64,000 nucleotides of DNA. Source: Thiohalospira halophila DSM 15071. GTDB lineage: Bacteria > Pseudomonadota > Gammaproteobacteria > Thiohalospirales > Thiohalospiraceae. The stretch covers positions 186,001 to 250,000 of the forward strand of contig NZ_FOMJ01000002.1 of NCBI RefSeq assembly GCF_900112605.1. Direction: 5' to 3'. Shown here piece by piece: positions 1 to 64,000 of this stretch; within the stretch, counting starts at the first letter, position 1, and each line of letters opens with the position of its first letter. The notes below the pieces were generated by a model. That model did not search any database. It was given only the letters and a program-made list of their open reading frames with translations, and was not told the origin of the DNA. A program made the translations under genes and the position numbers.

Positions 1-436
1 TGACGATGGTCCCGCGCTCCTTGTCCCAGAGGCAGGGGACGGTGACGATGCCGGTGACTTTCGGGTCGGCGCGCAGGTAGTTCTCGTAGAGATACTCGGC
101 GCCGTTGACGGTGTCCCCGGTGGTGCCGGGGAAGTCGGTAGCGAAGTCCCAGCTCTTCGAGCCCATGACGGGATTGACCACGTCCACACTGATCATCGAC
201 TCCAGCCCTTTCAGGGCGCGCACCGCCAGGACCCGGTGGGCCCAGGGGCAGGCGTAGGAGACGTAGAGGTGGTAGCGGCCGGCCTCGGCGGGGAAGCCGC
301 CCTCACCGGTGGGGCCGGGACTCCCGTCCGGGGTGATCCAGTTGCGGAACGGCTGCGCCTTGCGGACGAACTCGCCGCCCTCCTGCTCCTGCTCCAGCCA
401 GCCCTCGTGCAGCTCTCCCTCTACCAGTAGGCCCAT
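1..436 (-). CDS. yqjG: Glutathionyl-hydroquinone reductase, C-terminus cut by window edge
   Basis: The visible N-terminal 145 residues match the Xi-class glutathione transferases (YqjG/ECM4 type), which reduce glutathionyl-hydroquinones in the cytosol. The family signature CPWAHR follows a YHLYVSYA strand, and the Cys of this motif is the catalytic residue in the family. A GSKSWDF segment and a conserved N-terminal stretch ending in RNWITPDG also fit. The ATG at 436-434 lies one base after the stop of the upstream aldehyde dehydrogenase gene, so the two are probably cotranscribed. The C-terminal helical domain lies outside the window. The family call is firm; the physiological substrate is not shown. 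Confidence 0.88.
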   Translation of the reverse strand, partial: MGLLVEGELHEGWLEQEQEGGEFVRKAQPFRNWITPDGSPGPTGEGGFPAEAGRYHLYVSYACPWAHRVLAVRALKGLESMISVDVVNPVMGSKSWDFATDFPGTTGDTVNGAEYLYENYLRADPKVTGIVTVPCLWDKERGTIV

Positions 437-437
437 G

Positions 438-1802
438 TCACTTCACCCAGACGGTCTTGGCGTTGACGAATTCCTGGATGCCGTGGCGGGAGAGCTCCCG
501 GCCGAAGCCGGAGGCCTTCACCCCGCCGAAGGGCAGCCGCGGGTCGGATTTGACGATGCCGTTGACGAAGGCGGCGCCGCACTCCAGCCGGCGGGCGATG
601 GCCTCGCCGCGCTGGCTGTCGGCGGTCCACACCGCCCCGCCCAGGCCGAAGCGGGAGCCGTTGGCCAGGTTCACGGCGTGTTCGGCATCGTCGGCACGCA
701 GCACGATGGCCACCGGGCCGAAGAGCTCCTCCTCGAAGGCGCGCTGACCCTCGGCCACATGGTCGAGGATGGAGGGCGGGTAGAAGGCGCCCGGGCTGTC
801 GGGGAGGGTGCAGCCGGTGACCACCTGGGCCCCGGCGCGGACGCTGTCCGCCACCTGGGTGTGGAGTTCATCGCGCAGGTCGGTGCGCGCCATGGGGCCG
901 AGCTGGGTGGTCTCCGCGGCGGGATCGCCCACGGTCATCGCCTCCACCCGCCGGCGGAAGCGTTCCACGAAGTCGTCGGCGATGCCGGGGGTGAGGATGA
1001 AGCGCTTGGCGGCGATGCAGGACTGGCCGTTGTTGAGGAAGCGGGAGGTGGCCGCCGCCTCCACCGCCTGCTCCACGTCGGCGTCGTCCAGCACGATGAA
1101 GGGGTCGGAGCCGCCCAGCTCCAGCACCGCCTTCTTGATGTTGGCCGCCGCCCGGCTGGCCACGGCGCGGCCGGCGGGCTCGCTGCCGGTGAGGGTGACG
1201 GCGGCGATGCGCGGGTCGTCGATGACGGCGTCCACGTCGGCGGCCCGGATCATGAGGGTGCGGAAGGTGTCCGCCGGAAGGCCGGCGTCGCGGATGACCT
1301 CCTCGATGGCCAGGGCGGACTGCGGCACGTTGGAGGCGTGCTTGAGGACGCCGGTGTTGCCGGCCACCAGCGCCGGGGCGGCAAAGCGGAAGACCTGCCA
1401 GAAGGGGAAGTTCCAGGGCATGACGGCGAGCACCGTGCCCAGCGGCTGGTAGGCCACCAGGCTCTTCCCGGCATCGGTCTCGATGGGTTCGTCGGCCAGG
1501 AAGCCGGGGCCGTGGTCGGCGTAGTACTCGCAGACCCAGGCGCACTTCTCGATCTCCCCGCGCGCCTCGCGGTGGAGCTTGCCTACCTCGCGGGTGATCA
1601 GCGTGGCCAGCTCGTCGGCGCGACGGCGAAGTTCCCCGGCGATGGCGCGTACCGCCTCGGCCCGTTCGGCCACCGGCGTGGCGGCCCAGCCGGGAGTGGC
1701 GGCGGCGACGGCCGCCAGGGCGGCCTCGCGCTCGGCCTCGCCCCACGGCTCCATGTGGAAGAAAGTCTCGCCGGTGCTCGGGTCGATGGATTCGAACGCC
1801 AT
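438..1802 (-). CDS. NAD(P)-dependent succinate-semialdehyde dehydrogenase-type aldehyde dehydrogenase
   Basis: A 454-residue ALDH, close in length to the E. coli Sad/YneI group (about 460), which oxidises succinate semialdehyde and related aldehydes. The cofactor-site PWNFPFWQ has Asn131. The general base is Glu228 in ELGGSDPF and the nucleophile is Cys262 in GQSC. I chose the ATG at 1802 because GGAGGG lies seven bases upstream; an in-frame upstream extension to 1868 has no ribosome site. It ends one base before the quinone reductase gene. The fold and the enzyme class are certain. The choice of succinate semialdehyde as substrate rests on overall resemblance only, and other aliphatic aldehydes are possible. 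Confidence 0.88.
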   Translation of the reverse strand: MAFESIDPSTGETFFHMEPWGEAEREAALAAVAAATPGWAATPVAERAEAVRAIAGELRRRADELATLITREVGKLHREARGEIEKCAWVCEYYADHGPGFLADEPIETDAGKSLVAYQPLGTVLAVMPWNFPFWQVFRFAAPALVAGNTGVLKHASNVPQSALAIEEVIRDAGLPADTFRTLMIRAADVDAVIDDPRIAAVTLTGSEPAGRAVASRAAANIKKAVLELGGSDPFIVLDDADVEQAVEAAATSRFLNNGQSCIAAKRFILTPGIADDFVERFRRRVEAMTVGDPAAETTQLGPMARTDLRDELHTQVADSVRAGAQVVTGCTLPDSPGAFYPPSILDHVAEGQRAFEEELFGPVAIVLRADDAEHAVNLANGSRFGLGGAVWTADSQRGEAIARRLECGAAFVNGIVKSDPRLPFGGVKASGFGRELSRHGIQEFVNAKTVWVK

Positions 1803-1899
1803 GGTCGTTCCCTCCGGATGGCTGGGATCTCTCCCGATTCTGACCCCGGCGGGCGGTCCTGTCATCACCGGAGCGGCGGGCCGTTCCCGGGAGGGGGGA

Positions 1900-3120
1900 C
1901 TAGCGCCCCAGGGCCTCGGCGACGGCCTGGATCCGGGCGCGGCGAACGGCCTCGCCGATCTCGGGGCCCTTCAGGCCCTGTTCGGCGAAGGGGCGGGCCT
2001 CCACGGCGGCGGCGGCCTCCCGCGCGGTATGCAGGATCCCGGGCTGGGGCAGGTCGCGGTCCTCGTAGCCGGGGCGACCGCGGGCATCGGCCTCGCAGGC
2101 GAGGCAGAACTGCTCGAAGCGCTCCGGGCGGCGGAAGGCGTCCACCCGCTCCAGCAGGTCCACCAGGGTCTTCGGTTTCAGCTCCCCGGCGCGGTGGAAG
2201 TGGAGGTGCTCCCGGGCAACGATGACTCCCAGTTCGCGGAAGGCGCGGGGGGTGCGCAGGCGCTCGCACAGTCCCTCCACCATCGGGACGCCGCGGCCCT
2301 CGTGGCCGATGTGGCGCGGCCACTCTTCCGGCGGGGTGGTGCCCTTGCCCAGATCGTGGACCAGGGCGGCGAAGCGGACGACGGGCTCGGGGGAGAGGCG
2401 GGCGGCCTGTTCCACCACACGCAGGGTGTGGTCGCCGGTGTCTACCTCCGGGTGGTGCTCCGGCGGCTGGGGGACGCCGAACAGCGCATCGATCTCCGGG
2501 AAGACCTCGGCCAGGGCGCCGCAGTCGCGGAGCACGCGGATGAAGGCCGCCGGGGCCGCCTCGCCCAGGGCGCGCTCGGTCTCCGCCCAGACCCGCTCGG
2601 GGACCAGGGCGGCGACCTCGCCGGCCTCCACCATGGCGCGCATGAGGTCCCGGGTCTCCTCGGCCAGGGTGAAGTCCAGGGGCTCGAAGCGGGCAGCGAA
2701 GCGGGCGACGCGCAGGATCCGCACCGGGTCCTCGGCGAAGGCGGGGGTCACGTGGCGCAGGACCCGCGCCTGGAGGTCGGCGCGGCCGTTATAGGGGTCG
2801 ATGAGCCGGCCGTCGGGGTCCTCGGCCATGGCGTTGATGGTGAGATCCCGCCGGGCCAGGTCATCCTCCAGGGAGACGTCGGGGGCGGCGTGGAAGTCGA
2901 AGCCGTGGTAGCCCGGGGCGGTCTTGCGCTCGGTGCGCGCCAGGGCGTACTCCTCGCCGGTCTCGGGGTGGAGGAAAACCGGGAAGTCCTTGCCCACCGC
3001 CCGGAAGCCCTGGGCCTCCATCTCCTCCGGCGTGGCGCCCACGACCACCCAGTCCGTATCGCCGGCCGGTTCGCCCAGCAGGTGATCGCGGACGGCGCCG
3101 CCGACCCGGTAGGCCTGCAA
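1900..3120 (-). CDS. cca: CCA tRNA nucleotidyltransferase
   Basis: This 406-residue protein adds or repairs the 3'-terminal CCA of tRNAs. The nucleotidyltransferase head begins at once with GGAVRD (residues 7-12), followed by the metal-binding DTD (21-23). An [10 protein letters not shown] motif follows, then the RNA-binding helices. The C-terminal half has an HD-domain signature, VHDLGKG, found in E. coli-type enzymes (412 residues) that also carry phosphatase and phosphodiesterase activity. The start is eight bases after the stop of the NDUFA9-like gene, implying one transcript. Nothing appears missing. Confidence 0.95.
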
Positions 3121-3128
3121 GGCGGCCC

Positions 3129-4085
3129 TCAGCGGCCCGCGCGGCTGCGGTAGTCGGGGTAGCGCCAGCGCGCGGTGCGCCCGGCGAGGTAGACCGGGGC
3201 CACCGACTCCAGCGTGGTCGGCTGGAAGCCGAAGACGGCCGGGAACTCGCCCTCGCAGACGTTATCGGTGAGCAGGGAGCGGTAGTTGTCCAGGGAGAAG
3301 GGCTTGCCCGGTACCCACTCCAGCATCGCCGCCTGCAGCCAGGATAGCCCCTTGCCCAGCGGGATGATGGGCCGCTCGTGGCCGGTCTGCTCGCCCACGT
3401 AGCGCACCAGTTCCTGCAGGGTGTAGGTGTGCGGGCCGCAGAGGTCGTAGCGCTGGCCGATGGTGTGGCGGTTGTCCAGGGCGTGGACGAAGGCCGCCAC
3501 CACGTCATTCACGTAGATCGGCTGGAAGCGGGCCCAGGCGCCGGCCAGGGGGAGGATCGGGCTGACTCGCAGCAGGCCGGCAAAGCGGTTCAGGAAGCTG
3601 TCGCCGCGGCCGAAGATCACCGACGGGCGGAAGGCGGTGACCTCCATGCCGTCGGCGTTCATCACCAGGTTCTCTGCCTCGCCCTTGGTGCGCTGGTAGT
3701 GGCTGCGACCGTTCTCGGCGTCGGCCCCCAGGGCGCTCATGTGGAGCAGCCGGCGGATGCCGTTCTCCCGGCAGGCGGTGAGCAGCCGCCGGGTGAGGTC
3801 CACGTGGGCGTGGCGGAAGCCGCGGCCGGAGTGGCCGCGCTCGTTGAGGATCCCCACCAGATTGACCACGGCATCCACACCGCCCAGGGCCTCGGTGAGG
3901 GCGAACTCGTCCTGGACGTTGACCTCCTCGACGCTGACGCCGGGGATGACGATAAGCTCCTTGTTGCGTTCCCGATTCCGGGTGAAGACGCGGACCCGGG
4001 TATTCCGGAGCTGGGCGAGCTCCTGGGCCAGATGGCGGCCGACGAAGCCGGTGCCGCCGATGATGGCAATGGTTCGCTTGGTCAT
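3129..4085 (-). CDS. NDUFA9-like atypical SDR / NAD(P)-binding epimerase-type protein
   Basis: A 318-residue extended or atypical short-chain dehydrogenase. The Rossmann motif GGTGFVG occupies residues 10-16, followed by an acidic turn, a VNLVGILNE segment and the YQRTKGEAE helix, where Tyr and Lys take the SDR positions. It resembles bacterial homologues of complex I subunit NDUFA9, which bind a nucleotide but whose reaction is unknown. I started at the ATG at 4085 (MTKRTIAI), with a weak GGGAAG upstream; a longer version to 4145 adds no conserved sequence. It heads a two-gene unit with cca. The specific substrate cannot be read from the sequence. Confidence 0.85.
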
Positions 4086-4169
4086 GGCGCTTCCCGTTGG
4101 CCGGGCGGCATTGGAGCCGCAGAAGGGCGCCAATTCTTCCCACAACGGCGGCGAGGGTCAAGGTGGAAG

Positions 4170-4550
4170 CTACCCGGGCCAGGGTCCGGTGCGCTGACCC
4201 AGGGCATTGAGGGTCAGGCTGCCGTCGCCGGCCTGCGCGCTGCCCTGGAGGGGGCTGGCGGTGATGGTCCAGCCGCCGTCACCTCCCTGACCGGTCGTGA
4301 CCTGGAAGCCGTAGTCATCGCCATTGCCCGTGTTCAGGCCCCCCACGCAGTTGGCGGCGCTGGTGCCGTCCGCCATGCACTGGTTGAGATCCCGCTGGAG
4401 GGCGTGGAGCCGCTCCACCGCCTCCATCCGCCGCTGCTGGGTCTGATACTGGTCGTAGGAATAGCCGGAGAGGCCGGCCAGGATGGCGACCACCGCCAGG
4501 GCGATGAGGAGTTCGACGAGGGTGAAACCGCGGCTGTTGCGGGTGGTCAT
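4170..4550 (-). CDS. Type IV pilin-like (PilE/minor pilin) prepilin
   Basis: A 126-residue prepilin. The leader MTTRNSRG is followed by FTLVELLIALAVVAILAGL, the class III signal cleaved by PilD after Gly8, with Glu at mature position 5. The hydrophobic N-terminal helix continues into a short globular head with two cysteines (NQC and NCVGG), probably a disulfide loop as in PilE-like and minor pilins. GGAGG lies seven bases before the ATG at 4550. It stands alone, with no other pilus genes in the window, so it may be a minor pilin or pseudopilin rather than a major subunit. The product is exported and inserted in the inner membrane before assembly. Confidence 0.85.
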   Translation of the reverse strand: MTTRNSRGFTLVELLIALAVVAILAGLSGYSYDQYQTQQRRMEAVERLHALQRDLNQCMADGTSAANCVGGLNTGNGDDYGFQVTTGQGGDGGWTITASPLQGSAQAGDGSLTLNALGQRTGPWPG

Positions 4551-4614
4551 GGCGCCTCCGTGCGCGTGGGTCATGCCCCGGATTCTGGTCATCCCGATTG
4601 TTCGGGGCAATCCC

Positions 4615-5295
4615 CTACTCTGTCTTCGGGGCCCGCACCAGCAGCGGCGCCATGCGACCGGTGAAGAGGGCCAGCGCCATCCAGGCGGCCGCCGAACCGG
4701 CCACCGCCAGCCACGGCCAGCCGGCAACATGGCCCAGGGCAAAGGTGAGTACCCCGGCGTGGGCGATCCCCTGCTGCATCCAGCTCCAGATCCCCATGGG
4801 CAGGGGGTGGCCGGTGAAGCGCGGCAGCATGTGCTCGCCCAGGCCGTAGAGGAAGAAGGTCAGAAAGCCCAGGGTGAAGAGGTGCAGGGCCGCCGGGTGG
4901 GCCGGACCGCCCGCGAACCAGCCGCCGGCGGGGAGGGCGGCGCCGGCGAGCACCAGGTAGACCACCGCCGCGGCGATGGCCGCCCGGCTGGTGGCCGCCA
5001 GCCCCAGCCCCACGTGGCGGGTAGAGGAGGCCGCCCGTTCCGGGGCGTCGGGGACCAGCGCCAGGGCCTGTTCACGGCTCTGCATGCCCACGCCGGCCAG
5101 CTCGCCGTCGATGACCGTCGCCGGCACCGAGCGGATGCGCAGACGGCGCGCCAGCTCCCGGCCCTCGGACTGGCCCATGTCCACCACGGCGAAGTCGATG
5201 GCCCGCTCGCCGGCCACCCGCTGCCAGACCTGCTCCGCCTGGTGGCAGGTGGGGCACCACTCGGAGACCAGCAGTTGGACCCGGGGTTCGCTCAT
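4615..5295 (-). CDS. Thioredoxin-fold domain fused to a haem-copper-oxidase-like membrane domain
   Basis: A 226-residue two-part protein. Residues 1-82 are thioredoxin-like with CPTC at 14-17 and a cis-Pro strand (SVPATVIDG). Residues about 97-220 form four hydrophobic segments. The segment around LHLFTLGFLTFFLYGLGEH, followed by MLPRF, parallels one in the small membrane protein at 5792-6205 and recalls the haem-ligand helix of NorB/CcoN-type oxidase subunits. It is the last gene of a three-gene unit. Its GGAGGG site overlaps the stop of the lipoyl gene, 14 bases upstream. The fusion suggests electrons or thiols passed between a dithiol and a membrane haem protein, but that is inference; I know of no characterised homologue. 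Confidence 0.75.
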   Translation of the reverse strand: MSEPRVQLLVSEWCPTCHQAEQVWQRVAGERAIDFAVVDMGQSEGRELARRLRIRSVPATVIDGELAGVGMQSREQALALVPDAPERAASSTRHVGLGLAATSRAAIAAAVVYLVLAGAALPAGGWFAGGPAHPAALHLFTLGFLTFFLYGLGEHMLPRFTGHPLPMGIWSWMQQGIAHAGVLTFALGHVAGWPWLAVAGSAAAWMALALFTGRMAPLLVRAPKTE

Positions 5296-5309
5296 GTTGA
5301 TTCCCTCCG

Positions 5310-5795
5310 TCAGTCGGCGCAGCGCATGCACTGGACGTCGTAGCGGTCGATCCAGCCCTGCAGGGCCTCCACCGCCTCGCTGCCCGGCGTCAGCCGCTGC
5401 CAGGCCTCGTCCGGGTTGTCCGGCCGGAAGACCACCAGCCAGGCCTCGCCGTAGGGGTCGACGTTGACGATGTCCGGCTGGCGGCCCACGGCCTCGTTGA
5501 TCGCCTCGATGGTGCCGTCGAAGGGGGCGGGGATGCCGCCGGCCCACTTGCCGGATTCCAGTCGGGCGACCGGTTTGCCGGCGCTCTGGTGGCGGCCGGG
5601 CTTCTTGAATTTGGCGTACTGCACCCGGCCGGCCATGGTCTGGGCCGGGTCGGTGATCCCCAGGGTGAAGCTGCCATCCTCGCGGGGCACGGCCCAGACG
5701 TAGTCCAGGTCGTACCAGCGGTCGGTGGGGATCTCACAGCCGCGATACTCGGTGGTCCCGGTGGTCCCGGTGGCGTCGGTGTCGGCATCACTCAT
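5310..5795 (-). CDS. GcvH-like lipoyl-domain protein with C-terminal CxxC
   Basis: A 161-residue protein related to the H protein of glycine cleavage. The hybrid-motif region VWAVPREDGSFTLGITD leads to ESGKWAGG, where Lys83 sits at the lipoylated position (ESVK in GcvH). PAPFDGTIEAINEAV and DPYGEAWLVVF complete the lipoyl fold. It differs from GcvH in having an Asp/Thr-rich N-terminus and a tail ending in CMRC (Cys156 and Cys159). No gcvP or gcvT is nearby, so a role in glycine cleavage is unlikely. Its start overlaps the stop of the upstream membrane gene as ATGA. It probably carries a lipoyl dithiol that could exchange with the adjacent CPTC thioredoxin domain; this is inferred from gene order. 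Confidence 0.78.
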   Translation of the reverse strand: MSDADTDATGTTGTTEYRGCEIPTDRWYDLDYVWAVPREDGSFTLGITDPAQTMAGRVQYAKFKKPGRHQSAGKPVARLESGKWAGGIPAPFDGTIEAINEAVGRQPDIVNVDPYGEAWLVVFRPDNPDEAWQRLTPGSEAVEALQGWIDRYDVQCMRCAD

Positions 5796-6205
5796 GGCTG
5801 GGCTCCGGACGGGGCCGCGCCGGGGCGGCGCAGCACGGTGAGCAGGATGTTGGCGGCAAAGAGCGCCATGGCCAGCCACGCCAGGACCCCGCCGGTGGTG
5901 GCGATGACCCCGGGGGCGCCGAGCCAGCCGGCCAGCAGGCCCCACAGGCCCAGATGGGCCAGCCAGAACTGGGTGTCGGCCGCCCGCTCGGAGTAGAGGG
6001 CGCGGCCGGCGAAGCGCGGCAGGACGTGGAGGCCGATGCCGTAGATGTGGAACGTGATGAACCCCAGCAGCATGACGTGGCCGTGGACCCGTGGCACATT
6101 GCCGGCCATGAAGCCCGGCTCCGCCAGCCAGAGCAACCCCACGAGCCCGCCGAGCAGGCCGTGGATGAGCCCCGACAGGACGAACCAGCGATTGCGTCGA
6201 TTCAT
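5792..6205 (-). CDS. Small haem-copper-oxidase subunit I-like membrane protein
   Basis: A 137-residue protein with four predicted membrane helices (about 8-28, 42-63, 80-98 and 101-124). The second helix, with VHGHVMLLGFITFHIYG and then HVLPRF, has His41, His43, His53 and His60 and resembles the haem b-binding helix II of NorB and CcoN. It is far shorter than an oxidase subunit (450 or more residues, 12 helices), so it cannot be a complete oxidase. AAGGAGGG precedes the ATG at 6205. It is the first gene of the unit reading away from the FNR/DNR box. It may be a haem-binding electron carrier or sensor; the function is unknown. Confidence 0.75.
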   Translation of the reverse strand: MNRRNRWFVLSGLIHGLLGGLVGLLWLAEPGFMAGNVPRVHGHVMLLGFITFHIYGIGLHVLPRFAGRALYSERAADTQFWLAHLGLWGLLAGWLGAPGVIATTGGVLAWLAMALFAANILLTVLRRPGAAPSGAQP

Positions 6206-6257
6206 GGTGATTCCCTCCTTGCGCGACCCACTCTGGACCCCGGCCCGCCCCGCGCCC

Positions 6258-6271
6258 TTGATCCGTATCAA
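6258..6271. promoter_or_regulatory. Perfect FNR/DNR-type operator between divergent genes
   Basis: TTGATCCGTATCAA is an exact TTGAT-N4-ATCAA palindrome, the consensus for FNR, ANR and DNR proteins. It is centred about 59 bases upstream of the minus-strand membrane gene start, which allows class II activation of that operon. It lies only 14 bases before the GTG of the plus-strand regulator gene, close to its ribosome site, where binding would fit autorepression. The palindrome is seen directly; the regulatory direction is inferred. Confidence 0.88.
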
Positions 6272-6285
6272 GTCGGGAGGGGCCC

Positions 6286-6969
6286 GTGGCGGTTGATCCC
6301 GGGCTGCTGCGCGGCCAGCCGCTGCTGGAGCCCCTGGACGAGGACCAGCTCCGGCGGGTGGCGACCGCCGCCCGTCGGCGCCACCTGGAGAGCGGGGAGC
6401 GGCTCTTCGAACAGGGGGCGCCGGCGGAGGCCTTCTACCTCGTCCGCGAGGGGGCGGTGAAGCTCGCCCGCCTCTCCGAGGCCGGGGACGAGAAGGTGGT
6501 GGAGGTGATCCGGGCCGGCCAGACCTTTGCCGAGGCGGTGATGTTCATGGAGGGGGAGCGCTACCCCGTGGCCGCCGAGGCCACCGCCCCCACCGAACTC
6601 GTCGCCTTCGACAACGCCGCCTTCCGGCGCGAGGTGGCCGCCTCCCCGGAGCTGGCCCTGCGCCTGCTGGCGGCCCTCTCCCGCCGCCTCCACGGCCTGG
6701 TGGCGGAGATCGACGAACTCTCCTTCCACAGCGCCACCCACCGCCTGGTGGGCTACCTCCTGGCCGAGGCCCGCGAGGGGCGGGTGCGTCTGGCCGCCCC
6801 CAAGCAGGTCATCGCCTCGCGGCTGGGCGTTACGCCGGAGACTCTCTCCCGAACGCTGGCCCGCCTGCGCGAGGAGGGGCTGGTCCGGGTGGCGGCGGAC
6901 ACCGTGGATATTATCGACGCCGATGCCCTGGCCGCCCGTGCCGCTGGCAGTGATAGCCGCCGACCCTGA
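6286..6969 (+). CDS. Crp/Fnr-family regulator, DNR-like
   Basis: A 227-residue regulator. A cyclic-nucleotide-binding-type barrel (about residues 12-125) is followed by a dimerisation helix and a winged helix-turn-helix. The recognition helix TPETLSRTLARL has the E-x-x-S-R pattern of proteins that bind TTGAT half-sites, and such a site lies directly upstream. The N-terminus lacks the cysteine cluster that binds the FNR [4Fe-4S] centre, so it resembles DNR, which senses nitric oxide through haem. The start is GTG with GGGAGGGG just upstream. It is divergent from the lipoyl/thioredoxin/membrane unit and followed by a hemerythrin gene. NO sensing is an inference from family and context. Confidence 0.9.
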   Translation: MAVDPGLLRGQPLLEPLDEDQLRRVATAARRRHLESGERLFEQGAPAEAFYLVREGAVKLARLSEAGDEKVVEVIRAGQTFAEAVMFMEGERYPVAAEATAPTELVAFDNAAFRREVAASPELALRLLAALSRRLHGLVAEIDELSFHSATHRLVGYLLAEAREGRVRLAAPKQVIASRLGVTPETLSRTLARLREEGLVRVAADTVDIIDADALAARAAGSDSRRP

Positions 6970-7064
6970 ACGGCTTCGTCGATCCCGCAAGGCCGCCGGG
7001 TTGTCCAACGTCTCCTGCAGGCGTAGACGAGGGGCCAGGAGCCCGTCCAACCGAGGAGGACGCC

Positions 7065-7598
7065 ATGGATCCCGATTCCCTGCTGGGGCCCGCCGCCCCC
7101 GGCCCCGAGGACCCGCTGGGGTTCTGGGCCGCCTGCCACCGGCGCATGCTGGAGAATATCGCCACCCTGGAGCGGCTGGCCGGGCATCTGCGTCATACCG
7201 GGGTCGACGATCAGGCCGCGGCCGCTGCTGACCGCGTCCGGCGCTACTTCAACGAGGCGGCGCCGCGCCATCATGCGGATGAGGAAGAGGACCTCTTCCC
7301 TCGACTGCGGTCCGCCTGCCCCGGGGATCGCGCACTGCATGCCGAGCTGGATGACCTGGCGGGGGGGCACGGGGAACTTGACCGCGCCTGGGCGACCCTG
7401 GAACCGGCCCTGGCCGCTATCGCTGAGGGGCATGAGGCAATTCTGGAGCCGGCCGAGTACGTGGCCACGGTCCGCGACCACGTTGCCCGGGAGGACGAGG
7501 TCGTTGCTCCTCGGCTGCGCGCCGCTCTCACGGCCGACGACCTTCGCGCTGCAGGCACGGCCATGGCTGCCCGGCGCGGGCTGGCGCCGCCGGTCTGA
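7065..7598 (+). CDS. Hemerythrin HHE-domain protein
   Basis: A 177-residue all-helical protein with the metal-ligand pattern of hemerythrin-like proteins: CHRRM, RHHADEEEDLFP (H-x3-E type), HGELD and DHVAREDEVV. Proteins of this class bind O2 or NO at a di-iron site or help repair Fe-S damage; a few act in signalling. GAGGAGG lies seven bases before the ATG at 7065. It follows the DNR-like regulator by 95 bases in the same direction, and hemerythrins often belong to NO-stress regulons, so a protective role is plausible. No membrane segment or signal peptide is present, so it should be cytosolic. Confidence 0.88.
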   Translation: MDPDSLLGPAAPGPEDPLGFWAACHRRMLENIATLERLAGHLRHTGVDDQAAAAADRVRRYFNEAAPRHHADEEEDLFPRLRSACPGDRALHAELDDLAGGHGELDRAWATLEPALAAIAEGHEAILEPAEYVATVRDHVAREDEVVAPRLRAALTADDLRAAGTAMAARRGLAPPV

Positions 7599-7643
7599 AC
7601 CGGCAGCTTGTATTCCCCCGACCTTGTGCCACGCTTGGAGAGG

Positions 7644-7682
7644 GCACCCGGAATCCCGACTTTCGGGGTCGGGATAGGGTGC
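7644..7682 (+). other. Two-step hairpin upstream of the small-protein pair
   Basis: GCACCC pairs with GGGTGC, and inside it TCCCGAC pairs with GTCGGGA. The structure sits between the hemerythrin stop and the first small gene, with no T-run after it, so it is a leader or mRNA-stabilising hairpin rather than a clear terminator. Confidence 0.45.
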
Positions 7683-7712
7683 GGCCCGCCATTGCGGAAG
7701 AGGAGGAGCAAC

Positions 7713-7940
7713 ATGAAGGTGGAACGCACGGAGGACGGCCACATCCTCCTGGAACTGGAGGTGGGCGCCGGCAACAAGCTCGCCGACGAGATCCATGCCA
7801 ACGCCGCGGAGATGCGCTCCCCGGTCCTGGAGCTCTCCAGCCTGCTCCGGGAGGCGCGGTACAACGCCAGCAACGACTTCCGCCAGCCCCCCAATGCCTG
7901 GGGCCCGGACGCCGTGCCGCCGCCGTCCACCGAGACCTGA
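7713..7940 (+). CDS. Small protein of unknown function (75 aa)
   Basis: I do not recognise this 75-residue protein. It begins MKVERTEDGHILLELEVG, continues as an amphipathic helix rich in Glu and Leu, and ends in a Pro-rich tail (PPNAWGPDAVPPPSTET). GAGGAGGAGCAAC before the ATG at 7713 is a strong ribosome site. It has no signal peptide or membrane segment. It lies 114 bases after the hemerythrin gene and 26 bases before a second small gene with an equally good ribosome site. The pair looks like a small operon, possibly part of the adjacent regulator's target set. Confidence 0.7.
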   Translation: MKVERTEDGHILLELEVGAGNKLADEIHANAAEMRSPVLELSSLLREARYNASNDFRQPPNAWGPDAVPPPSTET

Positions 7941-7966
7941 GCCATCGAGACCCAGGAGGAACAGAC

Positions 7967-8173
7967 ATGCGCGTGATCAACGAGGACAAGGAGACCCTGA
8001 AGGTCTCCATCCCGCCCGATAAGGCGCAGCACCTGCTTACCGGTCTGTGCGAGGATGCCGACAAGCTCGGTGACACCGCCCGGGAGCTGGCCGAGGCCCT
8101 GGAGGCTGCCGGGGTCGAGGCCCCGGCGGAGCTGGACGCCGAGCACTTCGAGCACGTCGGCCCCAACGAGTAG
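7967..8173 (+). CDS. Small acidic protein of unknown function (68 aa)
   Basis: A 68-residue, strongly acidic protein that I do not recognise. MRVINEDKETLKVSIPPD is followed by a helix with one Cys (GLCEDADKLGDTARELAEAL) and an acidic C-terminus. AGGAGGAACAGAC precedes the ATG at 7967. It follows the 75-residue gene by 26 bases and is closed by a strong terminator eight bases after the stop, so the two form one transcription unit. The expressed-gene features (good ribosome sites, terminator, codon use like the neighbours) make it credible despite its size. Confidence 0.7.
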   Translation: MRVINEDKETLKVSIPPDKAQHLLTGLCEDADKLGDTARELAEALEAAGVEAPAELDAEHFEHVGPNE

Positions 8174-8180
8174 TCGCCCG

Positions 8181-8205
8181 GCCCCGACCGCCCGGTCGGG
8201 GCTTT
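8181..8205 (+). terminator. Intrinsic terminator after the small-protein pair
   Basis: GCCCCGACC pairs with GGTCGGGGC around a GCCC loop, followed by TTT. It lies eight bases after the stop of the 68-residue gene and about 75 bases before pepN. Confidence 0.85.
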
Positions 8206-8279
8206 GTCTGTGTCCCGCCCCCTGCTAAGGTTGCCCGTCCGCGTCCCGCGCGGACCCCGACCGTTTCCGGAGTTCGATC

Positions 8280-10940
8280 ATGCGTGAAGGCAGCCCCCAC
8301 GCCCCGGTCCGCCTGACCGACTACCAGCCGCCGGCCTATCTGCTGGACACGGTGGACCTCCACTTCCAGCTCGACCCGGGCCGGACCCGGGTGCGGGCGG
8401 AGATGGCCCTGCGGCCCAATCCGGCCGCCGGCGAGCCCGGGGCACCGCTGGTCCTGCACGGGCAGGAACTGGAGCTGCTGCGCCTGGAACTGGACGGCGA
8501 GCCGCTGACCCGTGCGGTCTACAGCGTGGATGCCGAACGGCTGGTGATCCCGGAGGTCCCGGACGGGGCCTTTACCGTGGTGGTGGAGACCGCTACCCGG
8601 CCGGAGGCGAATACCGCCCTGGAGGGGCTCTACACCTCGGGGGGCAAGCTCTGCACCCAGTGCGAGCCGGAGGGCTTTCGCCGGATCACCTACTTCCCCG
8701 ACCGCCCGGACGTCCTGGCGCGCTACACCGTGACCCTGGAGGCGGATCGGGCGAGCTACCCGGTGCTACTGGCCAACGGCAACCGGGTGGCCGCCGGGGA
8801 GGGCGAGGAGGGCCGCCACTGGGTCCGCTGGGAGGACCCCTTCCCCAAGCCCAGCTACCTCTTCGCCCTGGTGGCCGGGGACCTGACCTGCTGCACCGAC
8901 CGGTTCACCACCGCCTCCGGCCGCGAGGTCGACCTCCACCTCTATACCGAGGCCCATAACGCCGACCGCGGCGATCACGCCCTGGCCAGCCTCAAGCAGG
9001 CCATGCGCTGGGACGAGGAGGCCTACGGCCGTGAGTACGACCTCGACCTCTACCAGGTAGTGGCGGTGGACGACTTCAATATGGGCGCCATGGAGAACAA
9101 GGGGCTGAATCTCTTCAACTCCCAGTTCGTCCTGGCCCGGCCCGATACGGCCACCGATGCCGACTACACCAACATCCAGGCGGTGGTGGGCCACGAGTAC
9201 TTCCACAACTGGACCGGCAACCGCATTACCTGCCGCGACTGGTTCCAGCTCTCCCTGAAGGAGGGGCTCACCGTCTTCCGCGAGCAGCAGTTTGCCGCGG
9301 CCATGGGCTCCGAGGCGGTGGCGCGCATCGACAGCGTCGACCGGCTGCGCGGGGCGCAGTTCCCCGAGGATGCCGGCCCCACCGCCCATCCGGTGCGCCC
9401 CTCGGAGTACGTGGAGATCAACAACTTCTACACCCCCACGGTCTACGAGAAGGGGGCGGAGGTGGTGCGCATGCTCCACAACGCCCTGGGGCCCGAGGGC
9501 TTCCGCGCCGGCTGCGATCGCTACTTCGAGCGCTTCGACGGCCAGGCGGTGACCGTGGAGGACTTCCTCACGGCACTGGAGGAGGCCAACGACCGCGACC
9601 TGCGCCAGTTCCGGCGCTGGTACACCCAGGCGGGCACGCCGCAGCTGGAGGTGCGCAGCAGCTTCGATGCCGAGGCGGGGACCTTCGATCTCTGCGTGCG
9701 CCAGCACACCCCGGCGACCCCGGGGCAGCCGGCCAAGGAGCCGGTTCCCATCCCCCTGGCCCTGGGACTGGTGGGCGCCGACGGCCACGATCTGCCCATG
9801 CAGCTGGAGGGCGAGGAGGCGGCCATCCACGGCTCCCGGGTGCTGCTGCTGCGCTACGAGGAGGAGCGGTTCCGCTTCACCGGCCTCACCGAGGAGCCGG
9901 TGCCCTCCCTGCTGCGCGGCTTCTCCGCCCCGGCGGAGGTGGATTACCCCTACAGCGACGCCGAACTGGCCCATCTGGCCGGCCACGACAGCGACCTCTT
10001 CAACCGCTGGGAGGCGGGGCAGCGGCTGGCGCGCACCCACCTCCTGGCGCAGGCCGATGCCGTCCGCAGCGGTGGCGAGGCCCGGCTGCCCGGGCCGTTG
10101 CACCAGGCCATCAGCCGCCTGCTGGAGGCGCCGGCCGACGATGCCGCCCTCATGGCCCGGGCACTGACCCTCCCCGACGAGGGGCAGCTGGCGGAGTACA
10201 TGGAGACCATCGACCCGGATGCCCTCCACGCCGCCCGGGAGGCGGCGCGGACCGGTCTGGCCCGGGAGCTGCGGGAGGGCTGGTGGTCCCTGCGGGAGCA
10301 GTTCCGGGATGCCGGCCCCTACCGCTTCGAGCCGGAGGCGGTGGGCCGGCGGGCGCTGGCCAATACCGCCCTGGGCTACCTCATGGCCGAGCCCGACGAG
10401 GCCGCCCGCGAGGCCTGCATGGAGCAGTTCCGTGAGGCGGATAACATGACCGACCAGCTGGCGGCCCTGCGGGCGCTGGCGGCCAGCGACATCCCCGAAC
10501 GCCAGGAGGCCCTGGAGGCCTTCTACGAGCGCTGGCAGGACGATCCGCTGGTGGTGGACAAGTGGCTCGCCATCCAGGCCGCCTCGCCGCTGCCCGGGGG
10601 CGTGGAGCGGGTACAGGCGCTCATGGACCACCCCGCCTTCAGCCTCACCAACCCCAACAAGGTGCGTGCGGTGATCGGCGCCTTCGCCATGCGCAACCCG
10701 GTCCAGTTCCACCGGCCGGACGGGGCCGGCTACCGGCTGCTGGCGGACCTGGTACTGGAGCTGGACGGCCGCAATCCGCAGATCGCCGCGCGCCTGGTGA
10801 AGCCGTTGACCCGCTGGCGGCGCTTCGTCCCCGAGCGGGAGGCGGCTATGCACGCCGAACTGGAGCGGTTGCGCGAGCGCGCCGGTTCGCCGGATGTCGG
10901 CGAGATGGTCGACCGCGCCCTGGGAGACGAGGAGGCGTGA
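8280..10940 (+). CDS. pepN: Aminopeptidase N
   Basis: An 886-residue M1 metallopeptidase that removes N-terminal residues from peptides in the cytosol. The exopeptidase motif GAMEN is at 269-273. The zinc site is HEYFH (305-309), with the third ligand Glu in the helix after NWTGNRITC. The length matches E. coli PepN (870), and the C-terminal helical domain ending in NPNKVRAVIGAFA and NPVQFHR is intact. The ATG at 8280 follows a short leader with a weak ribosome site. The stop overlaps the GTG start of a small membrane protein, so the two are translationally coupled. Confidence 0.96.
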   Translation: MREGSPHAPVRLTDYQPPAYLLDTVDLHFQLDPGRTRVRAEMALRPNPAAGEPGAPLVLHGQELELLRLELDGEPLTRAVYSVDAERLVIPEVPDGAFTVVVETATRPEANTALEGLYTSGGKLCTQCEPEGFRRITYFPDRPDVLARYTVTLEADRASYPVLLANGNRVAAGEGEEGRHWVRWEDPFPKPSYLFALVAGDLTCCTDRFTTASGREVDLHLYTEAHNADRGDHALASLKQAMRWDEEAYGREYDLDLYQVVAVDDFNMGAMENKGLNLFNSQFVLARPDTATDADYTNIQAVVGHEYFHNWTGNRITCRDWFQLSLKEGLTVFREQQFAAAMGSEAVARIDSVDRLRGAQFPEDAGPTAHPVRPSEYVEINNFYTPTVYEKGAEVVRMLHNALGPEGFRAGCDRYFERFDGQAVTVEDFLTALEEANDRDLRQFRRWYTQAGTPQLEVRSSFDAEAGTFDLCVRQHTPATPGQPAKEPVPIPLALGLVGADGHDLPMQLEGEEAAIHGSRVLLLRYEEERFRFTGLTEEPVPSLLRGFSAPAEVDYPYSDAELAHLAGHDSDLFNRWEAGQRLARTHLLAQADAVRSGGEARLPGPLHQAISRLLEAPADDAALMARALTLPDEGQLAEYMETIDPDALHAAREAARTGLARELREGWWSLREQFRDAGPYRFEPEAVGRRALANTALGYLMAEPDEAAREACMEQFREADNMTDQLAALRALAASDIPERQEALEAFYERWQDDPLVVDKWLAIQAASPLPGGVERVQALMDHPAFSLTNPNKVRAVIGAFAMRNPVQFHRPDGAGYRLLADLVLELDGRNPQIAARLVKPLTRWRRFVPEREAAMHAELERLRERAGSPDVGEMVDRALGDEEA

Positions 10941-11173
10941 GGCGCAAGCTCTCGGCGCGCTGGTTCAGTCCCCTCTTTGCCCTGTTCATGTCGGTGCTGA
11001 TGTCCTTCCTGATGTCGGCACTCATCACCCTGGTGAATCTGGGGCCGACCCCGGACTTCTTCAGCCGGTGGTTGCTCTACGCCTTCCCCTCGGCGTGGGC
11101 CATGGCCTTCCCCATCGCCCTGTTCGTGGTGCCCGTGGTTCGCCGCTGGGTGGCGCGCTTCGTGGAGCACTGA
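10937..11173 (+). CDS. DUF2798 small two-helix membrane protein
   Basis: A 78-residue protein with a basic start (RRKLSARW) and two hydrophobic helices. The first includes LFMSVLMSFLMSALITLVNLG; the second includes WLLYAFPSAWAMAFPIALFVV. This pattern is typical of DUF2798 proteins, whose function is unknown. The start is GTG inside the pepN stop (GTGA), and the GAGGAGG ribosome site lies within the end of pepN, so translation depends on pepN. It is probably an inner-membrane protein. No transport or catalytic motif is visible. Confidence 0.8.
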   Translation: MRRKLSARWFSPLFALFMSVLMSFLMSALITLVNLGPTPDFFSRWLLYAFPSAWAMAFPIALFVVPVVRRWVARFVEH

Positions 11174-11188
11174 GGGCGGCGCGGCGCC

Positions 11189-12232
11189 TCATGCCGGACC
11201 GATGAAGGCGGTGACCTCGTCGCGGTCGTGGTAGAGGTGGTGGGCCGCCACTCGGGCCGGCGCGCCGCCCAGATGGTCTCGGACGACCTTCAGGCACTCC
11301 TCCACGGCCGCGTACCGGCGGCGCATGGGGAGCTTGAGGTTGAAGACGGCGTAGCGGCAACGGCCGGCGGCGAACCAGTCCGCCGCCAGGGCGGCGACCC
11401 GCTGGGGCCGTTCCACCATGTCGCAGACCAGCCAGTCCACCGGCCGGGGCGGGCGCCAGGTGAAGCCGTCGGCGCGGATGTGGGTGACCCCGTCGGCCGT
11501 GGCTACCTCGCCCTTGAGGGGGCCGTTGTCCACCGCCAGGACCTCCAGGCCGCGCCGCTGCAGCAGCCAGCTCCAGCCGCCCGGGGCGGCGCCGAGGTCC
11601 ACCGCCCGCATACCCGGCTGCAGGGCACGGGCCCGCTCCTCGTCGTCCAGGAAGGTCTGCCACGCCTCCTCCAGTTTCAGGAAGGAGCGGCTGGGCGCTG
11701 ACTTCGGCCGCTTGAGGCGGGGGATACCGCCGGGGCGGGAGTCATCCAGGCCGGCGGACGCCAGGCCGATGTGGGCGCCGTCGTCGTCCAGGAGCAGGTG
11801 CAGACGTGGGGCCCCGCTGTCCGGCTGCCATAGTCCTGCGTCGGTGAGTCCGCGACGCAGCGGGCCCTCCAGGGCGCGGGCCAGCCGCGTCCAGGCTCGC
11901 CCTGCCTCCGAATCGGGGGTCTCGGTCACCAGTTCACGGACGGGCTCGTCACCCAGCGTGGCCAGGATGGTGCTGACCCGATCCCGGTCGGGCAGGGGGA
12001 CCGGCTCGGCGGTGAGGAAGGCCTGGCGGGGGAAGAGGGCGTCGGCCAGCCGCCAGTGGTCGGTGAATTCGGTGATGGCGCCGACGCTGGGGAAGAGCGT
12101 TACCCGGCCGGTATCGGCACTGGCGCGGCAGTAGCCGGGGAAGCCGATCTCCCCGGCGGCGGCCTGGATCTCGGCAGCGGTATCGCCCTCGAAGCCGGGG
12201 CGGCAGAGCAGTAGCAGACGGTCGGATTCCAT
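11189..12232 (-). CDS. rlmM: 23S rRNA C2498 2'-O-ribose methyltransferase
   Basis: A protein of about 347 residues matching RlmM (E. coli 366), which methylates C2498 of 23S rRNA. An N-terminal THUMP-like region is followed by the SAM-binding motif VDLGAAPGGWSW and an AVDNGPLKG second motif. A catalytic K-D-K-type set follows, with a DWLVCDM strand and FNLKLPM. I placed the start at the ATG at 12232 (MESDRLLLLCRPGFEGD); an ATG three codons earlier at 12241 is equally possible and neither has a strong ribosome site. It is convergent with the pepN/DUF2798 pair, with 15 bases between stops. Confidence 0.92.
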   Translation of the reverse strand: MESDRLLLLCRPGFEGDTAAEIQAAAGEIGFPGYCRASADTGRVTLFPSVGAITEFTDHWRLADALFPRQAFLTAEPVPLPDRDRVSTILATLGDEPVRELVTETPDSEAGRAWTRLARALEGPLRRGLTDAGLWQPDSGAPRLHLLLDDDGAHIGLASAGLDDSRPGGIPRLKRPKSAPSRSFLKLEEAWQTFLDDEERARALQPGMRAVDLGAAPGGWSWLLQRRGLEVLAVDNGPLKGEVATADGVTHIRADGFTWRPPRPVDWLVCDMVERPQRVAALAADWFAAGRCRYAVFNLKLPMRRRYAAVEECLKVVRDHLGGAPARVAAHHLYHDRDEVTAFIGPA

Positions 12233-12341
12233 GGCGCCCATTCTCGGCGATCCGGGGCTTCCTCGCACCCGCTGCCGAGGGGGAGCGCGCCGGGTTAGGA
12301 TCCCGGCTGTGGATACCGGGTCCGGGAGGCTGGAGGTTGTC

Positions 12342-12656
12342 ATGGCCGAACTGAACGAGGAACGACGTCTCGCCACCATCCGCGCGGATGCCGAGGCGGG
12401 CGTCCCCCGGGCGCGGCGGCTGCTCGCCCTGCGTATGCTGGAGGGGCGCGGCGTGGAGGCCGATCCGGCCACCGCCCTCGCCTGGCTGGAGGCCGATGGT
12501 GCTGCCGGCTACGGGGCGGCGTTGCGTACCCTGTCCGAGCTCTATGCCGAGGGTCGCCACGTGCCGGCCGACAAGGAGCATGCCCGTGCCTGCCTGCAGG
12601 CCGCGGCAGCCGCCGGGGACCGGGAGGCGAAGCGGCGGTTGGCCGAGGAAGATTGA
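12342..12656 (+). CDS. Sel1-like repeat (TPR-type) protein
   Basis: A 104-residue helical protein with Sel1-type repeats. The segments RRLLALRMLEGRGVEADPA and ALRTLSELYAEGRHVPADK carry the A-x2-L-x3-Y/M-x2-G-x-G-V pattern and predict two to three helix-turn-helix units. Such proteins act as protein-binding scaffolds. GGAGG lies before the ATG at 12342. It has no signal peptide. It is shorter than most Sel1 proteins but looks complete, beginning and ending with charged helices. The binding partner is unknown; the gene downstream is unrelated in sequence. Confidence 0.75.
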   Translation: MAELNEERRLATIRADAEAGVPRARRLLALRMLEGRGVEADPATALAWLEADGAAGYGAALRTLSELYAEGRHVPADKEHARACLQAAAAAGDREAKRRLAEED

Positions 12657-12709
12657 AAAAGGTTGTTCAGGGTCGTATCTTCTTAGAGCAAGCGAACGGA
12701 GGAGCGATC

Positions 12710-12916
12710 ATGGAAATCGGTGGTAGTGGTAATTCCATGGGCATGGCGATGCAGCTGATGCAGAGTGCCGGCGAGGTGCGCGGGCAGACGACCCAGCAGC
12801 TCTCGGTGGTGGACAACAAGATCAGCGAGTCCAAGGGCCAGGTGCTGCAGCAGGCTACCCAGGCGCAGAATCAGGCTCTGGAGCGCAAGTCCAACGTCAT
12901 CGACGTCATGGCCTGA
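12710..12916 (+). CDS. Small Gln/Met-rich protein of unknown function (68 aa)
   Basis: I do not recognise this 68-residue protein. It starts MEIGGSGNSMGMAMQLMQS, continues as a Gln/Ser-rich helix (coiled-coil-like), and ends SNVIDVMA. ACGGAGGAGCGATC before the ATG at 12710 is a strong ribosome site. The short C-terminal V-(I/V)-D-(V/A) pattern recurs in the unknown protein at 13812-14105 and vaguely recalls small putative motility proteins of the YjfB type, but this is too short to prove relation. It overlaps the convergent DUF423 gene by 11 bases. Confidence 0.65.
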   Translation: MEIGGSGNSMGMAMQLMQSAGEVRGQTTQQLSVVDNKISESKGQVLQQATQAQNQALERKSNVIDVMA

Positions 12917-13274
12917 CGGTCGCCCCGGCCAGCAAGGCCCAGCCGGCCAGCCAGGCGGAGCCGCCCAGCGGCGTCACGGCCCCCAGCCAGCCCTGGTCGG
13001 TGAGCGCCATGAGGTAGAGGCTGCCGCTGAACAGGACCACCCCCAGAGCGAGAAACCAGCCGGCGGCCCGGGCCATCCCGGGGCGGGGCAGTTGGGCGGC
13101 CGCCAGGCCGGCTACCACCACCGCCAGGGCGTGGGGCAGGTGATAGGTCACCGCCGTCTCCCACCAGGCCCGCCCCTGAAATCCCATGGTTCCCTCCAGC
13201 GCATGGGCGCCGAAGGCGCCGATGGCGACGCCGGCCAGTCCCAGCAGGGCGCCGGTAAAGACGAGTCGATTCAT
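12906..13274 (-). CDS. DUF423 (YgdD-type) inner-membrane protein
   Basis: A 122-residue protein with four hydrophobic helices and the family signature GAFGAHAL near the N-terminus. YHLPHALAVVVAG and FSGSLYLMALT follow. DUF423/YgdD proteins are widespread inner-membrane proteins of unknown role. GGAGGAAGA precedes the ATG at 13274. The start overlaps the stop of the upstream cysteine-cluster gene as ATGA, so the two are coupled. The length is standard for the family. Confidence 0.88.
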   Translation of the reverse strand: MNRLVFTGALLGLAGVAIGAFGAHALEGTMGFQGRAWWETAVTYHLPHALAVVVAGLAAAQLPRPGMARAAGWFLALGVVLFSGSLYLMALTDQGWLGAVTPLGGSAWLAGWALLAGATVRP

Positions 13275-13732
13275 TCTTCCTCCCACCATTCAATAACGTT
13301 CCAGGGGGTGCCGTCCGTCTCCGGGTGGGCGATGTAGCGAACCGAGGCGCCGGCCGCGTGGACGGCCTCCCGCTCTTCGCTCAGCAGGGGATGCCAGTCG
13401 GGCAGGGGCCGCCCGGCGGCAAGCCGACGATAGCCGCAAGTCTCCGGCAACCAGTGGGCCGCTCGGACCCGATCGGGTGTGAGCGGCTGGCAGTCGGGGA
13501 CCCGGCGATGCCGGTGGGCGTAATCGGAACAGCGCACCGTCGGGATATCGAGCAACTGGCAGGCGGCGTCGGTCTCCACGATCTCCTCGGTGTCCTCATC
13601 CGCGAGATGGACCATGCAGCAGTGCCCGCAGCCATCACACAGCGCCTCCCACTCGTCCGCATCGAGCTCTTCCAGCGACTTGGTCTGCCAGAAGGGTCGT
13701 GAGGGATCGGTGTGGGGATCGGGCTGGGTCAT
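13271..13732 (-). CDS. YcgN-family cysteine cluster protein (UPF0260)
   Basis: A 153-residue protein of the YcgN/YkgJ zinc- or iron-binding cysteine cluster group. The characteristic LCDGCGHCC is followed by Cys residues in DAACQLLD, VRCSDY, PDCQPL and ETCGYRRL. The W-x-EWWEE C-terminus and FWQTKSLEEL N-terminus are typical of UPF0260. The biochemical role is unknown. I chose the ATG at 13732 (MTQPDPHTDP), which is the first conserved-looking start. It is upstream of and overlaps the DUF423 gene. Confidence 0.9.
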   Translation of the reverse strand: MTQPDPHTDPSRPFWQTKSLEELDADEWEALCDGCGHCCMVHLADEDTEEIVETDAACQLLDIPTVRCSDYAHRHRRVPDCQPLTPDRVRAAHWLPETCGYRRLAAGRPLPDWHPLLSEEREAVHAAGASVRYIAHPETDGTPWNVIEWWEEE

Positions 13733-13761
13733 GGGTTGGTGACTTGCCGAGTGCGGAAACG

Positions 13762-13789
13762 AAAACGGGCCCGCCACTGGCGAGCCCGT
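13762..13789 (-). terminator. Intrinsic terminator of the 97-aa protein gene
   Basis: Read on the minus strand, ACGGGCTCGCC pairs with GGCGGGCCCGT (one mismatch), followed by TTTT. It lies 22 bases after the stop of the gene at 13812-14105, separating that gene from the cysteine-cluster gene. Confidence 0.85.
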
Positions 13790-13811
13790 CTATCCCCGTC
13801 GAAGGGGGTGA

Positions 13812-14105
13812 TCAGGCGTAGGCGTCCACCACGGAGCCGGTAGCCGCACCGGCATCGGCCTCCTGGCGCTGGTTGCCGGTGGCCGCGGTCCCCTCGCTCT
13901 CGGTGGTCACCGAGGTGGGGGCGGCATCGCCATCCACCGAGGCGCCGCCACGGACCTGGGCCTCGTTGGGCGCCTGGATGGCGGGGCCGGCCATGGAGGA
14001 ACCACTGGCCACCTGGTTGCCGGCGCCGGGGCTGGTCACCTCGGAGCCGGGCTGCGAGGGGGCCATGTACTGCCGGGCGCTGGCGCTGCCGTCGATGGGA
14101 TTCAT
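13812..14105 (-). CDS. Low-complexity protein of unknown function (97 aa)
   Basis: A 97-residue protein rich in Ala, Gly, Ser, Thr and Glu, with almost no hydrophobic residues, probably disordered. It begins MNPIDGSASARQYMAPSQPG and ends ATGSVVDAYA. No signal peptide, membrane segment or cysteine is present. CAGGAGAGCACC precedes the ATG at 14105, and a terminator follows, so it is a complete single-gene unit. I do not recognise a family. Its C-terminal VVDAYA resembles the VIDVMA of the small protein at 12710-12916 and the ends of some putative motility proteins; this is weak evidence. Confidence 0.65.
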   Translation of the reverse strand: MNPIDGSASARQYMAPSQPGSEVTSPGAGNQVASGSSMAGPAIQAPNEAQVRGGASVDGDAAPTSVTTESEGTAATGNQRQEADAGAATGSVVDAYA

Positions 14106-14202
14106 GGTGCTCTCCTGATCAACCGCTATGGGCGGTCTATTGCTACCGTTACTCGCAGTATGGTAACGCCTTCGGGACGAGTCAAGGTCGTCGTCCGCCC
14201 CT

Positions 14203-15116
14203 TCAGCCCTCGTGGTCGGAGACCAGCAGCCGCTCCAGCAGGGCCTTCTGGGCGTGGAGGCGGTTCTCCGCCTCCTCCCAGACGGCGCTCCGGGGGCCGT
14301 CGATGACCTCCGCGCTCACCTCCTCCCCGCGATGGGCCGGGAGGCAGTGCATGAACAGTGCCTCGGACCCCGCGGCCTCCATGACCGTGGAATCCACCTG
14401 GTAGTCGGTGAAGGCGCCCACGCGGTCCCCCTGTTCGGACTCCTGGCCCATGCTGGCCCAGACGTCGGTGACCACGAGATCGGCGCCGGCGGCGGCTTCG
14501 CGCGGGTCGCGGACGATGGCCGCGCGCGGGGCCGAGGCCAGGATCTCGGCGTCCGGCTCGTAGCCCTCGGGGCAGGCGATGCGCAGGTCGAAGTCCAGCA
14601 TGCGCGAGGCCTCGAGGTAGGAGTGGCACATGTTGTTGCCATCGCCCACCCAGGTCACGGTGCGGTCCTGGAGCGGTCCGCGCAGCTCCCGGAAGGTCTG
14701 CAGGTCGGCCAGGAGCTGGCAGGGGTGATGGAGGTCGGTGAGGGCGTTGATCACCGGCACCCGGGAGTACTCCGCGAAGCGCTCCACGGTGTCGTGGCCG
14801 TAGGTCCGGATGGTCACCAGGTCCGCCATGCCGGAGAGGACCCGGGCGCTGTCCTCCACCGGCTCGCCCCGCCCGAGCTGGGTATCGCGGTGGGAGAGGA
14901 AGATGGCGTGGCCACCGAAGTGGGCCATGGCCGCCTCGAAGGAGACCCGGGTCCGGGTGGAGGACTTCTCGAAGATCATGGCTAGGACCCGGCCGCGCAG
15001 GGGCTCGTAGTGGCGCCCGCGCCGATGGAGGTCCTTGAGCTCGATGGCCCGGTCCAGCAGGCCGCGCAGCTCGTTGGCGGAGAGGTCGGCCAGGGTGAGG
15101 AAGTGGCGCAGGGTGC

Positions 15117-15120
<4 letters not shown>
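14203..15120 (-). CDS. argF: Ornithine carbamoyltransferase
   Basis: A 305-residue enzyme that makes citrulline from ornithine and carbamoyl phosphate in arginine synthesis. The carbamoyl-phosphate loop SSTRTR is at 53-58, HPCQ binds carbamoyl phosphate, and the ornithine-site [11 protein letters not shown] is near the C-terminus. The length and order match anabolic ArgF. Its ATG overlaps the argD stop (ATGA), so argD-argF are coupled. argG is present at 34364-35590 but not adjacent, so the arginine genes are scattered. Confidence 0.96.
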
Positions 15121-16301
<1,181 letters not shown>

Positions 16302-16310
16302 GGAAGGCTC

Positions 16311-16350
16311 CCGAAAAACAAAAATGGCAGTCCCCCGGGGGACTGCCATT
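16311..16350 (-). terminator. Strong intrinsic terminator between sodB and argD
   Basis: Positions 16323-16350 are a perfect 28-base palindrome, AATGGCAGTCCCCC with its exact complement and no loop bases. On the minus strand it is followed by TTTTTGTTTTT. It should end sodB transcripts. The T-tract finishes ten bases before the argD ATG. A second, T-less hairpin, CGGGCGGGGT/ACCCCGCCCG, lies at 16379-16402, just after the sodB stop. Confidence 0.9.
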
Positions 16351-16412
16351 GGGCAGAGGATGGATTCTATCCCCTGGTCGGGCGGGGTGCAAACCCCGCC
16401 CGGCGGGCGCTG

Positions 16413-16997
16413 TCAGCCGCCGAAGTTGGAGGCGACGAAGTCCCAGTTGACCAGGTTCCAGAAGTTCTCCACGTACTTCGGCCGCGCGTTGCGGTAGTCG
16501 ATGTAGTAGGCGTGCTCCCAGATGTCGATGGTCAGCAGCGGGGTGTCACCGTCGCGCAGCGGGTTGCCGGCGTTGGAGGTGTTGACGATCTCCACGCTGC
16601 CGTCGGCCTTCTTCACCAGCCAGGTCCAGCCGGAGCCGAAGTTGCCCACGGCCATCTCGGAGAACTTCTCCTTGAAGTCGGCAAAGGAGCCGAACTTGGC
16701 GCTGATGGCATCGGCCAGGGCACCGGCGGGCTCGCCGCCGCCGTTGGGGCTCATGCAGTTCCAGTAGAAGGTGTGGTTCCAGACCTGGGCGGCGTTGTTG
16801 AAGATCCCGCCGGCCGGCGCCTTCTGGATGATCTCCTCCAGGGAGGCGTTCTCGAACTCGGTCCCGGGGATGAGCCCGTTGAGCTTGGTCACGTAGGTGT
16901 TGTGGTGCTTGCCGTGATGGTACTCCAGGGTCTCCGCGGAGATGTGGGGTTCCAGGGCGTCCTTGGCATAGGGGAGATCGGGAAGCTGGTGCTCCAT
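16413..16997 (-). CDS. sodB: Iron superoxide dismutase
   Basis: A 194-residue Fe-SOD. Metal ligands fit His27 (YHHGKHH), His in NHTFYW, and Asp and His in DIWEHAYY. The FGSGWTWLV and [14 protein letters not shown] signatures are of the Fe type. It removes superoxide in the cytosol. The ATG at 16997 is preceded by GAGGAGCC. It appears monocistronic: a divergent gene lies upstream and two hairpins, one a clear terminator, lie downstream. Confidence 0.96.
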
Positions 16998-17195
16998 GGT
17001 GTGAGGCTCCTCGTGTCTTGTTGCGGTGGATGTTCGGGTTGCGGCCCCTGCCGGATGGGGGCGGGGGCCGCCGGTTTCAAGCCGGAATCCTGATTATAGG
17101 AGTAGAGAATAGGGTGAGGGTAGGGGCCGGCGGTGTGGCGGGATGATCCCGGCCGGTCGGCGGTGTAGCCTGGCGCCCTCATCTCGGAGGGAATC

Positions 17196-18758
17196 ATGGA
17201 CGCAGTGGAGCTGGGACTCTTCGCCGGCCGGATCGGCGCGGTGTGCGACGAGATGGGGGCGGTGCTGCGCCGCGCCGCCTTCTCGCCCAACATCCGCGAC
17301 CGGCTGGACTTCTCCTGCGCCGTCTTCGACGCCGAGGGCGAGCTGGCGGCCCAGGCCGCCCACATCCCGGTCCACCTGGGCAGCATGGCCTACGCCATGC
17401 GCGACCTGGTGGGGCGCATGGGCTGGGCGCCGGGGGACCAGGTGGTGGTCAACGACCCCTTCCTGGGCGGCACCCACCTCCCCGATGTCACCCTCATCGC
17501 CCCGGTCTTCGCCGAGGGGAGGCTGGTGGCCTTCGTCGCCAGCCGCGCCCACCACGCCAATATCGGCGCCGACGCCCCCGGCTCCATGCCGCTCTCCCGG
17601 ACCCTGGAGGAGGAGGGGGTGATCCTGCCCCCGGCCCACCTCTGGCGGGGCCGTGAGCGCGAGGCCGCCCCCTGGGAGGCCATCGTTGCCGCCACCGGTG
17701 GCGGCCCGGAGGTGGAGGGGGACTTCGCCGCCCAGGCCAGCGCCAACCGCGCCGGGATGGCCCGGCTGGAGGCGCTGGTGGCGGAACTCGGCGTTGAGGG
17801 CCTGGCGCGCTCCCTGGCGGCCCTCCAGGACTACGGCGAGCGCATGAGCCGGGCCTCCCTGGCCGACCTCCCGGCGGGGCAGTACGCCTTCACCGATTAC
17901 CTGGACGATGACGGCGCCGGCCAGGTGGACCTCCCGGTCCGGGTCGCCCTGGACATCACCGCCGAGGGGGTGGCCGTGGACTTCGCCGGCACCGCCGGCC
18001 AGACCCCGGGGAACGTCAACTGCCCGCTGGCGGTGGCGGCGGCGGCGGTCTTCTACGCCTTCCGCTGCCTCATGCCGGCGGGGACCCCGGCCTGCGCCGG
18101 CGCCTTCCGGCCCATTCGCCTCACCGCCCCCGAGGGCTGCCTGGTCAACGCCCGCCGGCCGGCGGCGGTGGCCGCCGGCAACGTGGAGACCAGCTCCCGC
18201 GTGGTGGACGCCGTCCTGGGCGCCCTGGCGCAGGCCATTCCCGGGCGCATCCCCGCGGCCAGCCAGGGGACCATGAACAATGTCGCCATGGGCGGGGTCG
18301 GGAAGGAGGCAGGGAGCGGCTGGCACTACTACGAGACCGTGGGCGGCGGCATGGGGGCCGGGCGCGATGGCGGCGGCCTCTCCGGGATCCACAGCCACAT
18401 GACCAACACCCTGAACACCCCGGTGGAGGCGCTGGAGATGGCCTACCCCCTGCGGGTGGCGGCCTACCGCCTGCGCGGCGGCTCCGGCGGGGCCGGGGCG
18501 CGGCGGGGCGGGGACGGCCTGGAGCGGAGCTACGAACTGCTGGCGCCGGCCCGGATCACCCTGCTCACCGAGCGCCGTCGCCACGCCCCCTGGGGCCTGG
18601 CCGGCGGGGCCGACGGCGCCCCCGGCGAGAATCGCCTGAACGACACCCCCTTGCCGGGGAAGACGACCTTCACTGCCAAGGCCGGCGACCGCCTGACCAT
18701 TGCCACCCCGGGCGGTGGCGGCTGGGGCCGGCCGGCCGGGATCAACGAGGAGCCCTGA
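17196..18758 (+). CDS. Hydantoinase B / oxoprolinase beta-type protein, without a HyuA partner
   Basis: A 520-residue HyuB-family protein. Typical segments are [57 protein letters not shown] and GGGGWG at the C-terminus. In known enzymes (N-methylhydantoinase, 5-oxoprolinase, acetone carboxylase) HyuB works with an ATP-binding HyuA subunit. No HyuA is in this window, so the reaction is open. GGAGGG precedes the ATG at 17196. The gene ends four bases before an asparagine-synthase-like gene whose ribosome site lies inside it, so the two are cotranscribed. Confidence 0.88.
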
Positions 18759-18762
18759 ATCG

Positions 18763-20547
18763 ATGTGCGGAATCGCCGGAGAGCTGCGCCTGGACGGGAC
18801 CCTGCCCGACCTGGGCCGGATGGACGCCATGCTCGCCCGCCTGGAGCGGCGCGGGCCCGATCACGTCGGGAGCTGGTCCGACGGGCCGCTGATGTTCGGC
18901 CACCGGCGGCTGTCCATCATCGACCTCTCCGCCCGCGCCCACCAGCCCATGGTGGACGCCGGCCTGGGGCTCGCCCTGGTCTTCAACGGCGCCATCTACA
19001 ACTACCGCGACCTGCGCCACGAGCTGGCCGGCCGCGGCTACCAATTCTTCACCGAGGGCGACTCCGAGGTCATCCTCAAGGCCTACGCCGAGTGGGGGGA
19101 GCGCTGCCCGGAGCGGCTGGACGGGATGTTCGCCTTCGCCATCCGCGAGCTGGGCACCGGCCGGCTCTTCCTGGCGCGGGACCGCATGGGCATCAAGCCC
19201 CTCTACCACGCCGACGGCGACGGCTTCTTCCGCTTCGCCTCCAATACCCAGGCGCTGCTGGCCGGCGGCGGTATCGATACCCGCCCGGACCCGGTGGCCC
19301 TGCACCACCAGTTCACCCTCCACGGCGTGGTGCCGGCCCCGCGCACCGTAATGAGCGGCGTGCGCAAGCTGCCGCCGGCCACCAGCCTCACCATCGGGCC
19401 GGACGGCGAGCGCCGCGAGCGCACCTACTGGCGCCTGCGCGACCGCCCGCGGCTGGAATTCGGCAGCGAGGCGGAGGCGGTGGAGGCGACCCACGAGGCG
19501 CTGCGCGCGGCGGTGGCCCGGCGGCGGACGGTGGCCGACGTCCCGGTGGGGGTCCTGCTCTCCGGCGGCCTGGACTCCAGCCTGCTGGTGGGGCTCCTCC
19601 ACGAGGCCGGGGAGGAGGACCTGCGCACCTTCTCCATCGGTTTCGAGGACGTGGGCGAGGAGGCCGGCTCGGAGTTCGAGTACTCCGACGCCGTGGCCGA
19701 GCGCTTCGGCACCCGCCACCGCCGCATCCACATCCCCAACGAGGAGGTCCTGCCGCGCCTGCCGGAGGCGGTGGACGCCATGTCCGAGCCCATGTTCGGC
19801 CAGGATGCGGTGGCCTTCTATCTCCTGGCCGAGCGGGTGAGCCGGGAGGTGAAGGTGGTCCTCTCCGGCCAGGGGGCGGACGAGGTCTTCGGCGGCTACT
19901 TCTGGTATCCGCAGATCGCCGGGGACACCGAGGGCACGGCCGCCGACCGGCTGGCGCGCTACTACTTCGACCGCGAGCACGATGAGTATCTGACCATGGT
20001 GGCCGAGGGGCTGGGCGGCCCCGACCACACCCGCGCCTGGGTGGAGCGGGAGCTGGCGGAGACCGGCGAGGACGACCCGGTAGCCGCCGTGCTCGCCCTG
20101 GATGCCACCCGGCTGGTGGTGGACGACCCCGTCAAGCGGGTGGACAACATGACCATGGCCTGGGGGCTGGAGGCGCGCGTCCCCTTCCTGGACCACCGGC
20201 TGGTGGAGACCGCCGCCGAGCTGCCGGCGGAGCTGCGCCTGCGCGGGGACGGCGGCAAGTATCCGCTCAAGGCCATGGCCCGGGGGCTGGTGCCGGACTC
20301 GGTCATCGACCGGCCCAAGGGCTACTTCCCCATGCCGGCGCTGAAGTACGTGCGCGGCGGCTTCCTGGAGTACATGCGCGACACCCTCAACAGCGCCGCC
20401 GCCTACCGGCGCGGGGTCTTCCGGCGGGACTACATCGACATGCTGCTGGATGCGCCGGAGTCCCACCACACCCGGATCCAGGGCTCCAAGCTCTGGCACG
20501 CCGCGCTCTTCGAGGCCTGGTTCCAGCGGCACGTGGATGGGGGCTAA
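18763..20547 (+). CDS. asnO: Asparagine synthase-family amidotransferase, N-acetylglutaminylglutamine amide type
   Basis: A 594-residue protein. The N-terminal class II glutaminase starts with catalytic Cys2 (MCGIAGELRLDG) and includes RRGPDHVG and LVFNGAIYNY. The synthetase half has the PP-loop LLSGGLDSS and GQGADEVFGGY. Segments such as DPVALHHQFTLHGVVPAPRT and GVRKLPPATSL resemble, from memory, the amidotransferase that makes the osmolyte N-acetylglutaminylglutamine amide more than ordinary AsnB. The usual partner, an acetyltransferase/ATP-grasp fusion (ngg), is not in the window. The ribosome site GAGGAG is inside hyuB. AsnB-type asparagine synthesis remains an alternative. Confidence 0.82.
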   Translation: MCGIAGELRLDGTLPDLGRMDAMLARLERRGPDHVGSWSDGPLMFGHRRLSIIDLSARAHQPMVDAGLGLALVFNGAIYNYRDLRHELAGRGYQFFTEGDSEVILKAYAEWGERCPERLDGMFAFAIRELGTGRLFLARDRMGIKPLYHADGDGFFRFASNTQALLAGGGIDTRPDPVALHHQFTLHGVVPAPRTVMSGVRKLPPATSLTIGPDGERRERTYWRLRDRPRLEFGSEAEAVEATHEALRAAVARRRTVADVPVGVLLSGGLDSSLLVGLLHEAGEEDLRTFSIGFEDVGEEAGSEFEYSDAVAERFGTRHRRIHIPNEEVLPRLPEAVDAMSEPMFGQDAVAFYLLAERVSREVKVVLSGQGADEVFGGYFWYPQIAGDTEGTAADRLARYYFDREHDEYLTMVAEGLGGPDHTRAWVERELAETGEDDPVAAVLALDATRLVVDDPVKRVDNMTMAWGLEARVPFLDHRLVETAAELPAELRLRGDGGKYPLKAMARGLVPDSVIDRPKGYFPMPALKYVRGGFLEYMRDTLNSAAAYRRGVFRRDYIDMLLDAPESHHTRIQGSKLWHAALFEAWFQRHVDGG

Positions 20548-20634
20548 GTCGGTGCTCACTGTCCCGGGGCCCTGGTATTCCGACAAGTGGTCGTTGATGG
20601 GCCATCGACGGAAGGCGATTCGAGCAGCCGGGTG

Positions 20635-20730
20635 GGGTGGGATGGCTCGGCAGGAGCCTCGGCGGCATGGATGCAGCCGTGGAGGCTACAGGGACGTATG
20701 TACGCCGTCTCCTGCCGAGCCATCCCACCC
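20635..20730. repeat. Hairpin element copy 1 (22-bp arms, 52-nt core)
   Basis: Arms 20635-20656 and 20709-20730 are perfect inverted repeats (left arm starts GGGTGGGATGG). The 52-nt core 20657-20708 begins CCTCGGCGGCATGGATG and contains CAGGGAC. The same core recurs at 27913-27963 and, inverted, at 49126-49176 and 58105-58156, whereas the arms are unrelated in sequence. It fills part of the 321-base gap between the asnO-like gene and grxD. The rest of the gap holds the grxD promoter and nothing else that I can see. Confidence 0.9.
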
Positions 20731-20779
20731 TAGCCGGCGCCCATCCGATTGGCGCCCAGGGCAATCCCTAGCGCGGTAC

Positions 20780-20808
20780 TTGGTATTTGCGTCCCGGTGC
20801 CCTATCCT
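20780..20808 (+). promoter_or_regulatory. Sigma-70-type promoter for grxD
   Basis: TTGGTA (20780-20785), a 17-base spacer and TATCCT (20803-20808) lie about 60 bases before the grxD ATG. The boxes are each one or two bases from consensus. Confidence 0.6.
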
Positions 20809-20868
20809 GTGCCGCGACGATCGCCGGCCGGCGATACAACCGGAAACGCAATGCGAGCGAGGTAACCG

Positions 20869-21192
20869 ATGGAAGCACTGGACCGGATCAAGGAGCAGGT
20901 GGAGACCCACCCCGTCATCATCTACATGAAGGGCACCCCCAAGCTGCCGCAGTGCGGCTTCTCCATGCGGGCGGCCCAGGCCCTGCAGTCCACCGGCCAG
21001 GAGTTCGCCTACGTGAACATCCTCGAGGACCCGGAGATCATGCAGGCCCTGCCGCAGTTCGCGGACTGGCCGACCTTCCCCCAGATCTACATCAACGGCG
21101 AACTCATCGGCGGCTGCGACATCACCGTGGAGATGGCCGGCAATGGTGAGCTGACCCAGATGGTGGAGCAGGCGGTGTCTGCCAACCAGTAG
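20869..21192 (+). CDS. grxD: Monothiol glutaredoxin Grx4 family
   Basis: A 107-residue monothiol glutaredoxin. The active-site CGFS has Cys29, preceded by KGTPKLPQ. WPTFPQIYINGELIGGCDI forms the glutathione and partner-binding region. Grx4 proteins hold and transfer [2Fe-2S] clusters, usually as glutathione-bridged dimers or with BolA. GAGG lies before the ATG at 20869. It is monocistronic, with its own promoter upstream and a terminator 32 bases after the stop. The sequence shows nothing unusual. Confidence 0.96.
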   Translation: MEALDRIKEQVETHPVIIYMKGTPKLPQCGFSMRAAQALQSTGQEFAYVNILEDPEIMQALPQFADWPTFPQIYINGELIGGCDITVEMAGNGELTQMVEQAVSANQ

Positions 21193-21223
21193 CCGGAGTT
21201 GCAGTCGAGGGCAGAGGTCCTGG

Positions 21224-21260
21224 ATCGGGGGTCAGGTGTTCCACCGACCCCCGATTTTTT
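21224..21260 (+). terminator. Intrinsic terminator of grxD
   Basis: ATCGGGGGTC pairs with GACCCCCGAT, followed by TTTTT. It lies 32 bases after the grxD stop. Confidence 0.92.
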
Positions 21261-21268
21261 GACGGCCG

Positions 21269-21285
21269 TTTAGAACTGGTCTAAA
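21269..21285 (+). promoter_or_regulatory. Palindromic operator candidate upstream of the di-haem peroxidase
   Basis: TTTAGA-ACTGG-TCTAAA is a perfect 6+6 inverted repeat 57 bases before the peroxidase ATG and directly after the grxD terminator. It resembles sites used by metal- or redox-sensing regulators (TTTAGA..TCTAAA types), but the binding protein is unknown. Confidence 0.5.
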
Positions 21286-21342
21286 TTGGACCCGTAACCA
21301 TTAATGCCTTTCCAACCGAGAAACGCCAACAGGGGAGTTGCC

Positions 21343-22389
21343 ATGAAGCGTATTACCTCCATCCTCGTCGCCGGGGCCCTCGGCGGCTTCGCCGGGGTCG
21401 CCGCCGCCCAGCAGTGGCCGGCCATGCCCGAGGAGCCGCCGACGCCGGAGGACAATCCGACCACCGAGGCCAAGGTGGAACTGGGCAAGAAGCTCTACTT
21501 CGACCCGCGGATCTCCTCCACCGGCACGGTCTCCTGCAACACCTGCCATAACGTCATGGAGGGGGGCGACGACGGCCGTCGGACCTCCATGGGCGTCCAC
21601 GGCGAGACCGGCCCGCGCAATGCACCCACGGTCTGGAACGCCGCCTTCCTGTCGGTCCAGTTCTGGGACGGCCGCGCCGATACCCTCGAGGACCAGGCCG
21701 CCGGCCCCATCGTCAATCCGGTGGAGATGGGCATGCCGGACCACGCCTTCACCGCCGAGCGGATTGGCGGCATCGAGGGCTACCGCGAGGAGTTCAAGGA
21801 GGTCTTCGGTAGCGAAGAGGTCAACATTGAGCGCATGACCAAGGCCATCGGCGCCTATGAGCGGACCCTGCTGACCCCCGACACGCCGTACAACAACTAC
21901 GTGAACGGCGACGAGGATGCCATGACCGACAAGCAGCTGCGCGGCATGGAGACCTTCAAGGAGGTCGGCTGCACCAGCTGCCACAGCGGCCCGGCCTTCG
22001 CCGGCCCGCAGATGCCGCTGGGCACCGGGTTCTTCCAGAAGTTCCCGACCTTCGAGGACAACCAGTACGTCGAAAAGTACGACCTCATGGAAGACACCGG
22101 CCGCCACGCGGCCACCGGCAACGAGAGCCACAAGCACATGTGGCGCGTGCCGACCCTCTACAACGTCGAGCTCACCGCCCCCTACTTCCATAACGGTGCG
22201 GTGAACAGCCTCGACGAGGCCGTCCGGCTCATGGGCAAGACCCAGCTCAACAAGGAGCTGAGCGACCAGCAGGTGGAGGACATCGTGGCCTTCATGGGTG
22301 CGCTCACCGCCAACAGCTTCCCCGACCAGGAGCTGCCGCGGGTGCCCTCCATGTCCGGCAAGAGCTCGGTCCTCGAGTACCGGCCGTAA
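21343..22389 (+). CDS. ccpA: Di-haem cytochrome c peroxidase
   Basis: A 348-residue periplasmic enzyme that reduces H2O2 with electrons from a small cytochrome or cupredoxin. A Sec signal (MKRITSILVAG through VAAA) is followed by QQWPAMPEEP. Two haem c sites are present: CNTCH (65-69) and CTSCH (210-214). FWDGRADTLEDQA, NPVEMGMPDH and APYFHNGAV are typical of bacterial CcpA/MauG relatives. I used the ATG at 21343, with AGGGGAG upstream; the open frame extends to 21304, but the signal peptide starts here. It is followed by two hairpins, the second a clear terminator. Confidence 0.94.
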   Translation: MKRITSILVAGALGGFAGVAAAQQWPAMPEEPPTPEDNPTTEAKVELGKKLYFDPRISSTGTVSCNTCHNVMEGGDDGRRTSMGVHGETGPRNAPTVWNAAFLSVQFWDGRADTLEDQAAGPIVNPVEMGMPDHAFTAERIGGIEGYREEFKEVFGSEEVNIERMTKAIGAYERTLLTPDTPYNNYVNGDEDAMTDKQLRGMETFKEVGCTSCHSGPAFAGPQMPLGTGFFQKFPTFEDNQYVEKYDLMEDTGRHAATGNESHKHMWRVPTLYNVELTAPYFHNGAVNSLDEAVRLMGKTQLNKELSDQQVEDIVAFMGALTANSFPDQELPRVPSMSGKSSVLEYRP

Positions 22390-22396
22390 GGCTTGC

Positions 22397-22470
22397 GGGG
22401 GCGGTCTGACCGCCCCCTCTACTGAGCCTCGCTATGGCGCCCGCCCATTCCGGATGGGGGGCGCCTTTTT
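22397..22470 (+). terminator. Tandem hairpins ending the peroxidase gene
   Basis: The first hairpin is GGGGGCGG/CCGCCCCC at 22397-22417. The second is GGCGCC(C)GCCCAT/ATGGGGGGCGCC at 22436-22465, followed by TTTTT, and is an intrinsic terminator. The convergent gene at 22486 begins just beyond. Confidence 0.88.
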
Positions 22471-22485
22471 GTGCCTGCGGGCCCT

Positions 22486-22950
22486 TCAGTCCTTCCCTTC
22501 GCCGGGCATGGGGCTGGGCTGCCCGGCGGCCTCGTGGCCGTGGGCGACGAAGGCATCCACGGCCGTTCCGTGGGCCTGGATGAGACGGACGACCCAGAGG
22601 TCGTCGCTGGTCTCCTCCACGCGAACGCCGTCCTCCAGGAGTTCGATGGCCATCCGCAGCTGCTGGCGGTGGGCGAAGATCTCGACGTAGAGGGGGTCCC
22701 ACCGCCGCAGGGCGAAGCCCTCCTCCAGCCGCTGGTGCATGGCGGGGACGTGGTCGTGGAGCAGCGCCACCACCTCCGGGTCGGCCGAGGTGGTCAGCGT
22801 GCGGATGCCGTTGTCGAGGACCTCGCGCTGGCGCTGGATGGCGTCGTGGCGCTCCAGCAGCCGATGGAAGACGGATTGATCGTGGCGGTGGCGGGCGCGC
22901 CTCTCCGGATCCAGGCCGTGGCCGCCCCTGCCTCTGGGACCGGGGGTCAT
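22486..22950 (-). CDS. His-rich helical protein of unknown function (154 aa)
   Basis: A 154-residue protein without signal peptide. After a Gly/Arg-rich start, helices carry HDHVPAMHQRLEEGFALRRW, then DPLYVEIF, GVRVEETSDD and VVRLIQAHGTAVDAFVAHG. The H-x3-M-H-x-RL-x2-G, DPL(F/Y)-x2-(I/L)F and RLIQAH motifs recur, as I recall, in uncharacterised bacterial proteins often near c-type cytochromes. The spaced His residues could bind haem or metal. GGAG precedes the ATG at 22950. It is convergent with the di-haem peroxidase, which may or may not be meaningful. Confidence 0.7.
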   Translation of the reverse strand: MTPGPRGRGGHGLDPERRARHRHDQSVFHRLLERHDAIQRQREVLDNGIRTLTTSADPEVVALLHDHVPAMHQRLEEGFALRRWDPLYVEIFAHRQQLRMAIELLEDGVRVEETSDDLWVVRLIQAHGTAVDAFVAHGHEAAGQPSPMPGEGKD

Positions 22951-23166
22951 GGGTATTCTCCGTGTGGGTGGTGAGCCGGCCCGTACCCGCGGCGCGAGGC
23001 CGGTTACGGATCAGGTGCGGGCGTCATCCACGACACGCAAGGACCCTGCCACCAGCCCGGTGGCCGGCCCGGTGGCCGGCTGGGCGGCGACGGGGCTGTC
23101 GGTGGTGGCAGCCGGTCCCGGCCGGTGTGCAGGGTGGGGCAGCTCCGCGGGAACCCGGGTGGGGCG

Positions 23167-23778
23167 CTACTCCCCGCCGGGGATGCCGATGAAGTGGTCC
23201 CAGGTGTTCACGATGGTGGCGAACAGCGCCGCGGTGCGTTCGGCGTCGTAGGCGGCGGAGTGGGCGCGCTCGTCGTCCCACTCCAGGCCGGCGCGCTCCA
23301 TGGCCCGGGCCAGGACGGTATGGCCGTAGGCCAGGCCCGCCAGGGTGGCGGTATCGAAGCTGGAGAAGGGGTGGAAGGGATTGCGCTTGAAGCCGGTGCG
23401 GTTCACCGCCGCATTCAGGAAGGCGTGGTCGAAGGCCGCATTGTGGCCCACCAGGATGGCGCGCTTGCAGTCGTGGTCGGCCACCGCCCGGCGTACCGGG
23501 TTCAGCACCTCCGTTAGCGCCTCGGCCTCGGGCAGGGCGCCGCGTAGCGGGTCGGCCGGGTCGATGCCGGTGAACTTCAGGGCCGACTCCTCCAGGTTGG
23601 CGCCGGGGAAGGGCTCCACCGCCGCCTCGTGGACGGCACCCGGGTGCCACCCCCCCTCACCGGGGACCACGGGGACCGCGGCCAGCTCCAGCAGGGCATC
23701 GCCCTGGGGGTTGAAGCCGGCGGTCTCCACGTCCACCACGACGGGGAGGTAGCCACGGAAGCGGGTGGTCGGATCCAT
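23167..23778 (-). CDS. rnt: Ribonuclease T
   Basis: A 203-residue DEDDh exonuclease that trims tRNA, 5S and 23S rRNA 3' ends. Exo I is VVDVETAGF. Exo II is LVGHNAAFDHAFLN. Exo III is AHSAAYDAERTAALF, with the His and Asp of the DEDDh set. KFTGIDPADPLRGAL and NPFHPFSSFDTATLAG are characteristic of RNase T. The ATG at 23778 lies four bases after the stop of the membrane methyltransferase gene; a GTG three bases earlier is possible. The 216-base gap upstream of 23166 contains only GC-rich repeated GGTGGCCGG units and no gene that I can support. Confidence 0.92.
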   Translation of the reverse strand: MDPTTRFRGYLPVVVDVETAGFNPQGDALLELAAVPVVPGEGGWHPGAVHEAAVEPFPGANLEESALKFTGIDPADPLRGALPEAEALTEVLNPVRRAVADHDCKRAILVGHNAAFDHAFLNAAVNRTGFKRNPFHPFSSFDTATLAGLAYGHTVLARAMERAGLEWDDERAHSAAYDAERTAALFATIVNTWDHFIGIPGGE

Positions 23779-23781
23779 CAC

Positions 23782-24351
23782 CTAGACGAAGAGGCGGTAG
23801 AGCTGGAGGGCGACCAGGGCCAGCAGGACCGCCAGCGGCGCGTTGTACTCGGTATTGCGGCGCCACTGGGCTGCGTCCCAGCCGCCCCGGGCGATCCGGC
23901 CGGCCCGGTCGATGCGGGGCAGGAGTCGGGGAGTGGAATCGCGGTAGCCGGGCCACGCCTCCGGGAAGCGGTGGGCCATCTTGGCCTCCTCGCTGGCGAT
24001 GGTGGGGAGGTAGGTGATTACCATGACCGCCACCAGTGCCCCGGCTACTACCGGGTCGCGGATGACCAGCATCAGCCCCAGGGCGATGAGGCTGGAGCCC
24101 AGGTAGAGCGGGTGGCGGGCCAGGGCGTAGATGCCGTCGGTGGCCAGCTCTTGGTTCTTGTGCAGATAGCCGGCGGCCAGGCCGCGAACCAGAACGCCGA
24201 GCACGGCCAGGGCGATGCCCGCCAGGCTGAGCGCCGAGGTCAGCGGCGGCACTTCGATGCGCTGCCAGACGAAGCTGTAGAGCACCACGGCCACGATGAA
24301 CAACCGCGCAGTGGGTACCCGCGCGCTCTTCCAGAATTGCCGGTCCAGCAT
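23782..24351 (-). CDS. Isoprenylcysteine carboxyl methyltransferase-like membrane protein
   Basis: A 189-residue protein with about five hydrophobic segments. The C-terminal SAM-binding pattern of the ICMT/PEMT group is GIYALARHPLYLGSSLIALG, followed by EEAKMAHRFPEAWPGY. Such bacterial proteins methylate unknown small-molecule or lipid acceptors. The ATG at 24351 is preceded by an extended -10 promoter (TGCTAGAAT) 29 bases upstream. It is followed at once by rnt, so the two share a transcript. The substrate cannot be inferred. Confidence 0.82.
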   Translation of the reverse strand: MLDRQFWKSARVPTARLFIVAVVLYSFVWQRIEVPPLTSALSLAGIALAVLGVLVRGLAAGYLHKNQELATDGIYALARHPLYLGSSLIALGLMLVIRDPVVAGALVAVMVITYLPTIASEEAKMAHRFPEAWPGYRDSTPRLLPRIDRAGRIARGGWDAAQWRRNTEYNAPLAVLLALVALQLYRLFV

Positions 24352-24379
24352 GGTTCGCCCCAGGGTTGGTAAAACGCGT

Positions 24380-24388
24380 ATTCTAGCA
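24380..24388 (-). promoter_or_regulatory. Extended -10 promoter element (TGCTAGAAT)
   Basis: On the minus strand TGCTAGAAT, a TG-extended -10 box, lies 29 bases before the ATG of the ICMT-like gene. The same nine bases occur before argG and gshA. Confidence 0.6.
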
Positions 24389-24440
24389 GCCCTCCGGCGC
24401 CCGGAAAGGCCACCCGGAAGGTCTCCTCAAAGGTGAACCC

Positions 24441-25289
24441 ATGATCCGCAGCCTCCTGGCCGTTGTCCTGCTCCTGCTCCCCGCCCTCGCGGCGGCGCGG
24501 CCGGGGCTTTTCTACACCGTGACGGATCCCGCCGGGGAACCGGCCGCGTGGGTCTACGCCACCCTCCCCTCAAGCGATCCGCGGATCCGGCGTCTGCCGT
24601 CCCCCGTGGAGCGTGCCCTGGACCGCGCCGACGGCCTGGTCGTGGGCGTGCGACCGGACGCGGCGGCCCGCCGCGAGGTGGCGGACGCGAGCCAGCTGCC
24701 CCCGGGCGAGGATCTGCGGGACCCGCTGGGGCTCTCGCTCTTTGCCCGGGCCCACCGCGCCCTGGAGGGGAGCGGCCTCTCCCGGGAGGAGCTGGCGCGC
24801 CTGCAACCCTGGGCGGTGGCCCTCGCCCTGGCCACGCCGACGGGGCTCGACCCGGCGGGACCGGTCCTCCCCCTGATCCAGCGCGCCCGGCGGACCGGCC
24901 TGCCCATCCACGGCCTGGAGAGCGCTTCCGAGCATATCGCGGCCCTGGCGGGGCTGAGCCTGCCGGACAAGGTCGGCCTCATCGCCCATCTGACCGAGTT
25001 CCGGCCCCGGCTGGGGCGCTGGCAGGCCCGCCAGGAGGCGGCCTGGCTGGAGCAGGACCCCGGCGCGGTGGCCCGCCGCTTCGTCGAGCTCGTGGAGGGG
25101 GCCGACGAGGAGGTCTCCGCGGCCTTTCGCCAGGCGGTGATCGTCCAGCGCGGGCAGCGCATGGCCGCGCGGCTGGAGCGCCGACTGGCCGAGGGCCAGC
25201 GGCCCCTGGTGGCGCTCCATGCCCTGCACGTCCCCCGGATCCTGGAGCGCCTGGAGGCGGCCGGCTACCGGGTGAGCCGAGCCGACTGA
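24441..25289 (+). CDS. TraB/GumN family protein
   Basis: A 282-residue exported protein. The signal peptide MIRSLLAVVLLLLPALAAA is followed by the TraB/GumN fold: a VYATLPSSDPR strand-turn near the start, GLVVGVRPD, a central IHGLESASEH, and a C-terminal PLVALHALHVPRILERLEAAGY. The family shares a core with Tiki-type proteases; these use conserved Glu and His residues, and the GLES motif here keeps the Glu. Typical GumN has GxxHG near the start, whereas here it is ATLPS, so catalytic ability is doubtful. It stands alone and is divergent from the ICMT-like gene. Confidence 0.82.
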   Translation: MIRSLLAVVLLLLPALAAARPGLFYTVTDPAGEPAAWVYATLPSSDPRIRRLPSPVERALDRADGLVVGVRPDAAARREVADASQLPPGEDLRDPLGLSLFARAHRALEGSGLSREELARLQPWAVALALATPTGLDPAGPVLPLIQRARRTGLPIHGLESASEHIAALAGLSLPDKVGLIAHLTEFRPRLGRWQARQEAAWLEQDPGAVARRFVELVEGADEEVSAAFRQAVIVQRGQRMAARLERRLAEGQRPLVALHALHVPRILERLEAAGYRVSRAD

Positions 25290-25309
25290 GCGCCACCGCC
25301 CGAGGTGCT

Positions 25310-26365
25310 TCAGTCGCTCATGCCGGCCACTCGCCACGCCAGGGTCTCCCCCGCCCGCAGGGGGACGATGGTCTCCTCCCCGGCGGGGTAGGCGGTCGGT
25401 GCCGTCCACGGCTCCCGGACCAGCTCCACCGTCTCCCGGTTCCGGGGCAGGCGGTAGAAGTCGGCCCCGAATCCCCCCACGAAGTCCCCCAGGCGCTCCA
25501 GGGCGCCGGCGGCCTCGAAGGCCTCGGCGTAGAGCGGCAGGGCCTGGGGCGCGGAGTAGATCCCGGCGCAGCCACAGGCGCTCTCCTTGGCCCCGCGCGG
25601 ATGCGGGGCGCTGTCGGTGCCGGCGAAGAACTTCGGCGAGCCGGAGGTGGCGGCGGCCACCACCGCCTGGCGGTGCTCCTCGCGCTTGAGGATGGGCAGG
25701 CAGTAGCGGTGGGGCCGGATCCCGCCCACCAGCAGGTCGTTGCGGTTGTGGAGCAGGTGCTGGGGCGTGATGGTGGCGGCCACCCCGTCGTCGGCGTCCC
25801 GCACCCATTCCGCCGCCTGGCGGGTGGTGATGTGCTCCAGCACGATGCGCAGCGCCGGTACCCGCGTCCGCAGCGGGGTGAGCACGCGCTCGATGAAGAC
25901 CGCCTCGCGGTCGAAGATGTCCACCGCCGGGTCGGTGACCTCGCCGTGGATGAGCAGCGGCAGGCCGCGTTCGGCCATGCGCTCCAGGGTCGGCGTCAGG
26001 GTGGCCAGGTCGGTCACGCCGGCATCGGAGTGGGTGGTCGCCCCCGCCGGGTAGAGCTTCACGGCGAAGACCAGGCCGCTGTCCACGGCGCGGTCGATCT
26101 CGGCCGGCTCGGTGTTGTCGGTGAGGTAGAGGGTCATCAGCGGCTGGAAGTCGCTGCCCGCCGGCAGGGCGGCCCGGATCCGCTCCCGGTACTCCGCCGC
26201 CAGGGCGGTGGTGGTCACCGGTGGCTGGAGGTTGGGCATGATGATGGCCCGGGCGAAGGTGGCGGCGCTGTGGCCGGCCACCGCCTCCAGGATGGCGCCG
26301 TCCCGCAGGTGGAGGTGCCAGTCGTCGGGGCGGGGCAGGGTCAGGCGTTGCGGGTTTGTCTCCAT
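25310..26365 (-). CDS. pyrC: Dihydroorotase (class II)
   Basis: A 351-residue dihydroorotase, the length of E. coli PyrC (348). The metal-binding [10 protein letters not shown] is near the N-terminus. The carboxylated Lys lies in [16 protein letters not shown], and metal His residues lie in LLIHGEV and [10 protein letters not shown]. The catalytic Asp is in [11 protein letters not shown]. It forms dihydroorotate in pyrimidine synthesis. The ATG at 26365 comes eight bases after the fumC stop, so fumC and pyrC are probably one transcript, with GGAGGG as the ribosome site. Confidence 0.95.
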
Positions 26366-26373
26366 GGTCCCTC

Positions 26374-27774
26374 CTATACCGGCGCCTGATCGGGGTCGTG
26401 GCCGGTGAGCCCCGCCGGGTCCAGCAGCCGGCGCAGCTCCGCCTCTTCCAGGTCGGTCTCCTCGCGGGCGATCTCCAGCACCGAACGGCCCTCCGCCTGC
26501 GCCCGCTTGGCGATGAGTGCCCCCTTCTCGTAGCCGATGACCGGGTTGAGCGCGGTGACCAGGACGGGATTGCGCGCCAGCGCCTGCTGCAGGTTCTGCC
26601 GGTTCACGTGGAAGCCGGCCACGGCCTTGTCGGCCAGGGCGTTGCTGGCGCCGGCGAGCAGGGTCGCCGATTCCACCAGGTTGCGGCCGATGAGCGGCAG
26701 CATGACGTTGAGCTGGAAGTTCCCCGACTGGACAGCGGTGGTCACGGCGGCGTCGTTGCCGATGACCTGGGCGCAGACCTGTGCGGCGGCCTCCGGGATC
26801 ACCGGGTTCACCTTGCCGGGCATGATGGAGGAGCCGGGCTGCAGCGCCGGCAGGGTGATCTCGGCCAGCCCGGCCAGGGGGCCGGAGTTCATCCAGCGCA
26901 GGTCGTTGGCGATCTTCATCAGGCCGGCGGCCGCCGCCTTCATCTGGCCACTGACCTCGGCGGCGACATCCGGGGCGCTGATCCCCACGAAGGGGTGGTC
27001 CTGGGCGGTGAAGTCGTGGCCGGTCTCCGCGCTCAGGGCGGCGGCGGTGCGGGCGCCGAAGCCGGCCGGGGCATTCACGCCGGTGCCTACCGCGGTACCG
27101 CCCAGGGGGAGGTCGGCCAGGCGCGGGGCCGACTCGGCCAGGCGCTGGCGCGCGGTCTCCATCTGCCGCGCCCAGGTGGTGATCTCCTGGCCCAGGGTCA
27201 CCGGCATGGCGTCCATGAGGTGGGTGCGGCCGGTCTTGACCGTGTCGTCCAGCTCCGCGGCGCGCGCCTCCAGGGCGGCGGCCAGGTGGGCCAGGGCCGG
27301 GTCCAGCACCCCGGTAACGGTGAGCGCCGCCGCCACCTGGACGGCGGAGGGGAAGACGTCGTTGGAGGACTGGCCGACGTTGACGTGGTCATTGGGATGG
27401 ATGGTCAGGCCGCTGGCCTCGCTGGCGACCCGGGCGATGACCTCGTTGGCGTTCATGTTGGAGCTGGTGCCGGAGCCGGTCTGGAAGACATCCACCGGGA
27501 AGTGGTCGTCGAACTCGCCGGCGGCCACGCGCCGGGCGGCGGCGATGATGGCCTCGGCTCGCGGGGTATCCAGCGTGCCCAGCTCGGCGGCGGCAGTGGC
27601 GCAGGCCGCCTTGATATGGCCCAGGGCGTGGATGAGGGCCGGCGGCAGCGGCTGGCCGCTGATGGGGAAGTTCTCCACTGCCCGCTGGGTGGAGGCGCCC
27701 CAGAGCGCCCGGGCGGGGACCGCGACCTCGCCCATGCTGTCGTGTTCGATGCGGTAGCCGTCGTCGCTCGCCAT
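26374..27774 (-). CDS. fumC: Fumarate hydratase class II
   Basis: A 466-residue class II fumarase of the TCA cycle. [15 protein letters not shown] and the signature [11 protein letters not shown] are present, with the catalytic His in [14 protein letters not shown]. It is oxygen-stable and iron-free in this family. The ATG at 27774 has GGGAGG upstream. It is divergent from pdhA, with a 401-base intergenic region holding hairpin element copy 2. It leads into pyrC. Confidence 0.96.
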
Positions 27775-27878
27775 CTTTGCCTCCCTCGTTTACTGGTGAC
27801 CATTCTACGTGGCGGGAGTATCCGCGGGGAGGGCCCGGGCGGGTGTGACGGGTTTCGATAAGAGCGGAAGAGGTTGGC

Positions 27879-27997
27879 GGCCCTGTCGGGGAGAGGTAGG
27901 GGGTGCACGGGGCCTCGGCGGCCATGGATGGCCGCCGTGGAGCGCCAGGGATGGTCCTCGCGTCCCCGTGCACCCCCTACCTCTCCTCGACAGGGCC
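27879..27997. repeat. Hairpin element copy 2 (34-bp arms, 51-nt core)
   Basis: Arms 27879-27912 and 27964-27997 are inverted repeats of 34 bp with one G-T pair (left arm starts GGCCCTGTCGGGGAGAGG). The core 27913-27963 begins CCTCGGCGGCCATGGATGG. CGGCGGCCAT pairs with ATGGCCGCCG inside it. This core matches the inverted core of copy 3 at 49 of 51 bases, yet the arms share no extended similarity. It sits in the 401-base region between the divergent fumC and pdhA genes, which otherwise holds only promoters. Confidence 0.93.
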
Positions 27998-28063
27998 CCT
28001 CAAAATCAGAACGGAGGTAACGCGAACCCGTTCTCGCCGGAAAAGGTATACCGCCGGGATTTC

Positions 28064-28092
28064 TTGACCTTGGTGGTGAAAATGCCGATGAT
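28064..28092 (+). promoter_or_regulatory. Possible promoter of pdhA
   Basis: TTGACC (28064-28069), a 17-base spacer and a poor -10 GATGAT (28087-28092) lie about 85 bases before the pdhA ATG. The -35 is good and the -10 weak, so activation may be needed. Confidence 0.4.
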
Positions 28093-28175
28093 CCGCGGCT
28101 TGCATCTTCCCGGGGTCAGGTCTGCGATGGCCGTGCATGTCCCGGGTTCCGGTTTGCCAGAATGAGGGTGCCTTC

Positions 28176-29168
28176 ATGGACACCGCGGACAAGAAACGCC
28201 TGCTGCGCTCCATGCTCCTGGCGCGGCGCTTCGAGGAGCGCTGCTACGAGGCCTACGTGGAGCGGCGCATCGGAGGATTCCTCCATCTCTACCCCGGGCA
28301 GGAGGCCTGCGCCCACGGCGTGATGGAGGCCGCCCGGCCGGGCCATGACTACGTCATCACCGGCTATCGCGACCACGTGCACGCCATCCTTGCCGGCGCC
28401 GACCCCAAGAAGGTCATGGCGGAGCTCTTCGGCAAGGAGGGTGGCTCCAGCAAGGGTCGCGGCGGTTCCATGCACATCTTCGACGTGGAGAACCGCTTCA
28501 TGGGCGGGTATGCCCTGGTGGGCGGACCCTTCCCCCTGGCCGCCGGCATGGCCAAGACCCTCAAGCTCAAGGGCGGCGACGAGATCGCCATCTGCTTCCT
28601 GGGTGATGCCGCCAACAACCAGGGCACCTTCCACGAGTCCATGAACATGGCCGCCCTGTGGGACCTGCCGGTGCTCTACGTCTGCGAGAACAACCTCTAC
28701 GGCATCGGCACCCGCATCGACCGCTCCACCGCCGTCACCGACCAGTACCAGCGGGTCTGCGGCTACGGCATCGAGGCCGACCAGGTGGACGGCCAGGATG
28801 TGGAGACGGTCCACGAGGCCGCCCATAAGGCCGTGGAGCATGTCCGTAGCGGCAAGGGCCCCTACTTCCTGGAGCTGCTCACCTACCGCTACCGCGGCCA
28901 CTCCATGTCCGACTCCAACGCCTATCGCGAGAAGGAAGAGGAGCGCCGCTGGAGCACCCGGGACCCGATCATCACCCTGCGGGACCGCCTCATCGAGGCG
29001 GGTGAGCTCACCGAGGACGACTACAAGGCCATGGACACCGAGATCCTGGATTACCTGGAGAACGAGGTGGTGCCCTACGCCGAGCAGTCGCCGGAGCCGG
29101 ACCCGGCGGAGGTGGAGCGCTACACGCTCGCCGAGAACGACCCGTACGTGAAGGGAGGGGCCCGCTGA
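28176..29168 (+). CDS. pdhA: Pyruvate dehydrogenase E1 alpha subunit
   Basis: A 330-residue E1 alpha of the alpha2-beta2 type, which decarboxylates pyruvate (or a related 2-oxoacid) with thiamine diphosphate. The TPP motif is GDAANNQGTFHESMNMA through ENNLYG. GGSSKGRGGSMHIFD and RYRGHSMSD (phosphorylation-loop region) are conserved. GAGGGTG precedes the ATG at 28176. The stop overlaps the pdhB start. With pdhB and the fused E2-E3 gene it encodes a whole 2-oxoacid dehydrogenase complex. Acetoin dehydrogenase has similar subunits and cannot be ruled out. Confidence 0.92.
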   Translation: MDTADKKRLLRSMLLARRFEERCYEAYVERRIGGFLHLYPGQEACAHGVMEAARPGHDYVITGYRDHVHAILAGADPKKVMAELFGKEGGSSKGRGGSMHIFDVENRFMGGYALVGGPFPLAAGMAKTLKLKGGDEIAICFLGDAANNQGTFHESMNMAALWDLPVLYVCENNLYGIGTRIDRSTAVTDQYQRVCGYGIEADQVDGQDVETVHEAAHKAVEHVRSGKGPYFLELLTYRYRGHSMSDSNAYREKEEERRWSTRDPIITLRDRLIEAGELTEDDYKAMDTEILDYLENEVVPYAEQSPEPDPAEVERYTLAENDPYVKGGAR

Positions 29169-30151
29169 TGAGCGAGATGATGATGTGGGACGCGCTGCGC
29201 CGCGCCCATGACGAAGAGATGAGCCGCGATCCCCTGGTCTTCTGCATGGGCGAGGACGTGGGCGTGATGGGCGGGACCTACAAGGCCACCCAGGGGCTCT
29301 ACGACAAGTACGGCGCCGACCGGGTCATCGATACCCCGATCTCCGAGAACGGTTATACCGGGCTGGGCATCGGCGCGTCCTTCATCGGCGCCCGGCCCAT
29401 CATCGAGATCATGTCGGTGAACTTTGCCTGGCTGGCCATGGACCAGATGTTCAACTCCGCCGCCAAGGTGCGCTACATGTCCGGCGGGCAGCTCACCGCC
29501 CCCTGCGTCATCCGCTCCCCGGGTGGCGTGGCCCACCAGCTCGCCGGGCAGCACTCGGCGCGCATGGAGAAGGTCTTCATGGGCATCGCCGGGATGCGGG
29601 TGGTCACCCCCTCCAATCCGCGCCAGGCCTACGGTCTGCTGAAGTCGGCGGTGCGCTGTGACGACCCCGTCTTCATGAACGAGCACGAGCTCATGTACAA
29701 CCTCAAGGGCGAGGTCCCGGACGACGAGTCCTTCACCCCCCTGGAGGGCTCCGAGGTGGCGCGCCAGGGTCGCGACGTGACCCTGTTCGGCTACAACATC
29801 TCCGTCCACTGGGCCCTGGAGGCCGCCGAGGTCCTCTCCCGCGAGGACGGCATCGAGGCGGAGGTGGTCGACCTCTACGCCCTCTCCCCGCTGGACCGCC
29901 AGGGGATCCGCGAGTCCGTCTCGCGGACCCACAAGGCGGTGGTGGTGGAGGAGGCCGAGCCCGCCTGTGGCGTGGGTTCCGAGGTGGCCGCCGTGATCAA
30001 CGAGGAGTGCTTCTTCGAGCTCGACGGCCCGCCCCGGCGCGTATCGGCGAAGAACGTCCCCATGCCCTACAGCCGCACCCTGGAGAAGGCGGTGGTGCCG
30101 GGCGCCAAGGACGTGGTGACCGCCGTCCGCCAGCTCTTCGGCAGGGGCTGA
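29168..30151 (+). CDS. pdhB: Pyruvate dehydrogenase E1 beta subunit
   Basis: A 327-residue transketolase-like E1 beta. It has GEDVGVMGGTYKATQGL, DTPISENGYTGLGIGA, the catalytic Glu/His region QHSARMEKVFM, and the C-terminal domain with EVVDLYALSPLD and VVVEEAEPACG. Its ATG overlaps the pdhA TGA, so synthesis is coupled. The E2-E3 gene follows after 87 bases that include two hairpins but no T-run, which suggests partial uncoupling rather than termination. Confidence 0.93.
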   Translation: MSEMMMWDALRRAHDEEMSRDPLVFCMGEDVGVMGGTYKATQGLYDKYGADRVIDTPISENGYTGLGIGASFIGARPIIEIMSVNFAWLAMDQMFNSAAKVRYMSGGQLTAPCVIRSPGGVAHQLAGQHSARMEKVFMGIAGMRVVTPSNPRQAYGLLKSAVRCDDPVFMNEHELMYNLKGEVPDDESFTPLEGSEVARQGRDVTLFGYNISVHWALEAAEVLSREDGIEAEVVDLYALSPLDRQGIRESVSRTHKAVVVEEAEPACGVGSEVAAVINEECFFELDGPPRRVSAKNVPMPYSRTLEKAVVPGAKDVVTAVRQLFGRG

Positions 30152-30238
30152 GCGCGACCCCTCGGGCACGGGGCCGCGTGCCCCGGTAACGGCCGCCGTC
30201 CGGCGGCCCTCGGAACCTCCAACGTAGCGGGACTAGCC

Positions 30239-33200
30239 ATGGCCGAACCCTATACCGTGAAGATGCCCCAGCTCTCGGACACCATGACCGAGGGCACCGT
30301 GGTCAGCTGGGAGAAGAATGTCGGGGATCCCATCACCCGCGGCGACGTGGTCGCCACGGTGGAGACCGACAAGGCGATCATGGATGTGGAGGTCTTCCGC
30401 GAGGGCTACCTCTCCGGCCCCGTTGCACCGGTGGACGCCACCGTCGCCGTGGGCGAGGCCATCGCCTACATCGTTGCCAGCGAGGACGAGGTGGCCGGGG
30501 CCGATGCCGAGGCGCCGGCGGTTGGCGAGGCCGCTCCGGAGCCGGCGGCCGATCCGGCCCCGGCCGCCCCGGCCGATGCCTCCCACACCATCAAGATGCC
30601 CCAGCTCTCGGACACCATGACCGAGGGCACCGTGGTCAGCTGGGAGAAGGAGCTGGGCGAGCCCATCGAGCGCGGGACCGTGGTCGCCACGGTGGAGACC
30701 GACAAGGCGATCATGGACGTGGAGATCTTCCGCGAGGGCTACCTCTCCGGTCCGCGCGCCGAGGTGGATTCGGTCATCCCGGTGGGTGAGCCCCTGGCCT
30801 TCCTGGTGGATTCGGCCGACCAGGTGGTCTACGAGGGGGTCGCCGTCTCCGGCGGTGGTGCCTCGGCCGGGGGCAGCGAGGCCCATGGCGGCGGCGATAC
30901 CCGGCCTGCCGCCACCGCCGCCCCGGCGGCACCGGCTGGCGGGGAGGGGGATGTCACCCCGGCCCCGCGCCCCGAGAACAAGCACGCCACGCCCTACGCC
31001 CGAAAGATCGCCGCCTCCCAGGGTGTGAACCTGAACAACCTCAAGGGCAGCGGCCCGGACGGCGTCATTACCGCCGAGGACGTGCGCAATGCCCAGCCGG
31101 TGGCCCGGCCCACCGAGACCGCCGAGCAGGTGCCGGCCCACGTCATGCCGGAGATCCAGGTCCCCGGCGACGGCCGCAACATGACGGCCATGGAGAAGGC
31201 GGTGAGCCACTCCATGACCGCCTCGCTCACCATGCCCACCTTCGAGGTCACCCTCCGCGCCAGGCCGGAGGCCCTGATCAAGGCGGCCAAGGCCCACGGC
31301 GTCTCCGTGACCGTGGCCATCGCCAAGGCGTGTGCCCTGGCCATGCAGAAGCACCCGGCCATGAACTGGGCCTACCAGCCGGTGGACAAGCTGGTGGAGC
31401 GCGACCAGGTGGATATCGGCATGGCCGTCTCCGCCGATGGTGGCGGCCTGGTGGTCCCGGTGCTGCGCGGCTGCGAGTCGCGCTCCCTGGAGGAGCTCAA
31501 CGAGTCCTGGGGCGACCTGGTGAACCGCGCCCGCAAGCGCCGGCTGGCGCCGGAGGAGTACGCCAACCCGACCTTCATGGTCTCCAACATGGGCATGCTC
31601 GGGGTGGAATCCTTCACCGCCATCCCCACCCCGGGGACCGCCGGGATCCTGGCCATCGCCGCCGCCGGCGACGAGGGCATGCCGCTGACCATCACCGCCG
31701 ACCACCGCGTCATCAACGGCGCCCAGGTGGCGGAGTACCTCGGCGAACTCAAGGGCATCATCGAGAACCCCACGGAGTGGATGGGCCCCACCGGCCCCGC
31801 CATCCCCGAGGGGGACTGGGACTACGACGTCGTGGTCATCGGCGGCGGTCCCGGGGGCGAGGACTGCGCCCGGGACCTGGCCGGCCACGGCCTCAAGGTC
31901 GCCATGGTCAACGACGCCCCCTACCCGGGCGGCGAGTGCCTGTGGCGCGGCTGCATCCCCTCCAAGGCATGGCGCGCGGCGGCGGACCGCATGCGCGACC
32001 GGGCCCACGACGGCCTGCTGGGCATTCGCGGTACCGATAACGCCAGCCTGGACTGGGAGCAGCTGGAGTCCCACCGCCGTCACGTCCTGGAGGAGCGCGG
32101 CGGCATGGCGCTCAAGACCGACAAGGGCGTGAAGATCGATGTCATCCAGGGGCTGGCCAGCTTCGAGACCGACCACCGGGTCTTCATCGACACCTCCGGC
32201 AACAGCGCCGACCCGCACAACCGCGCCCCGGCCGGCGATGCCTCCGATGGCCGCACGGTTACCTTCGGCGCGGCCGTTATCGCCACCGGCGCCCCGCCCT
32301 TCGTGCCGCCCATCCCGGGCGCCCACGAGGGGCTGGAGTCCGGCGGCGTGCGTACCTCCGACACCGTCTGGTCCCTGCCCGAGCCGCCCAAGCGCCTCGG
32401 CGTGGTCGGTGGCGGCGCCATCGGCATGGAGATGGCGCAGATCTTCGCCGACTTCGGCGCCGAGGTGACCCTGCTGGAGGGCCAGGACCGGGTCCTGGCC
32501 GAGGTGGAGGCCGAGGTGGCCAAGCAGATTACCGCCGCCCTCAACGAGGAGCCCAACCTCACCCTGCAGACCTCGGTGAAGGTGACCGGGATCCAGGGCG
32601 AGCCCGGCAACATGACCCTGACCTGGGCCGACGCCGAGGGCAACGAGTCCTCCATGGCCTGTGACTACGTCATCCTGGCCACCGGCAAGCGGCCCGACCT
32701 GGAGCCGCTGGCGCTGGACAATGCCGGCGTGCAGGTGGAGGAGGGCGTCATCAAGGCCGATGCCCGCTGCCGCACCAGCGCCGACCACATCTTCGCCGTG
32801 GGCGATGTCATCGGCGGCCTCATGCTCGCCCACACGGCCGGCCAGCAGGGCCGCGTGGCGGCGCACAACCTGGTCGGCGAGGATGCCCGCTACGACCAGG
32901 CCATGGACTCCGGGGTGATCTTCACCCGGCCGGAGGCCGGCTTCGTCGGCCTCTCGGCGGAGCAGGCCAAGGCCGCCGGTATCGATGCGGTGGAGGTGAA
33001 GACCCCCATCAACATCGACGCCAAGGCGATGATCACCGGCGAGGAGGTCGGCCTCATCAAGCTGGTGGCGGACAAGGCGACCCACCGGGTCGTCGGCGTC
33101 CACCTGCTGGCCGACCACACCGACACCCTCATCGGCGAGGCGGTGATGATGGTCAGCGGCCGCATGACGCTGGAACAGGTGGCCGAGGCCATCCATCCCC

Positions 33201-33283
33201 ACCCGACCCAGACCGAGCTCTTCGGCGAGCTGGCCCGACGGCTGCTCTCCCGGCTGCGGCGGTCCAAGAAGAAGGGCAAGTAG
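30239..33283 (+). CDS. Fused dihydrolipoamide acetyltransferase (E2) - dihydrolipoyl dehydrogenase (E3)
   Basis: A 1014-residue fusion of two normally separate subunits. There are two lipoyl domains (about 4-80 and 115-191), each with TDKA around the lipoyl Lys. An E1/E3-binding domain follows (about 245-282, TPYARKIAASQG). The acyltransferase domain spans about 310-520. The E3 flavoprotein spans about 528-1010, with FAD motif VVIGGGPGG, redox cysteines Cys567 and Cys572 (CLWRGC), NAD motif GVVGGGAIG and the C-terminal HPHPT. In the acyltransferase motif HRVINGA, Asn replaces the usual Asp of HRxxDG. It follows pdhA and pdhB and completes the complex. Confidence 0.92.
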   Translation: MAEPYTVKMPQLSDTMTEGTVVSWEKNVGDPITRGDVVATVETDKAIMDVEVFREGYLSGPVAPVDATVAVGEAIAYIVASEDEVAGADAEAPAVGEAAPEPAADPAPAAPADASHTIKMPQLSDTMTEGTVVSWEKELGEPIERGTVVATVETDKAIMDVEIFREGYLSGPRAEVDSVIPVGEPLAFLVDSADQVVYEGVAVSGGGASAGGSEAHGGGDTRPAATAAPAAPAGGEGDVTPAPRPENKHATPYARKIAASQGVNLNNLKGSGPDGVITAEDVRNAQPVARPTETAEQVPAHVMPEIQVPGDGRNMTAMEKAVSHSMTASLTMPTFEVTLRARPEALIKAAKAHGVSVTVAIAKACALAMQKHPAMNWAYQPVDKLVERDQVDIGMAVSADGGGLVVPVLRGCESRSLEELNESWGDLVNRARKRRLAPEEYANPTFMVSNMGMLGVESFTAIPTPGTAGILAIAAAGDEGMPLTITADHRVINGAQVAEYLGELKGIIENPTEWMGPTGPAIPEGDWDYDVVVIGGGPGGEDCARDLAGHGLKVAMVNDAPYPGGECLWRGCIPSKAWRAAADRMRDRAHDGLLGIRGTDNASLDWEQLESHRRHVLEERGGMALKTDKGVKIDVIQGLASFETDHRVFIDTSGNSADPHNRAPAGDASDGRTVTFGAAVIATGAPPFVPPIPGAHEGLESGGVRTSDTVWSLPEPPKRLGVVGGGAIGMEMAQIFADFGAEVTLLEGQDRVLAEVEAEVAKQITAALNEEPNLTLQTSVKVTGIQGEPGNMTLTWADAEGNESSMACDYVILATGKRPDLEPLALDNAGVQVEEGVIKADARCRTSADHIFAVGDVIGGLMLAHTAGQQGRVAAHNLVGEDARYDQAMDSGVIFTRPEAGFVGLSAEQAKAAGIDAVEVKTPINIDAKAMITGEEVGLIKLVADKATHRVVGVHLLADHTDTLIGEAVMMVSGRMTLEQVAEAIHPHPTQTELFGELARRLLSRLRRSKKKGK
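30260..30750 (+). repeat. Direct repeat encoding the two lipoyl domains
   Basis: Positions 30260-30417 and 30593-30750 are near-identical at the DNA level with an exact offset of 333 bases (111 codons), including silent positions. This points to recent duplication or gene conversion of the lipoyl domain. Confidence 0.9.
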
Positions 33284-33314
33284 GGGAGCCCGCCGGCGAC
33301 GGCGGGGTTCCCCT
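33283..33314 (+). terminator. Hairpin after the E2-E3 gene
   Basis: GGGGAGCCCGCCG pairs imperfectly with CGGCGGGGTTCCCC directly after the stop. No T-run follows, so it is a stability hairpin or a weak terminator. Confidence 0.45.
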
Positions 33315-33380
33315 CAAGTTCGCTGGCAGTCGGCCGCTAATCAGACCGGAAGGGTCACCGGTGCGGCCCGGGTAGCGTCT

Positions 33381-34286
33381 ATGCGTCTGATTGCCACAAC
33401 TCTGCTGGGGCTGCTGTTCAGTCTTGCCACCACGGCCTCTGCCGAGGGGGTGCGGGACTTCCGTGCCTCCCTCCACGACGCGCGCTGGTCGGTGAGCGGG
33501 GATCGCATGGCCTGCCGGCTCACCCAGCGGATCCCCGACTTCGGTCGCGCCGTCTTTACCGCCGGGGCGGGCAATCGCATCCACCTGACCTTCGAGATGG
33601 ACCGGGAACCCTCCCCCCGGGCCGTCCGTGCCCGCCTGCAGGTCGTTGCGCCGCCCTGGCGCAGCGAGCGCGACCGGCGCCTGGAGCGGACGACCGTGCG
33701 GGCCGACGATCGCACCCTGGTGGTCTTCTCCGGTGAATCGGCCCGGCGAGCGCTGCACGCCCTGGAGGAGGGGCTCTTCCCGACCCTGAGCTACGCCGCC
33801 GTTAGTGGCCGGACCCGCGTTTCGGTCTCGGCGGTGAACCTCGCCTCGCGGCTGGAGGAGTTCCATACCTGCACCGCCTCCCTCCATCCGGACTCCTACG
33901 AGGACGTCGAGAACCTGCAGGTCTTCTTCGGCTCCGACGAACACCGCCTGGATGCCGACGCGCGGGCCACGCTGGACCGTCTGCTGGCCTACTGGGAGGT
34001 CGACCCCACCGCCGAATTCGCCGTCCTGGGTGGCTACTCCGACTCCGTGGGCGATGCCGACTACAACGAGGAGCTGGCCCAGCTCCGTGTGGATGCTGTC
34101 CACGAGTACCTGGTGGAGAACGGCTTCCCCGACGAGCGGATCGTCGACCTGGTCTGGGGTGAGACCGGCCCGGATGCCGGGACGGATTCACAGCGCCGTG
34201 AGACCGGACCCCGCGTGGAGGTCCAGGGCCCCCGGGCGCGGGCACAGGATCGGCGGGTGGAGATTAAGCTGCGCCGGGAAGAGTAG
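33381..34286 (+). CDS. motY: MotY-type flagellar stator-associated OmpA-like protein
   Basis: A 301-residue exported protein with a signal peptide ending near TTASA. The N-terminal half carries the MotY pattern: CRLTQRIPDFGRAVFTAGAG, WRSERDRRLE and FSGESARRALHALEEGLFP. The C-terminal half is an OmpA/MotB peptidoglycan-binding domain (VFFGSDEHRLDADARATLDR, GYSDSVGDADYNEELAQLR, RRVEIKL). MotY forms the T-ring of sodium-driven polar flagella in gammaproteobacteria. No other flagellar genes are nearby, which is common for motY. Confidence 0.88.
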   Translation: MRLIATTLLGLLFSLATTASAEGVRDFRASLHDARWSVSGDRMACRLTQRIPDFGRAVFTAGAGNRIHLTFEMDREPSPRAVRARLQVVAPPWRSERDRRLERTTVRADDRTLVVFSGESARRALHALEEGLFPTLSYAAVSGRTRVSVSAVNLASRLEEFHTCTASLHPDSYEDVENLQVFFGSDEHRLDADARATLDRLLAYWEVDPTAEFAVLGGYSDSVGDADYNEELAQLRVDAVHEYLVENGFPDERIVDLVWGETGPDAGTDSQRRETGPRVEVQGPRARAQDRRVEIKLRREE

Positions 34287-34306
34287 TCCCGTCGCCCGGC
34301 GCTGGC

Positions 34307-34315
34307 TGCTAGAAT
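34307..34315 (+). promoter_or_regulatory. Extended -10 promoter element of argG
   Basis: TGCTAGAAT lies 48 bases before the argG ATG. No convincing -35 is seen, as expected for a TG-extended -10. Confidence 0.6.
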
Positions 34316-34363
34316 GCGGCCCTCCAATTCAGGGCGAACATCCAGCGAGGAGCACCCGCACCC

Positions 34364-35590
34364 ATGACCTCCGAGACCCCCGTGCGCAAGGTGGTCCTGG
34401 CCTACTCCGGTGGCCTGGACACCTCCATCATCCTCAAGTGGCTCCAGGACACCTACGGCTGCGAGGTGGTGACCTTCACCGCCGACATCGGCCAGGGCGA
34501 GGAGGTGGAGCCGGCCCGCGCCAAGGCCAGGGAGCTGGGCGTCAGCGAGATCCACATCGAGGACCTGCGCGAGGAGTTCGCCCGGGACTACGTCTTCCCC
34601 ATGATGCGGGGCAACACGGTCTACGAGGGCGAGTACATGCTCGGCACCTCCATCGCGCGGCCGCTCATCGCCCGCCGCCTGGTGGAGATCGCCCGCGCCA
34701 CCGGCGCCGACGCCATCGCCCACGGCGCCACCGGCAAGGGGAATGACCAGGTCCGTTTCGAGCTGGGTGCCTACGCCCTGGAGCCGGATATCCGGGTCAT
34801 CGCCCCCTGGCGGGAGTGGGACCTCAACTCCCGGGAGAAGCTGCTCGCCTACGCCGAGGCCCACGGCATCCCGGTGGAGGGCAAGAAGCACGGCGGCGGC
34901 TCACCCTACTCCATGGATGCCAATCTCCTGCACATCTCCTACGAGGGCGGCGTCCTGGAGGATCCCTGGGCGGAGCCGGAGGAGGGCATGTGGCGCTGGA
35001 CCACCGCGCCGGAGCAGGCCCCGGACCAGTCCCTCTATCTGGATATCGGCTTCGAGGCCGGCGACCCGGTGAGTGTCGACGGCGAGCGGCTGCCGCCGGC
35101 AGAGCTCATGGAGCATCTCAACCGCGTGGCCGGCGCCCACGGCGTGGGCCGGGACGACCTGGTGGAGAACCGCTACGTCGGCATGAAGTCCCGGGGCTGC
35201 TACGAGACCCCGGCCGGGACCGTCCTGCTCAAGGCGCGCCGCGCCATGGAGTCGCTGACCCTGGACCGCGAGGTCGCCCACCTCAAGGACGAACTCATGC
35301 CGCGCTACGCCACCGTGATCTACAACGGCTACTGGTGGTCTCCGGAGCGGCACATGCTCCAGGCCGCCATCGATACCTCGCAGACGCCGGTGAACGGCAC
35401 CGTCCGTCTCAAGCTCTTCAAGGGCTCGGTGGCCGTGGTGGGGCGCTCCTCGGAGAGCGACAGCCTCTTCGACGAGGCCGTGGCCACCTTCGAGGACGAC
35501 GCCGGCGCCTACGACCAGAAGGATGCCGAGGGCTTCATCCGCCTGAACGCCCTGCGCCTGCGCACCGCCGCCCGGCGCCATCGGCCCTAG
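34364..35590 (+). CDS. argG: Argininosuccinate synthase
   Basis: A 408-residue ArgG of the short (about 400-residue) type. The PP-loop [15 protein letters not shown] binds [19 protein letters not shown] binds citrulline and aspartate, and [15 protein letters not shown] is conserved. It joins citrulline and aspartate in arginine synthesis, downstream of ArgF at 14203-15120. GCGAGGAGC precedes the ATG at 34364. It has its own extended -10 promoter. A histidine kinase gene starts 18 bases after its stop, so read-through is likely. Confidence 0.97.
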
Positions 35591-35608
35591 GTCACGCCGG
35601 AGCGCCGC

Positions 35609-36976
35609 ATGAACGCCGGAGTGCCGGGCCGGGTTACGGGACGGCGCATCGGCATTCCGGGACCCCGGGCCACCGCGGTACTGGCCGCGGTGGTGCTGCT
35701 GCCCCTGGCCGGGGTTGCCGGGTTCGCGGGCCACTGGATCGGGGTGCTCCTCGCCCCGGTCCTGGGCATCGCGCTCACTGGCCTGGCCGCTCAGGCCGCC
35801 CGCCGTCGCCAGCTCGAGGCAGATCACGCCGAGCTGGCCGCCTACCACGCCCGCACCCAGAGCGAGGCCGCCCGGACCCAGGGAGAGCTTCGCCAGGAGG
35901 TGGCGCGGCGGGAGTCCATGGAGGCCGAGCTGCGGACCAGTCGGGAGCAGATGCGCCTTATCCTGGCCAATGCCCCCCTGCTCATCGTCACCCTGGATCG
36001 GGCCGGTCGGGTCACCCTGCTGGAGGGGCGCGGGCTGGAACGGCTCGGCATCGAGACCGGGGGGCTGCTGGGGCAGCCAGTGCGCCTGCTTATCGGTAAT
36101 CACGGTGTCCTGAATGACGCGGTCCAGCGCGCCCTTGCCGGTGAGACCCTGTGGGTGAGTACCGACTTCAACGGCGTCCCCTTCGAGTTTTACCACCGGC
36201 CCCTGGTGGATGACGATGGCCGGATCACCGGCGTCGTCCAGGTCGCCCTGGATATCAGCGAACGCCACCAGGTGGAGCAGCTCAAGCGCGAGTTCATGGC
36301 CTCGGTGACCCACGAGCTGCGGACCCCGCTGACCTCCATCCTCGGCGCCCTGGGGCTGCTCTCCGGCGGGGCCATGGGGGAACTCGCCCCCAGCGCCCGG
36401 CGCCTTCTGGACATCGCCCGTAGCAACAGTGAACGGTTGCTGGCCCTGGTCAACGACATCCTCGACCTGGAGAAGGTCGACCGCGGTGAACTGGCCTTCC
36501 ACTTCCGCGATGTCGACCTCAATACCCTGCTGGAGCAGGCCGTGGACGCCCATGAGCCGTACGCCGCCCAGTACGGGGCGGTGATGGCACTGTCCCCGGC
36601 CTCGGGGGACCCCGTGGTCCGCGTGGACCCGGACCGTCTCCTCCAGGTGCTCGCCAATCTCCTGTCCAATGCCGCCAAGCACTCCCCGGAGGGTGGGACC
36701 GTCCGCGTGACGGCCGCTCCCCGCGGAGGGCGGATACAGGTCCAGGTCACCGACGAGGGACCGGGGATCCCGGAGTCCGCCCGGGAGCAGCTCTTCCAGC
36801 GTTTCACCCCCGCCGCCGCCAGCGGCCGCGGGGGCGGTTCCGGGCTGGGTCTGGCCATTGCGCGGGCGCTGGTGGAGCGCCACGGCGGTCGCCTCGATTA
36901 CGTCAACCGGGACGCGGGCGGGGCCTGCTTCTTTTTTGACCTTCCCCTGGCCGACTCCCCCGGGAACGGGTTGTAA
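35609..36976 (+). CDS. PAS-domain sensor histidine kinase, membrane-bound
   Basis: A 455-residue kinase. Two hydrophobic segments (about 24-60) are followed by a coiled coil (70-110) and a PAS domain (about 112-220, LILANAPLLIVTLDRAGRVT). HisKA has His235 in VTHELRTPLTSI. The ATPase domain has NLLSNAAKHSP, DEGPGIP and GGGSGLGL. The region between the membrane segments is too short for a periplasmic sensor, so the PAS domain probably senses in the cytosol. No response regulator gene is adjacent. The stop is 62 bases before a GGDEF-EAL gene, which could be functionally linked. Confidence 0.9.
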   Translation: MNAGVPGRVTGRRIGIPGPRATAVLAAVVLLPLAGVAGFAGHWIGVLLAPVLGIALTGLAAQAARRRQLEADHAELAAYHARTQSEAARTQGELRQEVARRESMEAELRTSREQMRLILANAPLLIVTLDRAGRVTLLEGRGLERLGIETGGLLGQPVRLLIGNHGVLNDAVQRALAGETLWVSTDFNGVPFEFYHRPLVDDDGRITGVVQVALDISERHQVEQLKREFMASVTHELRTPLTSILGALGLLSGGAMGELAPSARRLLDIARSNSERLLALVNDILDLEKVDRGELAFHFRDVDLNTLLEQAVDAHEPYAAQYGAVMALSPASGDPVVRVDPDRLLQVLANLLSNAAKHSPEGGTVRVTAAPRGGRIQVQVTDEGPGIPESAREQLFQRFTPAAASGRGGGSGLGLAIARALVERHGGRLDYVNRDAGGACFFFDLPLADSPGNGL

Positions 36977-37038
36977 CCGCGTCGTCCCCGGGCCTACTCT
37001 CGCCCGTTGGGATCGGGATCTTGGCGCTGGGGGCAGGG

Positions 37039-39297
37039 ATGGAATCGGCAAGCTTCGAGCGGCAGCTGGGGCGCTGGATGGCGCTGGCTGTCGCGATTCC
37101 ACTCCTCGGATTCATCGCCTTCTGGGCGGTGGAGTTCGGCCGGACCCTGGAGGTGGTCGGCGAGGCCGAGGATCTGCGGGCGGAGGCCGGCGAACTGAGT
37201 GCCCTCCACGGTGCACTGCATGCCCTCCAGCGCGAACGCAGCGCCGCGGTCATCTGGCTGGCCAGTGCTCGTGAATCCTTTCAGGAGCGGTTGGTTCCCT
37301 CCTTTCACGCCACGGACAAGGCCTACCAGGCCGCCTTCTCGGGCTCCGAGGCAGGGATAGCGCCGCCGCCGGCCCTCTTGCGGACGACTGTTGCTCAGCG
37401 CCGGATCAGTCTTCAGGAGGCCCTGGAGGCCTACGAGGAGCGCCTCCGTGATCTCCTGGGGCGACTGCGCGAGCAGCGAGGCGCGGCGGCGAGCGGGGCC
37501 ACATCGGAGTATCTCCTGGCCAGCGAGGCCCTGCTGCAGCTCCGCGAGCATGCCGGCCTGGAGCGCGCCTTCGGGGCGGCCGTGGGGGGCCATCGGGACC
37601 CGGCTCCGGAGTGGTTCGCCAACCTCCATTATCACCAGCGGGCCCAGAAGGGGTATCAGGCCGCCTTCCTGCGCAGCGCGCCGGCGACCCTGGGAGAGCG
37701 TCTGAAGGCGGTGGAACGCGACCAGCAGTTGGCGATGGAGGCCCGCCGTGTGGGCATGGCCGGAGCGGCGCCCGCCCCCGGACTGGCCGGCTGGTTCGAT
37801 CTCAAGGGACGCCGCCTGTTGGCGTTACGAGAGCTGGAGGAGGGCCTGCTCGCCGAGCTTGAACAGGCCGCTGCGGCCCGGGTGCGTGAGGCCCGGGCAC
37901 GCCAGTGGCAGCTGGGATTGAGCGGAGGCGGCCTGCTGCTGGTGACCGGCCTGGCCGGCGGGGCGGTGGTCCGCCGCCAGCTGGCCCTGGTCCACCGGCG
38001 GGAGGCGGATGCGGCACGCATCGAGTACCTGGCTACCCACAATCCGGTGACGGGCCTCCCGGATCGCCGGACTTTCAATGCGCGGCTGGATGCCGCCCTC
38101 CAGGCGGAGCCACGGCGGGACTGGCGGGTCCTCCTCATCGACCTGGTCCGCTTTACCGAGATCAATCGGACCTTCGGCGAGGCCTTCGGCGATGAACTCC
38201 TGGCGGCGGTGGCGGGTGTCCTTCGGGGGCGGGTACCGACCCCCGGCTTCGTAGGGCAGCTCTACGGCGACCAGTTCGCGGTGGCACTGCCGGTGGAGGT
38301 GGGTGATGCGCAGTCCCTCCTGGCAGTCTTCGATGCCCCCTTCCACGTCAAGGGTCGTCATGTCTCCATCGCCGTGAGGGCCGGCTCCGCCGAGTCGCCG
38401 GAGGCCGGCCGTTCGGCCCAGGATCTGGTGCAGTCCGCGGACCTTGCCCTGGTCTCGGCGCGCTCCATCCCGCGTGGCTGTCGCTATCGGACCTACACCA
38501 CCGCCATGGGTGACGCCCATGGCCGGCAGCGGGAACTGGAGGCCGGCCTGGAACGGGCGGTGGAGCGCGACGAGTTCGAACTCTGGTATCAGCCCCAGGT
38601 CGACCTGCGCACCGGCCGGGCTGTGGGCCTGGAGGCGCTCCTGCGCTGGCGTCATCCGGAGCGCGGCATCGTGGGGCCAGGGGAGTTTATCCCGTGCGCC
38701 GAGGCCAATGGCCTCATCGTTCCCGTTGGCGACCATGTCCTGAGCCGGGCCACCGAGCAGATCCGGCAGTGGCGGGGGACACCCCTCGGCCGTATCCCGA
38801 TGGCGGTTAATCTGTCCGGGGTGCAGTTCCACCAGGCCGATTTCATCGACCACTTGCAGGCCCACATCTCGGGCGGACGCGGGCAGCTGAAACTGGAGAT
38901 CACCGAGAGCGTGCTGATGACCGATCTGGGAGGGGCGGCCCGGCGGTTGGGTGAGCTGCGCGAGATGGGAGTGCCTCTCAGTGTCGACGACTTCGGCACC
39001 GGCTACTCCTCCCTGGCGTATCTGCGGCGATTCCCGGTGGACGAACTCAAGCTGGATCGCTCCTTCGTCTCGGAACTCGGCCATAGTGAAGAGGCCGACG
39101 CCATTGTCGAGGCCGTCGTGGCTCTGGGTCACACCCTGGGCATCCGGGTCCTGGCCGAGGGGGTCGAGACCGAGAGCCAGGCGAGGCGGCTGGCCCGACT
39201 GGGCTGCGATGCGGGCCAGGGATTCCTGTGGGCCCGACCAATGCCGGCCTCCGACCTGGAGGCCTGGTTTGCCGAGGAGAGGGTCCGAATCCCCTGA
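37039..39297 (+). CDS. Membrane GGDEF-EAL protein with NIT-like sensor and degenerate GGDEF
   Basis: A 752-residue protein. A membrane anchor (about 14-36) is followed by a periplasmic helical domain with [20 protein letters not shown], reminiscent of the NIT nitrate/nitrite-sensing four-helix domain. A second membrane helix lies near 300-318. The GGDEF domain reads YGDQF at 409-413 instead of GGDEF, so cyclase activity is probably lost. The EAL domain keeps Glu532 (EALLRW), [10 protein letters not shown] and LAEGVE, so it should degrade cyclic di-GMP. I used the ATG at 37039; an in-frame TTG at 37021 is possible. The ligand is unknown. Confidence 0.88.
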
Positions 39298-39370
39298 AGA
39301 TCTTTCCCCCGATGGACGTCGCGCCGGCAAGCCGGGATACTGGACCCCTCTACTCGGAAAAGGGGGAGCC

Positions 39371-39850
39371 ATGATGAGCCAGGAGGGAGGGCAGAGGGCC
39401 CGGTTCGCCGCCGGCTGTTTCTGGGGCATCGAGGTGGCCTTCCGGCGGGTGCCCGGCGTGCTGGACGCCCGGGTAGGCTATAGCGGTGGTCACGTGGAGC
39501 ATCCGACCTACGAGCAGGTCTGCCGCGGGGAAACGGGGCATGCCGAGGCAGTCGAGGTGGTCTTCGATCCCGTTCAGGTGGGGTACGGTGAGCTTCTGCG
39601 CGTCTTCTGGGCCATCCACGATCCCACCCAGGTGAATCGGCAGGGACCCGATGTGGGTCCGCAGTATCGCTCCGCCCTCTTCCCGCTGGATGAGGAGCAG
39701 GAGCGGCTGGCCCGGGAGAGCCGGGCGGCGGAGGAGGCCAGCGGACGCCACGCGGCGCCCATTGCCACCACCATCGAACCCGCCGGCCCCTTCTGGGAGG
39801 CGGAGGGCTACCACCAGCGCTATCTGGAACGGCGCGGCCTCGGGGGCTGA
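39371..39850 (+). CDS. msrA: Peptide methionine sulfoxide reductase A
   Basis: A 159-residue MsrA that repairs methionine-S-sulfoxide. The catalytic Cys16 is in [56 protein letters not shown] and QYRSALF follow. It is a little shorter than E. coli MsrA (212) and lacks a long C-terminal tail with resolving Cys residues, so recycling may use Cys in YEQVC. GGGGGAGCC precedes the ATG-ATG at 39371. It ends three bases before a DedA-family gene. Confidence 0.94.
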
Positions 39851-39853
39851 GGG

Positions 39854-40432
39854 GTGACGCTGGACGGTCTGGTCGCGGAGTACGGCTACCTCGCCATTGC
39901 CGCCGGGGTCTTCATCGAGGGCGAGGTGGTGGTGGCCACCGGGGGCGTATTCGCCGCTCGGGGCGTGCTGGGGCTACCCCAGGTCATTCTCAGCGCCTTC
40001 CTGGGGTCAGTGCTCACCTACCAGATCTTCTTCCTCCTCGGGCGCAGCCCCGCTGCCCGCTGGCTGGCGGACCGCCCGCGCTGGCAGCACCGGGTGATGG
40101 CCCTGCGTCAGCGGCTGGTCCACCATCACGTAGGGTTGATCCTGACCTACCGCCTCCTGTTCGGCCTGCGTAACGCCACGCCCTTCGTCCTCGGCCTCTC
40201 CGGCGTCCCCTGGTGGCGTTTCACCCTTCTCGATCTGGTCCCGGCGGCCATCTGGTCGGTGGCGGTGAGCCTGGTGGGCTACGTGCTGGGCCGGGAACTG
40301 CTGCGCTGGACCGCCGAGAACTGGCGGGCGGAACTGGTCATGACCGGTGTGGCGGTGGCCCTGCTGGTCGCCGCGATCTGGTGGCTCCGGCGGCGGCTCC
40401 ATCGGCGGGATCGAACCGGGGATAGCTGCTAG
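39854..40432 (+). CDS. DedA-family (VTT domain) membrane protein
   Basis: A 192-residue inner-membrane protein with five or six hydrophobic segments. DedA features include FIEGEVVVATGGVFAARG near the start and a YRLLFGLRNATPFVLGLSG segment that carries the conserved Arg and Gly residues. VTT proteins act as lipid flippases or scramblases, for example for undecaprenyl phosphate. The start is GTG, three bases after the msrA stop, so the two are coupled. Its stop codon lies inside the probable gshA promoter. Confidence 0.88.
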   Translation: MTLDGLVAEYGYLAIAAGVFIEGEVVVATGGVFAARGVLGLPQVILSAFLGSVLTYQIFFLLGRSPAARWLADRPRWQHRVMALRQRLVHHHVGLILTYRLLFGLRNATPFVLGLSGVPWWRFTLLDLVPAAIWSVAVSLVGYVLGRELLRWTAENWRAELVMTGVAVALLVAAIWWLRRRLHRRDRTGDSC

Positions 40433-40435
40433 AAT
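40427..40435 (+). promoter_or_regulatory. Extended -10 promoter element of gshA
   Basis: TGCTAGAAT overlaps the DedA stop codon (the TAG at 40430-40432) and lies 39 bases before the gshA TTG start. Confidence 0.55.
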
Positions 40436-40474
40436 CAATCGCTCTTACCGAACGGTCGGGACGGAGGAGCCCGT

Positions 40475-42055
40475 TTGTACCAATTGCTCGAGAAACGCCT
40501 GGCACGGCTGGAAGAGCTTGGCGAGGTCGGCCGCCCCGACGGCCGCCTGGTGGGCCTGGAGAAGGAGGGCCTGCGGGTGGACCGGCAGGGCCGGATCGCC
40601 GCCACGCCCCACCCGGAGTCCCTGGGTTCGGCGCTCACCAATGCCTGGCTGACCACCGACTACTCCGAGGCCCTACTGGAGTTCGTCACCCCGCCGGCGG
40701 AGTCCGCCGCCGAGGCGCTGGACTTCCTCTGCGATCTCCAGACCTTCGTCCACGAGATCCTGGGGGATGACGAGTTCCTCTGGGCCACCAGCATGCCGTG
40801 TGCCCTCGCAGGCCCGGAGTCCATCCCCATCGCCGACTACGGCCCCTCCAACCCGGGGATGATGAAGACCGTCTACCGGCGCGGTCTGGGGCATCGCTAC
40901 GGCCGGCTGATGCAGGTTATCGCCGGGGTCCACTTCAACTTCTCCCTGCCGGATGCCTTCTGGCGCGCCTACCAGTCGACGGAGGGCGACGCCGGGAGCC
41001 TGCGCGAGTTCCGGGATACCGGCTACTTCGCCATGATCCGCAACCTCCAGCGGGTGGGCTGGCTCATCCCCTACCTCTTCGGCGCCTCGCCGGCGGTCTG
41101 CAAGTCCTTCCTCGCCGGGCGCGGTGCGAGCCTGGAGCCCTTCGACGACCACACCGCCTGGGAGCCCTACGCCACCTCCCTGCGCATGGGGGACATCGGC
41201 TACACCAACACCCGGGAAGACCAGACCGGGGTGAAGGCCTGTTACGACGACCTGGACTGCTACGTGGACAGCCTCCAGTGCGCCATTACCACCCCCTTCC
41301 CCGAGTACGAGCGCATGGGGGTGGAGGTCGAGGGTCGGTGGGAGCAGCTCAACGCCAACATCCTCCAGATCGAGAACGAGTACTACTCCACCGTCCGCCC
41401 CAAGCAGCCCACCGAGGGGCTGGAGATGCCCTCACTCGCCCTGCGCCAGCGCGGCGTCGCCTACGTGGAACTGCGCTCCATGGACGTCAACGCCTGGCAC
41501 CCGCTGGGTGTGGAGGAGGGGCAGCTGCGCTTCGTGGAGGTGCTCATGCTCTTCTGCCTCCTCCACGAGAGCCCGCCCATCGGGCCGGTGGAGCGCCGCG
41601 CCATCGACGCCAACCAGCTGGCCACCGCCCACCGCGGCCGCGAGCCCGGGCTGGCCCTGCAACGGGGCGGGGGAACGGTCTCCCTGCGCGACTGGGCCAC
41701 CGAGGTCCTGGACCACATGGAGGGGGTGGCCGCCTGGCTGGATACCGGCGAGAACGGGACCCCCTACGCCGATGCCGTGGCCGCCCAGCGGGAGCCGGTG
41801 GCCGATCCCGAGGCCACTCCCTCGGCCTGCATGGTCCGGGAGATGCGCGAACGCGGCGAGGGCTTCTTCGAGTTCGCCCTGCGGCGCTCGCGCAGCTTCC
41901 ACGAGGCCTACCGCGAGCGACCGCTCACCGAGGAGCGTCGGGCCCTGTTCGAGGACGAGGCCCGGCGCTCCCGGGAAGCTCGCGCGGCCGCCGAGGCGGC
42001 CGACGAGGGCTCCTTCGAGGCCTTCCTGGCGCGCTACTTCAGCCAGGCCGGCTAG
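40475..42055 (+). CDS. gshA: Glutamate-cysteine ligase (class I)
   Basis: A 526-residue GshA similar in length to the E. coli enzyme (518), catalysing the first step of glutathione synthesis. GRLVGLEKEGLRVDRQG, DYSEALLEFVTPP, MPCALAGPESIPIADYG and RGLGHRYGRLMQVIAGVHFNFS are class I signatures. The start is TTG at 40475 with ACGGAGGAGC upstream; no closer ATG precedes the conserved LEKRLARLEELG. Glutathione made here would serve the monothiol glutaredoxin and the hydroquinone reductase in this window. Confidence 0.95.
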   Translation: MYQLLEKRLARLEELGEVGRPDGRLVGLEKEGLRVDRQGRIAATPHPESLGSALTNAWLTTDYSEALLEFVTPPAESAAEALDFLCDLQTFVHEILGDDEFLWATSMPCALAGPESIPIADYGPSNPGMMKTVYRRGLGHRYGRLMQVIAGVHFNFSLPDAFWRAYQSTEGDAGSLREFRDTGYFAMIRNLQRVGWLIPYLFGASPAVCKSFLAGRGASLEPFDDHTAWEPYATSLRMGDIGYTNTREDQTGVKACYDDLDCYVDSLQCAITTPFPEYERMGVEVEGRWEQLNANILQIENEYYSTVRPKQPTEGLEMPSLALRQRGVAYVELRSMDVNAWHPLGVEEGQLRFVEVLMLFCLLHESPPIGPVERRAIDANQLATAHRGREPGLALQRGGGTVSLRDWATEVLDHMEGVAAWLDTGENGTPYADAVAAQREPVADPEATPSACMVREMRERGEGFFEFALRRSRSFHEAYRERPLTEERRALFEDEARRSREARAAAEAADEGSFEAFLARYFSQAG

Positions 42056-42116
42056 CTTGGAATCCCGGGAGTGCTGGTCCATAGTGACGGCATGATCCCA
42101 TGCAGAAGGAGGTGAG

Positions 42117-42836
42117 ATGCGGGCAGCCGTGATCATCCTGGCCATCCTCGCGGTGGCCCTGGGCGGGACTACCTGGAAATTCCACACCGAGGCCCGGGAT
42201 GCCCGGGAGCAGGTGGTCCGGCTGCAGGAGGTCAACCGCGAAATCGGCGCGCGCGCCCGGGAGCTGGCCGAGCACCAGGAGGCCATGGTGGCCGAGGTGG
42301 AGAAGCGTCTGGCCGCCGAGGACGAGAACTTCGCCGAGCTCGACCGCATCCGCTCCCTCTACGAGGAGCTGGTGGCGGAGCTGGAGGAGGAGATCCAGCG
42401 CAAGGAGGTAGCGGTGAACCGCATGGCCGACCGGCTCTCCGTGCGCCTGGTGGAACGGGTCCTCTTCCGCTCCGGCTCGGCCGAACTCAGTGATGCCGGG
42501 CGCGACCTGCTCTCCCGCGTGGGCCGCCGCCTCCAGGCCAACGGCGACTACGTCATCCGCGTGGAGGGCCATACCGACAACGTCCCCATCGGGGAGAAGC
42601 TCGTCGATACCTACCCCACCAACTGGGAACTCTCCGCCCGGCGCGCGGTGAACGTGGTCCGCCACCTCCAGGAGGAGGCCGGCGTGGATCCCGAACGGCT
42701 GCAGGCGGTGGGGCGGGCGGAGCACCGCCCGGTGGCGGATAACGCCACCGCCGAGGGGCGGGCCCGCAACCGGCGCATGGAGATCCACCTGGTGCCGCCG
42801 AGCCCCGCCGCCGGGGTCGTTGCCCGCGACGACTAG
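42117..42836 (+). CDS. OmpA/MotB-domain membrane-anchored protein
   Basis: A 239-residue protein. An N-terminal membrane anchor (about 3-20) is followed by a long coiled coil (25-100), then an OmpA-like domain: VLFRSGSAELSDAGRDLL, RVEGHTDNVPIGEKL, WELSARRAVNVVRHL and RNRRMEIHL. The layout resembles MotB-like or flagellar-independent envelope spacers that tie the inner membrane to peptidoglycan, but there is no MotA partner or MotB plug motif. AAGGAGGTGAG precedes the ATG at 42117. It is convergent with the bufferin operon. Confidence 0.85.
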   Translation: MRAAVIILAILAVALGGTTWKFHTEARDAREQVVRLQEVNREIGARARELAEHQEAMVAEVEKRLAAEDENFAELDRIRSLYEELVAELEEEIQRKEVAVNRMADRLSVRLVERVLFRSGSAELSDAGRDLLSRVGRRLQANGDYVIRVEGHTDNVPIGEKLVDTYPTNWELSARRAVNVVRHLQEEAGVDPERLQAVGRAEHRPVADNATAEGRARNRRMEIHLVPPSPAAGVVARDD

Positions 42837-42853
42837 GGCCTGCCGGCGTCCGG

Positions 42854-43312
42854 CTAGCCGCCGAAGCGGCGACGCAGCCAGTGGTCCACCGACAGGCGCC
42901 CGGCCCCCAACAGGATCAGCGGCAGCAGCATCACCGAATACATGAGCGCAAGCTTGTAGCCGTTGTCGCAGACGTTGTAGCCGTGGCCGGCGTGGACGCT
43001 GTACCAGGCCACCAGGGTCAGGATGAGCAGGGCCACGCCGACGTAGCGCGTGGCCAGCCCCACCACCAGGGCGATGGCCCCCAGCAGTTCGCTCCAGGTG
43101 GCCAGGAACCAGGAGATCTCCGGCGGCACCACGTTGAAGGGGAAGGGGAACGCCCCCTGGATCTCGGCGAACCAGTTGGACCCGGTGAACTTCATCCAGC
43201 CCGATTCCCAGTACTCCCAGGCCAGGAGCAGGCGCAGGCCCAGCGGGGCCAGGGCCACGCCGACCCGGTCCAGCTGATCGTGCAGCCCCTGCACGTGGTG
43301 GATAGCGCTCAT
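42854..43312 (-). CDS. DoxX-family membrane protein of the bufferin operon
   Basis: A 152-residue protein with four membrane helices and DoxX features (GLRLLLAWEYWESGWMKFTG, WSELLGAIALVVGLATR). DoxX proteins commonly end bufferin/Hvf operons, where the role may be in redox or copper handling at the inner membrane. Here the start overlaps the stop of the DUF2063 gene as ATGA, and the gene is the fourth and last of the operon. A single Cys (YNVCDNG) faces one side of the third segment. The assignment rests on both sequence and gene order. Confidence 0.87.
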   Translation of the reverse strand: MSAIHHVQGLHDQLDRVGVALAPLGLRLLLAWEYWESGWMKFTGSNWFAEIQGAFPFPFNVVPPEISWFLATWSELLGAIALVVGLATRYVGVALLILTLVAWYSVHAGHGYNVCDNGYKLALMYSVMLLPLILLGAGRLSVDHWLRRRFGG

Positions 43313-44106
43313 GGGGACTCCTCCTCGTCTTGGTTGGCGGTGGCTGGTGCGATGCCGGCGATGATGCCCCGATCCCGGAGGTCGGCGAGGATGTCGGTGC
43401 CGGCGGCGATGATGGGGTCGGGATCGGTATGCCCCAGGGAGCGGGCCAGTTCGGCAAGGACCGTCCGGCCGGGGATCCCGGGGGCCGCTGACAGCCCGTC
43501 CAGCAGGGCCAGGGTCGCCGGCGTGGCGGCCAGGAAGCCCACCTGGTCCGCACCGTCCCGGTGGACGATGACCCCCGTGGGCTCGGCCGGCGGCGTCCCG
43601 GGCTGGTACTCCGGTCCCAGCCGGGGGACCGGCCAGGTATAGCGGGCCCACCGGACCGCCGCCGCCAGGACCGGGGCCCCCGCCAGGAGGTCCCCCGGAA
43701 CGGCGGCCGGATCCTCTTCGCCGGCGTGGGCGACCTCGATCTCCAGCCACTCGTAGTGGGCCAGTTCCACCAGGAAGGGGGGCTCGTCCGCCAGCGCCGG
43801 GCGCTCCGGCCGTTCCAGCCAGGTCAGCAGTTCCCGGGGGAGTTCCGGAAAGAGCGGGGTGGTGGGCCGGTGGTCGCGGAACCAGGCGCGGATGAGGCAG
43901 GTCCAGCGCTTCTCCCCCAGGATGGCGTGGCAGACCGGATAGGTGTCGGCCAGCATCCCGCGCAGGTTGTTGAAGAAGAGGTCGCGATAGACCCCCATGC
44001 GCCGGTCCGGGACCCCGGCGGGCGCGGGCGCCCGCTCCGGATCCCGGATGTGGTCGGCGAAGGCGCGCAGCTGGCGGGCGAGGGGGTCAGGCGCCTGCGT
44101 GGACAC
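43309..44106 (-). CDS. bufC: DUF2063 putative MNIO partner protein
   Basis: A 265-residue protein with the DUF2063 pattern: [48 protein letters not shown] and [13 protein letters not shown]. In HvfC/BufC it partners the DUF692 oxygenase and binds the precursor peptide. I chose GTG at 44106, with GGAGGAG seven bases upstream inside the end of the DUF692 gene; this gives a 20-base overlap. A longer reading has no ribosome site. The C-terminal half ([13 protein letters not shown] onward) is the variable winged-helix-like part seen in the family. Confidence 0.87.
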
Positions 44107-44950
44107 GGGGCTCCTCCGGCTCGGCATCCCCGGCGGTCGCCTGGCGGCGGCGGATCGCCTCCACCTCGTCCAGCAGTTCCGGTAGCGGCGGCAGGTTGAA
44201 GTCCCGCTCCAGCAGGGTGGGGCGGGGCCCCAGGCGCCGGTAGGCGTGCTCCAGCAGGGCCCAGACCGGGTCGATGACGGGGGCGCCGTGGGTATCGATG
44301 ATGAGGTCTTCGGCCTCGCGGTAGTGGCCGGCCACGTGGAGGTAGGCCACTCGCTCCGCCGGCAGGCCGTCCAGGAAGGCACGGGCGTCGTAGCCGTGGT
44401 TGGTGGCGTTGACCCAGACGTTGTTCACGTCCAGCAGCAGGTCGCAGTCAGCCTCCTCCAGCACCGCGTTGATGAAGGCGAGCTCCCCCATGCCGGCCTC
44501 GTGGGTGGCGTAGTAGGAGACGTTCTCCAGGGCGATGCGCCGACCGAGGATCTCCTGGACGGTGCGAACGCGGCCGGCGACATGGTGGACCGCCTCCTCG
44601 GTGAAGGGCAGCGGCATGAGGTCGTAGAGGTGGCCGTCGGCGCTGCAGTAGGAGAGGTGTTCGCTGTAGCCGTGGAAGCCGTGGACGTCCAGGAAGTCGC
44701 CCACCCGGGCGACGAAGTCGGTATCGAGCGCCTCCGGCCCGCCGATGGAGAGCGACAGGCCGTGGGCGATGAAGGGATGGCGCTCGGTGAGCTGGCGGAA
44801 GGTACGGCCGGGGCGGCCGCCCAGTCCCATCCAGTTCTCCGGCGCCACCTCCAGGAAATCGGGGCCGGGCGCGGGGGGCTCGAGCAGGTCGTCGGCAATG
44901 GCGCGACGCAGCCCGAGCCCCGCCCCGGTAATGCCCTCGGGGCGGTTCAT
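44087..44950 (-). CDS. bufB: MNIO (DUF692) multinuclear iron oxygenase modifying the bufferin precursor
   Basis: A 287-residue TIM-barrel enzyme of the DUF692/MNIO family (MbnB, TglH, HvfB). Candidate iron ligands lie in [40 protein letters not shown] and YLHVAGH. Members oxidise Cys in precursor peptides, making thiooxazole or oxazolone/thioamide groups that bind copper. The gene lies 15 bases after the Cys-repeat peptide and overlaps the DUF2063 gene, the standard order. No clear ribosome site precedes the ATG at 44950, so translation may be coupled to the peptide gene. Confidence 0.93.
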
Positions 44951-44965
44951 GACAAGCCCGGGGTT

Positions 44966-45316
44966 TTAGCGGCTACCGCCGCACTTGCCCTCACCGCAGC
45001 GGCCCTCGCCACTGCTCTTGTTGCCCTCGCCGTGCTGGCGCCCCTCGGCGGAGCCGCCGCAGCGCCCCTCGCCCTCGTGCTTGCGCTCCCCCTCGGCGGA
45101 GCCCCCGCAACGGCCCTCGGCATTGCGCTCGCGCTCCTGCTCGGCGGAGCCGCCGCACCGGCCCTCGGATTGCGCGACCTGGTAGCCGCTGCCGAGATCC
45201 GTGAGACCGAAGGGGTTGGCCCCCGTGTCGGCGCTGGCACTGCCGGCGGCGAGGCCGGCGGCGAAGGCGGTGCCCAGGGCCGCACTGACGGGTTTGATGG
45301 ATTTGCGATCGCTCAT
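44966..45316 (-). CDS. bufA: Bufferin precursor peptide with EGRCG/EGKCG repeats
   Basis: A 116-residue secreted precursor. The signal peptide ends at about residue 29 (GSASA). The bufferin-type linker NPFGLTDLGSGYQVAQ follows. Four EGRCG units have Cys54, Cys70, Cys86 and Cys107, and the last unit is EGKCG with Cys112. The first three repeats share EGRCGGSAE at exact 16-residue spacing. In known bufferins the Cys of EGKCG is modified by the MNIO enzyme to bind copper. GGAGGAGCC precedes the ATG at 45316. It heads bufABC-doxX and lies 53 bases after a TetR gene in the same direction. Confidence 0.92.
   Translation of the reverse strand: MSDRKSIKPVSAALGTAFAAGLAAGSASADTGANPFGLTDLGSGYQVAQSEGRCGGSAEQERERNAEGRCGGSAEGERKHEGEGRCGGSAEGRQHGEGNKSSGEGRCGEGKCGGSR
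44978..45166 (-). repeat. Tandem coding repeats of the bufferin core
   Basis: Codons 51-113 hold repeated units encoding EGRCGGSAE-type segments; DNA identity between the first three units is high. The copy number could vary between strains by slippage. Confidence 0.75.
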
Positions 45317-45369
45317 GGTGGCTCCTCCTTGGTGGTGGGCTCGAGGCCCGGTCTTGTTGTCCTTGTGAG

Positions 45370-45984
45370 TCAAGCAGTCGCGGTCGGGGCTGTCGAGCGC
45401 GGCGGCAGCAGCGTCAACAGCTCGGTTGCCAGCTCGCGCAGGATCTCCGGCGCCGGCTGCCGGCGCTGGTAGACGCGCAGGCCGTAGACCGCGGCGATGA
45501 GCGTGCGCGCGAGGCGCGCCGTATCCCGGTCGGCCTCCAGCTGGCCGGCCTTGCGGGCGGCCTCCAGGGCGCCCTCCAGCCGCTCCTCGATGCCGCTGAA
45601 CATGGCGTCCACGCGCTGGCGCAGCTCGGCATCGTCCAGGGCATCGGCCTCCAGGACGGTGTTCACCATCAGGCAGCCCCGGGCCCGGTCGTCGGCAATG
45701 GCGGCCTCGGCGACCCCCTCCAGGAAGCGGCGGGCCCCTTCCAGGGGATCCGGGGCGGTGGCCAGCGCCTCCTCCACGGCGTCGCGGGTACCGGCGTAGT
45801 AGCGCTCCAGCACCGCCAGGAAGAGTTCCCGCTTGCCGCCAAAGGAGCCGTACAGGCTCCCCGGGCGCAGGTCGGTGGCGTCGCTGACATCGCGCATGGA
45901 GGTGGCGTGGAAGCCGTGGCTCCAGAACAGCTCGGTGGCGCGGTCCAGGACCGTTTCGGGGTCGTAGCTCTTGGGTCGACTCAT
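45370..45984 (-). CDS. TetR/AcrR-family regulator
   Basis: A 204-residue TetR protein. The DNA-binding helix-turn-helix covers about residues 10-55 (LFWSHGFHATSMRDVSDA, LRPGSLYGSFGGKRELFL). The C-terminal ligand domain carries GCLMVNTVLEAD with a Cys, as in reductive-stress or electrophile-sensing members. I used the ATG at 45984. A palindrome at 46002-46017 directly upstream is a likely operator shared with the divergent AhpD-like gene. The bufferin operon follows 53 bases downstream in the same direction, so this regulator may also control it. Confidence 0.92.
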   Translation of the reverse strand: MSRPKSYDPETVLDRATELFWSHGFHATSMRDVSDATDLRPGSLYGSFGGKRELFLAVLERYYAGTRDAVEEALATAPDPLEGARRFLEGVAEAAIADDRARGCLMVNTVLEADALDDAELRQRVDAMFSGIEERLEGALEAARKAGQLEADRDTARLARTLIAAVYGLRVYQRRQPAPEILRELATELLTLLPPRSTAPTATA

Positions 45985-46001
45985 GGCTGAATCGTAGCAC
46001 C

Positions 46002-46054
46002 TTGAACGACCGTTCAACAAGGTCCAGACTGGGTAATTCGTAACAGTCGTTCAA
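46002..46054. promoter_or_regulatory. TetR operator and extra half-site
   Basis: TTGAACG-AC-CGTTCAA (46002-46017) is a perfect 7+7 palindrome. A further half-site, CGTTCAA, lies at 46048-46054, just before the ribosome site of the AhpD-like gene. Both are in the 84-base divergent region. Confidence 0.82.
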
Positions 46055-46068
46055 GAAAGGAGAGAGCC

Positions 46069-46647
46069 ATGAACCAGACCGCGACCCGGACCGAGAACCG
46101 CACCCACTGGCCCGTCCACGACGCCACCACCGCCCCCGAGGCGGCGAAGCCGGCCCTGGAGGCGGTACGCCAGCGCTACGGGGCGATCCCCAACATCTTC
46201 GGTGTCATGGCCGGTAGCCCCGCGCTGCTCAACGGCTACCTGGCCCTTACCGAGGCCTACGAGGGCGGAGAACTGACCCCGGCCCAGCGCGATGTCATCC
46301 TTATCGCCGCCAGCATGGTCAACGGCTGCGGCTACTGCGTCGCCGCCCACAGCACCATGAGCAGCCTCCCGGAGGAGGAACTCAAGGCGCTGCGCGCCGG
46401 CGAGCCCCTCTCGGACCCGGCCCTGGAGGCGCTGTGCCGGGTCACCCGGGCGGCGGTGGAGCGCCAGGGCTGGGTGGACGACGCCCTGCGCTCCGAGCTG
46501 GATGCCGCCGGGCTCCCCGCCTCGGCCGCCGGGGAGATCCTGGTGGGCGTGGCCCTGAAGACGATGTCCAACTACATGAACCACCAGGCGGGGACCCCCC
46601 TGGACTCATTCCTGGCCGCCTGGGCCTGGGAGCCCCGGGCGGAATAG
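46069..46647 (+). CDS. Carboxymuconolactone decarboxylase / AhpD-like alkylhydroperoxidase
   Basis: A 192-residue protein of the CMD/AhpD fold. The active-site motif CGYCVAAHS has the CxxC-x3-H set of peroxidase-active members, and RYGAIPNIFGVMAGSPALL is a family signature. AGGAGAGAGCC precedes the ATG at 46069. It is divergent from the TetR gene, whose operator lies between them. It likely reduces peroxides or handles an electrophile that also releases the repressor; the substrate is not known. Confidence 0.9.
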   Translation: MNQTATRTENRTHWPVHDATTAPEAAKPALEAVRQRYGAIPNIFGVMAGSPALLNGYLALTEAYEGGELTPAQRDVILIAASMVNGCGYCVAAHSTMSSLPEEELKALRAGEPLSDPALEALCRVTRAAVERQGWVDDALRSELDAAGLPASAAGEILVGVALKTMSNYMNHQAGTPLDSFLAAWAWEPRAE

Positions 46648-46735
46648 GCCGCTAAAGGGTCGTCCCGGGCCGAGACCACCTATCCCAAGGAGGGCGGGAA
46701 GTTGGCAAAGGAGCGGGTCAGCTTCTGAGGCGGGT

Positions 46736-46794
46736 ACCCCGGCCGGGGGGCCGGGGTCTGCGCGCGGGGCCGGACTCCACGGGGGCCGGCCCCG
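46736..46794 (+). other. Two GC hairpins between convergent genes
   Basis: ACCCCGGCC/GGCCGGGGT (46736-46757) and CGGGGCCGG/CCGGCCCCG (46765-46794) lie between the AhpD-like gene and the convergent secreted-protein gene. No T-run follows either, but the position suggests a bidirectional end signal. Confidence 0.5.
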
Positions 46795-46798
46795 TACG

Positions 46799-47314
46799 TT
46801 ACATCGGGTTGATCTCGGTGAACGTCAGGGTCGCGTCGGGGTTGCTGCTACCCTCGTAGACGCCCACCCAGATGTTGTAGTTGCCGCTCTGCGGGTTGTG
46901 GAAGACGACCATCGGATCCGAGCTGCCGAAGTCGTCGTTGCAGTACCAGCGCCCCTCGGGGCCGTAGACCACCAGGGTGGTGTCGGCGGAGGAGTTGACG
47001 GTGATGAACAGCGGATAGTCGCCGGACTCGTAGTTGAGGTCCACGTCGGGCTTTTCCAGGTTGATATTGCCGGCGCAGCCCGGGGCCAGACTCTCATCGA
47101 CGCTGCCATCGCCGCCCGCATCCAGGTCGACGGTATAGGGGTCGTCGTCAAAGCCGGAGGTGAGTTCCACGGTCTCGTAGAGGGGGGTCCCCATCCAGTT
47201 GGGCTGCTGGGAGGCATCCCCGCCCTTGGCGGCGAGTGCGGCACCACCGGTTCCGAGCAGGAGGCCGCTGCTCACCAGGGCGGCCAGGGTGAAGGTGCGA
47301 GTTTCGAGGGACAT
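46799..47314 (-). CDS. Secreted acidic protein of unknown function
   Basis: A 171-residue exported protein with the signal peptide MSLETRTFTLAALVSSGLLL through AALA. The mature part is acidic, with a beta-sandwich look: YTVDLDAGGDGSVDESLAPG, YPLFITVNSSADTTLVVYGP, and a repeat of SGDYPLF and SGNYNIWVG strands. Two Cys residues (GCAGN, YCNDDF) may form a disulfide. It resembles the PPC-type domains attached to secreted peptidases but has no catalytic part. GGAGACC precedes the ATG at 47314. The function is unknown; periplasmic or extracellular location is likely. Confidence 0.78.
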   Translation of the reverse strand: MSLETRTFTLAALVSSGLLLGTGGAALAAKGGDASQQPNWMGTPLYETVELTSGFDDDPYTVDLDAGGDGSVDESLAPGCAGNINLEKPDVDLNYESGDYPLFITVNSSADTTLVVYGPEGRWYCNDDFGSSDPMVVFHNPQSGNYNIWVGVYEGSSNPDATLTFTEINPM

Positions 47315-47407
47315 ACCGGTCTCCCTTTGTCGTTATTGCGATCCGTAAGAATATCCATACCACGGGCATGGGAGGGTGTCCAAGGCCGGCACGCCATCGG
47401 CCGGGGG

Positions 47408-47830
47408 TTACAGGGCCTTGAGGCACTCCAGGTAGGCAGCCTCGTCGGGCGCCCGGCCGTTGCGCTGGGCCTCCCACAGGGCCTGACCCAGGCACTCCAT
47501 CATCCGGTGCTCGGCCTCGTGCTCGTCGCCCAGGCGGCTGGCCAGCCGGGCGTGGAGGGGCCGGATCCCGGCGGGTCGGTCGGTCCCCACCTGCTCGCGC
47601 AGGGCCAGGTGCAGGCCCATGTGCAGGAACGGGTTGGTCTCCCCCTGTTCCGGGGTGTAATCCCGGTCCAGGGCCGCCTCGGAGTCGGTGAGCAGCGCCT
47701 GGTACTCCGGGTGCGCCTCCACCACCTCGGCGATGGCCCGCTGGGTGGGATCGAGATCCTCCCCGGCCCGGGCCTTCTCCCAGGCGGTCTGGAAGGTGCG
47801 CCGCATCTCGCTGCGGTCCTGGCCGAACAT
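47408..47830 (-). CDS. DUF1841 protein
   Basis: A 140-residue protein matching DUF1841: MFGQDRSEMRRTFQTAWEK at the start, and ETNPFLHMGLHLALREQV, then RPAGIRP and HEAEHRMMECLGQALWEAQR. The conserved His residues (LHMGLHLA, EAEHRMM) suggest metal binding, but the function is unknown. The ATG at 47830 lies two bases after the nth stop, so the pair is one operon, an arrangement common in betaproteobacteria and gammaproteobacteria. Confidence 0.9.
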   Translation of the reverse strand: MFGQDRSEMRRTFQTAWEKARAGEDLDPTQRAIAEVVEAHPEYQALLTDSEAALDRDYTPEQGETNPFLHMGLHLALREQVGTDRPAGIRPLHARLASRLGDEHEAEHRMMECLGQALWEAQRNGRAPDEAAYLECLKAL

Positions 47831-47832
47831 GG

Positions 47833-48471
47833 TCAGACCTCCTCGGTCTTGTCGGGGTATTCGCAGAGGTCGGCGATGACGCAGGCCTCGCACCGGGGCT
47901 TTCGGGCCACGCAGACGTAGCGGCCGTGCAGGATGAGCCAGTGGTGGGCGCCGTGGAGGTACGGTTCGGGCACGACCTCCATGAGCCGGTCCTCCACCTC
48001 GCGCACCGTCTTCCCCGGCGCCAGGCCGGTGCGGTTGGAGACCCGGAAGATATGGGTATCCACCGCGATGGTGGGCTCGCCGAAGGCGGTATTGAGCACC
48101 ACGTTGGCGGTCTTGCGGCCCACGCCGGGCAGGGCCTCCAGCGCCTTGCGGTCCCGCGGGACCTCGCCGCCGTGCTGGTCCACCAGCATCCGGCACGCCT
48201 TGATGACGTTGTTCGCCTTGGAATTGTAGAGGCCGATGGTGTTGATGTAGCCCTTCAGCCCCTCCTCGCCCAGGTCGAGGATGGCCTGCGGCGTGTTGGC
48301 CACGGGGAAGAGCTTCGCCGTGGCCTTGTTGACGCCGCGATCGGTGGCCTGCGCGGAGAGGATCACCGCGATGAGCAGCTCGAAGGGGGAGTCGTACTGC
48401 AGCTCCGAATCGGGAGCGGGGTTCTCGGCGGCCAGGCGCTGGAACAGCGTCTCGACGGTGGCGGGGTCCAA
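47833..48471 (-). CDS. nth: Endonuclease III
   Basis: A 212-residue DNA glycosylase/AP lyase that removes oxidised pyrimidines. The helix-hairpin-helix LPGVGRKTANVVL has the catalytic Lys at about 120. The catalytic Asp is in AVDTHIFRVSNR. The [4Fe-4S] cluster has Cys spacing 6-2-5 (CVARKPRCEACVIADLC). The length equals E. coli Nth (211). In E. coli nth ends the rsxABCDGE operon; here an unknown gene and hairpin element copy 3 lie between rnfE and nth. A T-less hairpin at 48489-48512 precedes the start. Confidence 0.96.
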   Translation of the reverse strand: MDPATVETLFQRLAAENPAPDSELQYDSPFELLIAVILSAQATDRGVNKATAKLFPVANTPQAILDLGEEGLKGYINTIGLYNSKANNVIKACRMLVDQHGGEVPRDRKALEALPGVGRKTANVVLNTAFGEPTIAVDTHIFRVSNRTGLAPGKTVREVEDRLMEVVPEPYLHGAHHWLILHGRYVCVARKPRCEACVIADLCEYPDKTEEV

Positions 48472-48521
48472 GGTCGCGGTCTCCGGCGAGCGCCGCCGGG
48501 GCCGGCGGCGCTGAAGAAGGC

Positions 48522-48938
48522 TCAGGTGTGGCGGAAGAAGCCGATATCCGGCGCGGCCTCGCGCGGATTCTCCTCGGCCTCCTTGCGCAGTCCCTCGACC
48601 ACCTTGTTGTGCTCTTCCTCGAGCTTGTGCATGGCCTCCTCGGACTGGCGCGGGAAGACCACGCCCTTGAGGAAGTCACCCAGGTCGGCCAGGGCGACGG
48701 CCCACGCCTTGTCGTTCAGGTGGAAGTTGTGGTGGGCGTGCTGGCCGAAGGGGTACTCCTTGAACTCGTGGCCCTTGGTGACCTTGAGCTCGGAATCGTT
48801 CTCCACCATCTCCTTCGCCTGGTTGTACCACCACTGGTAGTACTTCTCCTGGAGGTCGGCGTTGAAGCCCTCGGCCTCGAAGAAGGCGTTGGTGGAAGCG
48901 CGACCGCCCCGGCCGCTGAAGGGGAAATGTCCAGCCAT
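48522..48938 (-). CDS. Protein of unknown function (138 aa) between rnf and nth
   Basis: I do not recognise this 138-residue soluble protein. It is rich in aromatic and charged residues: AFFEAEGFNADLQEKYYQWW, then an EFKEYPFGQHAHHNFHLND His cluster, DLGDFLKGVVFP, and an acidic C-terminal helix (KLEEEHNKVVEGLRKEAEE). No signal peptide or Cys is present. AGGAGTCAGGAAG precedes the ATG at 48938, and a possible -10 TATCCT lies at 49013-49008. The His cluster could bind metal. It sits downstream of rnfE and hairpin element copy 3. Confidence 0.72.
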   Translation of the reverse strand: MAGHFPFSGRGGRASTNAFFEAEGFNADLQEKYYQWWYNQAKEMVENDSELKVTKGHEFKEYPFGQHAHHNFHLNDKAWAVALADLGDFLKGVVFPRQSEEAMHKLEEEHNKVVEGLRKEAEENPREAAPDIGFFRHT

Positions 48939-49091
48939 CTTCCTGACTCCTCGTGGTTTTCTTGAAGGGGCTGTGAGCCGTGGTCACAGCCTGGGAATTC
49001 CGCGGCGAGGATACCGCAGCCGGGGGCGGCGGTACAGTCATCGTGCTTGTCAGCAGGGGGGCGGAACCTCGCCCGGCCGGCTTGCGAGGGG

Positions 49092-49210
49092 GCCGTGGCC
49101 GCGGGTGGACAGGCCCTGTTCGGGGACGCGAGGACCTTCCCTGGCGCTCCGCGGCGGCCATCCATGGCCGCCGAGGCCCCGAACAGGGCCTGTCCACCCG
49201 CGGCCACGGC
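49092..49210. repeat. Hairpin element copy 3 (34-bp perfect arms, 51-nt core, inverted)
   Basis: Arms 49092-49125 and 49177-49210 are a perfect 34-bp inverted repeat (left arm starts GCCGTGGCCGCGGGTGGAC). The core 49126-49176, read on the minus strand, begins CCTCGGCGGCCATGGATGG and matches the copy 2 core at 49 of 51 bases. The arms of copies 2 and 3 have the same length but different sequence. The element lies in the 353-base gap between rnfE and the unknown gene, which otherwise holds only the latter's promoter region. Confidence 0.93.
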
Positions 49211-49291
49211 GGGGACCTGCATGGCTACGCGGCTACGACGACCCCACGTGCGCACCAGCCGGCCGATGCAACCCCCTTTCAATCCTGACCC

Positions 49292-49978
49292 TCAACCCTG
49301 GGCTGCCGCCTCCGGCTCCGGTTCGGGGGCCGGGGCTGGCCGGGCGGCGGCGCGGGCATCGACGATGTTCTTCACCGCGATGAGCAGGCCCAGGCCGATG
49401 AAGGCGCCGGGGGGCAGTACGGCCAGCAGGAAGCCCTCGTAGGCCTCCCACTCCAGGGCCAGGCCCCGGGCGGCCTCGCCGAACATCAGGTGGGCATCGG
49501 CGAACAGCGTCCCCTGGCCGATCATCTCCCGCAGGGCCCCCAGCACCACCAGCACGGCGGCAAAGCCCAGCCCCATCATCAGGGCGTCGTACATCGACGG
49601 GAGGATGGGATTGCGGGAGGCGAAGCCCTCGGCCCGGCCAATGATGCCGCAGTTGGTGACGATGAGCGGGATGAAGATCCCGAGGATGCCGTAGAGCTCG
49701 TGGAACCAGGCGTTCATGGCCAGTTCGATGGCGGTCACCGCCGAGGCGATGATGAGCACGAAGGTGGGCAGCCGAATCTCCGGGCGCACCACGTTGCGGA
49801 TGATGGAGACCAGGGTGCTAGAGATGAGCAGGACCAGCAGCGTGGCCAGCCCCAGGCCCAGGCCGTTGACCGCCGAGGTGGTCACCGCCAGCAGGGGGCA
49901 GAGGCCCAGGAGCTGGACCAGGGCGACGTTGTTGTTCCACAGGCCCTGGTTGCGGATGTCGCGGTATTCCTCGTTCAT
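49292..49978 (-). CDS. rnfE: Rnf complex subunit E
   Basis: A 228-residue membrane subunit with six helices, homologous to RnfA and NqrD. It has [19 protein letters not shown] at the start, the [11 protein letters not shown] half-motif with its membrane [2Fe-2S] Cys, and an Ala/Pro/Glu-rich tail. The start overlaps the rnfG stop (ATGA). It ends the rnfABCDGE unit. The complex moves electrons between NADH and ferredoxin (or reduces SoxR) coupled to ion transport. Confidence 0.95.
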
Positions 49979-50616
49979 GGCTCCTCCGCTGATTCGCCGC
50001 GGGCGAAGAGCTCGCGACGGTGCTCCTCGAAGTAGATCAGGGCGCGGCGGACTGCTGCCACCACGGCCCGGGGGGTGATGGTGGCCCCGGTGAACTGGTC
50101 GAAGACTCCGCCGTCCTTCTCCACCCGCCAGTCTTCCCGAGGCGGATTGCCGAGGCTGCGCCCAGCAAAGTCCTCGATCCAGTCCGAGCGCTCGATCTCG
50201 ATGGCGTCGCCGAGCCCCGGCGTCTCGCTGTGGTTGACCACGCGTACCCCGGCGAGGGTGCCGTCGTGGTCGATGGCGACCAGTAGCCGGATGGGGCCGC
50301 CATAGCCGTCGGGTGCGACGACGGTCAGGACGGCGGCCACGGGCTCCCCGTTCCGGCGAGCCCGGTAGACCGTGAGGGGGTGCTTGCTGCCCAGGGCCTG
50401 CGGGGCGGTGACCGTGATGGCATCCCGAACGGGATCGTTGTCGTAGCGCGACTCCGGGATCAGTTCGTGGAGCGTCTCCAGGGTGGCGGCGCGCTGGTTC
50501 GCAGCGATCCGCTCGTCGGTCGCCTCGTGGGTCAGGGCGACGAGGCCGGTCCCGATGAGGGCGAAGAGGGCGAGGATCCCGCCGGCCAGGGCGATATGGC
50601 GCAGGTTGGCCGTCAT
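49975..50616 (-). CDS. rnfG: Rnf complex subunit G (covalent FMN)
   Basis: A 213-residue subunit with one N-terminal membrane helix ([19 protein letters not shown]) and a periplasmic FMN-binding domain. FMN attaches to Thr in [12 protein letters not shown], the S/T-GAT motif. [20 protein letters not shown] and [12 protein letters not shown] are conserved. Its start overlaps the rnfD stop and its stop overlaps the rnfE start, so translation is coupled on both sides. Confidence 0.95.
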
Positions 50617-51644
50617 TCCCCCCTCCCGTGGCCGAAGGTCCGCGGCTGGATGTAGTAGTCCAGCGTGGGGGCGGCGGTATTCATGAGCAGGACGGCGAAG
50701 GCGACCCCGTCGGGATAGCCGCCCCAGGTGCGGATGATGTAGATGAAGGCGCCGATACCGAGGCCGTACCAGAGGCGCGCCAGCGGTGCCGAGGGGGCGC
50801 TCACCGGGTCGGTGGCGATGAAGAAGGCGCCCAGCATGGTGGCCCCGGAGAGGATGTGGAAGGCCGGCGAGCCGTAGGCGCCGGGGTCCAGGGCGTAGAA
50901 GAACAGGGCCGGGATGCCGACGCCGAGGATCACGCCGGCCGGGGTCTGCCACGGGATGACCTTCCGGAATACCAGCCACAAACCGCCCAAGAGGAAGAGG
51001 GTGTTAATCCATTCCCAGCCGATGCCGGCCAGATCGCCGAAGATCGGGTTGCCCTGCCAGACCTCCGGGATGGTCTGGTTCTGCCCCAGGGCCGTCTTGA
51101 TCTGGTCCAGCGGCGTCGCCCGGGTCACCGCGTCCAGGTCGGCCGCCGCCGGCAGGGAGCCGGTGAGGAAGAACTGCAGATGGGCGCCGAGGTCCACGGC
51201 GCCGGCCGGCGGCAGCCAGGTGGTCATCTCCCGGGGGAAGGAGACCAGCAGGATGACGTAGCCCACCATGGCCGGGTTGAAGGGGTTGTGGCCCAGCCCG
51301 CCGTAGAGGTGCTTGCCCAGGGCCATGCCCAGGGCGGTGCCCAGCATGGGCAGCCACCAGGGCGCCAGAGAGGGCAGGGCCAGGGCCAGCAGCCAGGCGG
51401 TGAGCACCGCCGAGCCGTCGCCCAGGAAGGGCATGACCGGCCGGTGGCGCAGGCGCAGGAGCACCGCCTCGGTGAGCAGGGCGGCGGCGATGGCCGCGAC
51501 CAGATTGAAGGCGATGCCGGGGCCGAAGAACCAGAGGTGGGCCAGGGTGCCCGGGATCAGGGCGGCGCAGACGGTGAACATGACCCGGCGCACGCTGCTG
51601 CGGCCGGGGTGGAAGTGGGGGGAGCTGCGGACCAGTTCGAACAC
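50613..51644 (-). CDS. rnfD: Rnf complex subunit D (covalent FMN)
   Basis: A 343-residue membrane protein with about nine helices. [21 protein letters not shown] is the usual start. [20 protein letters not shown] is conserved, and [15 protein letters not shown] contains the FMN-bearing Thr. The start is GTG at 51644, two bases after the rnfC stop, with GGGGGA upstream. Confidence 0.95.
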
Positions 51645-51646
51645 GG

Positions 51647-53314
51647 CTACTCCCCCTTGCCCGTGGCGTCGCCGGTGCCGGTCTCTTCCTCGGCGTCCTC
51701 GCCGCGCTGGGCCCGGGTCTCGGCGACCTTGCGCTTCTGCTCCTCGGTGAGTTCCGAGTCGTCGGTGTTCTTCGGCTCCACGCCCTGCTGTTCCTTCTTC
51801 TCCTGGGCCCGTTTGCGGGCGGCCTCGATGGCGGCCTTCTTCTTGTCGTCGCCGGTGTTCACCTGCTTTTTCTTTTCCGCCTGGCGGGCGGCCTTCTCCG
51901 CCTTCTCGCGCTCCAGCCGCTCGTTGCGGAACTCGTAGCGGGCGCGGGCGATGTCGGACTTCTTCTTCTCCCGCTCGGCGGCCCAGATCTCGGTCTTGGC
52001 GAAGCGGTAGTACTGCACCAGCGGCAGGTGGCTGGGGCAGACGTAGGCGCAGCAGCCGCACTCGATGCAATCGAAGAGGTTGTAGTCCTGGACCTTGTCG
52101 AAGTCCTTGTCCCGGGCGTGCCAGTAGAGCTGCTGGGGCAGCAGTCGGGCCGGGCAGACCTCCTGGCACGCGCCGCAGCGGATGCAGGGCATGGGATCCG
52201 GCGCCGGGGTCAGCTCCTCGGCGGCGGGGACCAGTAGGCAGTTGCTGGTCTTGGCCACCGGCGCCTCGTGGTGGAAGAGGCGGAAGCCCATCATGGGGCC
52301 GCCGACGATGATCTCGCCTATGTCTCCCCAGTTGCGGACCCGCTCGGTCAGCAGGTCACCCACCGGCGTGCCCAGCCGGACCCGCCAGACCCGGGGGTCG
52401 GCGATAGCGCTGCCGGTGACGGTAACAAGCCGGTCCACCAGGGGCCGCCCCTCGCTGATGGCGCGCTCCACCGCCGTGGCGGTGCCGACGTTGTGGCAGA
52501 CCACCCCGACCTGGATGGGCAGGCCGTCGCTGGGAACCTCCTTGCCGGTGAGGGTGTAGATGAGCTGCTTCTCGCCCCCGGCCGGGTAGCGGGTGGGGAC
52601 GGTGAGGATCTCCACCCCGGTGGCGGCGCTGTCGGTGGCCGCCAGCTCGTCCCGGGCCGCCTTGAGGGCGGTGATGGCGGCCGGCTTGTTGTCCTCGACG
52701 CCGATGATGCAGCGCTGGGCCTGCAGGGCGTGGCGCATGATGAGCATGCCGCGCAGGATGCGCGCCGGCTCCTCCTGCATGAGGCGGTCGTCGCAGGTGA
52801 TGTAGGGCTCGCACTCGGCGCCGTTGAGGATGAGCGTCTCCACCGGGCGGCCGCCGGGGTTGAGCTTTACCGCGCTGGGGAATCCGGCCCCGCCCAGGCC
52901 GACGATGCCGGCTTCGCGGATGCGGTTGCGCAGGTCCGACGCCGTCTCGGCGGTGTAGTCGGCCACGGGGTGCAGGTCGGTCCAGGCATCCTCGCCGTCG
53001 CTGGCGATGACCACGCAGGGGGCGGAGAGGCCGGAGGGGTGGGCGATGGGCCGGTCCTCCACCGTCTGCACCGTGCCGGAGATGGTGGCGTGGACCGGGG
53101 CGCTGACGAAGTCCCGGGCGCGGGCGATGCGCTCGCCGGTGCGCACGTACTGGCCCGGCTCCACCTCGGCCTCCGCCGGGGCGCCGATGTGCTGCTGCAG
53201 GGGCAGGACTACCTGATCGGGCAGGGCGGCGCTGCCGCTGGCCTGCTCGCAGGACTCGGTCTTGTGGCCGGGCAGCTCCAGCCCGCCGGGGAAGCGCCAG
53301 AGCCTAGCGGTCAT
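51647..53314 (-). CDS. rnfC: Rnf complex subunit C (NADH-binding, two [4Fe-4S])
   Basis: A 555-residue cytosolic subunit. The N-terminal [11 protein letters not shown] motif is followed by the flavin/NADH-binding [13 protein letters not shown] and [13 protein letters not shown]. Two ferredoxin motifs follow: [12 protein letters not shown] and [12 protein letters not shown]. The C-terminus (about 455-555) is a highly charged Lys/Glu/Ala coil, typical of the variable tail of proteobacterial RnfC. I used the ATG at 53314 with GGAGGCC upstream; it overlaps rnfB by 11 bases. Confidence 0.95.
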
Positions 53315-53921
53315 GGGTGGCCTCCGTCGCCTCGTCCGCTTCTTCCGGCTCCACCTGGGCCAGACCGCGCCGGGCATCCTCGGAGTAGAGTTCCGGGAAG
53401 GGCCAGCGCCAGGTCTGGGGCGTCTCCGGCACCGGCACCATGTAGATGCAGTCCACCGGGCAGGGCTCGATGCAGAGCTCGCAGCCGGTGCACTCGGCCT
53501 CGATGACGGTATGCATCTGCTTGGCGGCGCCGACGATGGCGTCCACCGGGCAGGCCTGGACGCAGAGGGTGCAGCCGATGCAGATGTTCTCGTCGATGAT
53601 GGCGACCTCGGGGGTCTCCTCCTCCTCGCCGTGCTCGGGGTTCAACGGCTTGGGCTCACGGCCCAGGAGGTCGGCGAGCTGCTGGATGGTCTGCTCGCCG
53701 CCGGGGGGGCACTGGTTGATGTCCGCCTCGCCGGCGGCGATGGCCTCGGCGTAGGGCCGGCAGCCGGGGTAGCCGCACTGGCCGCACTGGGTCTGGGGGA
53801 GGATGGCGTCGATCTGGTCGACCACCGGGTCCCCCTCCACCTTGAAGCGGATGGAGGCGTAGCCCAGCAGCAGGCCGAAGGCGAGGGCGAGGCCGGCGAG
53901 GGCGAGGATGGCTTCGAGCAT
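53304..53921 (-). CDS. rnfB: Rnf complex subunit B (ferredoxin-type)
   Basis: A 205-residue subunit with an N-terminal membrane helix. A [4Fe-4S] site of the CGQCGYPGC type ([19 protein letters not shown]) is followed by two ferredoxin clusters: [16 protein letters not shown] and [16 protein letters not shown]. It carries electrons between the cytosolic donor and the membrane subunits. It starts three bases after the rnfA stop. The acidic C-terminal tail is lineage-specific. Confidence 0.95.
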
Positions 53922-53924
53922 GGC

Positions 53925-54506
53925 CTACAGCCGCACCAGGCCGGAGAAGCCCATGAAGGCCAGGGACATGAGGCCGGCGGTCACCAGCCCCACGGCCGCC
54001 CCCTGGAAGGGGACGGGTACGTCGGCGGCGGCGATGCGTTCGCGGATGGCGGCGAACAGGATGAGCACCAGGGAGAAGCCCACCGCGGCGCCGAAGCCGT
54101 AGACCGCCGACTCCAGAAAGCCGTGGGCCTCCTGGACGTTGAGCAGGGCGACGCCGAGGACGGCGCAGTTGGTGGTGATGAGCGGCAGGAAGATCCCCAG
54201 CACCTGGTAGAGCAGGGGCGAGGTCTTCTGCACCACCATCTCGGTGAACTGCACCACCACCGCGATGACCAGGATGAAGGCGATGGTCCGCAGGTACTCC
54301 AGCCCCAGCGGCGCCAGCAGGTACTCGTTGACGAGGTAGCTGCAGATCGCCGAGAGGGTGAGTACGAAGGTGGTGGCCAGCCCCATGCCGGTGGCGGTCT
54401 CGAGCTTGCGCGATACCCCCATGAAGGGGCACAGCCCGAGGAACTTCACCAGCACGAAGTTGTTCACCAGGATGGTGCTCACCAGGATGAGCAGGTACTC
54501 ACTCAT
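53925..54506 (-). CDS. rnfA: Rnf complex subunit A
   Basis: A 193-residue membrane subunit with six helices. [18 protein letters not shown] and [16 protein letters not shown] carry the two Cys half-motifs that share a [2Fe-2S] cluster with RnfE. It is the first gene of rnfABCDGE. The 86 bases between metG and rnfA contain GC hairpins but no obvious terminator, so transcription from metG may continue. Confidence 0.95.
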
Positions 54507-54592
54507 GGGACCGCCCGTCCATCAGGAACTGATGAAAAAGTATGACGCCGCCCCCGGGGGTACTCAACCCCGCGCGGGACGGGGCATAAGGG

Positions 54593-56698
54593 TTACTTGA
54601 TCCGCATCCCGGGCCGGGCCCCGTCGTCGGGCCCCAGGAGGAAGGGGCCGTCGCCCTCGCCGCTGGCGGCGAGGACCATGCCCTCGGAGACGCCGAAGCG
54701 CATCTTGCGCGCCGGCAGGTTGGCCACCATGACCGTCAGCCGCCCCTCCAGGTCGGCGGGGTCGTAGGCGGACTTGATGCCGGCGAAGACCTGGCGGGTC
54801 TCGCCGCCGAGGTCCAGCTGCAGGCGCAGGAGCTTGTCCGCCCCCTCCACCTGCTCGGCACTGGTGATCCGCGCCACCCGCAGGTCGACGCCGACGAAGT
54901 CCTCGAAGGCGATCTCGTCGGCGATGGGCTCCTCGGCCAGCGGGCCGGTGGGGGCGGTCTCGGTCATGGCGGTGTTCTCCTGTCGGGACGCCTCCAGCAT
55001 GGCGTCCACGTGGTCCTGTTCGATGCGGGTGAGCAGGGGCTTGAAGCGGTTGATGGCCCCGTCCAGCCGGTGGGCCAGGTCGTCCCAGGTCAGCTCCCGG
55101 CCCAGGAAGGCCTCGCTGCGGTGGGCCAGCCCCGGCACCACCGGCTTGAGGTAGGTCATGATGACCCGGAAGGCATCCAGGACCATGGCGCTGATGGCCT
55201 GCAGCTCCGGCTCGCGGCCGGCCTCCTTGGCCACCACCCAGGGCTGGAGCTCGTCGAAGAGGCGGTTGGCCTCGTCGGCCAGCTCCATGAGTTCGCGCAT
55301 GAGGCGGCTGTACTCGCGGTTCTCGTAGAGGTCGGCGATGGCCGCGCGGCGCTGGTCCCCGGCGAAGTCGGCGTGCACCGCGCGCCAGCGCTCGGCCAGC
55401 CGGTCGCGCTCGGCCAGGGACTCGGCGGAGGCCCCCTCGAAGCGCTCCGCCTCCCACCACAGCTCGCCGCCGAAGCGCTTGTTGATGAAGCCGGCGGAGC
55501 GGCTGGCCAGGTTGACCACCTTGCCGACCAGGTCGCTGTTCACCCGGGCGATGAAGTCATCGGTGTTCAGGTCCAGGTCGTCGATGCCGTCATCCAGCTT
55601 GGCCGCCAGGTAGTAGCGCAGGTAGTCGGGGTCCAGGTGGTCCAGGTAGGTCCGGGCGTTGAGGAAGGTCCCCCGGGACTTGGACATCTTGGCGCCGTTG
55701 ACGGTGAGGAAGCCGTGGCAGAAGACCGCGCTGGGCACCCGGTAGCCGGCACCCTGGAGCAGGGCCGGCCAGAAGAGGGTGTGGAAATAGGCGATGTCCT
55801 TGCCGATGAAGTGGTAGAGCTCGGCATCGCTGTCAGGGCCCCACCAGTCGTCGAAGTCCAGGTCGCGCCGCTCGGCCAGGTTCAGGAAGCTCGCCATGTA
55901 GCCGATGGGCGCGTCCACCCAGACGTAGAAGTACTTGCCCGGGGCGTCGGGGATCTCGAAGCCGAAGTAGGGGGCATCCCGGGAGATGTCCCAGTCGCGC
56001 AGCCCGTCCTCCAGCCATTCGCCCAGCTTGTGGGCGATGGCCGGCTGGACCCGGGGGCGACCGGTGGTGTCGGTCTCGTTCATCCACTCGCGCAGGAAGC
56101 CCTCGAAGTCCTGCAGGCGGAAGAAGTAGTGCTCGGAGTCGCGCTCCTCCGGCGCGGCGCCGGAGACGGCGGAGACCGGATTCAGCAGCTCGGTGGGCTG
56201 GTAGGTGGCCCCGCACGCCTCGCAGGCGTCGCCGTACTGGTCCTCGGCGTGGCAGCGCGGGCAGGTGCCCTTGACGTAGCGGTCGGGGAGGAACATCCCC
56301 GCCTCGGGGTCGTAGGCCTGGCGGATGGTGCGCCGGTCGATGTGGCCGGCCGCCTCCAGCCGCTGGTAGAGGGTCTCCACTAGCCGGCGGTTCTCCACCG
56401 AGTGGGTGGAGTGGTAGTTGTCGAAGGCGACGTGAAAGTCGCCCAGGTCGCGCCGGTGCTCCTCGCCCACCCGCTCAATGAGCTCCTCGGGGGCGATTCC
56501 CTCGCTCTGTGCCCGCAGCATGATGGGGGTGCCGTGGGCGTCGTCGGCGCAGACGTAGCAGCACTCGTGGCCGCGCAGGCGCTGGTAGCGGACCCAGATA
56601 TCGGTCTGGACATATTCCACCAGGTGGCCCAGGTGGATGCTGCCATTGGCGTAGGGCAGGGCGCTGGTAACCAGGATGCGGCGGTGGCCTTCGGACAT
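54593..56698 (-). CDS. metG: Methionyl-tRNA synthetase
   Basis: A 701-residue class I synthetase of the MetG1 type. The HIGH-equivalent is HLGH (22-25), after [10 protein letters not shown] zinc knuckle has [18 protein letters not shown], and KMSKS occurs at about 336 (AKMSKSRG). An anticodon-binding helix domain follows, and the C-terminal dimerising tRNA-binding domain (about 595-701) has VDLRVARI and [16 protein letters not shown]. The length is slightly above E. coli (677). It is divergent from mrp, and rnfA follows 86 bases downstream. Confidence 0.97.
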
Positions 56699-56951
56699 GG
56701 GACTCGCGGCTCGGCAGTAGCGGGCTGGAAGATAACCCGGTCATGGTACTAGCCGGCCGGGGGGAGGGCCAGTTGCTGTCGGGCTTCGTTACGGGGAGCG
56801 CCCGGCATGGCGGTGGGAGGTCTGAGAGCGGAAAAGGCCCGTTCCCTTCGGGTAGAATATCCGACCCATCCGTCCCACAATAGCGGGCCAGATAGCGCGA
56901 GGTCGCCGTGGCGGCGGCCTTGCAGACAACCGTCCGAGGAGTGCGAACGTC

Positions 56952-58043
56952 ATGGCGAACGTTTCCGAGCAGCAGGTGGAGACCGCCCTCAAGGGGTATG
57001 TGGATCCCTACATGGACCGGGACCCGGTCTCGGCGAAGATCGTCGACGGGATCCAGGTCGACGGCGACCGGGTCACCGTGAATCTCAAGGTGGGCTTCCC
57101 CGTCGAGGGCTACCGGGACGAGCTCGCCGCGGCGGTCCGCGACGCGGTGAAGGGCGGTACGGAGGCCAGCGACGTTACCGTCAACATCGAGCAGAAGGTG
57201 GAGACCCACTCGGTGCAGCAGGGCGTCTCCCCCATCTCCGGGGTCAAGAACATCATCGCCGTGGCCTCCGGCAAGGGCGGCGTGGGCAAGTCCACCACGG
57301 CAGTGAATCTGGCCCTGGCCCTGGCCGCCGAGGGTGCCAAGGTGGGGCTGCTGGATGCCGATATCTACGGCCCCAGCACCCCGCGGATGATGGGCCTCTC
57401 CGACAAGCCCGATTCCAAGGACGGCAAGACCCTGGAGCCCATGGTCAACTACGGCGTCCAGACCATGTCCATCGGCTACCTCATCGACGAGGATACCCCC
57501 ATGGTCTGGCGCGGGCCCATGGTCACCCAGGCCCTGGAGCAGCTGCTCAACGACACCAACTGGGACGACGTCGACTATCTGGTCATCGACCTGCCGCCGG
57601 GCACCGGCGACATCCAGCTGACCCTGGCGCAGAAGGTGCCGGTCTCCGGGGCGCTCATCGTCACGACCCCCCAGGACATCTCCCTGCTGGATGCGCGCAA
57701 GGCGCACAAGATGTTCGAAAAGGTCTCGGTGGACACCCTGGGAATCATCGAGAACATGTCCATCCACATCTGCTCGAACTGCGGCCACGAGGAGCACATC
57801 TTCGGCGAGGGCGGCGGTCAGTCCATGGCGGACGAGTACGGGATCGACCTGCTGGGCTCGCTGCCCCTGGATATCCACATCCGCGAGCAGGCCGACGGCG
57901 GCAAGCCCACCGTGGTCGCCGACCCGGACAGCCGGCTCACCGAGATCTACCGCCAGATCGCCCGGCGGACGGCGGCCCGGCTCTCCCTCAAGGGGCGGGA
58001 GTACAGCCACAAGTTCCCCAACATCGTCATCCAGGACAACTGA
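56952..58043 (+). CDS. apbC: Mrp/ApbC Fe-S cluster carrier ATPase
   Basis: A 363-residue Mrp/NBP35-family protein. An N-terminal MIP18-like domain (VEGYRDELAAAV) precedes the deviant Walker A GKGGVGKST (107-115). DADIYGPSTPRMMG, DYLVIDLPPGTGD and the cluster-binding CSNCGHEEHIFGEGGG follow. It assembles and transfers [4Fe-4S] clusters, which fits the Fe-S-rich Rnf complex and Nth nearby. A TAGAAT -10-like box is at 56853-56858. metG-mrp-dcd is a common gammaproteobacterial order. Confidence 0.95.
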   Translation: MANVSEQQVETALKGYVDPYMDRDPVSAKIVDGIQVDGDRVTVNLKVGFPVEGYRDELAAAVRDAVKGGTEASDVTVNIEQKVETHSVQQGVSPISGVKNIIAVASGKGGVGKSTTAVNLALALAAEGAKVGLLDADIYGPSTPRMMGLSDKPDSKDGKTLEPMVNYGVQTMSIGYLIDEDTPMVWRGPMVTQALEQLLNDTNWDDVDYLVIDLPPGTGDIQLTLAQKVPVSGALIVTTPQDISLLDARKAHKMFEKVSVDTLGIIENMSIHICSNCGHEEHIFGEGGGQSMADEYGIDLLGSLPLDIHIREQADGGKPTVVADPDSRLTEIYRQIARRTAARLSLKGREYSHKFPNIVIQDN

Positions 58044-58074
58044 CGCCCGACCCCGGGGCGTCCGCATACGCCGG

Positions 58075-58186
58075 GGTGGTCGGCACAAGTCCCTGATCCC
58101 GGGTACGCCGTAAAGATGTCCCTGTCGGCTCGACGGCAGCATCCCTGCTGCCGACGACCCGGGATCAGGGACTTGCACCGACCACC
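58075..58186. repeat. Hairpin element copy 4 (30-bp arms, 52-nt core, inverted)
   Basis: Arms 58075-58104 and 58157-58186 pair at 28 of 30 positions (left arm starts GGTGGTCGGCACAAGTCC). The core 58105-58156, read on the minus strand, contains CGGCAGCAGGGATGCTGCCG and GACAGGGACAT, clearly related to the copy 1 core, which has ATGGATGCAGCCG and ACAGGGACGTA. The inner stem is conserved by paired changes. It lies in the 262-base gap between apbC and dcd. Nothing else is recognised there. Confidence 0.9.
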
Positions 58187-58305
58187 AGGTATTCTCCGGG
58201 GAAAGGACGCGGTCTTCCTGCCCACCGGCCTCGGCCACTGGGGTGGCGGCCGTCGCCGTGCTACCCTCCCCGGCTTCCCGGAGGCGCGGCGACGAGGGCC
58301 CGAGC

Positions 58306-58875
58306 ATGAGCATCAAATCCGACCACTGGATCCGGCGCATGGCCACCGAGGAGGGGATGATCGACCCCTTCGAGCCGGAGCAGGTGCGCACCGGCGAGGA
58401 CGGCTCGCCGCTCATCTCCTACGGCACCTCGAGCTACGGCTACGACATCCGCTGTGCCGACGAATTCAAGATCTTCACCAACATCAACTCGGCCATCGTC
58501 GACCCCAAGGCCTTCACCGACGAGAGCTTCGTCAGCTTCAAGGGGGATGTCTGCATCATCCCGCCCAACTCCTTCGCCCTGGCGCGCACGGTGGAGTACT
58601 TCCGGATCCCCCGCTCGGTGCTTACTATCTGCCTGGGCAAGTCGACCTACGCCCGCTGCGGGATCATCGTCAACGTGACGCCGCTGGAGCCGGAGTGGGA
58701 GGGCCACGTCACCCTGGAGTTCTCCAATACCACGCCGCTGCCGGCCAAGGTCTACGCCAACGAGGGCGTGGCCCAGCTCCTCTTCCTGGAGTCGGACGAG
58801 GTCTGCGGGACCTCCTACGGGGATCGCGGGGGCAAGTACCAGGGGCAGCAGGGGGTCACGCTGCCCCGCTCCTGA
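58306..58875 (+). CDS. dcd: dCTP deaminase
   Basis: A 189-residue enzyme that makes dUTP from dCTP. It starts [36 protein letters not shown], the catalytic-Glu region [14 protein letters not shown] and [14 protein letters not shown] are signatures. The ATG at 58306 follows GACGAGGGCC. It shares orientation with apbC, from which it is separated by hairpin element copy 4. Confidence 0.95.
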
Positions 58876-58881
58876 GGACGG

Positions 58882-59637
58882 TTACTCCTCCATCGCGGAG
58901 AAGTCGGCCTCCGGGGCCTTGAGGAGTTCCAGCAGCCCCTTGCGGTCGTCGCCCTTGCGCTGTTCCACCGCCACCGGCAGGTAGCCCAGTTCGGGCGCGA
59001 GCCAGAAGAGGCTGCGCCGCTTGCCGGGCTTGTCGCGGATCTGCTCCACGCGGACGGTCTGCCAGGTGCCCGCCGGGGTCTCGCGCCGGGTCTCGCCGGT
59101 GACTTCGTAGCGGTAGGTCTCGGGGCCGTCCTCGTCCACGACCCGGAACTCGAAGCTCTCCTCGCCGGCGGCCACCCCGCGCATGACGGCGAACTGGGCG
59201 CTGACCAGGTCCTGGGTGCCGGCCTCCAGCGCCCACTCCCGACCGCGCACCGCCTCCCGCACCACGGCCTCGCCGTAGTGGAAGCTCAGCCGGATATCCT
59301 TGTCCTCGCCGGTGCGCTGGCGGTAGCGGTACTCCAGCGGGCGGATGCCGTCCTCCTCCCAGCGGAAGCGGCTGCTTTCCCGGGTCTCACCGCTGAACAG
59401 CAGCCGGGCCATGCCGCCGGGGCGGGCCACCGAGGCGACGCGGTACTCGTGGCCGTTGCCTCCCTGGACGGTCTCCCCGCTGATGGTCCGCTCCATGGTC
59501 CCCAGGGTGAAGCCGCTGCGCTTGACGCGGTATTCCAGATCGATCCCCTCCGGGAAGGGGGCGCGGCTCTCCGCTGCCAGCAGGGTCGGCAGGAGGACCA
59601 GCGCCAGGCAGGCGGCGAGGAGGGTGAATGCCCTCAT
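58882..59637 (-). CDS. DUF3108 exported protein
   Basis: A 251-residue protein with the signal peptide [21 protein letters not shown]. The DUF3108 pattern follows: LEYRVKRSGFTLGTMERTI, then PLEYRYRQRTGEDKDI and LFWLAPELGYLPVAVEQRKGD at the C-terminus. It is probably a periplasmic beta-rich protein; the function is unknown. It commonly follows purN in gammaproteobacteria, and here its ATG overlaps the purN stop. It is convergent with dcd, six bases apart. Confidence 0.9.
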   Translation of the reverse strand: MRAFTLLAACLALVLLPTLLAAESRAPFPEGIDLEYRVKRSGFTLGTMERTISGETVQGGNGHEYRVASVARPGGMARLLFSGETRESSRFRWEEDGIRPLEYRYRQRTGEDKDIRLSFHYGEAVVREAVRGREWALEAGTQDLVSAQFAVMRGVAAGEESFEFRVVDEDGPETYRYEVTGETRRETPAGTWQTVRVEQIRDKPGKRRSLFWLAPELGYLPVAVEQRKGDDRKGLLELLKAPEADFSAMEE

Positions 59638-60317
59638 CACGTCGCCTCCCCCGGCGTGGCCTCGGGCGGCAGCGGCGCCTCCAGCGGGGCGCCGTCCAGC
59701 AGGACCGTCTCCCCCTCCAGCCGCAGCCGGCCCTCGGCGAAGAGCCGGATGGCCTGGGGGAGGATGATGTACTCCCAGGGGCGGACCCGCGCCTCCAGGT
59801 CCCCGGGGGTGTCGTGGGCCTGCACCGGGACCCGGGCCTGGACCACCACCGGCCCGTCGTCCACCCCGGGGGTGACGAAGTGGACGCTGGAGCCGTGCTC
59901 GGTATCACCGGCCTCCACGGCGCGGCGATGGGTATCCAGCCCCTTGTGGCGCGGTAGCAGGGAGGGGTGGACGTTGAGCATGCGGCCGGTATACCGGGTG
60001 ACGAAGTCGTCGGTGAGGATCCGCATGAAGCCGGCCAGCACCACCAGGGCCGGCTCGTGGGCGTCGATGCGCCGCGCCAGCTCGGCATCGAAGGCGGCGC
60101 GGTCGGGGTGGTCCCGGTGGTTGATGACCTCGGTGGGCACGCCGGCGCTCCGGGCGCGCTCCAGCCCCCGGGCGTCGGCGCGGTTGCTGATCACCGCCCG
60201 GACCTCCACCGGCAGGGTGCCGGCGGCGGCCCGGTCCAGGATGGCCTGGAGGTTGGTACCGCCGCCGGAGAGGAGGACGACGATGGGCAGGGGCGCGGTG
60301 GGCTCCTGTCCGGTCAT
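59637..60317 (-). CDS. purN: Phosphoribosylglycinamide formyltransferase
   Basis: A 226-residue folate-dependent GAR transformylase of purine synthesis. [13 protein letters not shown] binds phosphate, and [12 protein letters not shown] carries the catalytic Asn and His. [13 protein letters not shown] carries the catalytic Asp. It starts by overlapping the purM stop (ATGA) and ends overlapping the DUF3108 start. About 15 residues at the C-terminus are Pro/Glu-rich and extra to the usual fold (E. coli 212). Confidence 0.95.
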
Positions 60318-61372
60318 GTGATGGTCACCCGGGGCTTGTCTTCCCCGGCGGCGGTGAGTTCACCGATGGCGGTCACCGTCTCGCCGGCCTCGCGCAGGGT
60401 CGCGGCCACCGCCTCGGCCTCGTCCGCCGCCACGGCCACCACCATGCCGATGCCGTAGTTGAAGGTACGGAACATCTCCGCCGGGTCGATGCGCCCGCTC
60501 TCCCGGATCCAGTCGAAGACCGGCGGCGCCTGCCAGCGCTCGCTCTCCACCCGGGCGGCCAGGCCGTCAGGCAGGACGCGGGGGAGGTTCTCCGGCAGGC
60601 CGCCGCCGGTGATGTGGGCCAGGGCGTGGATGGCGCCGGGGTGGGCGGAGAGCGCCTCCAGCAGGGGGCGGACATAGATCCGCGTGGGCGCCAGCAGGGC
60701 CTCGCCCAGGGTGGTCTCGCCGCAGGGGGCGTCGAGGTCGGCGGCGGTGGTGTCCAGCAGCCGCCGGATGAGGGAGTAGCCGTTGGAGTGCGGCCCGGAG
60801 GAGGCCAGTCCCAGCAGGATGTCGCCGGCGCGGCAGCTCGTCCCGTCCAGGAGCCGGTCGCGCTCGGCGACGCCGACACAGAAGCCGGCCAGGTCGTAGC
60901 GGCCGGCCTCGTAGAAGCCCGGCATCTCCGCCGTCTCGCCGCCCACCAGGGCGCAGCCGGCCTCCTCGCAGCCGGCGGCGATCCCGGTGACCACATCGCC
61001 GGCGGTATCCACCTCCAGCTTGCCGGTGGCGTAGTAGTCCAGGAAGAAGAGCGGCTCCGCCCCCTGGACGATGAGGTCGTTGACGCACATGGCCACCAGG
61101 TCGCGGCCGATGGTGTCGTGGCGGCCCAGGCGCTCGGCCAGGTCGAGCTTGGTGCCCACCCCGTCGGTCCCGGCTACCAGGACCGGGTCGCGGTAGCCGG
61201 CGGGCAGGTCCACCAGGGCGCCAAAACCGCCCAGCCCGCCACGCACCTCCGGCCGCCGCGTGCGGTCCACGGCGGGGCGGATGCGATCCACCAGGTCGTT
61301 ACCGGCATCGATGTCCACGCCGGCGTCGCGATAGGTGAGGCCGGAGCCGGTTTCGGTGTCGTCGGCGCTCAA
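60314..61372 (-). CDS. purM: Phosphoribosylformylglycinamidine cyclo-ligase
   Basis: A 352-residue AIR synthetase (E. coli 345). [18 protein letters not shown] opens the protein. [14 protein letters not shown] and [20 protein letters not shown] bind ATP, and [11 protein letters not shown] and [15 protein letters not shown] are conserved. I chose TTG at 61372 (reading [11 protein letters not shown] after the first residue), with GAGGAGAG upstream; no ATG lies close enough to the conserved start. A TACAAT -10-like box lies upstream on the minus strand near 61410. It forms a purM-purN-DUF3108 operon. Confidence 0.93.
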
Positions 61373-61467
61373 GGGGGCTCTCCTCGGGAGGTGGGCGGAT
61401 GGACCAATTGTAATGAGTCCCCGGGGGGCATGGAACCGCGACCGGTGGTGGGCCATAATCCGGGGCC

Positions 61468-62526
61468 ATGACGCCCGCATCCATCCCTCTGCACCGACTC
61501 CCGCTGCTCGTTCTCCTGAGCCTGACCCTGTTCATGGCCGGGGGCGCGTCCGCGGCGACCGTGGAGGGCCTCTACGAGATCCGCATCGAGGTGGAGAGCC
61601 AGGGGGCGGAGGAGCGCCAGCGCGCGCTCCGCGCCGGCCTGCGCCAGGTACTGGTGCGCGTCTCCGGGAGTGCCGGAAGCGGGGAGCTGACGGGCATCGC
61701 CGCCGCGGTGGCCGAGCCCGGGCGCTATCTGCAGCAGTATCGCTACACCGACGAGGAGGGGGAGGGCCTGACGCTCTGGATGCGCTTCCAGTCCCGGGCG
61801 GTGCGGCAGCTGCTGGAGTCCGAGGACCTTCCGGTCTGGGGGCGGATGCGGCCCGCCACCCTGGTGTGGCTGGCCGTGGAGGAGGATGGCGAACGGCGCC
61901 TGCTGGGGCCGGAGAGCGGCCATCCCGTCTACCGCGCGGTGGTGGAGCGCGCGCGGCTGCGGGGGCTGCCCCTGCGCTGGCCGCTGCGGGACCTGCGCGA
62001 CCGGCGATCGGTGGAGGCCGCGGACGTGGCGGCCGGCTTCGTCGAACCGGTCCGTGCGGCCTCTGCCCGCTATGCCACCGATGCGGTGCTCATGGGGCGG
62101 GTACGGCGGGAGGCCAGCGGGGAATGGGTGGCGGACTGGACCCTGCTACGGGGCGAGCAGACCAGTCGCTGGTCGGTTACCGGGGATCTCCTCATCGAGG
62201 TAACGGACGCCGGTGTCGACGGTACGGCCGAGACCCTGGCGGCCGCCTATGCGGGCGGGAGTGGCGAGGGTGGGAGCGTCACCCTCGCCGTCTCCGGGGT
62301 CCGGGACCTGGGCGGCTACGTCGGCGTCCGGGACTATCTGGCCGGTCTCTCGGCGGTGCGCCGGGTCCAGGTTCACAGCGTGGCCGGGGACCAGCTGCGA
62401 CTGGAGGTTACCCTGCGGGGCGGGGCCGATGGCCTCATCCAGGCCATCGGCCTGGGGGATACCCTGGTCCGGACCCGGCGGCCCACCGGTGCGGGGGATG
62501 TCCTCCACTACCGCCATCTGCCATGA
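61468..62526 (+). CDS. DUF2066 exported protein
   Basis: A 352-residue protein with a signal peptide ending near GGASA. The DUF2066 pattern is [39 protein letters not shown] and [19 protein letters not shown]. The C-terminal half is beta-rich ([19 protein letters not shown]). The function is unknown, but the family sits between purM and pgsA/perM in many gammaproteobacteria, as here. CATAAT at 61454-61459 may be its -10. It is divergent from purM, and its stop overlaps the next start. Confidence 0.88.
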
Positions 62527-63089
62527 CCCTGGCCTGGCTGCCCAACGCCATCAGCATCCTCCGGATTTTCCTGGTCCCGCCGGCGGTGGTGGCGATGGTC
62601 ACCGAGGCCTTCGGCACTGCCCTGGTCCTGGTCCTCATCGCCGCCCTCTCCGACGGGCTGGACGGCTGGCTGGCGCGGCACAAGGGGTGGGGCAGTGCCC
62701 TGGGGGCCGTCCTCGACCCCGTGGCGGACAAGCTCCTGATGCTGGCGGCCTATGTCACCCTGGGCATGCTGGAGGCGATCCCCGCCTGGCTGGCAGTGCT
62801 GGTCATCGGTCGGGATGCGCTCATTGCCGCGGGGGCCGTCTGGCTGCGATGGTCCTACGGGGCCTATCGCGTCGCCGCCCGGCGGATCAGCAAGCTCAAT
62901 ACCATCGTCCAGGCCGGTTATCTGCTGCTGGTCCTGGCGGCACTGGTATCGCTGCCCGTTCCGGCAGTGGCCGTGGCGGCCGGGACCCTGCTGGTGGTGC
63001 TGACCACCCTGGGCTCCGGTCTGGACTACCTGCACGCCTTCTTCCGGATGGCCGCCTCCGGAAACGTCTCGAAGGAGAATGAATCGTGA
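62523..63089 (+). CDS. CDP-alcohol phosphatidyltransferase (PgsA-like)
   Basis: A 188-residue membrane enzyme with about six helices. The CDP-alcohol transferase signature D-G-x2-A-R-x8-G-x3-D-x3-D is seen in DGLDGWLARHKG and continues to LDPVADK, with all catalytic Asp residues present. It resembles PGP synthase (PgsA), but this locus in gammaproteobacteria often holds a second CDP-alcohol enzyme, so the acceptor (glycerol-3-phosphate or other) is uncertain. The ATG at 62523 overlaps the DUF2066 stop (ATGA). Confidence 0.9.
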   Translation: MTLAWLPNAISILRIFLVPPAVVAMVTEAFGTALVLVLIAALSDGLDGWLARHKGWGSALGAVLDPVADKLLMLAAYVTLGMLEAIPAWLAVLVIGRDALIAAGAVWLRWSYGAYRVAARRISKLNTIVQAGYLLLVLAALVSLPVPAVAVAAGTLLVVLTTLGSGLDYLHAFFRMAASGNVSKENES

Positions 63090-64000
63090 TGGACAATCGG
63101 GCCCTGGTCCCCCTGGCCATCGCCCTGATCCTCGCCGGCCTCCTGTGGCTCCTGGCGCCGGTGCTGACCCCCTTTGCCGCGGCCGCCCTGCTGGCCTACC
63201 TGGGGGACCCGCTGGTGGATCGGCTGGAGGCCCGCCGGGTACCGCGGACCCTCGGCGTAGTGCTGGTCTTCCTGCTGCTGGCGGGGGCGGTGCTGGCGGC
63301 CGTGATGGTGATCCTGCCGCTGGCCGGCGAGCAGCTGTGGCGGCTGCTGGAGCGGCTGCCGGGCTGGCTGGAGCAGGCCCAGGCGCGCTTCCCCATCCTG
63401 GCGGAGCTGGACCTGACCCGGCTGGTGGAGCTGGCCCGGGAGCACTGGCAGGCAGCCGGCGGCTGGGCGCAGACGGTGCTGGCCTCCGCCTCCCGGTCCG
63501 GCCTGGCCCTGCTCGCCTGGCTGGCGAATCTGCTGCTCATCCCGGTGCTGACCTTCTATCTCCTGCGCGACTGGGACAACCTGGTGGCCCGCATCCGCGA
63601 GCTCCTGCCGCGCCCCTGGGAGCCGCTCATCGTTGACCTGACCCGGGACGCCGACGAGGCCCTGGGCGCCTTCCTGCGCGGCCAGGTCTCGGTGATGCTC
63701 GCCCTGGCCGCGGTCTACGCCGGCGGGCTCTGGGCACTGGGCATCAACGCGCCCATTCTCATCGGCCTGCTGGCCGGACTGGTCAGCTTCATCCCCTATC
63801 TCGGCCTGGTGGTGGGCATTGCCGTGGCCGGCCTGGTGGCCTGGTTCCAGTTCCAGGAGGTGTGGGCGCTGCTCGGCGTGGCGGCCGTCTTCGGTATCGG
63901 CCAGGTCCTGGAGACGGCGGTCTTCACCCCCTGGTTCGTGGGGGACCGTATCGGCCTCCACCCGGTGGCGGTGATCTTCGCCGTCCTCGCCGGTGGCCAG
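63089..64000 (+). CDS. perM: AI-2E/PerM-family transporter, C-terminus cut by window edge
   Basis: The visible 304 residues show the AI-2E transporter layout: an N-terminal helix pair (LVPLAIALILAGLLWLLAPV), a DPLVDRLEARRVPRTLGVVL loop, a helical soluble segment (about 90-135) and ELLPRPWEPL. The conserved LRGQVSVMLALAAVYAGGLW and GLLAGLVSFIPYLGLVVG follow. These proteins are permeases of unclear substrate. The ATG at 63089 overlaps the pgsA-like stop, with AAGGAG upstream. Only the last helices are missing. Confidence 0.9.
   Translation, partial: MDNRALVPLAIALILAGLLWLLAPVLTPFAAAALLAYLGDPLVDRLEARRVPRTLGVVLVFLLLAGAVLAAVMVILPLAGEQLWRLLERLPGWLEQAQARFPILAELDLTRLVELAREHWQAAGGWAQTVLASASRSGLALLAWLANLLLIPVLTFYLLRDWDNLVARIRELLPRPWEPLIVDLTRDADEALGAFLRGQVSVMLALAAVYAGGLWALGINAPILIGLLAGLVSFIPYLGLVVGIAVAGLVAWFQFQEVWALLGVAAVFGIGQVLETAVFTPWFVGDRIGLHPVAVIFAVLAGGQ

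Follow-up and report, generated by a model that had tools for sequence, protein, structure and literature searches.

A conserved operon of a lipoyl carrier, a thioredoxin and small oxidase-type membrane units below a DNR-type site in Thiohalospira halophila: a candidate nitric oxide-responsive module

Few settings are known for dedicated lipoyl carriers beyond the classical dehydrogenases, and the published ideas closest to the locus described here are, as far as the available parts of the papers go, LbpA in the sHdr system of sulfur oxidation (PMC6067878; PMC10332631) and the GcvH-L stress operon (PMC4518038). The available text on LbpA names as its hallmark a Cys near the N-terminus and another near the C-terminus, both absent from GcvH (PMC6067878). 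With regard to nitric oxide (NO), the available passages of PMC1274295 place nnrS in the NO regulon, give the DNR consensus as CTTGATnnnnATCAAG (section 7), and predict DNR-controlled NO detoxification for the cgb-COG0543 operon of Acidithiobacillus ferrooxidans.

Here we analyze three adjacent genes, A, B and C, in a 64,000-nucleotide stretch of the Thiohalospira halophila DSM 15071 genome, which is referred to as the window. That these genes form an NO-responsive defence or respiration module is a reading to which we give about an even chance. A literature search, which covered few subscription papers and preprints, found no paper on the A-B-C operon.

Layout of the operon and its promoter region

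The stop of A and the start of B overlap in ATGA, and 14 bases separate B from C (Table 1). A preliminary description of this DNA had proposed such a tightly coupled operon with a perfect TTGAT-N4-ATCAA site upstream, a divergent DNR-like regulator and a hemerythrin beyond it, and each of these features was recovered, the hemerythrin by Pfam. The core box, TTGATCCGTATCAA at 6258-6271, occurs once in the window and 0 times in 100 shuffles, and it extends to the 16-base site of Table 1. In the entire genome of 2,687,697 bases, the perfect core and the 16-base form were each found at this position only, and the control, the core pattern read backwards, had 0 occurrences. The center of the site is located 59 bases upstream of the A start, a spacing that would suit binding of an activator around -41.5 if the leader measures ~18 bases.

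Table 1. Features of the A-B-C locus, in positions of the window
Feature	Position	Strand	Description
Gene A, 137 aa	5792-6205	minus	Four-helix membrane protein, haem-copper-oxidase/NnrS-type single unit
Gene B, 161 aa	5310-5795	minus	LbpA-clade lipoyl carrier; Lys83 is the predicted lipoyl site
Gene C, 226 aa	4615-5295	minus	Thioredoxin domain (Cys14-x-x-Cys17) and four-helix membrane unit
DNR-type site CTTGATCCGTATCAAG	6257-6272	no strand	Perfect match to the DNR consensus
DNR-like CRP/FNR-family regulator	6286-6969	plus	Divergent from A-B-C
Hemerythrin HHE protein	7065-7598	plus	Identified by Pfam; beyond the regulator; recurrent neighbor of B

The closest solved relative of the regulator is DNR of P. 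aeruginosa (3dkw, E 5.8e-44; best non-DNR match 4.2e-28), and this resemblance, together with the CTTGATnnnnATCAAG-type target site, points to a regulator of the DNR type. The genome holds two hemerythrins in total. Beside the operon, two small genes without a confident Pfam family (75 and 68 aa; 7713-7940 and 7967-8173, plus strand) follow the hemerythrin, and a type IV pilin-like protein with an N-terminal methylation motif is encoded directly downstream (4170-4550, minus strand).

The lipoyl carrier and the paired membrane units

B belongs to the Pfam family GCV_H (E 3.7e-29) and misses both gcvH equivalog models, with 68 bits for a cut-off of 115.85 and 98.9 bits for one of 117. A tree of 87 sequences and 149 columns, in which long branches were flagged, placed 49 B sequences in one clade (96/92) that is sister to LbpA1 (100/96) and split LbpA and B together from GcvH (100/99). 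The model cut-offs and the tree thus rule out B as the glycine cleavage protein GcvH, and the earlier label of a GcvH-like lipoyl protein holds for the fold and fails for the identity. The canonical gcvH of this genome lies elsewhere, on C5, between genes recognized by eye as those of the T- and P-proteins. Lys83, which aligns with the lipoyl Lys of GcvH, is invariant in the 49 aligned B sequences, as are both Cys of Cys156-Met-Arg-Cys159, and Cys20 is kept at 90% or more. The invariant Lys and the LplA-type ligases found next to B in other genomes make it very probable that B is lipoylated.

With its conserved lipoyl Lys, its N- and C-terminal Cys and its grouping with LbpA, B carries the marks of LbpA in its sequence. 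Its location argues against its being the LbpA of an sHdr system, as B is neither in nor next to an shdr-like cluster. Sulfur-oxidation genes were found near B in just 2 of 81 loci (L073 and L074, among the best 80 of 107 relatives plus the window), with none in the window, and on this ground B is filed only as a relative of LbpA. Three further matches of the sulfur-gene survey, two to ligases and one HdrB-like at 4.3 kb in L126, stand outside this count. Judged by its sequence, B adds a third clade to LbpA1 and LbpA2, the lipoate carriers of sulfur oxidation. Apart from the operon, on another contig, the same genome has an sHdr-like cluster that contains its own LbpA1, LbpA2 and ligase (names assigned by eye and from papers).

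A is COX1-like in Pfam (E 1.5e-7), as had been proposed, but its 31.1 bits stay beneath the cut-off of 34.8 bits. AlphaFold models show four helices for A (pLDDT 89.7) and a thioredoxin followed by four helices for C (pLDDT 92.1). The proposed thioredoxin-membrane fusion in C was borne out by a match to Thioredoxin_3 (PF13192; E 2.4e-9, 37.5 vs 24.8 bits) and a membrane C-terminus in Pfam; residues 1-86 of the model match 1v98 (Z 12.0), and Cys14 and Cys17 are invariant. A and the membrane portion of C align with each other as paralogs (hhalign 99.8%, E 6e-28), and each is a single four-helix unit of the haem-copper-oxidase/NnrS type. Three His of A (His41, His43 and His60) are invariant in 40 aligned sequences, and two of C (His138 and His155) in 37.

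In structure, A matches a single four-helix unit, in most cases the last, of haem-copper oxidases and NorB (3mk7 302-470, Z 14.8, rmsd 4.5; 7o37 334-480, Z 14.5, rmsd 2.7), and the C membrane unit matches 9g83 (Z 12.5, rmsd 2.3). Helical bundles may reach Z 13 by chance, but for A the sequence agrees (CcoN E 8.8e-5; own CcoN 95.7%, E 1.1e-8), and His41/His43 align with the His-x-His of CcoN, which ligates the haems of that protein. The membrane unit of C resembles the last third of NnrS (hhalign 96.1%, E 2.9e-9), and A matches the first third weakly (77.5%). Binding of haem by A and C is likely in view of these invariant residues. Two other assignments were rejected. A is not a COX1, CcoN or NorB subunit I, given its score under the cut-off and its 137 aa and four helices against a twelve-helix subunit; neither A nor C is NnrS, as the Pfam scan gave no PF05940 match for either of them and the matches of relatives are weak and below the cut-off.

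Occurrence and genomic neighborhood

Among 369 genomes of the gammaproteobacterial class searched with A, 24 had a match at E 1e-6 or better, and the ten with strong matches (the window's own genome excluded) were fetched for comparison of loci. Nine of these ten contain the full A-B-C in the same order, and the tenth holds A alone, beside hemerythrin, DUF2249-like and haem d1 genes. Absence of a conserved neighborhood had been named in advance as evidence against the proposed system; the conservation observed is far above chance. The weak matches to A that other gammaproteobacteria gave (E 1e-6 to 1e-8) were set aside, as the seven inspected belong to a different operon. This other recurring operon (L019-L022, L024, L028 and L030) consists of cytochrome c genes, a COX1-like protein of ~170-180 aa with an H-x-H-x-N-L-L-G-W motif, a thioredoxin-like CxxC lipoprotein and a small membrane protein, so that here, too, a CxxC protein goes together with a small unit of oxidase-like type.

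When titled genome records were scanned with the B alignment, 107 relatives emerged, of which the best 80 were kept; they come from Thioalkalivibrio, Acidithiobacillus, Acidiferrobacter, Sulfuriferula, Thiobacillus, Sideroxydans, Burkholderiales and many MAGs. Genes in these loci were called by a simple script that scored ORFs on their G+C by codon position and on signs of a ribosome site, so that starts may be off, and five B genes missed by one pattern had their positions entered by hand. Two architectures emerged among the best 80. In the A-B-C form, A was called in 48/80 and full-length C in 42/80, with A-B gaps mostly of -4 to 6 bases. In the second form (23/80), B is accompanied by a stand-alone thioredoxin of ~80 residues, homologous to the first domain of C, without A or the membrane unit of C. 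Profile matches to A and to the C membrane unit were present in the same 18 of 22 host genomes and absent from the other four, which suggests that they form a pair; 17 of the 18 have two matches, and the remaining one, G391, has a single match, C being short in its gene calls. None of the three Acidithiobacillus genomes searched had either membrane unit.

Neighbors within 3 kb of B were surveyed in 81 loci (best 80 of 107 plus the window), with HHE and other neighbor models whose members were drawn from no more than 7 kb around B and which therefore favor near matches. A hemerythrin was found in 48/81, a DNR-like regulator in 32/81, a stand-alone thioredoxin, by profile, in 25/81, DUF488 in 16/81, DUF2249 in 14/81, an LplA-type ligase in 12/81, a globin in 11/81 and Rrf2 in 2/81. 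The expectation that dnr, nnrS or hemerythrin genes would recur beside homologs was confirmed. In 60 of these 81 loci, one or more genes of NO type were near, a class that takes in hemerythrin, DNR-like, globin, NsrR-like and DUF2249 genes; the absence of any such gene from the other 21 counts against an NO module. Hemerythrin copies in the same loci fall off sharply with distance from B (70 at <2 kb, 1 at 2-4 kb and 0 at 4-10 kb). Many loci are near relatives, and at 85% B identity the best 80 of 107 plus the window collapse to 30, of which 14 have HHE, 11 the regulator, 10 the box, 23 some NO sign and 7 no NO sign whatever.

The DNR-type box is likewise enriched. With up to one mismatch it was present at 37 of 78 operon heads (best 80 of 107 plus the window, minus heads with too little upstream sequence) and at 16 of 575 control genes more than 3 kb from B (Fisher p 3e-26, for loci that are not independent); perfect boxes numbered 20 and 6, respectively, and most operon-head boxes lie 56-78 bases upstream. 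Another box count covered 85 heads, with the loci of five fetched A-locus genomes beside the 80. These observations, together with the resemblance of the regulator to DNR, make NO-linked regulation of the operon quite probable.

Individual loci add to this context. In Thioalkalivibrio halophilus (L072), the operon is divergent from a gene for the NO-inducible flavohaemoprotein Hmp (476.8 vs a cut-off of 432 bits) and adjoins an NsrR-like gene that scores below its cut-off (159.6 vs 182 bits). Haem d1 genes, recognized by eye, and an NsrR-like gene are close in L067, nir/haem d1 genes in L046, where NirJ was identified by model, and NnrS is encoded directly downstream of C in L103. In the Acidithiobacillus loci, B, the thioredoxin and HHE adjoin globin-reductase genes, the kind of operon whose A. 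ferrooxidans member is the predicted DNR-controlled NO detoxifier of PMC1274295. Of the two settings envisaged in the preliminary description, NO or low oxygen, the former is thus the better supported, by the Hmp, NsrR-like, nir/haem d1 and NnrS neighbors. A neighbor cluster initially labeled NnrS (430-aa proteins in L041/L064, L046, L067 and L095) was discarded, as two scanned members had no Pfam match at 1e-3, and only L103 and L041/L064 are therefore counted as true NnrS neighbors; the count of 60/81 is unchanged because the loci concerned have HHE too.

Other recurring genes were observed in these neighborhoods. Multi-helix proteins of ~430 aa, weakly A-like (hhalign 82%), lie beside NO genes (L041:6523-7827, L046:7507-8799, L067:11115-12410 and L095:6996-8258). 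One conserved block, shared by L104, L089 and some ten loci like them, consists of a ligase, a DNR-like regulator, B, two hemerythrins, a thioredoxin, DUF488 and a CopD-like gene. A 544-aa protein in which DUF116 and the catalytic domain of a lipoyl ligase (PF21948) are fused (L041:1054-2688, also in L046 and L064) is encoded among UbiV/UbiU-like and radical-SAM genes that form a row with it, at a distance of a few kb from A-B-C or A.

The genome of the window encodes a single NnrS and a single COX1-family oxidase of full length, which is cbb3 by eye. No NorB was among its two COX1-family matches, namely this oxidase and A, and no match to cytochrome cd1 was found in it, which counts against an NO module. 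Across the 22 host genomes, NnrS exceeds its cut-off in 17 and a cd1-family match at E <1e-100 occurs in 8.

Proposed function and relation to known systems

Read from sequence, the activities of the module could be as follows. NO, suggested by the genomic context, would activate the DNR-like regulator, which would bind the CTTGAT-N4-ATCAAG site and switch on A-B-C. B would serve as a cytosolic lipoyl carrier, lipoylated at Lys83 by an LplA-type ligase, which in this genome would probably come from the sulfur-oxidation cluster. Electrons would be exchanged between the lipoyl dithiol and C-terminal CxxC of B and the CxxC of the C thioredoxin domain; that B and this thioredoxin are redox partners is likely, since the B-thioredoxin pair persists without A. 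In the membrane, A would pair with the membrane half of C, their conserved His holding b-type haem, and the pair would reduce or bind NO, the dithiol relay supplying the electrons. A flow of electrons from dithiols to haem is a tentative suggestion. More doubtful still is a new NO-processing membrane enzyme in which A and the C membrane half form a split haem core supplied by a dedicated lipoyl carrier and thioredoxin rather than by quinol or cytochrome c.

The operon might instead be an accessory of sulfur oxidation, in which B ferries sulfur intermediates of sHdr, C and A pass electrons into the membrane, and the NO-type neighbors reflect co-regulation with anaerobic growth. The sister position of B to LbpA1 and its LbpA-type terminal Cys, a feature described in the available part of PMC6067878, speak for this role, as do L073 and L074, in which A-B-C lies amid DsrE-, TusA- and SQR-like genes within 3.3 kb. 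LbpA2 is present in 20 of the 22 B-bearing genomes searched, which keeps a sulfur role in consideration; the two without it are an Acidiferrobacter MAG, where a ligase adjoins B, and G397, which holds A-B-C. We nevertheless consider this role improbable, given the rarity of sulfur-oxidation genes in the 81 loci (best 80 of 107 plus the window) and the LbpA1, LbpA2 and ligase that the sHdr cluster on another contig has of its own, and it leaves the DNR-type control and the HHE neighbors unaccounted for.

About equally improbable, in our estimate, is a function in thiol repair, with dihydrolipoyl-B and the thioredoxin denitrosating or reducing NO-damaged thiols, and A and C merely anchoring the thioredoxin or disposing of released NO. 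Denitrosation by lipoyl groups and thioredoxin is established chemistry, and the loci with B and a thioredoxin but neither A nor the C membrane unit make the soluble pair look like the core. A lipoyl-dependent defence in Mycobacterium, cited in the available passages of PMC4518038, is also in line with repair, which leaves the invariant His of A and C and their strict pairing unexplained. Least likely of all is a low-oxygen module of FNR type, in which the site would serve FNR and the haem unit would handle O2 or quinone electrons, with no direct role for NO. Near the operon in L064, L070 and L071 lie genes that we take to be UbiU/UbiV-like, and UbiU/UbiV act in oxygen-independent ubiquinone synthesis. 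DNR and FNR boxes are alike, according to the available text of PMC1274295, but the divergent regulator is DNR-like, and the Hmp, NsrR-like, NnrS, nir and globin neighbors point to NO.

If the NO-responsive module is confirmed, lipoic acid would have a new job: an NO-controlled lipoyl carrier, found mostly in genomes that also have sulfur-oxidation lipoate carriers, would tie lipoate to nitrogen-oxide stress, and genes resembling glycine cleavage protein H would be re-assigned. Should the split haem core prove real, lipoate would gain a new dedicated carrier role, and the oxidase fold a living example built of one unit. How one four-helix unit of that fold binds haem could be studied on the A/C pair as a small test system.

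B resembles LbpA1 and LbpA2 of sHdr in its GCV_H fold, its lipoyl Lys in ESGK and its N- and C-terminal Cys, as far as these are described in the available parts of PMC6067878 and PMC10332631, but it forms a clade of its own, ends in CMRC and has sulfur-oxidation genes nearby in the two loci named above only (best 80 of 107 plus the window). With GcvH-L/LplA2 of the class-M sirtuin operon, it shares a lipoyl carrier outside glycine cleavage, a dedicated ligase, oxidoreductases and a setting of redox stress, according to the available passages of PMC4518038; the partners there are a sirtuin and a macrodomain, whereas those of B are a thioredoxin, membrane units, a DNR-like regulator and hemerythrins, and no sirtuin or macrodomain genes were noticed by eye in the listed neighborhoods. 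The C membrane unit is like the last third of NnrS (PF05940) and A weakly like the first, but each is a single four-helix unit below the NnrS cut-off, whereas the NnrS model spans 371 positions. Similarly, A corresponds to one four-helix unit of cbb3 CcoN and NorB with the His-x-His kept, but it consists of that unit alone, so that the full set of oxidase metal ligands could not sit in A by itself. The cgb-COG0543 operon finds a parallel in other Acidithiobacillus species, in which HHE, thioredoxin and B have globin-reductase genes as neighbors, and it differs in that the available passages of PMC1274295 do not mention a lipoyl protein.

Follow-up and report, generated by a model that had tools for sequence, protein, structure and literature searches.

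Several described families of repeats and RNAs resemble the elements analysed in this study. The YPAL or RU-2 sequences are palindromic sequences of Yersinia, reportedly described by De Gregorio in 2006 and by Delihas in 2007. These repeats are reported to be intergenic, dispersed and mobile, with empty sites and a target-site duplication of 3-26 bp, and to be co-expressed with upstream genes, perhaps with an effect on RNA stability; reports of them come only from Yersinia and Erwinia. REP and BIME sequences are likewise short intergenic palindromes present in many copies, with REPs being 20-40 bp long and carrying GTAG or CGTC tags.

A second relevant group consists of the regulatory RNAs CsrB/CsrC and RsmX/Y/Z, in which GGA hairpin loops bind CsrA and thereby act as a sponge. 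These RNAs are encoded by a few dedicated sRNA genes that have their own promoters and many sites each. TwoAYGGAY (RF01731), which is recorded from human gut, gammaproteobacteria and Clostridiales, was proposed by Gardner and Eldai to be a CsrA-binding RNA and constitutes the nearest precedent for the reading presented here. Finally, Ysr224 (RF02770, Yersinia sRNA 224) is ranked by a survey among the most prevalent bacterial sRNAs. Our search of the open-licence literature yielded no account of a dispersed CsrA element, and CsrA went unmentioned in the YPAL/RU-2 and other repeat literature searched.

Results

Four elements in the window and their copies in Gammaproteobacteria

The window, which is the whole 64 kb stretch of Thiohalospira halophila DNA that we analysed, was searched for perfect inverted repeats (arm >=14 bp, gap 3-80). 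This search returned four elements and nothing else, which excludes chance as their origin. Their perfect arms of 22, 23, 34 and 19 bp (copies in order) flank gaps of 51-52 nt and lengthen to 30-34 bp when one or two mismatches are tolerated. The original prediction had located four long hairpins in this window, and we re-found each of them in its place with long inverted arms around a 51-52 nt core. Each core forms a three-way RNA junction in which a closing stem (P1) encloses two short hairpins (P2 and P3). The window copies, each 112-119 bp long, are as follows:

20627..20738, + strand, copy 1: subfamily GGCTAC/GTACGCC; P1 arms 20635-20656 / 20709-20730 perfect, 30 bp if two mismatches are counted in; P2 loop AUGGAU, P3 loop AGGGAC; 88.6 bits with covariance model R1
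27879..27997, + strand, copy 2: short-core subfamily (51 nt); P1 34 bp with one mismatch; P2 loop AUGGAU, P3 loop AGGGAU; R1 57.3 bits
49092..49210, - strand, copy 3: short-core subfamily; P1 34 bp, perfect; P2 loop AUGGAU, P3 loop AGGGAA; R1 57.6 bits
58075..58186, - strand, copy 4: subfamily GCCGAC/TTACGGC; P1 30 bp with two mismatches (G-U on its strand); P2 loop AGGGAU, P3 loop AGGGAC; R1 86.9 bits

Using gene positions called from codon usage in the present analysis, each copy sits between predicted genes, with two copies on each strand, which agrees with the earlier claim that all four are intergenic and occur in both orientations. Among the neighbouring genes with a Pfam match, a dehydrogenase E1 gene lies downstream of copy 2 and an Rnf-Nqr gene (49292-49978, -) upstream of copy 3, which follows it in sense orientation after a gap of 81 nt. 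Copy 4 is antisense to both of its neighbours, an ORF at 56952-58043 (+) and a dCTP deaminase gene, likewise with a Pfam match, at 58243-58875 (+). Between copies 2 and 3 the core shows only two differences over 51 bases, the 49 of 51 identity that had been noted. The grouping of copies 1 and 4 into one subtype stands only in part, given that both have AGGGAC yet fall into separate subfamilies (GGCTAC..GTACGCC versus GCCGAC..TTACGGC).

A blast search with copy 2 gave nine clear places in the genome of this organism. R1, a covariance model based on 32 elements aligned without gaps, 30 of them external, detects 44 copies in the draft genome of 2.69 Mb at E < 1e-5 and recovers the window copies at 57-89 bits, so the further copies that the original prediction anticipated do exist. 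The complete copies from the blast search have arms of 19-38 bp that are all different and near-perfect, and their cores measure 51-54 nt. The copies of this genome fall into several subfamilies with alternative yet complementary P3 stems (GGC/GCC, GCC/GGC and CC/GG), which therefore represent compensatory changes. In one subfamily (GGCGGTCGGTGC.AGTCCC..) the arms are related (L156, L157, L159, L163, L168, L171, L178 and L179) and GAAAAGGCC or a close variant is often found directly upstream; related arms together with a shared flank are what diverged duplicates would show. We also observed a degenerate short-core right half at L008 1501-1543 (C1:755619-755661) that adjoins a complete copy (L002) and is without a pairing arm.

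Outside of this genome, more than 118 DNA stretches match the exact core pattern, including ones from Marinobacter, Luteimonas, Stenotrophomonas, Halomonas, Rheinheimera, Microbulbifer, Pectobacterium and Pantoea. R1 was positive in 47 of 276 sampled Gammaproteobacteria genomes, and all 24 positives in a phylum-wide sample were Gammaproteobacteria. The highest copy numbers found with R1 are at least 148, followed by 134, 106, 78 and 51. The original prediction of a dispersed element present in high number is thus supported by the 44 genome copies, the class-wide spread and the empty orthologous sites found elsewhere (see below).

The genome of T. halophila has two csrA genes, and csrA is present in 46 of the 47 element-bearing genomes versus 241 of all 276, hence in about 195 of the 229 negatives, a weak association for which genome size is a confounder. 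The one carrier in which csrA was not found is a genome bin (G187) with nine matches that is 98% complete in 270 contigs, and it counts against a CsrA role.

The core is an RNA junction with one selected strand

The consensus element has the order 5'-P1 - YGU - P2 - A - P3 - GU - P1'. The P1 stem, about 28-30 bp long, varies in sequence between copies and is almost perfectly paired. P2 comprises 7-9 bp with the hexaloop C-ANGGAY-G, and P3 consists of GCN, UAC, the hexaloop C-ANGGAY-G, GUA, a UUYAC bulge and NGC. RNA folding z-scores for the window copies range from -9.7 to -14.1 relative to dinucleotide shuffles. Among the 32 aligned sequences, both-side changes occur in 23 of 27 modelled pairs, and the covariation score is 0.713 versus 0.18 for shuffled and about 0.12 for slid partners. 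Note that P1 arms, unlike P2 and P3, were selected for complementarity, so the weight of covariation in P1 rests on the slid control and on its fixed position beside the core.

The mismatches within P1 reveal which strand is acting. When read on the motif strand that carries AUGGAU/AGGGA, the mismatches in 97 distinct external elements are G-T/T-G in 79 cases versus A-C/C-A in 10 under symmetric scoring, and in the T. halophila genome there are 28 G-U versus 7 A-C. This excess persists whether a copy is sense or antisense to its upstream gene. Any process that works on double-stranded DNA would yield G-U and A-C alike, so the 79:10 ratio indicates that the motif strand is selected as RNA. The G-U excess is our main evidence that RNA of the motif strand is under selection, with single-stranded DNA of that strand as the alternative; the same strand-specific excess disfavours a DNA-level palindrome devoid of RNA function. 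This strand-specific RNA structure and the two CsrA-type loops are additions beyond what had been noted before.

A side observation concerns two elements (L208 350-473 and L196 1257-1381) that carry an insert of ~48 nt. The L208 insert lies in P3 and makes a third hairpin, CCUACAUGGAUGUAGG, with the loop AUGGAU.

Relationship to known families

The printed 168-nt RU-2 (YPAL) sequence from Y. pestis has the same core and the same fold, with loops AAGGAU and AUGGAU. Specifically, its P2 loop AAGGAU is followed by GAGCCUACAUGGAUGUAUUUACGGCGU and the unit is closed by a long arm pair, as in the window copies. We found the full core pattern in YPAL/RU-2, consisting of the P2 hexaloop ANGGAY and GAGCC/GUACANGGAYGUAUUYACRGCGU with inverted arms around them. 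Presence or absence at orthologous sites, as reported for YPAL, is also seen here in Marinobacter. However, RU-2 is 168 bp long with imperfect arms whereas the window copies are 112-119 bp long with near-perfect arms, and none of them matches the YPAL unit length of 167-168 bp. On these sequence grounds we assign the elements to a wider superfamily that includes YPAL/RU-2 rather than to YPAL in the strict sense. The original prediction could not name a repeat class with certainty; the core does belong to a known Yersinia repeat, but its wider reach is not described there. What was already known is therefore the Yersinia branch, YPAL, while the reach of the family and its link to CsrA are undescribed in the open-licence literature searched.

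R1 recovers the Pectobacterium copies at 62.9-65.2 bits, on one strand. Ysr224 matches the same Pectobacterium locus with 82.3 and 73.3 bits (threshold 70), so this region is already catalogued as an sRNA. The Ysr224 model corresponds to the opposite strand of the element and at its threshold misses the other copies tested. The prevalence of Ysr224 would fit a dispersed repeat. Ysr224 is antisense to the element at L110 1767-1873 and L044 638-745, both in Pectobacterium, and the Rfam strand assignment may need a check.

TwoAYGGAY is like the elements in having two GGA-loop hairpins and a poorly conserved outer stem, but the P3 loop of the elements is mostly AGGGAY, unlike that of TwoAYGGAY. 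Its gathering threshold was not reached by any of the 44 T. halophila copies, with copy 2 the only one touched and a best score of 35.9 versus 43 bits. The elements also differ from CsrB and RsmZ in being two-site units that number from tens to more than 100 per genome and have no promoter signal. In line with the proposed comparison with Rfam, the window was run against that collection and gave no match at gathering thresholds; microRNA matches at low threshold were discarded as generic long hairpins. Separately, 5_ureB_sRNA of Rfam scores strongly (64-118 bits, threshold 40) in three loci near elements, at L071 2804-3090, L030 2869-3046 and L224 1011-1297. Two of these three loci are from Halomonas, and this family, very prevalent per the survey, may be a repeat too or have an over-broad model.

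Comparison with REP sequences, also called for by the original prediction, showed that the elements differ in length (~110 bp) and in having a three-way junction. No Y1 (RAYT) transposase was found beside elements in the T. halophila genome, where the sole Y1_Tnp gene lies at 141 kb on contig C4, away from the elements at 81 and 85 kb of that contig. RAYT mobilisation was accordingly rejected on the basis of this genome, and the gene located between one inverted pair of elements is by eye a Nudix-like ORF.

Both hairpin loops carry a CsrA-type motif

An R1 alignment of 99 copies shows each hexaloop to be A-N-G-G-A-Y, with N alone free and a near-invariant C-G pair closing the loop. In the P2 loop, A occurs in 98/98, N is G48 T43 A5 C1, the two G positions are conserved in 97/98 and 98/98 and the following A in 94/97; the P3 values are A 97/99, N = G74 T15 C5 A4, G 98/98, G 98/98 and A 96/98, with pattern-based picking of the external copies skewing the sample to the commonest core. 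The position left free in each motif is the base that CsrA does not specify, which supports a CsrA reading, as does the presence of ANGGA in two hairpin loops that are paired as for a homodimer. The P3 region is mostly SUACAGGGAYGU, with GUACAGGGAUGU in many copies, and fits RUACARGGAUGU, the published CsrA selection (SELEX) consensus; among the listed papers that contain this string, most concern CsrA/RsmA. Paired GGA hairpins in RsmZ bind one CsrA dimer. Against this reading stand conserved bases beyond the loops (U15, A39, UUYAC and GU63-64) that CsrA binding does not account for. These bases may determine how P2 and P3 are arranged relative to each other, or may interact with a different partner.

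Orientation, mobility and expression signals

External copies are sense versus antisense to the upstream gene at ratios of 63:40 and 59:41 in two counts, and the T. halophila copies at 16:15. Near-random orientation is also seen in tandem and divergent gaps, and many copies are <100 nt from a stop codon. Stable hairpins near gene ends might suggest Rho-independent terminators with an unusual loop. We regard this as highly improbable, given that a U-tract was not found after P1 (each of the ten positions that follow has 10-23% T) and that termination does not require a conserved loop. A scan upstream of the elements likewise found no sigma70-like signal (z near 0), and this lack of a promoter signal, with ~40% of copies antisense to the upstream gene, counts against the CsrA reading. 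Replication-strand bias was provisionally set aside, as copies of opposite orientation sit near each other on the same contigs.

Of those aligned at one Marinobacter locus, two species carry the element in one orientation and two more have it reversed, with related arms, while it is missing from the remaining 26. The empty site of a close Marinobacter relative (L234) is without the core and without both arms, and two others (L235, L236) retain arm pieces that resemble deletion scars; insertion of the core into a pre-existing hairpin was rejected on these grounds. No clear target-site duplication is visible when filled and empty sites are aligned at one Marinobacter locus. Opposite orientation also occurs in two further orthologous Marinobacter pairs, with most pairs agreeing. 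Inversion of the core between its inverted arms is the likely explanation, the alternative being independent insertions into the same gap, and a core that flips in place would account for the weak orientation bias.

This behaviour also bears on whether the elements are local cis-acting CsrA sites that control decay or translation of their own neighbouring mRNA and not the free CsrA pool. The slight sense excess, the many copies close to stop codons and the reported expression of YPAL with upstream genes would all suit such sites. However, orientation is nearly random with tandem and divergent gaps included, the core flips at one locus between sister species and, as a weak point, the few neighbouring genes tested share no common class. 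We therefore consider purely local action somewhat unlikely.

Amplification is evident in Luteimonas, where many copies have identical arms, indicating that whole elements can also amplify. A tandem array in G441 (contig C1, L225 1288-2652) contains six 227-bp units with about 89% matches between units, each made up of one element and a REP-like hairpin (TGTAGGAGCGGCTTCAGCCGCGA).

Taken alone, such features would fit selfish palindromic repeats of a MITE/REP-like kind with no CsrA role, in which the hairpin serves mobilisation or mRNA-end protection and another protein recognises the GGA loops. The large number of copies, their presence or absence at orthologous sites, the Luteimonas amplification, the G441 array with its REP-like hairpin, random orientation, the conserved bases beyond the loops and the description of YPAL as mobile are all in its favour. 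Nevertheless, the G-U excess on one strand and the compensatory changes seen in all helices indicate RNA function, ANGGA occurring twice with a free N is a CsrA signature, and the one Y1 transposase gene of the T. halophila genome is distant from the contig C4 elements. A purely selfish origin is on this evidence unlikely.

Discussion

We propose that these elements are dispersed mobile-like repeats of the YPAL/RU-2 superfamily, the RNA of which bears two CsrA/RsmA-type hexaloops (ANGGA) and functions as a distributed CsrA sponge, a reading that we consider fairly probable. Computation on the DNA shows the RNA structure, which strand is selected, the loops with ANGGA and the dispersal of the elements, as well as empty sites and probable in-place inversions. 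A role as a CsrA sponge is probably the case, and for this role we infer both CsrA binding and transcription from sequence features.

In the mechanism that we envision, the elements would be transcribed within intergenic or 3' UTR RNA. A transcript of the AUGGAU...CAGGGA strand would then fold such that P1 forms and holds both hairpins in place, and one CsrA dimer could clamp the P2 and P3 loops. A regular duplex of about 28-30 bp is a suitable substrate for RNase III, and this enzyme could excise the element from longer transcripts via the 30-bp P1 stem. Many copies together would titrate CsrA, with possible local effects on host mRNA. A broader version of the sponge reading, in which tens to more than 100 dispersed, self-similar two-site decoys, cut via P1 and flippable, form a genome-wide buffer that determines how much CsrA is free in many Gammaproteobacteria, is a tentative possibility.

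The analysis ties together YPAL/RU-2, Ysr224 and TwoAYGGAY-like RNAs, which are separate in the literature searched, and provides a covariance model, R1, that finds the family. If CsrA does bind these elements, then a repeat class long seen as mobile or structural DNA would join one of the best-studied global regulators. With at least 148 copies in some genomes, potential CsrA-type loops beyond the known Csr RNAs would number up to about 300, and CsrA target models omit them.

Follow-up and report, generated by a model that had tools for sequence, protein, structure and literature searches.

A four-gene cluster on the minus strand of the window (the whole 64-kb stretch of DNA that was analysed) is genuine: a complete oxazolin-type operon of ordinary make-up, whose precursor is of a rare, arginine-dominated kind. 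On its gene content, family, motif make-up and enzyme residues, it very probably encodes a complete HvfABCX route to an oxazolin-type captophorin, in which arginine is accepted next to the cysteine and all five cysteines are expected to be modified. By analogy with homologues, HvfC would present the leader of HvfA to HvfB, a multi-iron oxidase that would turn each cysteine of E-G-R/K-C-G into a 5-thiooxazole (-4 H per site); the peptide would leave via Sec into the periplasm, there bind Cu(I), and presumably serve a copper-stress function.

Operon layout and family assignment

The operon and the genes adjoining it upstream are arranged as follows:

45316-44966, minus strand: hvfA-like precursor, 116 aa, with five CG sites and a leader profile match
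44950-44087, minus strand: hvfB-like MNIO maturase, 287 aa (PF05114, NF003818, 3BWW)
44106-43309, minus strand: hvfC-like DUF2063 (PME1/RRE) partner, 265 aa, GTG start (PF09836, PF22106, NF050145, 3DEE)
43312-42854, minus strand: hvfX-like DoxX membrane protein, 152 aa, ATG start (PF07681, NF050144)
45370-46020, minus strand: TetR-family regulator (PF00440, 51.5 bits)
46069-46647, plus strand: carboxymuconolactone-decarboxylase (CMD) family gene, divergent from the TetR gene

As originally predicted, the four-gene operon is complete and tightly coupled, spanning exactly 42854-45316, with a gap of 15 nt between the precursor and MNIO genes, overlaps of 20 nt (MNIO/DUF2063) and 4 nt (DUF2063/DoxX, at ATGA), and GGAGG-type ribosome sites 5' of genes 1, 3 and 4 (precursor, DUF2063 and DoxX). 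On its downstream side the operon is followed by a convergent gene of the OmpA family. The upstream TetR gene shares the operon's strand and ends 53 nt from the precursor, and its product is a possible but unproven candidate regulator of the copper-peptide operon; among the loci surveyed below, hvfB is preceded by a TetR homologue in the same orientation at one other only (L071), and the TetR-hvf linkage is thus not conserved. On the coding strand, neither a promoter scan of the operon region nor folding of the TetR/precursor gap (53 nt) gave a signal exceeding chance, and no promoter-like site was seen. The TetR/CMD-family divergent pair (45370-46647) adjoins the operon in an arrangement with hvf that is not kept in relatives; a glutamate-cysteine ligase gene (glutathione synthesis; 40475-42055) lies on the opposite strand, two genes from the thiol-modifying operon.

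The MNIO protein matches PF05114 in Pfam (348.7 bits), passes the cutoff of the HvfB model NF003818 (421 bits; cutoff 360), fails that of the BufB model NF050167 (271 bits; cutoff 310) and matches the solved structure 3BWW (E=1.7e-72); for its predicted maturase fold, the matches to 3BWW and to the NCBI models are decisive. The partner protein matches PF09836 (DUF2063) and PF22106 (NGO1945_C), passes the HvfC cutoff (NF050145, 258 bits; cutoff 142) and matches the solved structure 3DEE (E=2.6e-7), which, together with 3BWW, is one of the two structures tied to MNIO-PME1 clusters in PMC12668002. The product of the last gene matches PF07681 (DoxX) and passes the HvfX cutoff (NF050144, 143.7 bits; cutoff 80). 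The genome holds one MNIO copy and no DUF2282 protein (PF10048), a family that a control search finds in Caulobacter vibrioides; on these grounds, a further MNIO/bufferin system elsewhere in the genome was rejected.

Since the HvfB, HvfC and HvfX cutoffs are passed, the BufB cutoff is failed and DUF2282 is absent from the genome, these matches place the operon among the captophorins in the oxazolin branch (HvfABCX, Buf_EGKCG), and not with the strict bufferins. The original prediction of a bufferin operon therefore stands as regards a complete MNIO RiPP operon, and gives way as regards the family, which is HvfA/oxazolin and not DUF2282 or 6/12-Cys. That a strict bufferin of either kind is encoded here is highly improbable: gene order and enzyme superfamily are shared, and Buf_EGKCG enzymes are described as inseparable from bufferin enzymes up to AST 75 (PMC12452194), but the maturase scores below the BufB cutoff while passing that of HvfB, the genome lacks DUF2282, and EGxCG motifs make up the precursor. 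The bufferin label is loose but not senseless, as both branches are grouped in published work, where the oxazolin branch is regarded as bufferin-like under the name Buf_EGKCG/oxazolin (PMC12452194) and ‘captophorins’ serves as an umbrella over bufferins and the oxazolin branch (PMC12668002).

An arginine-dominated precursor

The precursor (N-terminus MSDRKSIKPVSAALGTAFAAGLAAGSASADTGANPFGLTDLGSGYQVAQ; 116 residues) features a Sec-type signal peptide and a conserved NPFxxxxLxSGYxxA leader segment. In a search with a profile built in this analysis from the leaders of other HvfA-type precursors, this precursor being left out, its leader scored 64.1 bits against 8.7 for the best of 1000 shuffled leaders, indicating an HvfA-type leader and not a chance ORF. 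No Pfam match was found for the precursor, which falls under the cutoffs of both NCBI HvfA models and so belongs to the operon type only, not to those precursor families: NF050137 (15.7 bits; cutoff 19.5), named for KCGExKCG occurring twice, has no two such tandems to match here, and the HvfA equivalog NF050188 gives 12.2 bits (cutoff 95).

The predicted count of five cysteines, in four EGRCG and one EGKCG, is confirmed from the sequence, the EGRCG cysteines being Cys54, 70, 86 and 107 and the EGKCG one Cys112; Cys54, 70 and 86 are isolated, and Cys107 and Cys112 form the one C-terminal tandem. The mature peptide is arginine-rich throughout (9 R, 3 K). The canonical EGKCG pair with which the precursor had been compared is not borne out, as relatives' precursors carry 2 to 14 CG sites with a median of 8 among the 78 for which a start codon was read, and 82% of these exceed five; Haemophilus influenzae HvfA has six (PMC13419390) and FonA seven (PMC12668002). 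The suggestion that five sites predict more copper per peptide is unsupported, five lying below the median; gonophorin, moreover, the one related case whose stoichiometry is considered in PMC12668002, is described there with one or two Cu, so that site number is no simple measure of copper.

Arginine dominance at motif position 3, the residue before CG, is rare, whereas non-lysine precursors are not. Precursors were taken upstream of hvfB at the best 30 loci of a class genome sample and at 80 further loci (L001-L110), yielding 84 distinct precursors with recognisable motifs and 625 xxxCG sites, at which position 3 is Lys in 498 cases, Ser in 55, Ala in 26, Thr in 11 and Arg in nine; Asn, Gln or Glu also occur in relatives. 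Four of the nine arginine sites belong to this precursor (4/5 of its own sites), any arginine at all is present in 5/84 precursors, and the next highest share is 2/6 (L003); 17/84 precursors have lysine at less than half of their sites. The two same-family relatives with the operon (L005, L008) carry Asn and Thr, not Arg. A pattern search for two neighbouring EGRCG, covering CGN codons and a limited spacing, matched 1/369 genomes of the class, namely this one. The precursor is thus dominated by EGRCG, as predicted, and rare in being so; the string EGRCG was not found in the available text of the literature on these peptides.

Variation of other kinds was also seen in the survey. A Met-rich precursor type, in which EGSCG, EGMCG or EGACG replaces most EGKCG, is present at L057, L071, L075, L105 and L108 (Methylomonas and relatives, methanotrophs). 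EF-hand-like DxDxDG stretches occur between EGKCG groups in the precursors upstream of hvfB at L009, L017, L045 and L091; in the Buf_EGKCG/EF-hand chimaeras described in PMC12452194, the EF-hand is placed only at the C-terminus.

The peptide-wide shift to arginine probably reflects drift under weak constraint at position 3 in a lysine-poor, 70% GC genome, with lysine kept at the second cysteine of the tandem. Proteins of the window have K/(K+R)=0.18 and (D+E)/(K+R)=1.35 at ~70% GC, the HvfB-like maturase has zero lysine, and composition probably contributes to the shift. GC drift as the sole cause was rejected, since other high-GC genomes that are equally lysine-poor (L017, L045 and L063; K/(K+R) 0.12-0.15) keep lysine in the motif, and composition is therefore not sufficient. 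This retention, along with the somewhat acidic window proteins, as in halophiles, would favour an adaptation selected in this organism, whether to high salt or for charge tuning next to the copper site; such selection is nonetheless unlikely, given that one species is concerned, that the shift affects spacers as well as motifs, that the same-family relatives carry Asn/Thr in place of arginine, and that L017 is as acidic (1.34) with lysine at 6/6 sites. Drift under weak constraint remains the preferred explanation.

Recognition by the maturase and extent of modification

The original proposal that arginine next to the modified cysteine tests the recognition rule of the enzyme has largely been answered by FonBC, and by the Ser, Ala, Thr, Asn, Gln and Glu found in relatives. 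According to PMC12668002 (section 11), FonBC in vitro tolerates a change of the position-3 residue in both repeats of FonA to Ala, Arg or Thr, while Phe or Glu there severely impairs processing. FonB Arg15, Arg16 and Phe250 are there described as substrate-facing and Asp249 as the catalytic base (PMC12668002); the counterparts identified by position and local motif, R15, R16, F251 and D250, hardly vary among 109 relatives and are retained in this maturase. A compensating change in the maturase was rejected, as this maturase is canonical at the positions singled out in FonB and the rare residues W179 (in two others of the 109, both with lysine motifs) and A182 show no link to arginine. The tolerance of FonBC, the varied natural position 3 and the canonical maturase residues together leave no open recognition test; with the question mostly answered in a homologue, full modification is the outcome expected here, arginine being a conservative swap whose acceptance would extend modification to all five cysteines.

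The survey suggests that lysine is constrained by place in the tandem pair and not at every site. When CG sites are classed as second (another CG site five residues before), first (five after) or isolated (neither), lysine occupies 233/241 second sites (97%), 199/221 first sites (90%) and 66/163 isolated sites (about 40%). Within-precursor shuffling predicts 214.2 +/- 2.6 second-site lysines against 232 observed (reached in 0/5000 shuffles), one fewer than the 233 above because this test, before classing, drops any CG site lying three residues or fewer from a fragment start. Among 25 representatives whose maturases are <70% identical to each other, by which shared ancestry is only partly removed, 69 were observed against 63.4 +/- 1.6 expected (3/5000), with nine precursors up and one down (p=0.021). 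The present precursor fits the pattern, with R, R, R at isolated sites, R at the first and K at the second (Cys112). Because ancestry is partly removed and some isolated CG sites are maybe non-substrates, the tandem-second excess is only a lead; the pattern was not found stated in the available text of the literature. It is conceivable, if doubtful, that position 3 is no general recognition residue, that lysine matters chiefly at the tandem-second cysteine, perhaps for docking or as the start, with isolated sites tolerant, and that this precursor offers a natural test of tandem-first order.

Some doubt attaches to the isolated motifs of Cys54, 70 and 86, since a one-repeat FonA peptide was left unprocessed by FonBC and a two-repeat one processed (PMC12668002). 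This result, and the occurrence of lysine mainly in tandem pairs, would agree with modification of the tandem only (Cys107 and Cys112), the three isolated EGRCG cysteines being unmodified thiols or disulfides. We consider such partial modification improbable: the one-repeat construct differed also in length and context, the precursors of L024, L026 and L044 have mostly isolated motifs, which would make little sense if inert, and FonBC also processes repeats whose third motif residue is Arg, Ala or Thr (PMC12668002). Modification of all five cysteines is therefore preferred, and a natural arginine-type substrate of an oxazolin maturase could confirm in nature the result obtained with an engineered FonA peptide.

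Comparison with known systems

Bufferins 1 and 2 (DUF2282; 6/12-Cys; PMC12452194) share with this operon the enzyme superfamily, the PME1 partner, DoxX and, as predicted here from homologues, thiooxazole and copper, but are of other precursor families, and the maturase here falls under the BufB cutoff. Bulbicupramide (mmrABC, Microbulbifer; PMC12538549) is similar in its EGKCG repeats (5-8 Cys) and MNIO/DUF2063 pair, and differs from the present precursor in its lysine motifs and two-Cys cassettes. Fontiphorin (fonABC, Fontimonas thermophila; PMC12668002) likewise combines an MNIO and a PME1 partner with a Lys-Cys type precursor, although FonA has seven sites, its natural motifs being EGKCG/EAKCG in the stretches quoted, compared with five mostly EGRCG sites here. 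Oxazolin (hvfABCX, non-typeable Haemophilus influenzae; PMC13419390) shares the four genes, the Sec-type leader and the EGxCG motifs; its HvfA carries six EGKCG cysteines in three tandem pairs, whereas the precursor described here carries five, in one tandem and three isolated motifs, four of them with arginine.

Follow-up and report, generated by a model that had tools for sequence, protein, structure and literature searches.

REP elements are 20-40 nt long and combine a conserved stem with an unpaired GTAG or CGTC tag (PMC3733652). The GTAG- and CGTC-tagged palindromes of the REP, BIME and REPIN type are short, non-coding, intergenic and multicopy, are often arranged in inverted pairs and form a strand-specific hairpin, features that they share with the element described here. 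In contrast to REPs, however, the present element has a conserved core, a long outer stem that is free in sequence, no tag and the form of a three-way junction. MITEs such as ERIC, NEMIS and RUP are likewise intergenic, imperfect palindromes of ~110 nt, but neither a fixed terminal inverted repeat sequence nor a related transposon was found for the present element, and its arms differ between groups. For ORF 1152 of Stenotrophomonas maltophilia self-complementary, paired terminal inverted repeats (TIRs) were reported (PMC3733652). These TIRYT-associated TIRs, compared here by description, resemble the element in being self-complementary and often paired at short distance, and the same genus is among its hosts, whereas no Y1 gene was found next to the present element. 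Finally, the Csr/Rsm decoy RNAs (CsrB, CsrC, RsmX/Y/Z) and TwoAYGGAY (RF01731) also carry at least two GGA hairpin loops in an A-N-GGA-N context, whereas the present element is dispersed in dozens of copies and has outer arms of 25-50 bp.

The stretch analyzed here, 64,000 nt in length and referred to as the window, holds four copies of the hairpin repeat. Copy 4 is a 112-nt hairpin (58075-58186) between two plus-strand genes, and the stop of the upstream gene lies 31 nt before it. An inverted-repeat search placed its outer arms 52 nt apart. The features are as follows:

20627-20738, minus strand: copy 1, minus-strand core of subfamily B (covariance-model match G000:C2:206639-206723)
27879-27997, minus strand: copy 2, minus-strand core of subfamily E, divergent genes on either side (covariance-model match G000:C2:213895-213978)
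49092-49210, plus strand: copy 3, plus-strand core of subfamily E (covariance-model match G000:C2:235111-235194)
56952-58043, plus strand: upstream gene, 363-aa ORF (ORF call), putative Mrp/ApbC-type ATPase as judged by eye
58075-58104, plus strand: 5' outer arm of copy 4, 30 nt, inverted repeat I1, 93% complementary to the 3' arm
58105-58156, plus strand: conserved 52-nt core of copy 4, subfamily A, folding into two stem-loops (covariance-model match G000:C2:244090-244174)
58107-58129, minus strand: stem-loop H1 of copy 4, model columns 18-40
58117-58124, minus strand: bottom-strand loop of H1 in copy 4, CAGGGACA, one base off CANGGANG
58131-58156, minus strand: stem-loop H2 of copy 4, the inner stem of the earlier note, model columns 42-67
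58140-58147, minus strand: bottom-strand loop of H2 in copy 4, CAGGGATG
58157-58186, plus strand: 3' outer arm of copy 4, 30 nt, inverted repeat I1
58307-58875, plus strand: downstream gene, putative dCTP deaminase as judged by eye (ORF 58243-58875; start set at the visible ATG)

As a whole, copy 4 takes the shape of a three-way junction, in which the 30 bp formed by the outer arms carry the two inner stem-loops of the core. Copy 4 folds far more stably than shuffled sequence, with z = -11.4 and -11.7 when its strands are treated as DNA and z = -11.9 when the bottom strand is treated as RNA. Elsewhere in the window, a 1014-aa ORF (30239-33283) contains an internal duplication, a 246-nt direct repeat (30249-30494 and 30582-30827) with 80% identity.

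The element is a multicopy, intergenic palindrome: a covariance model built from 20 copies identified 44 copies in the 2.69 Mb Thiohalospira halophila genome, which are mostly intergenic and fall into at least five core subfamilies. The unit measures ~105-150 nt and consists of a conserved core of 51-54 nt with two stem-loops, set inside long outer arms whose sequence changes between groups although they always pair. In T. halophila the arms are usually 27-38 bp long and, outside subfamily A, unrelated between most copies; among the fetched copies, in the set with the Halorhodospira MAG G041, they reach up to 55 bp. Several contigs of this MAG end in or just past a hairpin (L292, L295-L298, L300, L306, L310), which suggests that near-identical copies break its assembly. 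The same core occurs in many Gammaproteobacteria: scanning named genomes with a pattern revealed it in Methylomonas, Nitrococcus, Zobellella, Shewanella, Sedimenticola, Stenotrophomonas, Haliea, Halorhodospira and others, and in 13 genomes that carry the element model searches returned 4-91 copies each. The host's own family is nearly devoid of the element, with matches in one of 11 same-family genomes (two matches). The pattern used for the named genomes prescribed the letters of the loops and, with ACGGC, part of the H2 stem, so that the copies found there are not a free sample; the T. halophila copies were found by the covariance model and not by the loop pattern. In Stenotrophomonas (L199-L218, L331-L346) many copies show a conserved GACAG(N)TTCC motif 3' of the 3' arm and (CAACAG/AAAGCC)n-like runs 5' of the 5' arm. 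At L224, which is orthologous to the L123 site, the H1 loop of the core is interrupted by an inserted, unrelated palindrome of ~80 nt.

Known families gave no match. Rfam returned no family at the gathering threshold on the window, and at a permissive threshold on nine copy-bearing loci and one copy it returned generic hairpins (miRNA precursors, Ysr224) far below gathering scores. TwoAYGGAY was absent from the nine copy-bearing loci even at E≤10. Neither 72,556 plasmids nor 50,697 phages contained a match to a 72-nt core-based query, and no earlier report of the element was found in the open-licence literature by core letters or descriptive terms. A GTAG/CGTC REP unit does not describe the element, which is ~110 nt long, has an unconserved outer-stem sequence and shows no common tag in its flanks. 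Inspected as an integron attC site, the element has no R''/R' ends (RYYYAAC...GTTRRRY), and its outer ends share no sequence between subfamilies. With regard to a MITE, which would have the fixed terminal inverted repeats of a DNA transposon and a target-site duplication, neither ends shared between subfamilies nor a clean empty site were seen.

The earlier note had described the inner stem, which corresponds to H2, in three of the four copies and had read changes on both sides with pairing kept as a sign of selection for a folded single strand, beyond shared ancestry. The three strings are present in the sequence, but copy 1 (20627-20738) has one unpaired T-C within the inner stem. The statement on two-sided changes holds overall, although the four copies of the window show one clean inner-stem position, which is G-C in copies 2 and 3 and A-T in copy 4. 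The window alone is therefore weak evidence for covariation, as it holds one clean two-sided change among four copies. In the 20 copies, 96.8% of cells are paired, compared with 73.4% in shuffles and at most 52% with the partners slid. The structural-alignment check proposed for this claim was run on 161 distinct ungapped cores in an R-scape-like manner, with a FastTree tree, substitutions re-dealt on its branches and APC-corrected G statistics, and it revealed covariation above the phylogenetic null. Five of 1,176 column pairs reached E≤0.05, all of them inner-stem pairs (26-37, 27-36 and, in H2, 46-63, 49-60 and 50-59), four at E = 0.0025, the resolution limit, and one at 0.025. The 23 distinct cores of T. 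halophila alone gave three significant pairs, all three in the structure, a result that is free of the fixed-letter pattern used for the named genomes. Much of the difference in outer arms between copies is due to whole hairpins being inherited or exchanged as units and is by itself no sign of selection. In one arm pair, compensation was observed, with C-G, the left base changed, the right base changed and both changed all represented (L353, L357, L365).

The outer arms provide a second line of evidence. Written in bottom-strand letters, the arm mismatches of the first 117 elements amounted to 119:21 for GT:AC, 36:7 for GA:CT and 23:2 for GG:CC, and this asymmetry was even in the left and the right arm. 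The test was repeated on 41 independent elements fetched after the pattern had been noted, giving 32:4, 5:1 and 5:0 for the same three ratios. If isolated mismatches are counted once per arm group, the ratios are GT:AC 79:21, GA:CT 21:3 and GG:CC 15:2, in total 115 vs 26. For isolated, group-unique mismatches the direction is common to 34 of 40 independent arm groups, and two show the opposite. The mismatch types are thus those that the bottom strand tolerates, which identifies this strand as the constrained one, and the asymmetry shows that the constraint acts on a single folded strand and not just on a palindrome. Taken with the tree-aware covariation, this supports the proposal of selection for a folded single strand.

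Regarding the nature of this strand, nearest-neighbour energies for RNA favour only G-U and G-G, with G-A equal to C-U, while those for DNA favour G-G, G-T and G-A alike over C-T, A-C and C-C. With one parameter each, the DNA-energy model beats the RNA-energy model on the mismatch ratios by 7.75 log units. A constant, ~six-fold bias, in which the bottom-strand C is changed more often than G, fits the ratios about as well as the DNA energies, so that a single-stranded form made of DNA is favoured by the mismatch spectrum without being proven. The asymmetry is less likely to stem from a strand-specific mutation bias; polarising the mismatches inside arm groups gave counts that were too small.

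At the level of DNA, adjacent copies behave as pairs. In Stenotrophomonas and several other genomes, 16 of 16 adjacent pairs have the first core on the plus and the second on the minus strand, and the Stenotrophomonas pairs lie mostly between convergent genes, with gene calls being approximate. At one orthologous intergenic site in 17 Stenotrophomonas genomes (L353-L369), two hairpins occupy the same positions in nearly all genomes, but the genomes differ in hairpin type, with arms and core subtype changing together, while the flanking genes are ~90% identical. Two genomes (L367, L368) carry the two types in exchanged positions, an arrangement that an inversion between the paired hairpins would produce. 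At another Stenotrophomonas site the presence of the element varies, and some losses resemble deletions between short direct repeats. No clean empty insertion site was found at the Stenotrophomonas sites examined, where absences can be deletions. A consistent orientation to genes was not found; it is mixed, and the bottom strand is not preferentially sense. Where the sense gene upstream of a subfamily A copy is resolved, the copy mostly lies 16-34 nt past the stop codon of that gene, often followed by GGCCTTTT, whereas in all six subfamily E copies of T. halophila with a resolved neighbour (L074-L079) the bottom strand is the sense strand of a gene that starts 68-230 nt further on. An intrinsic terminator does not fit, with a short T-run only after most subfamily A copies and the orientation being mixed.

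The explanation ranked first, which we hold at an even chance of being right, is that of REP-like, dispersed, non-coding chromosomal repeats that are recognized and maintained as a folded single bottom strand. The active form would be the complement of the strand read in the earlier note, on which two identical loops, CANGGANG, sit 20 nt apart atop a stem of 25-50 bp. A trans-acting protein, probably one protein on both loops, would recognize the folded single strand, and recognition during spread or maintenance of the repeat would keep the stems paired, whereas arms that only need to pair could drift fast. The units behave as DNA-level cassettes, alone or in close pairs of fixed relative orientation: complete units replace one another at fixed sites, and pairs seem to undergo inversion and copies to be lost by short deletions. 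The mismatch spectrum favours DNA as the single-stranded form, and we infer that protein binding of the folded strand drives the spread. An element acting at the level of DNA fits the lack of a consistent orientation to genes. Counting against this explanation, no mobilising gene was found, no clean insertion into an empty site was seen, the constant strand bias fits the mismatch ratios about as well as DNA energies do, and the loops carry the motif of a protein that binds RNA.

This loop motif leads to the explanation ranked second, namely that the element works as RNA. A bottom-strand transcript with two putative CsrA/RsmA-binding hairpins would titrate CsrA or control neighbouring transcripts, similar to scattered small decoys of the CsrB/RsmZ type, which we regard as possible though unlikely. 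The bottom-strand loops read CANGGANG (C-A-N-G-G-A-N-G) in 157 of 161 distinct cores for H1, in 159 of 161 for H2 and in both loops of 155 of the 161. The two N positions vary freely, more so in H1, while the other six hardly vary. In T. halophila, where the copies were collected by covariance model, 41 of 44 have both loops; the H1 loop of copy 4 itself, reading CAGGGACA, counts against the RNA explanation. The loops match the RsmE/CsrA consensus (A/U)CANGGANG(U/A) (PMC6692469), and of the 161 cores, 101 have the complete consensus with its flanking A/U pair in H1 and only seven have it in H2. The GGA motifs of the two loops are 20 nt apart. Two such hairpins at a distance of 20 nt would suit a CsrA dimer. 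A two-hairpin argument was likewise made for TwoAYGGAY (PMC4333381). The T. halophila genome encodes two csrA genes (G000:C3:6495-6650 and G000:C1:45701-45847), compared with one or none found in its family relatives. All element-bearing genomes tested have csrA, save one incomplete assembly, but csrA is equally present in relatives without the element. Further against an RNA function, the bottom strand shows no preference for being sense to neighbouring genes, in Stenotrophomonas it is the top strand that tends to be sense, and RNA energies predict no GA:CU asymmetry, in contrast to the 21:3 observed. Both explanations are compatible, as a DNA-level repeat may also titrate CsrA when it is transcribed. 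That a self-spreading repeat of Gammaproteobacteria with paired putative CsrA/RsmA-binding hairpins, at dozens of copies per genome, forms a dispersed CsrA decoy or control network of exchangeable cassettes is a tentative suggestion, and rather an unlikely one.

Ranked third, and improbable in our estimate, is a passive palindrome without selection on folding, whose arms would be kept alike by palindrome-templated repair or gene conversion together with cassette inheritance, the covariation being a by-product. Long perfect palindromes are self-corrected by template switching, and the exchange of whole cassettes at orthologous sites agrees with such an origin. However, it leaves unexplained the strand asymmetry of the arm groups, the conserved loops with their freely varying N positions and the covariation of the short inner stems after tree correction.

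It is also doubtful that the element is the terminal inverted repeat of a RAYT/TIRYT (Y1 tyrosine transposase) system, as in the case of the S. maltophilia ORF 1152 TIRs. T. halophila has a single Y1_Tnp gene (L249, G000:C4:141433-141765) encoding ~360 aa, whose C-terminal part looks DnaA-C-like by eye; a DnaA-C-like C-terminus was described for TIRYT subclass 2.1 (PMC6006769). This gene is not flanked by a hairpin, no hairpin flanking a Y1 transposase gene was found in 34 genomes or at 35 Stenotrophomonas loci, and several copy-rich genomes are without any Y1_Tnp gene. Finally, a bidirectional transcription terminator or 3'-end stabiliser would agree with the placement of subfamily A behind stop codons, often with GGCCTTTT, and with the convergent genes around Stenotrophomonas pairs, but is highly improbable given that other subfamilies lie upstream of genes, as subfamily E does, or between divergent genes and that most copies lack a T-run.

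If the REP-like explanation is right, these hairpins constitute a repeat family that is widespread and apparently uncatalogued and that turns the usual REP layout around, with a fixed core and arms that are free in sequence but always paired. For a palindrome, the mismatch test shows on which strand the constraint lies and hints at DNA or RNA as its form, and it could be reused on other palindromic repeats. In-place exchange and pair inversion make such sites natural places for studying palindrome-driven recombination. The twin CsrA-type loops, if their assignment is true, could connect a repeat that looks selfish with a global regulator.
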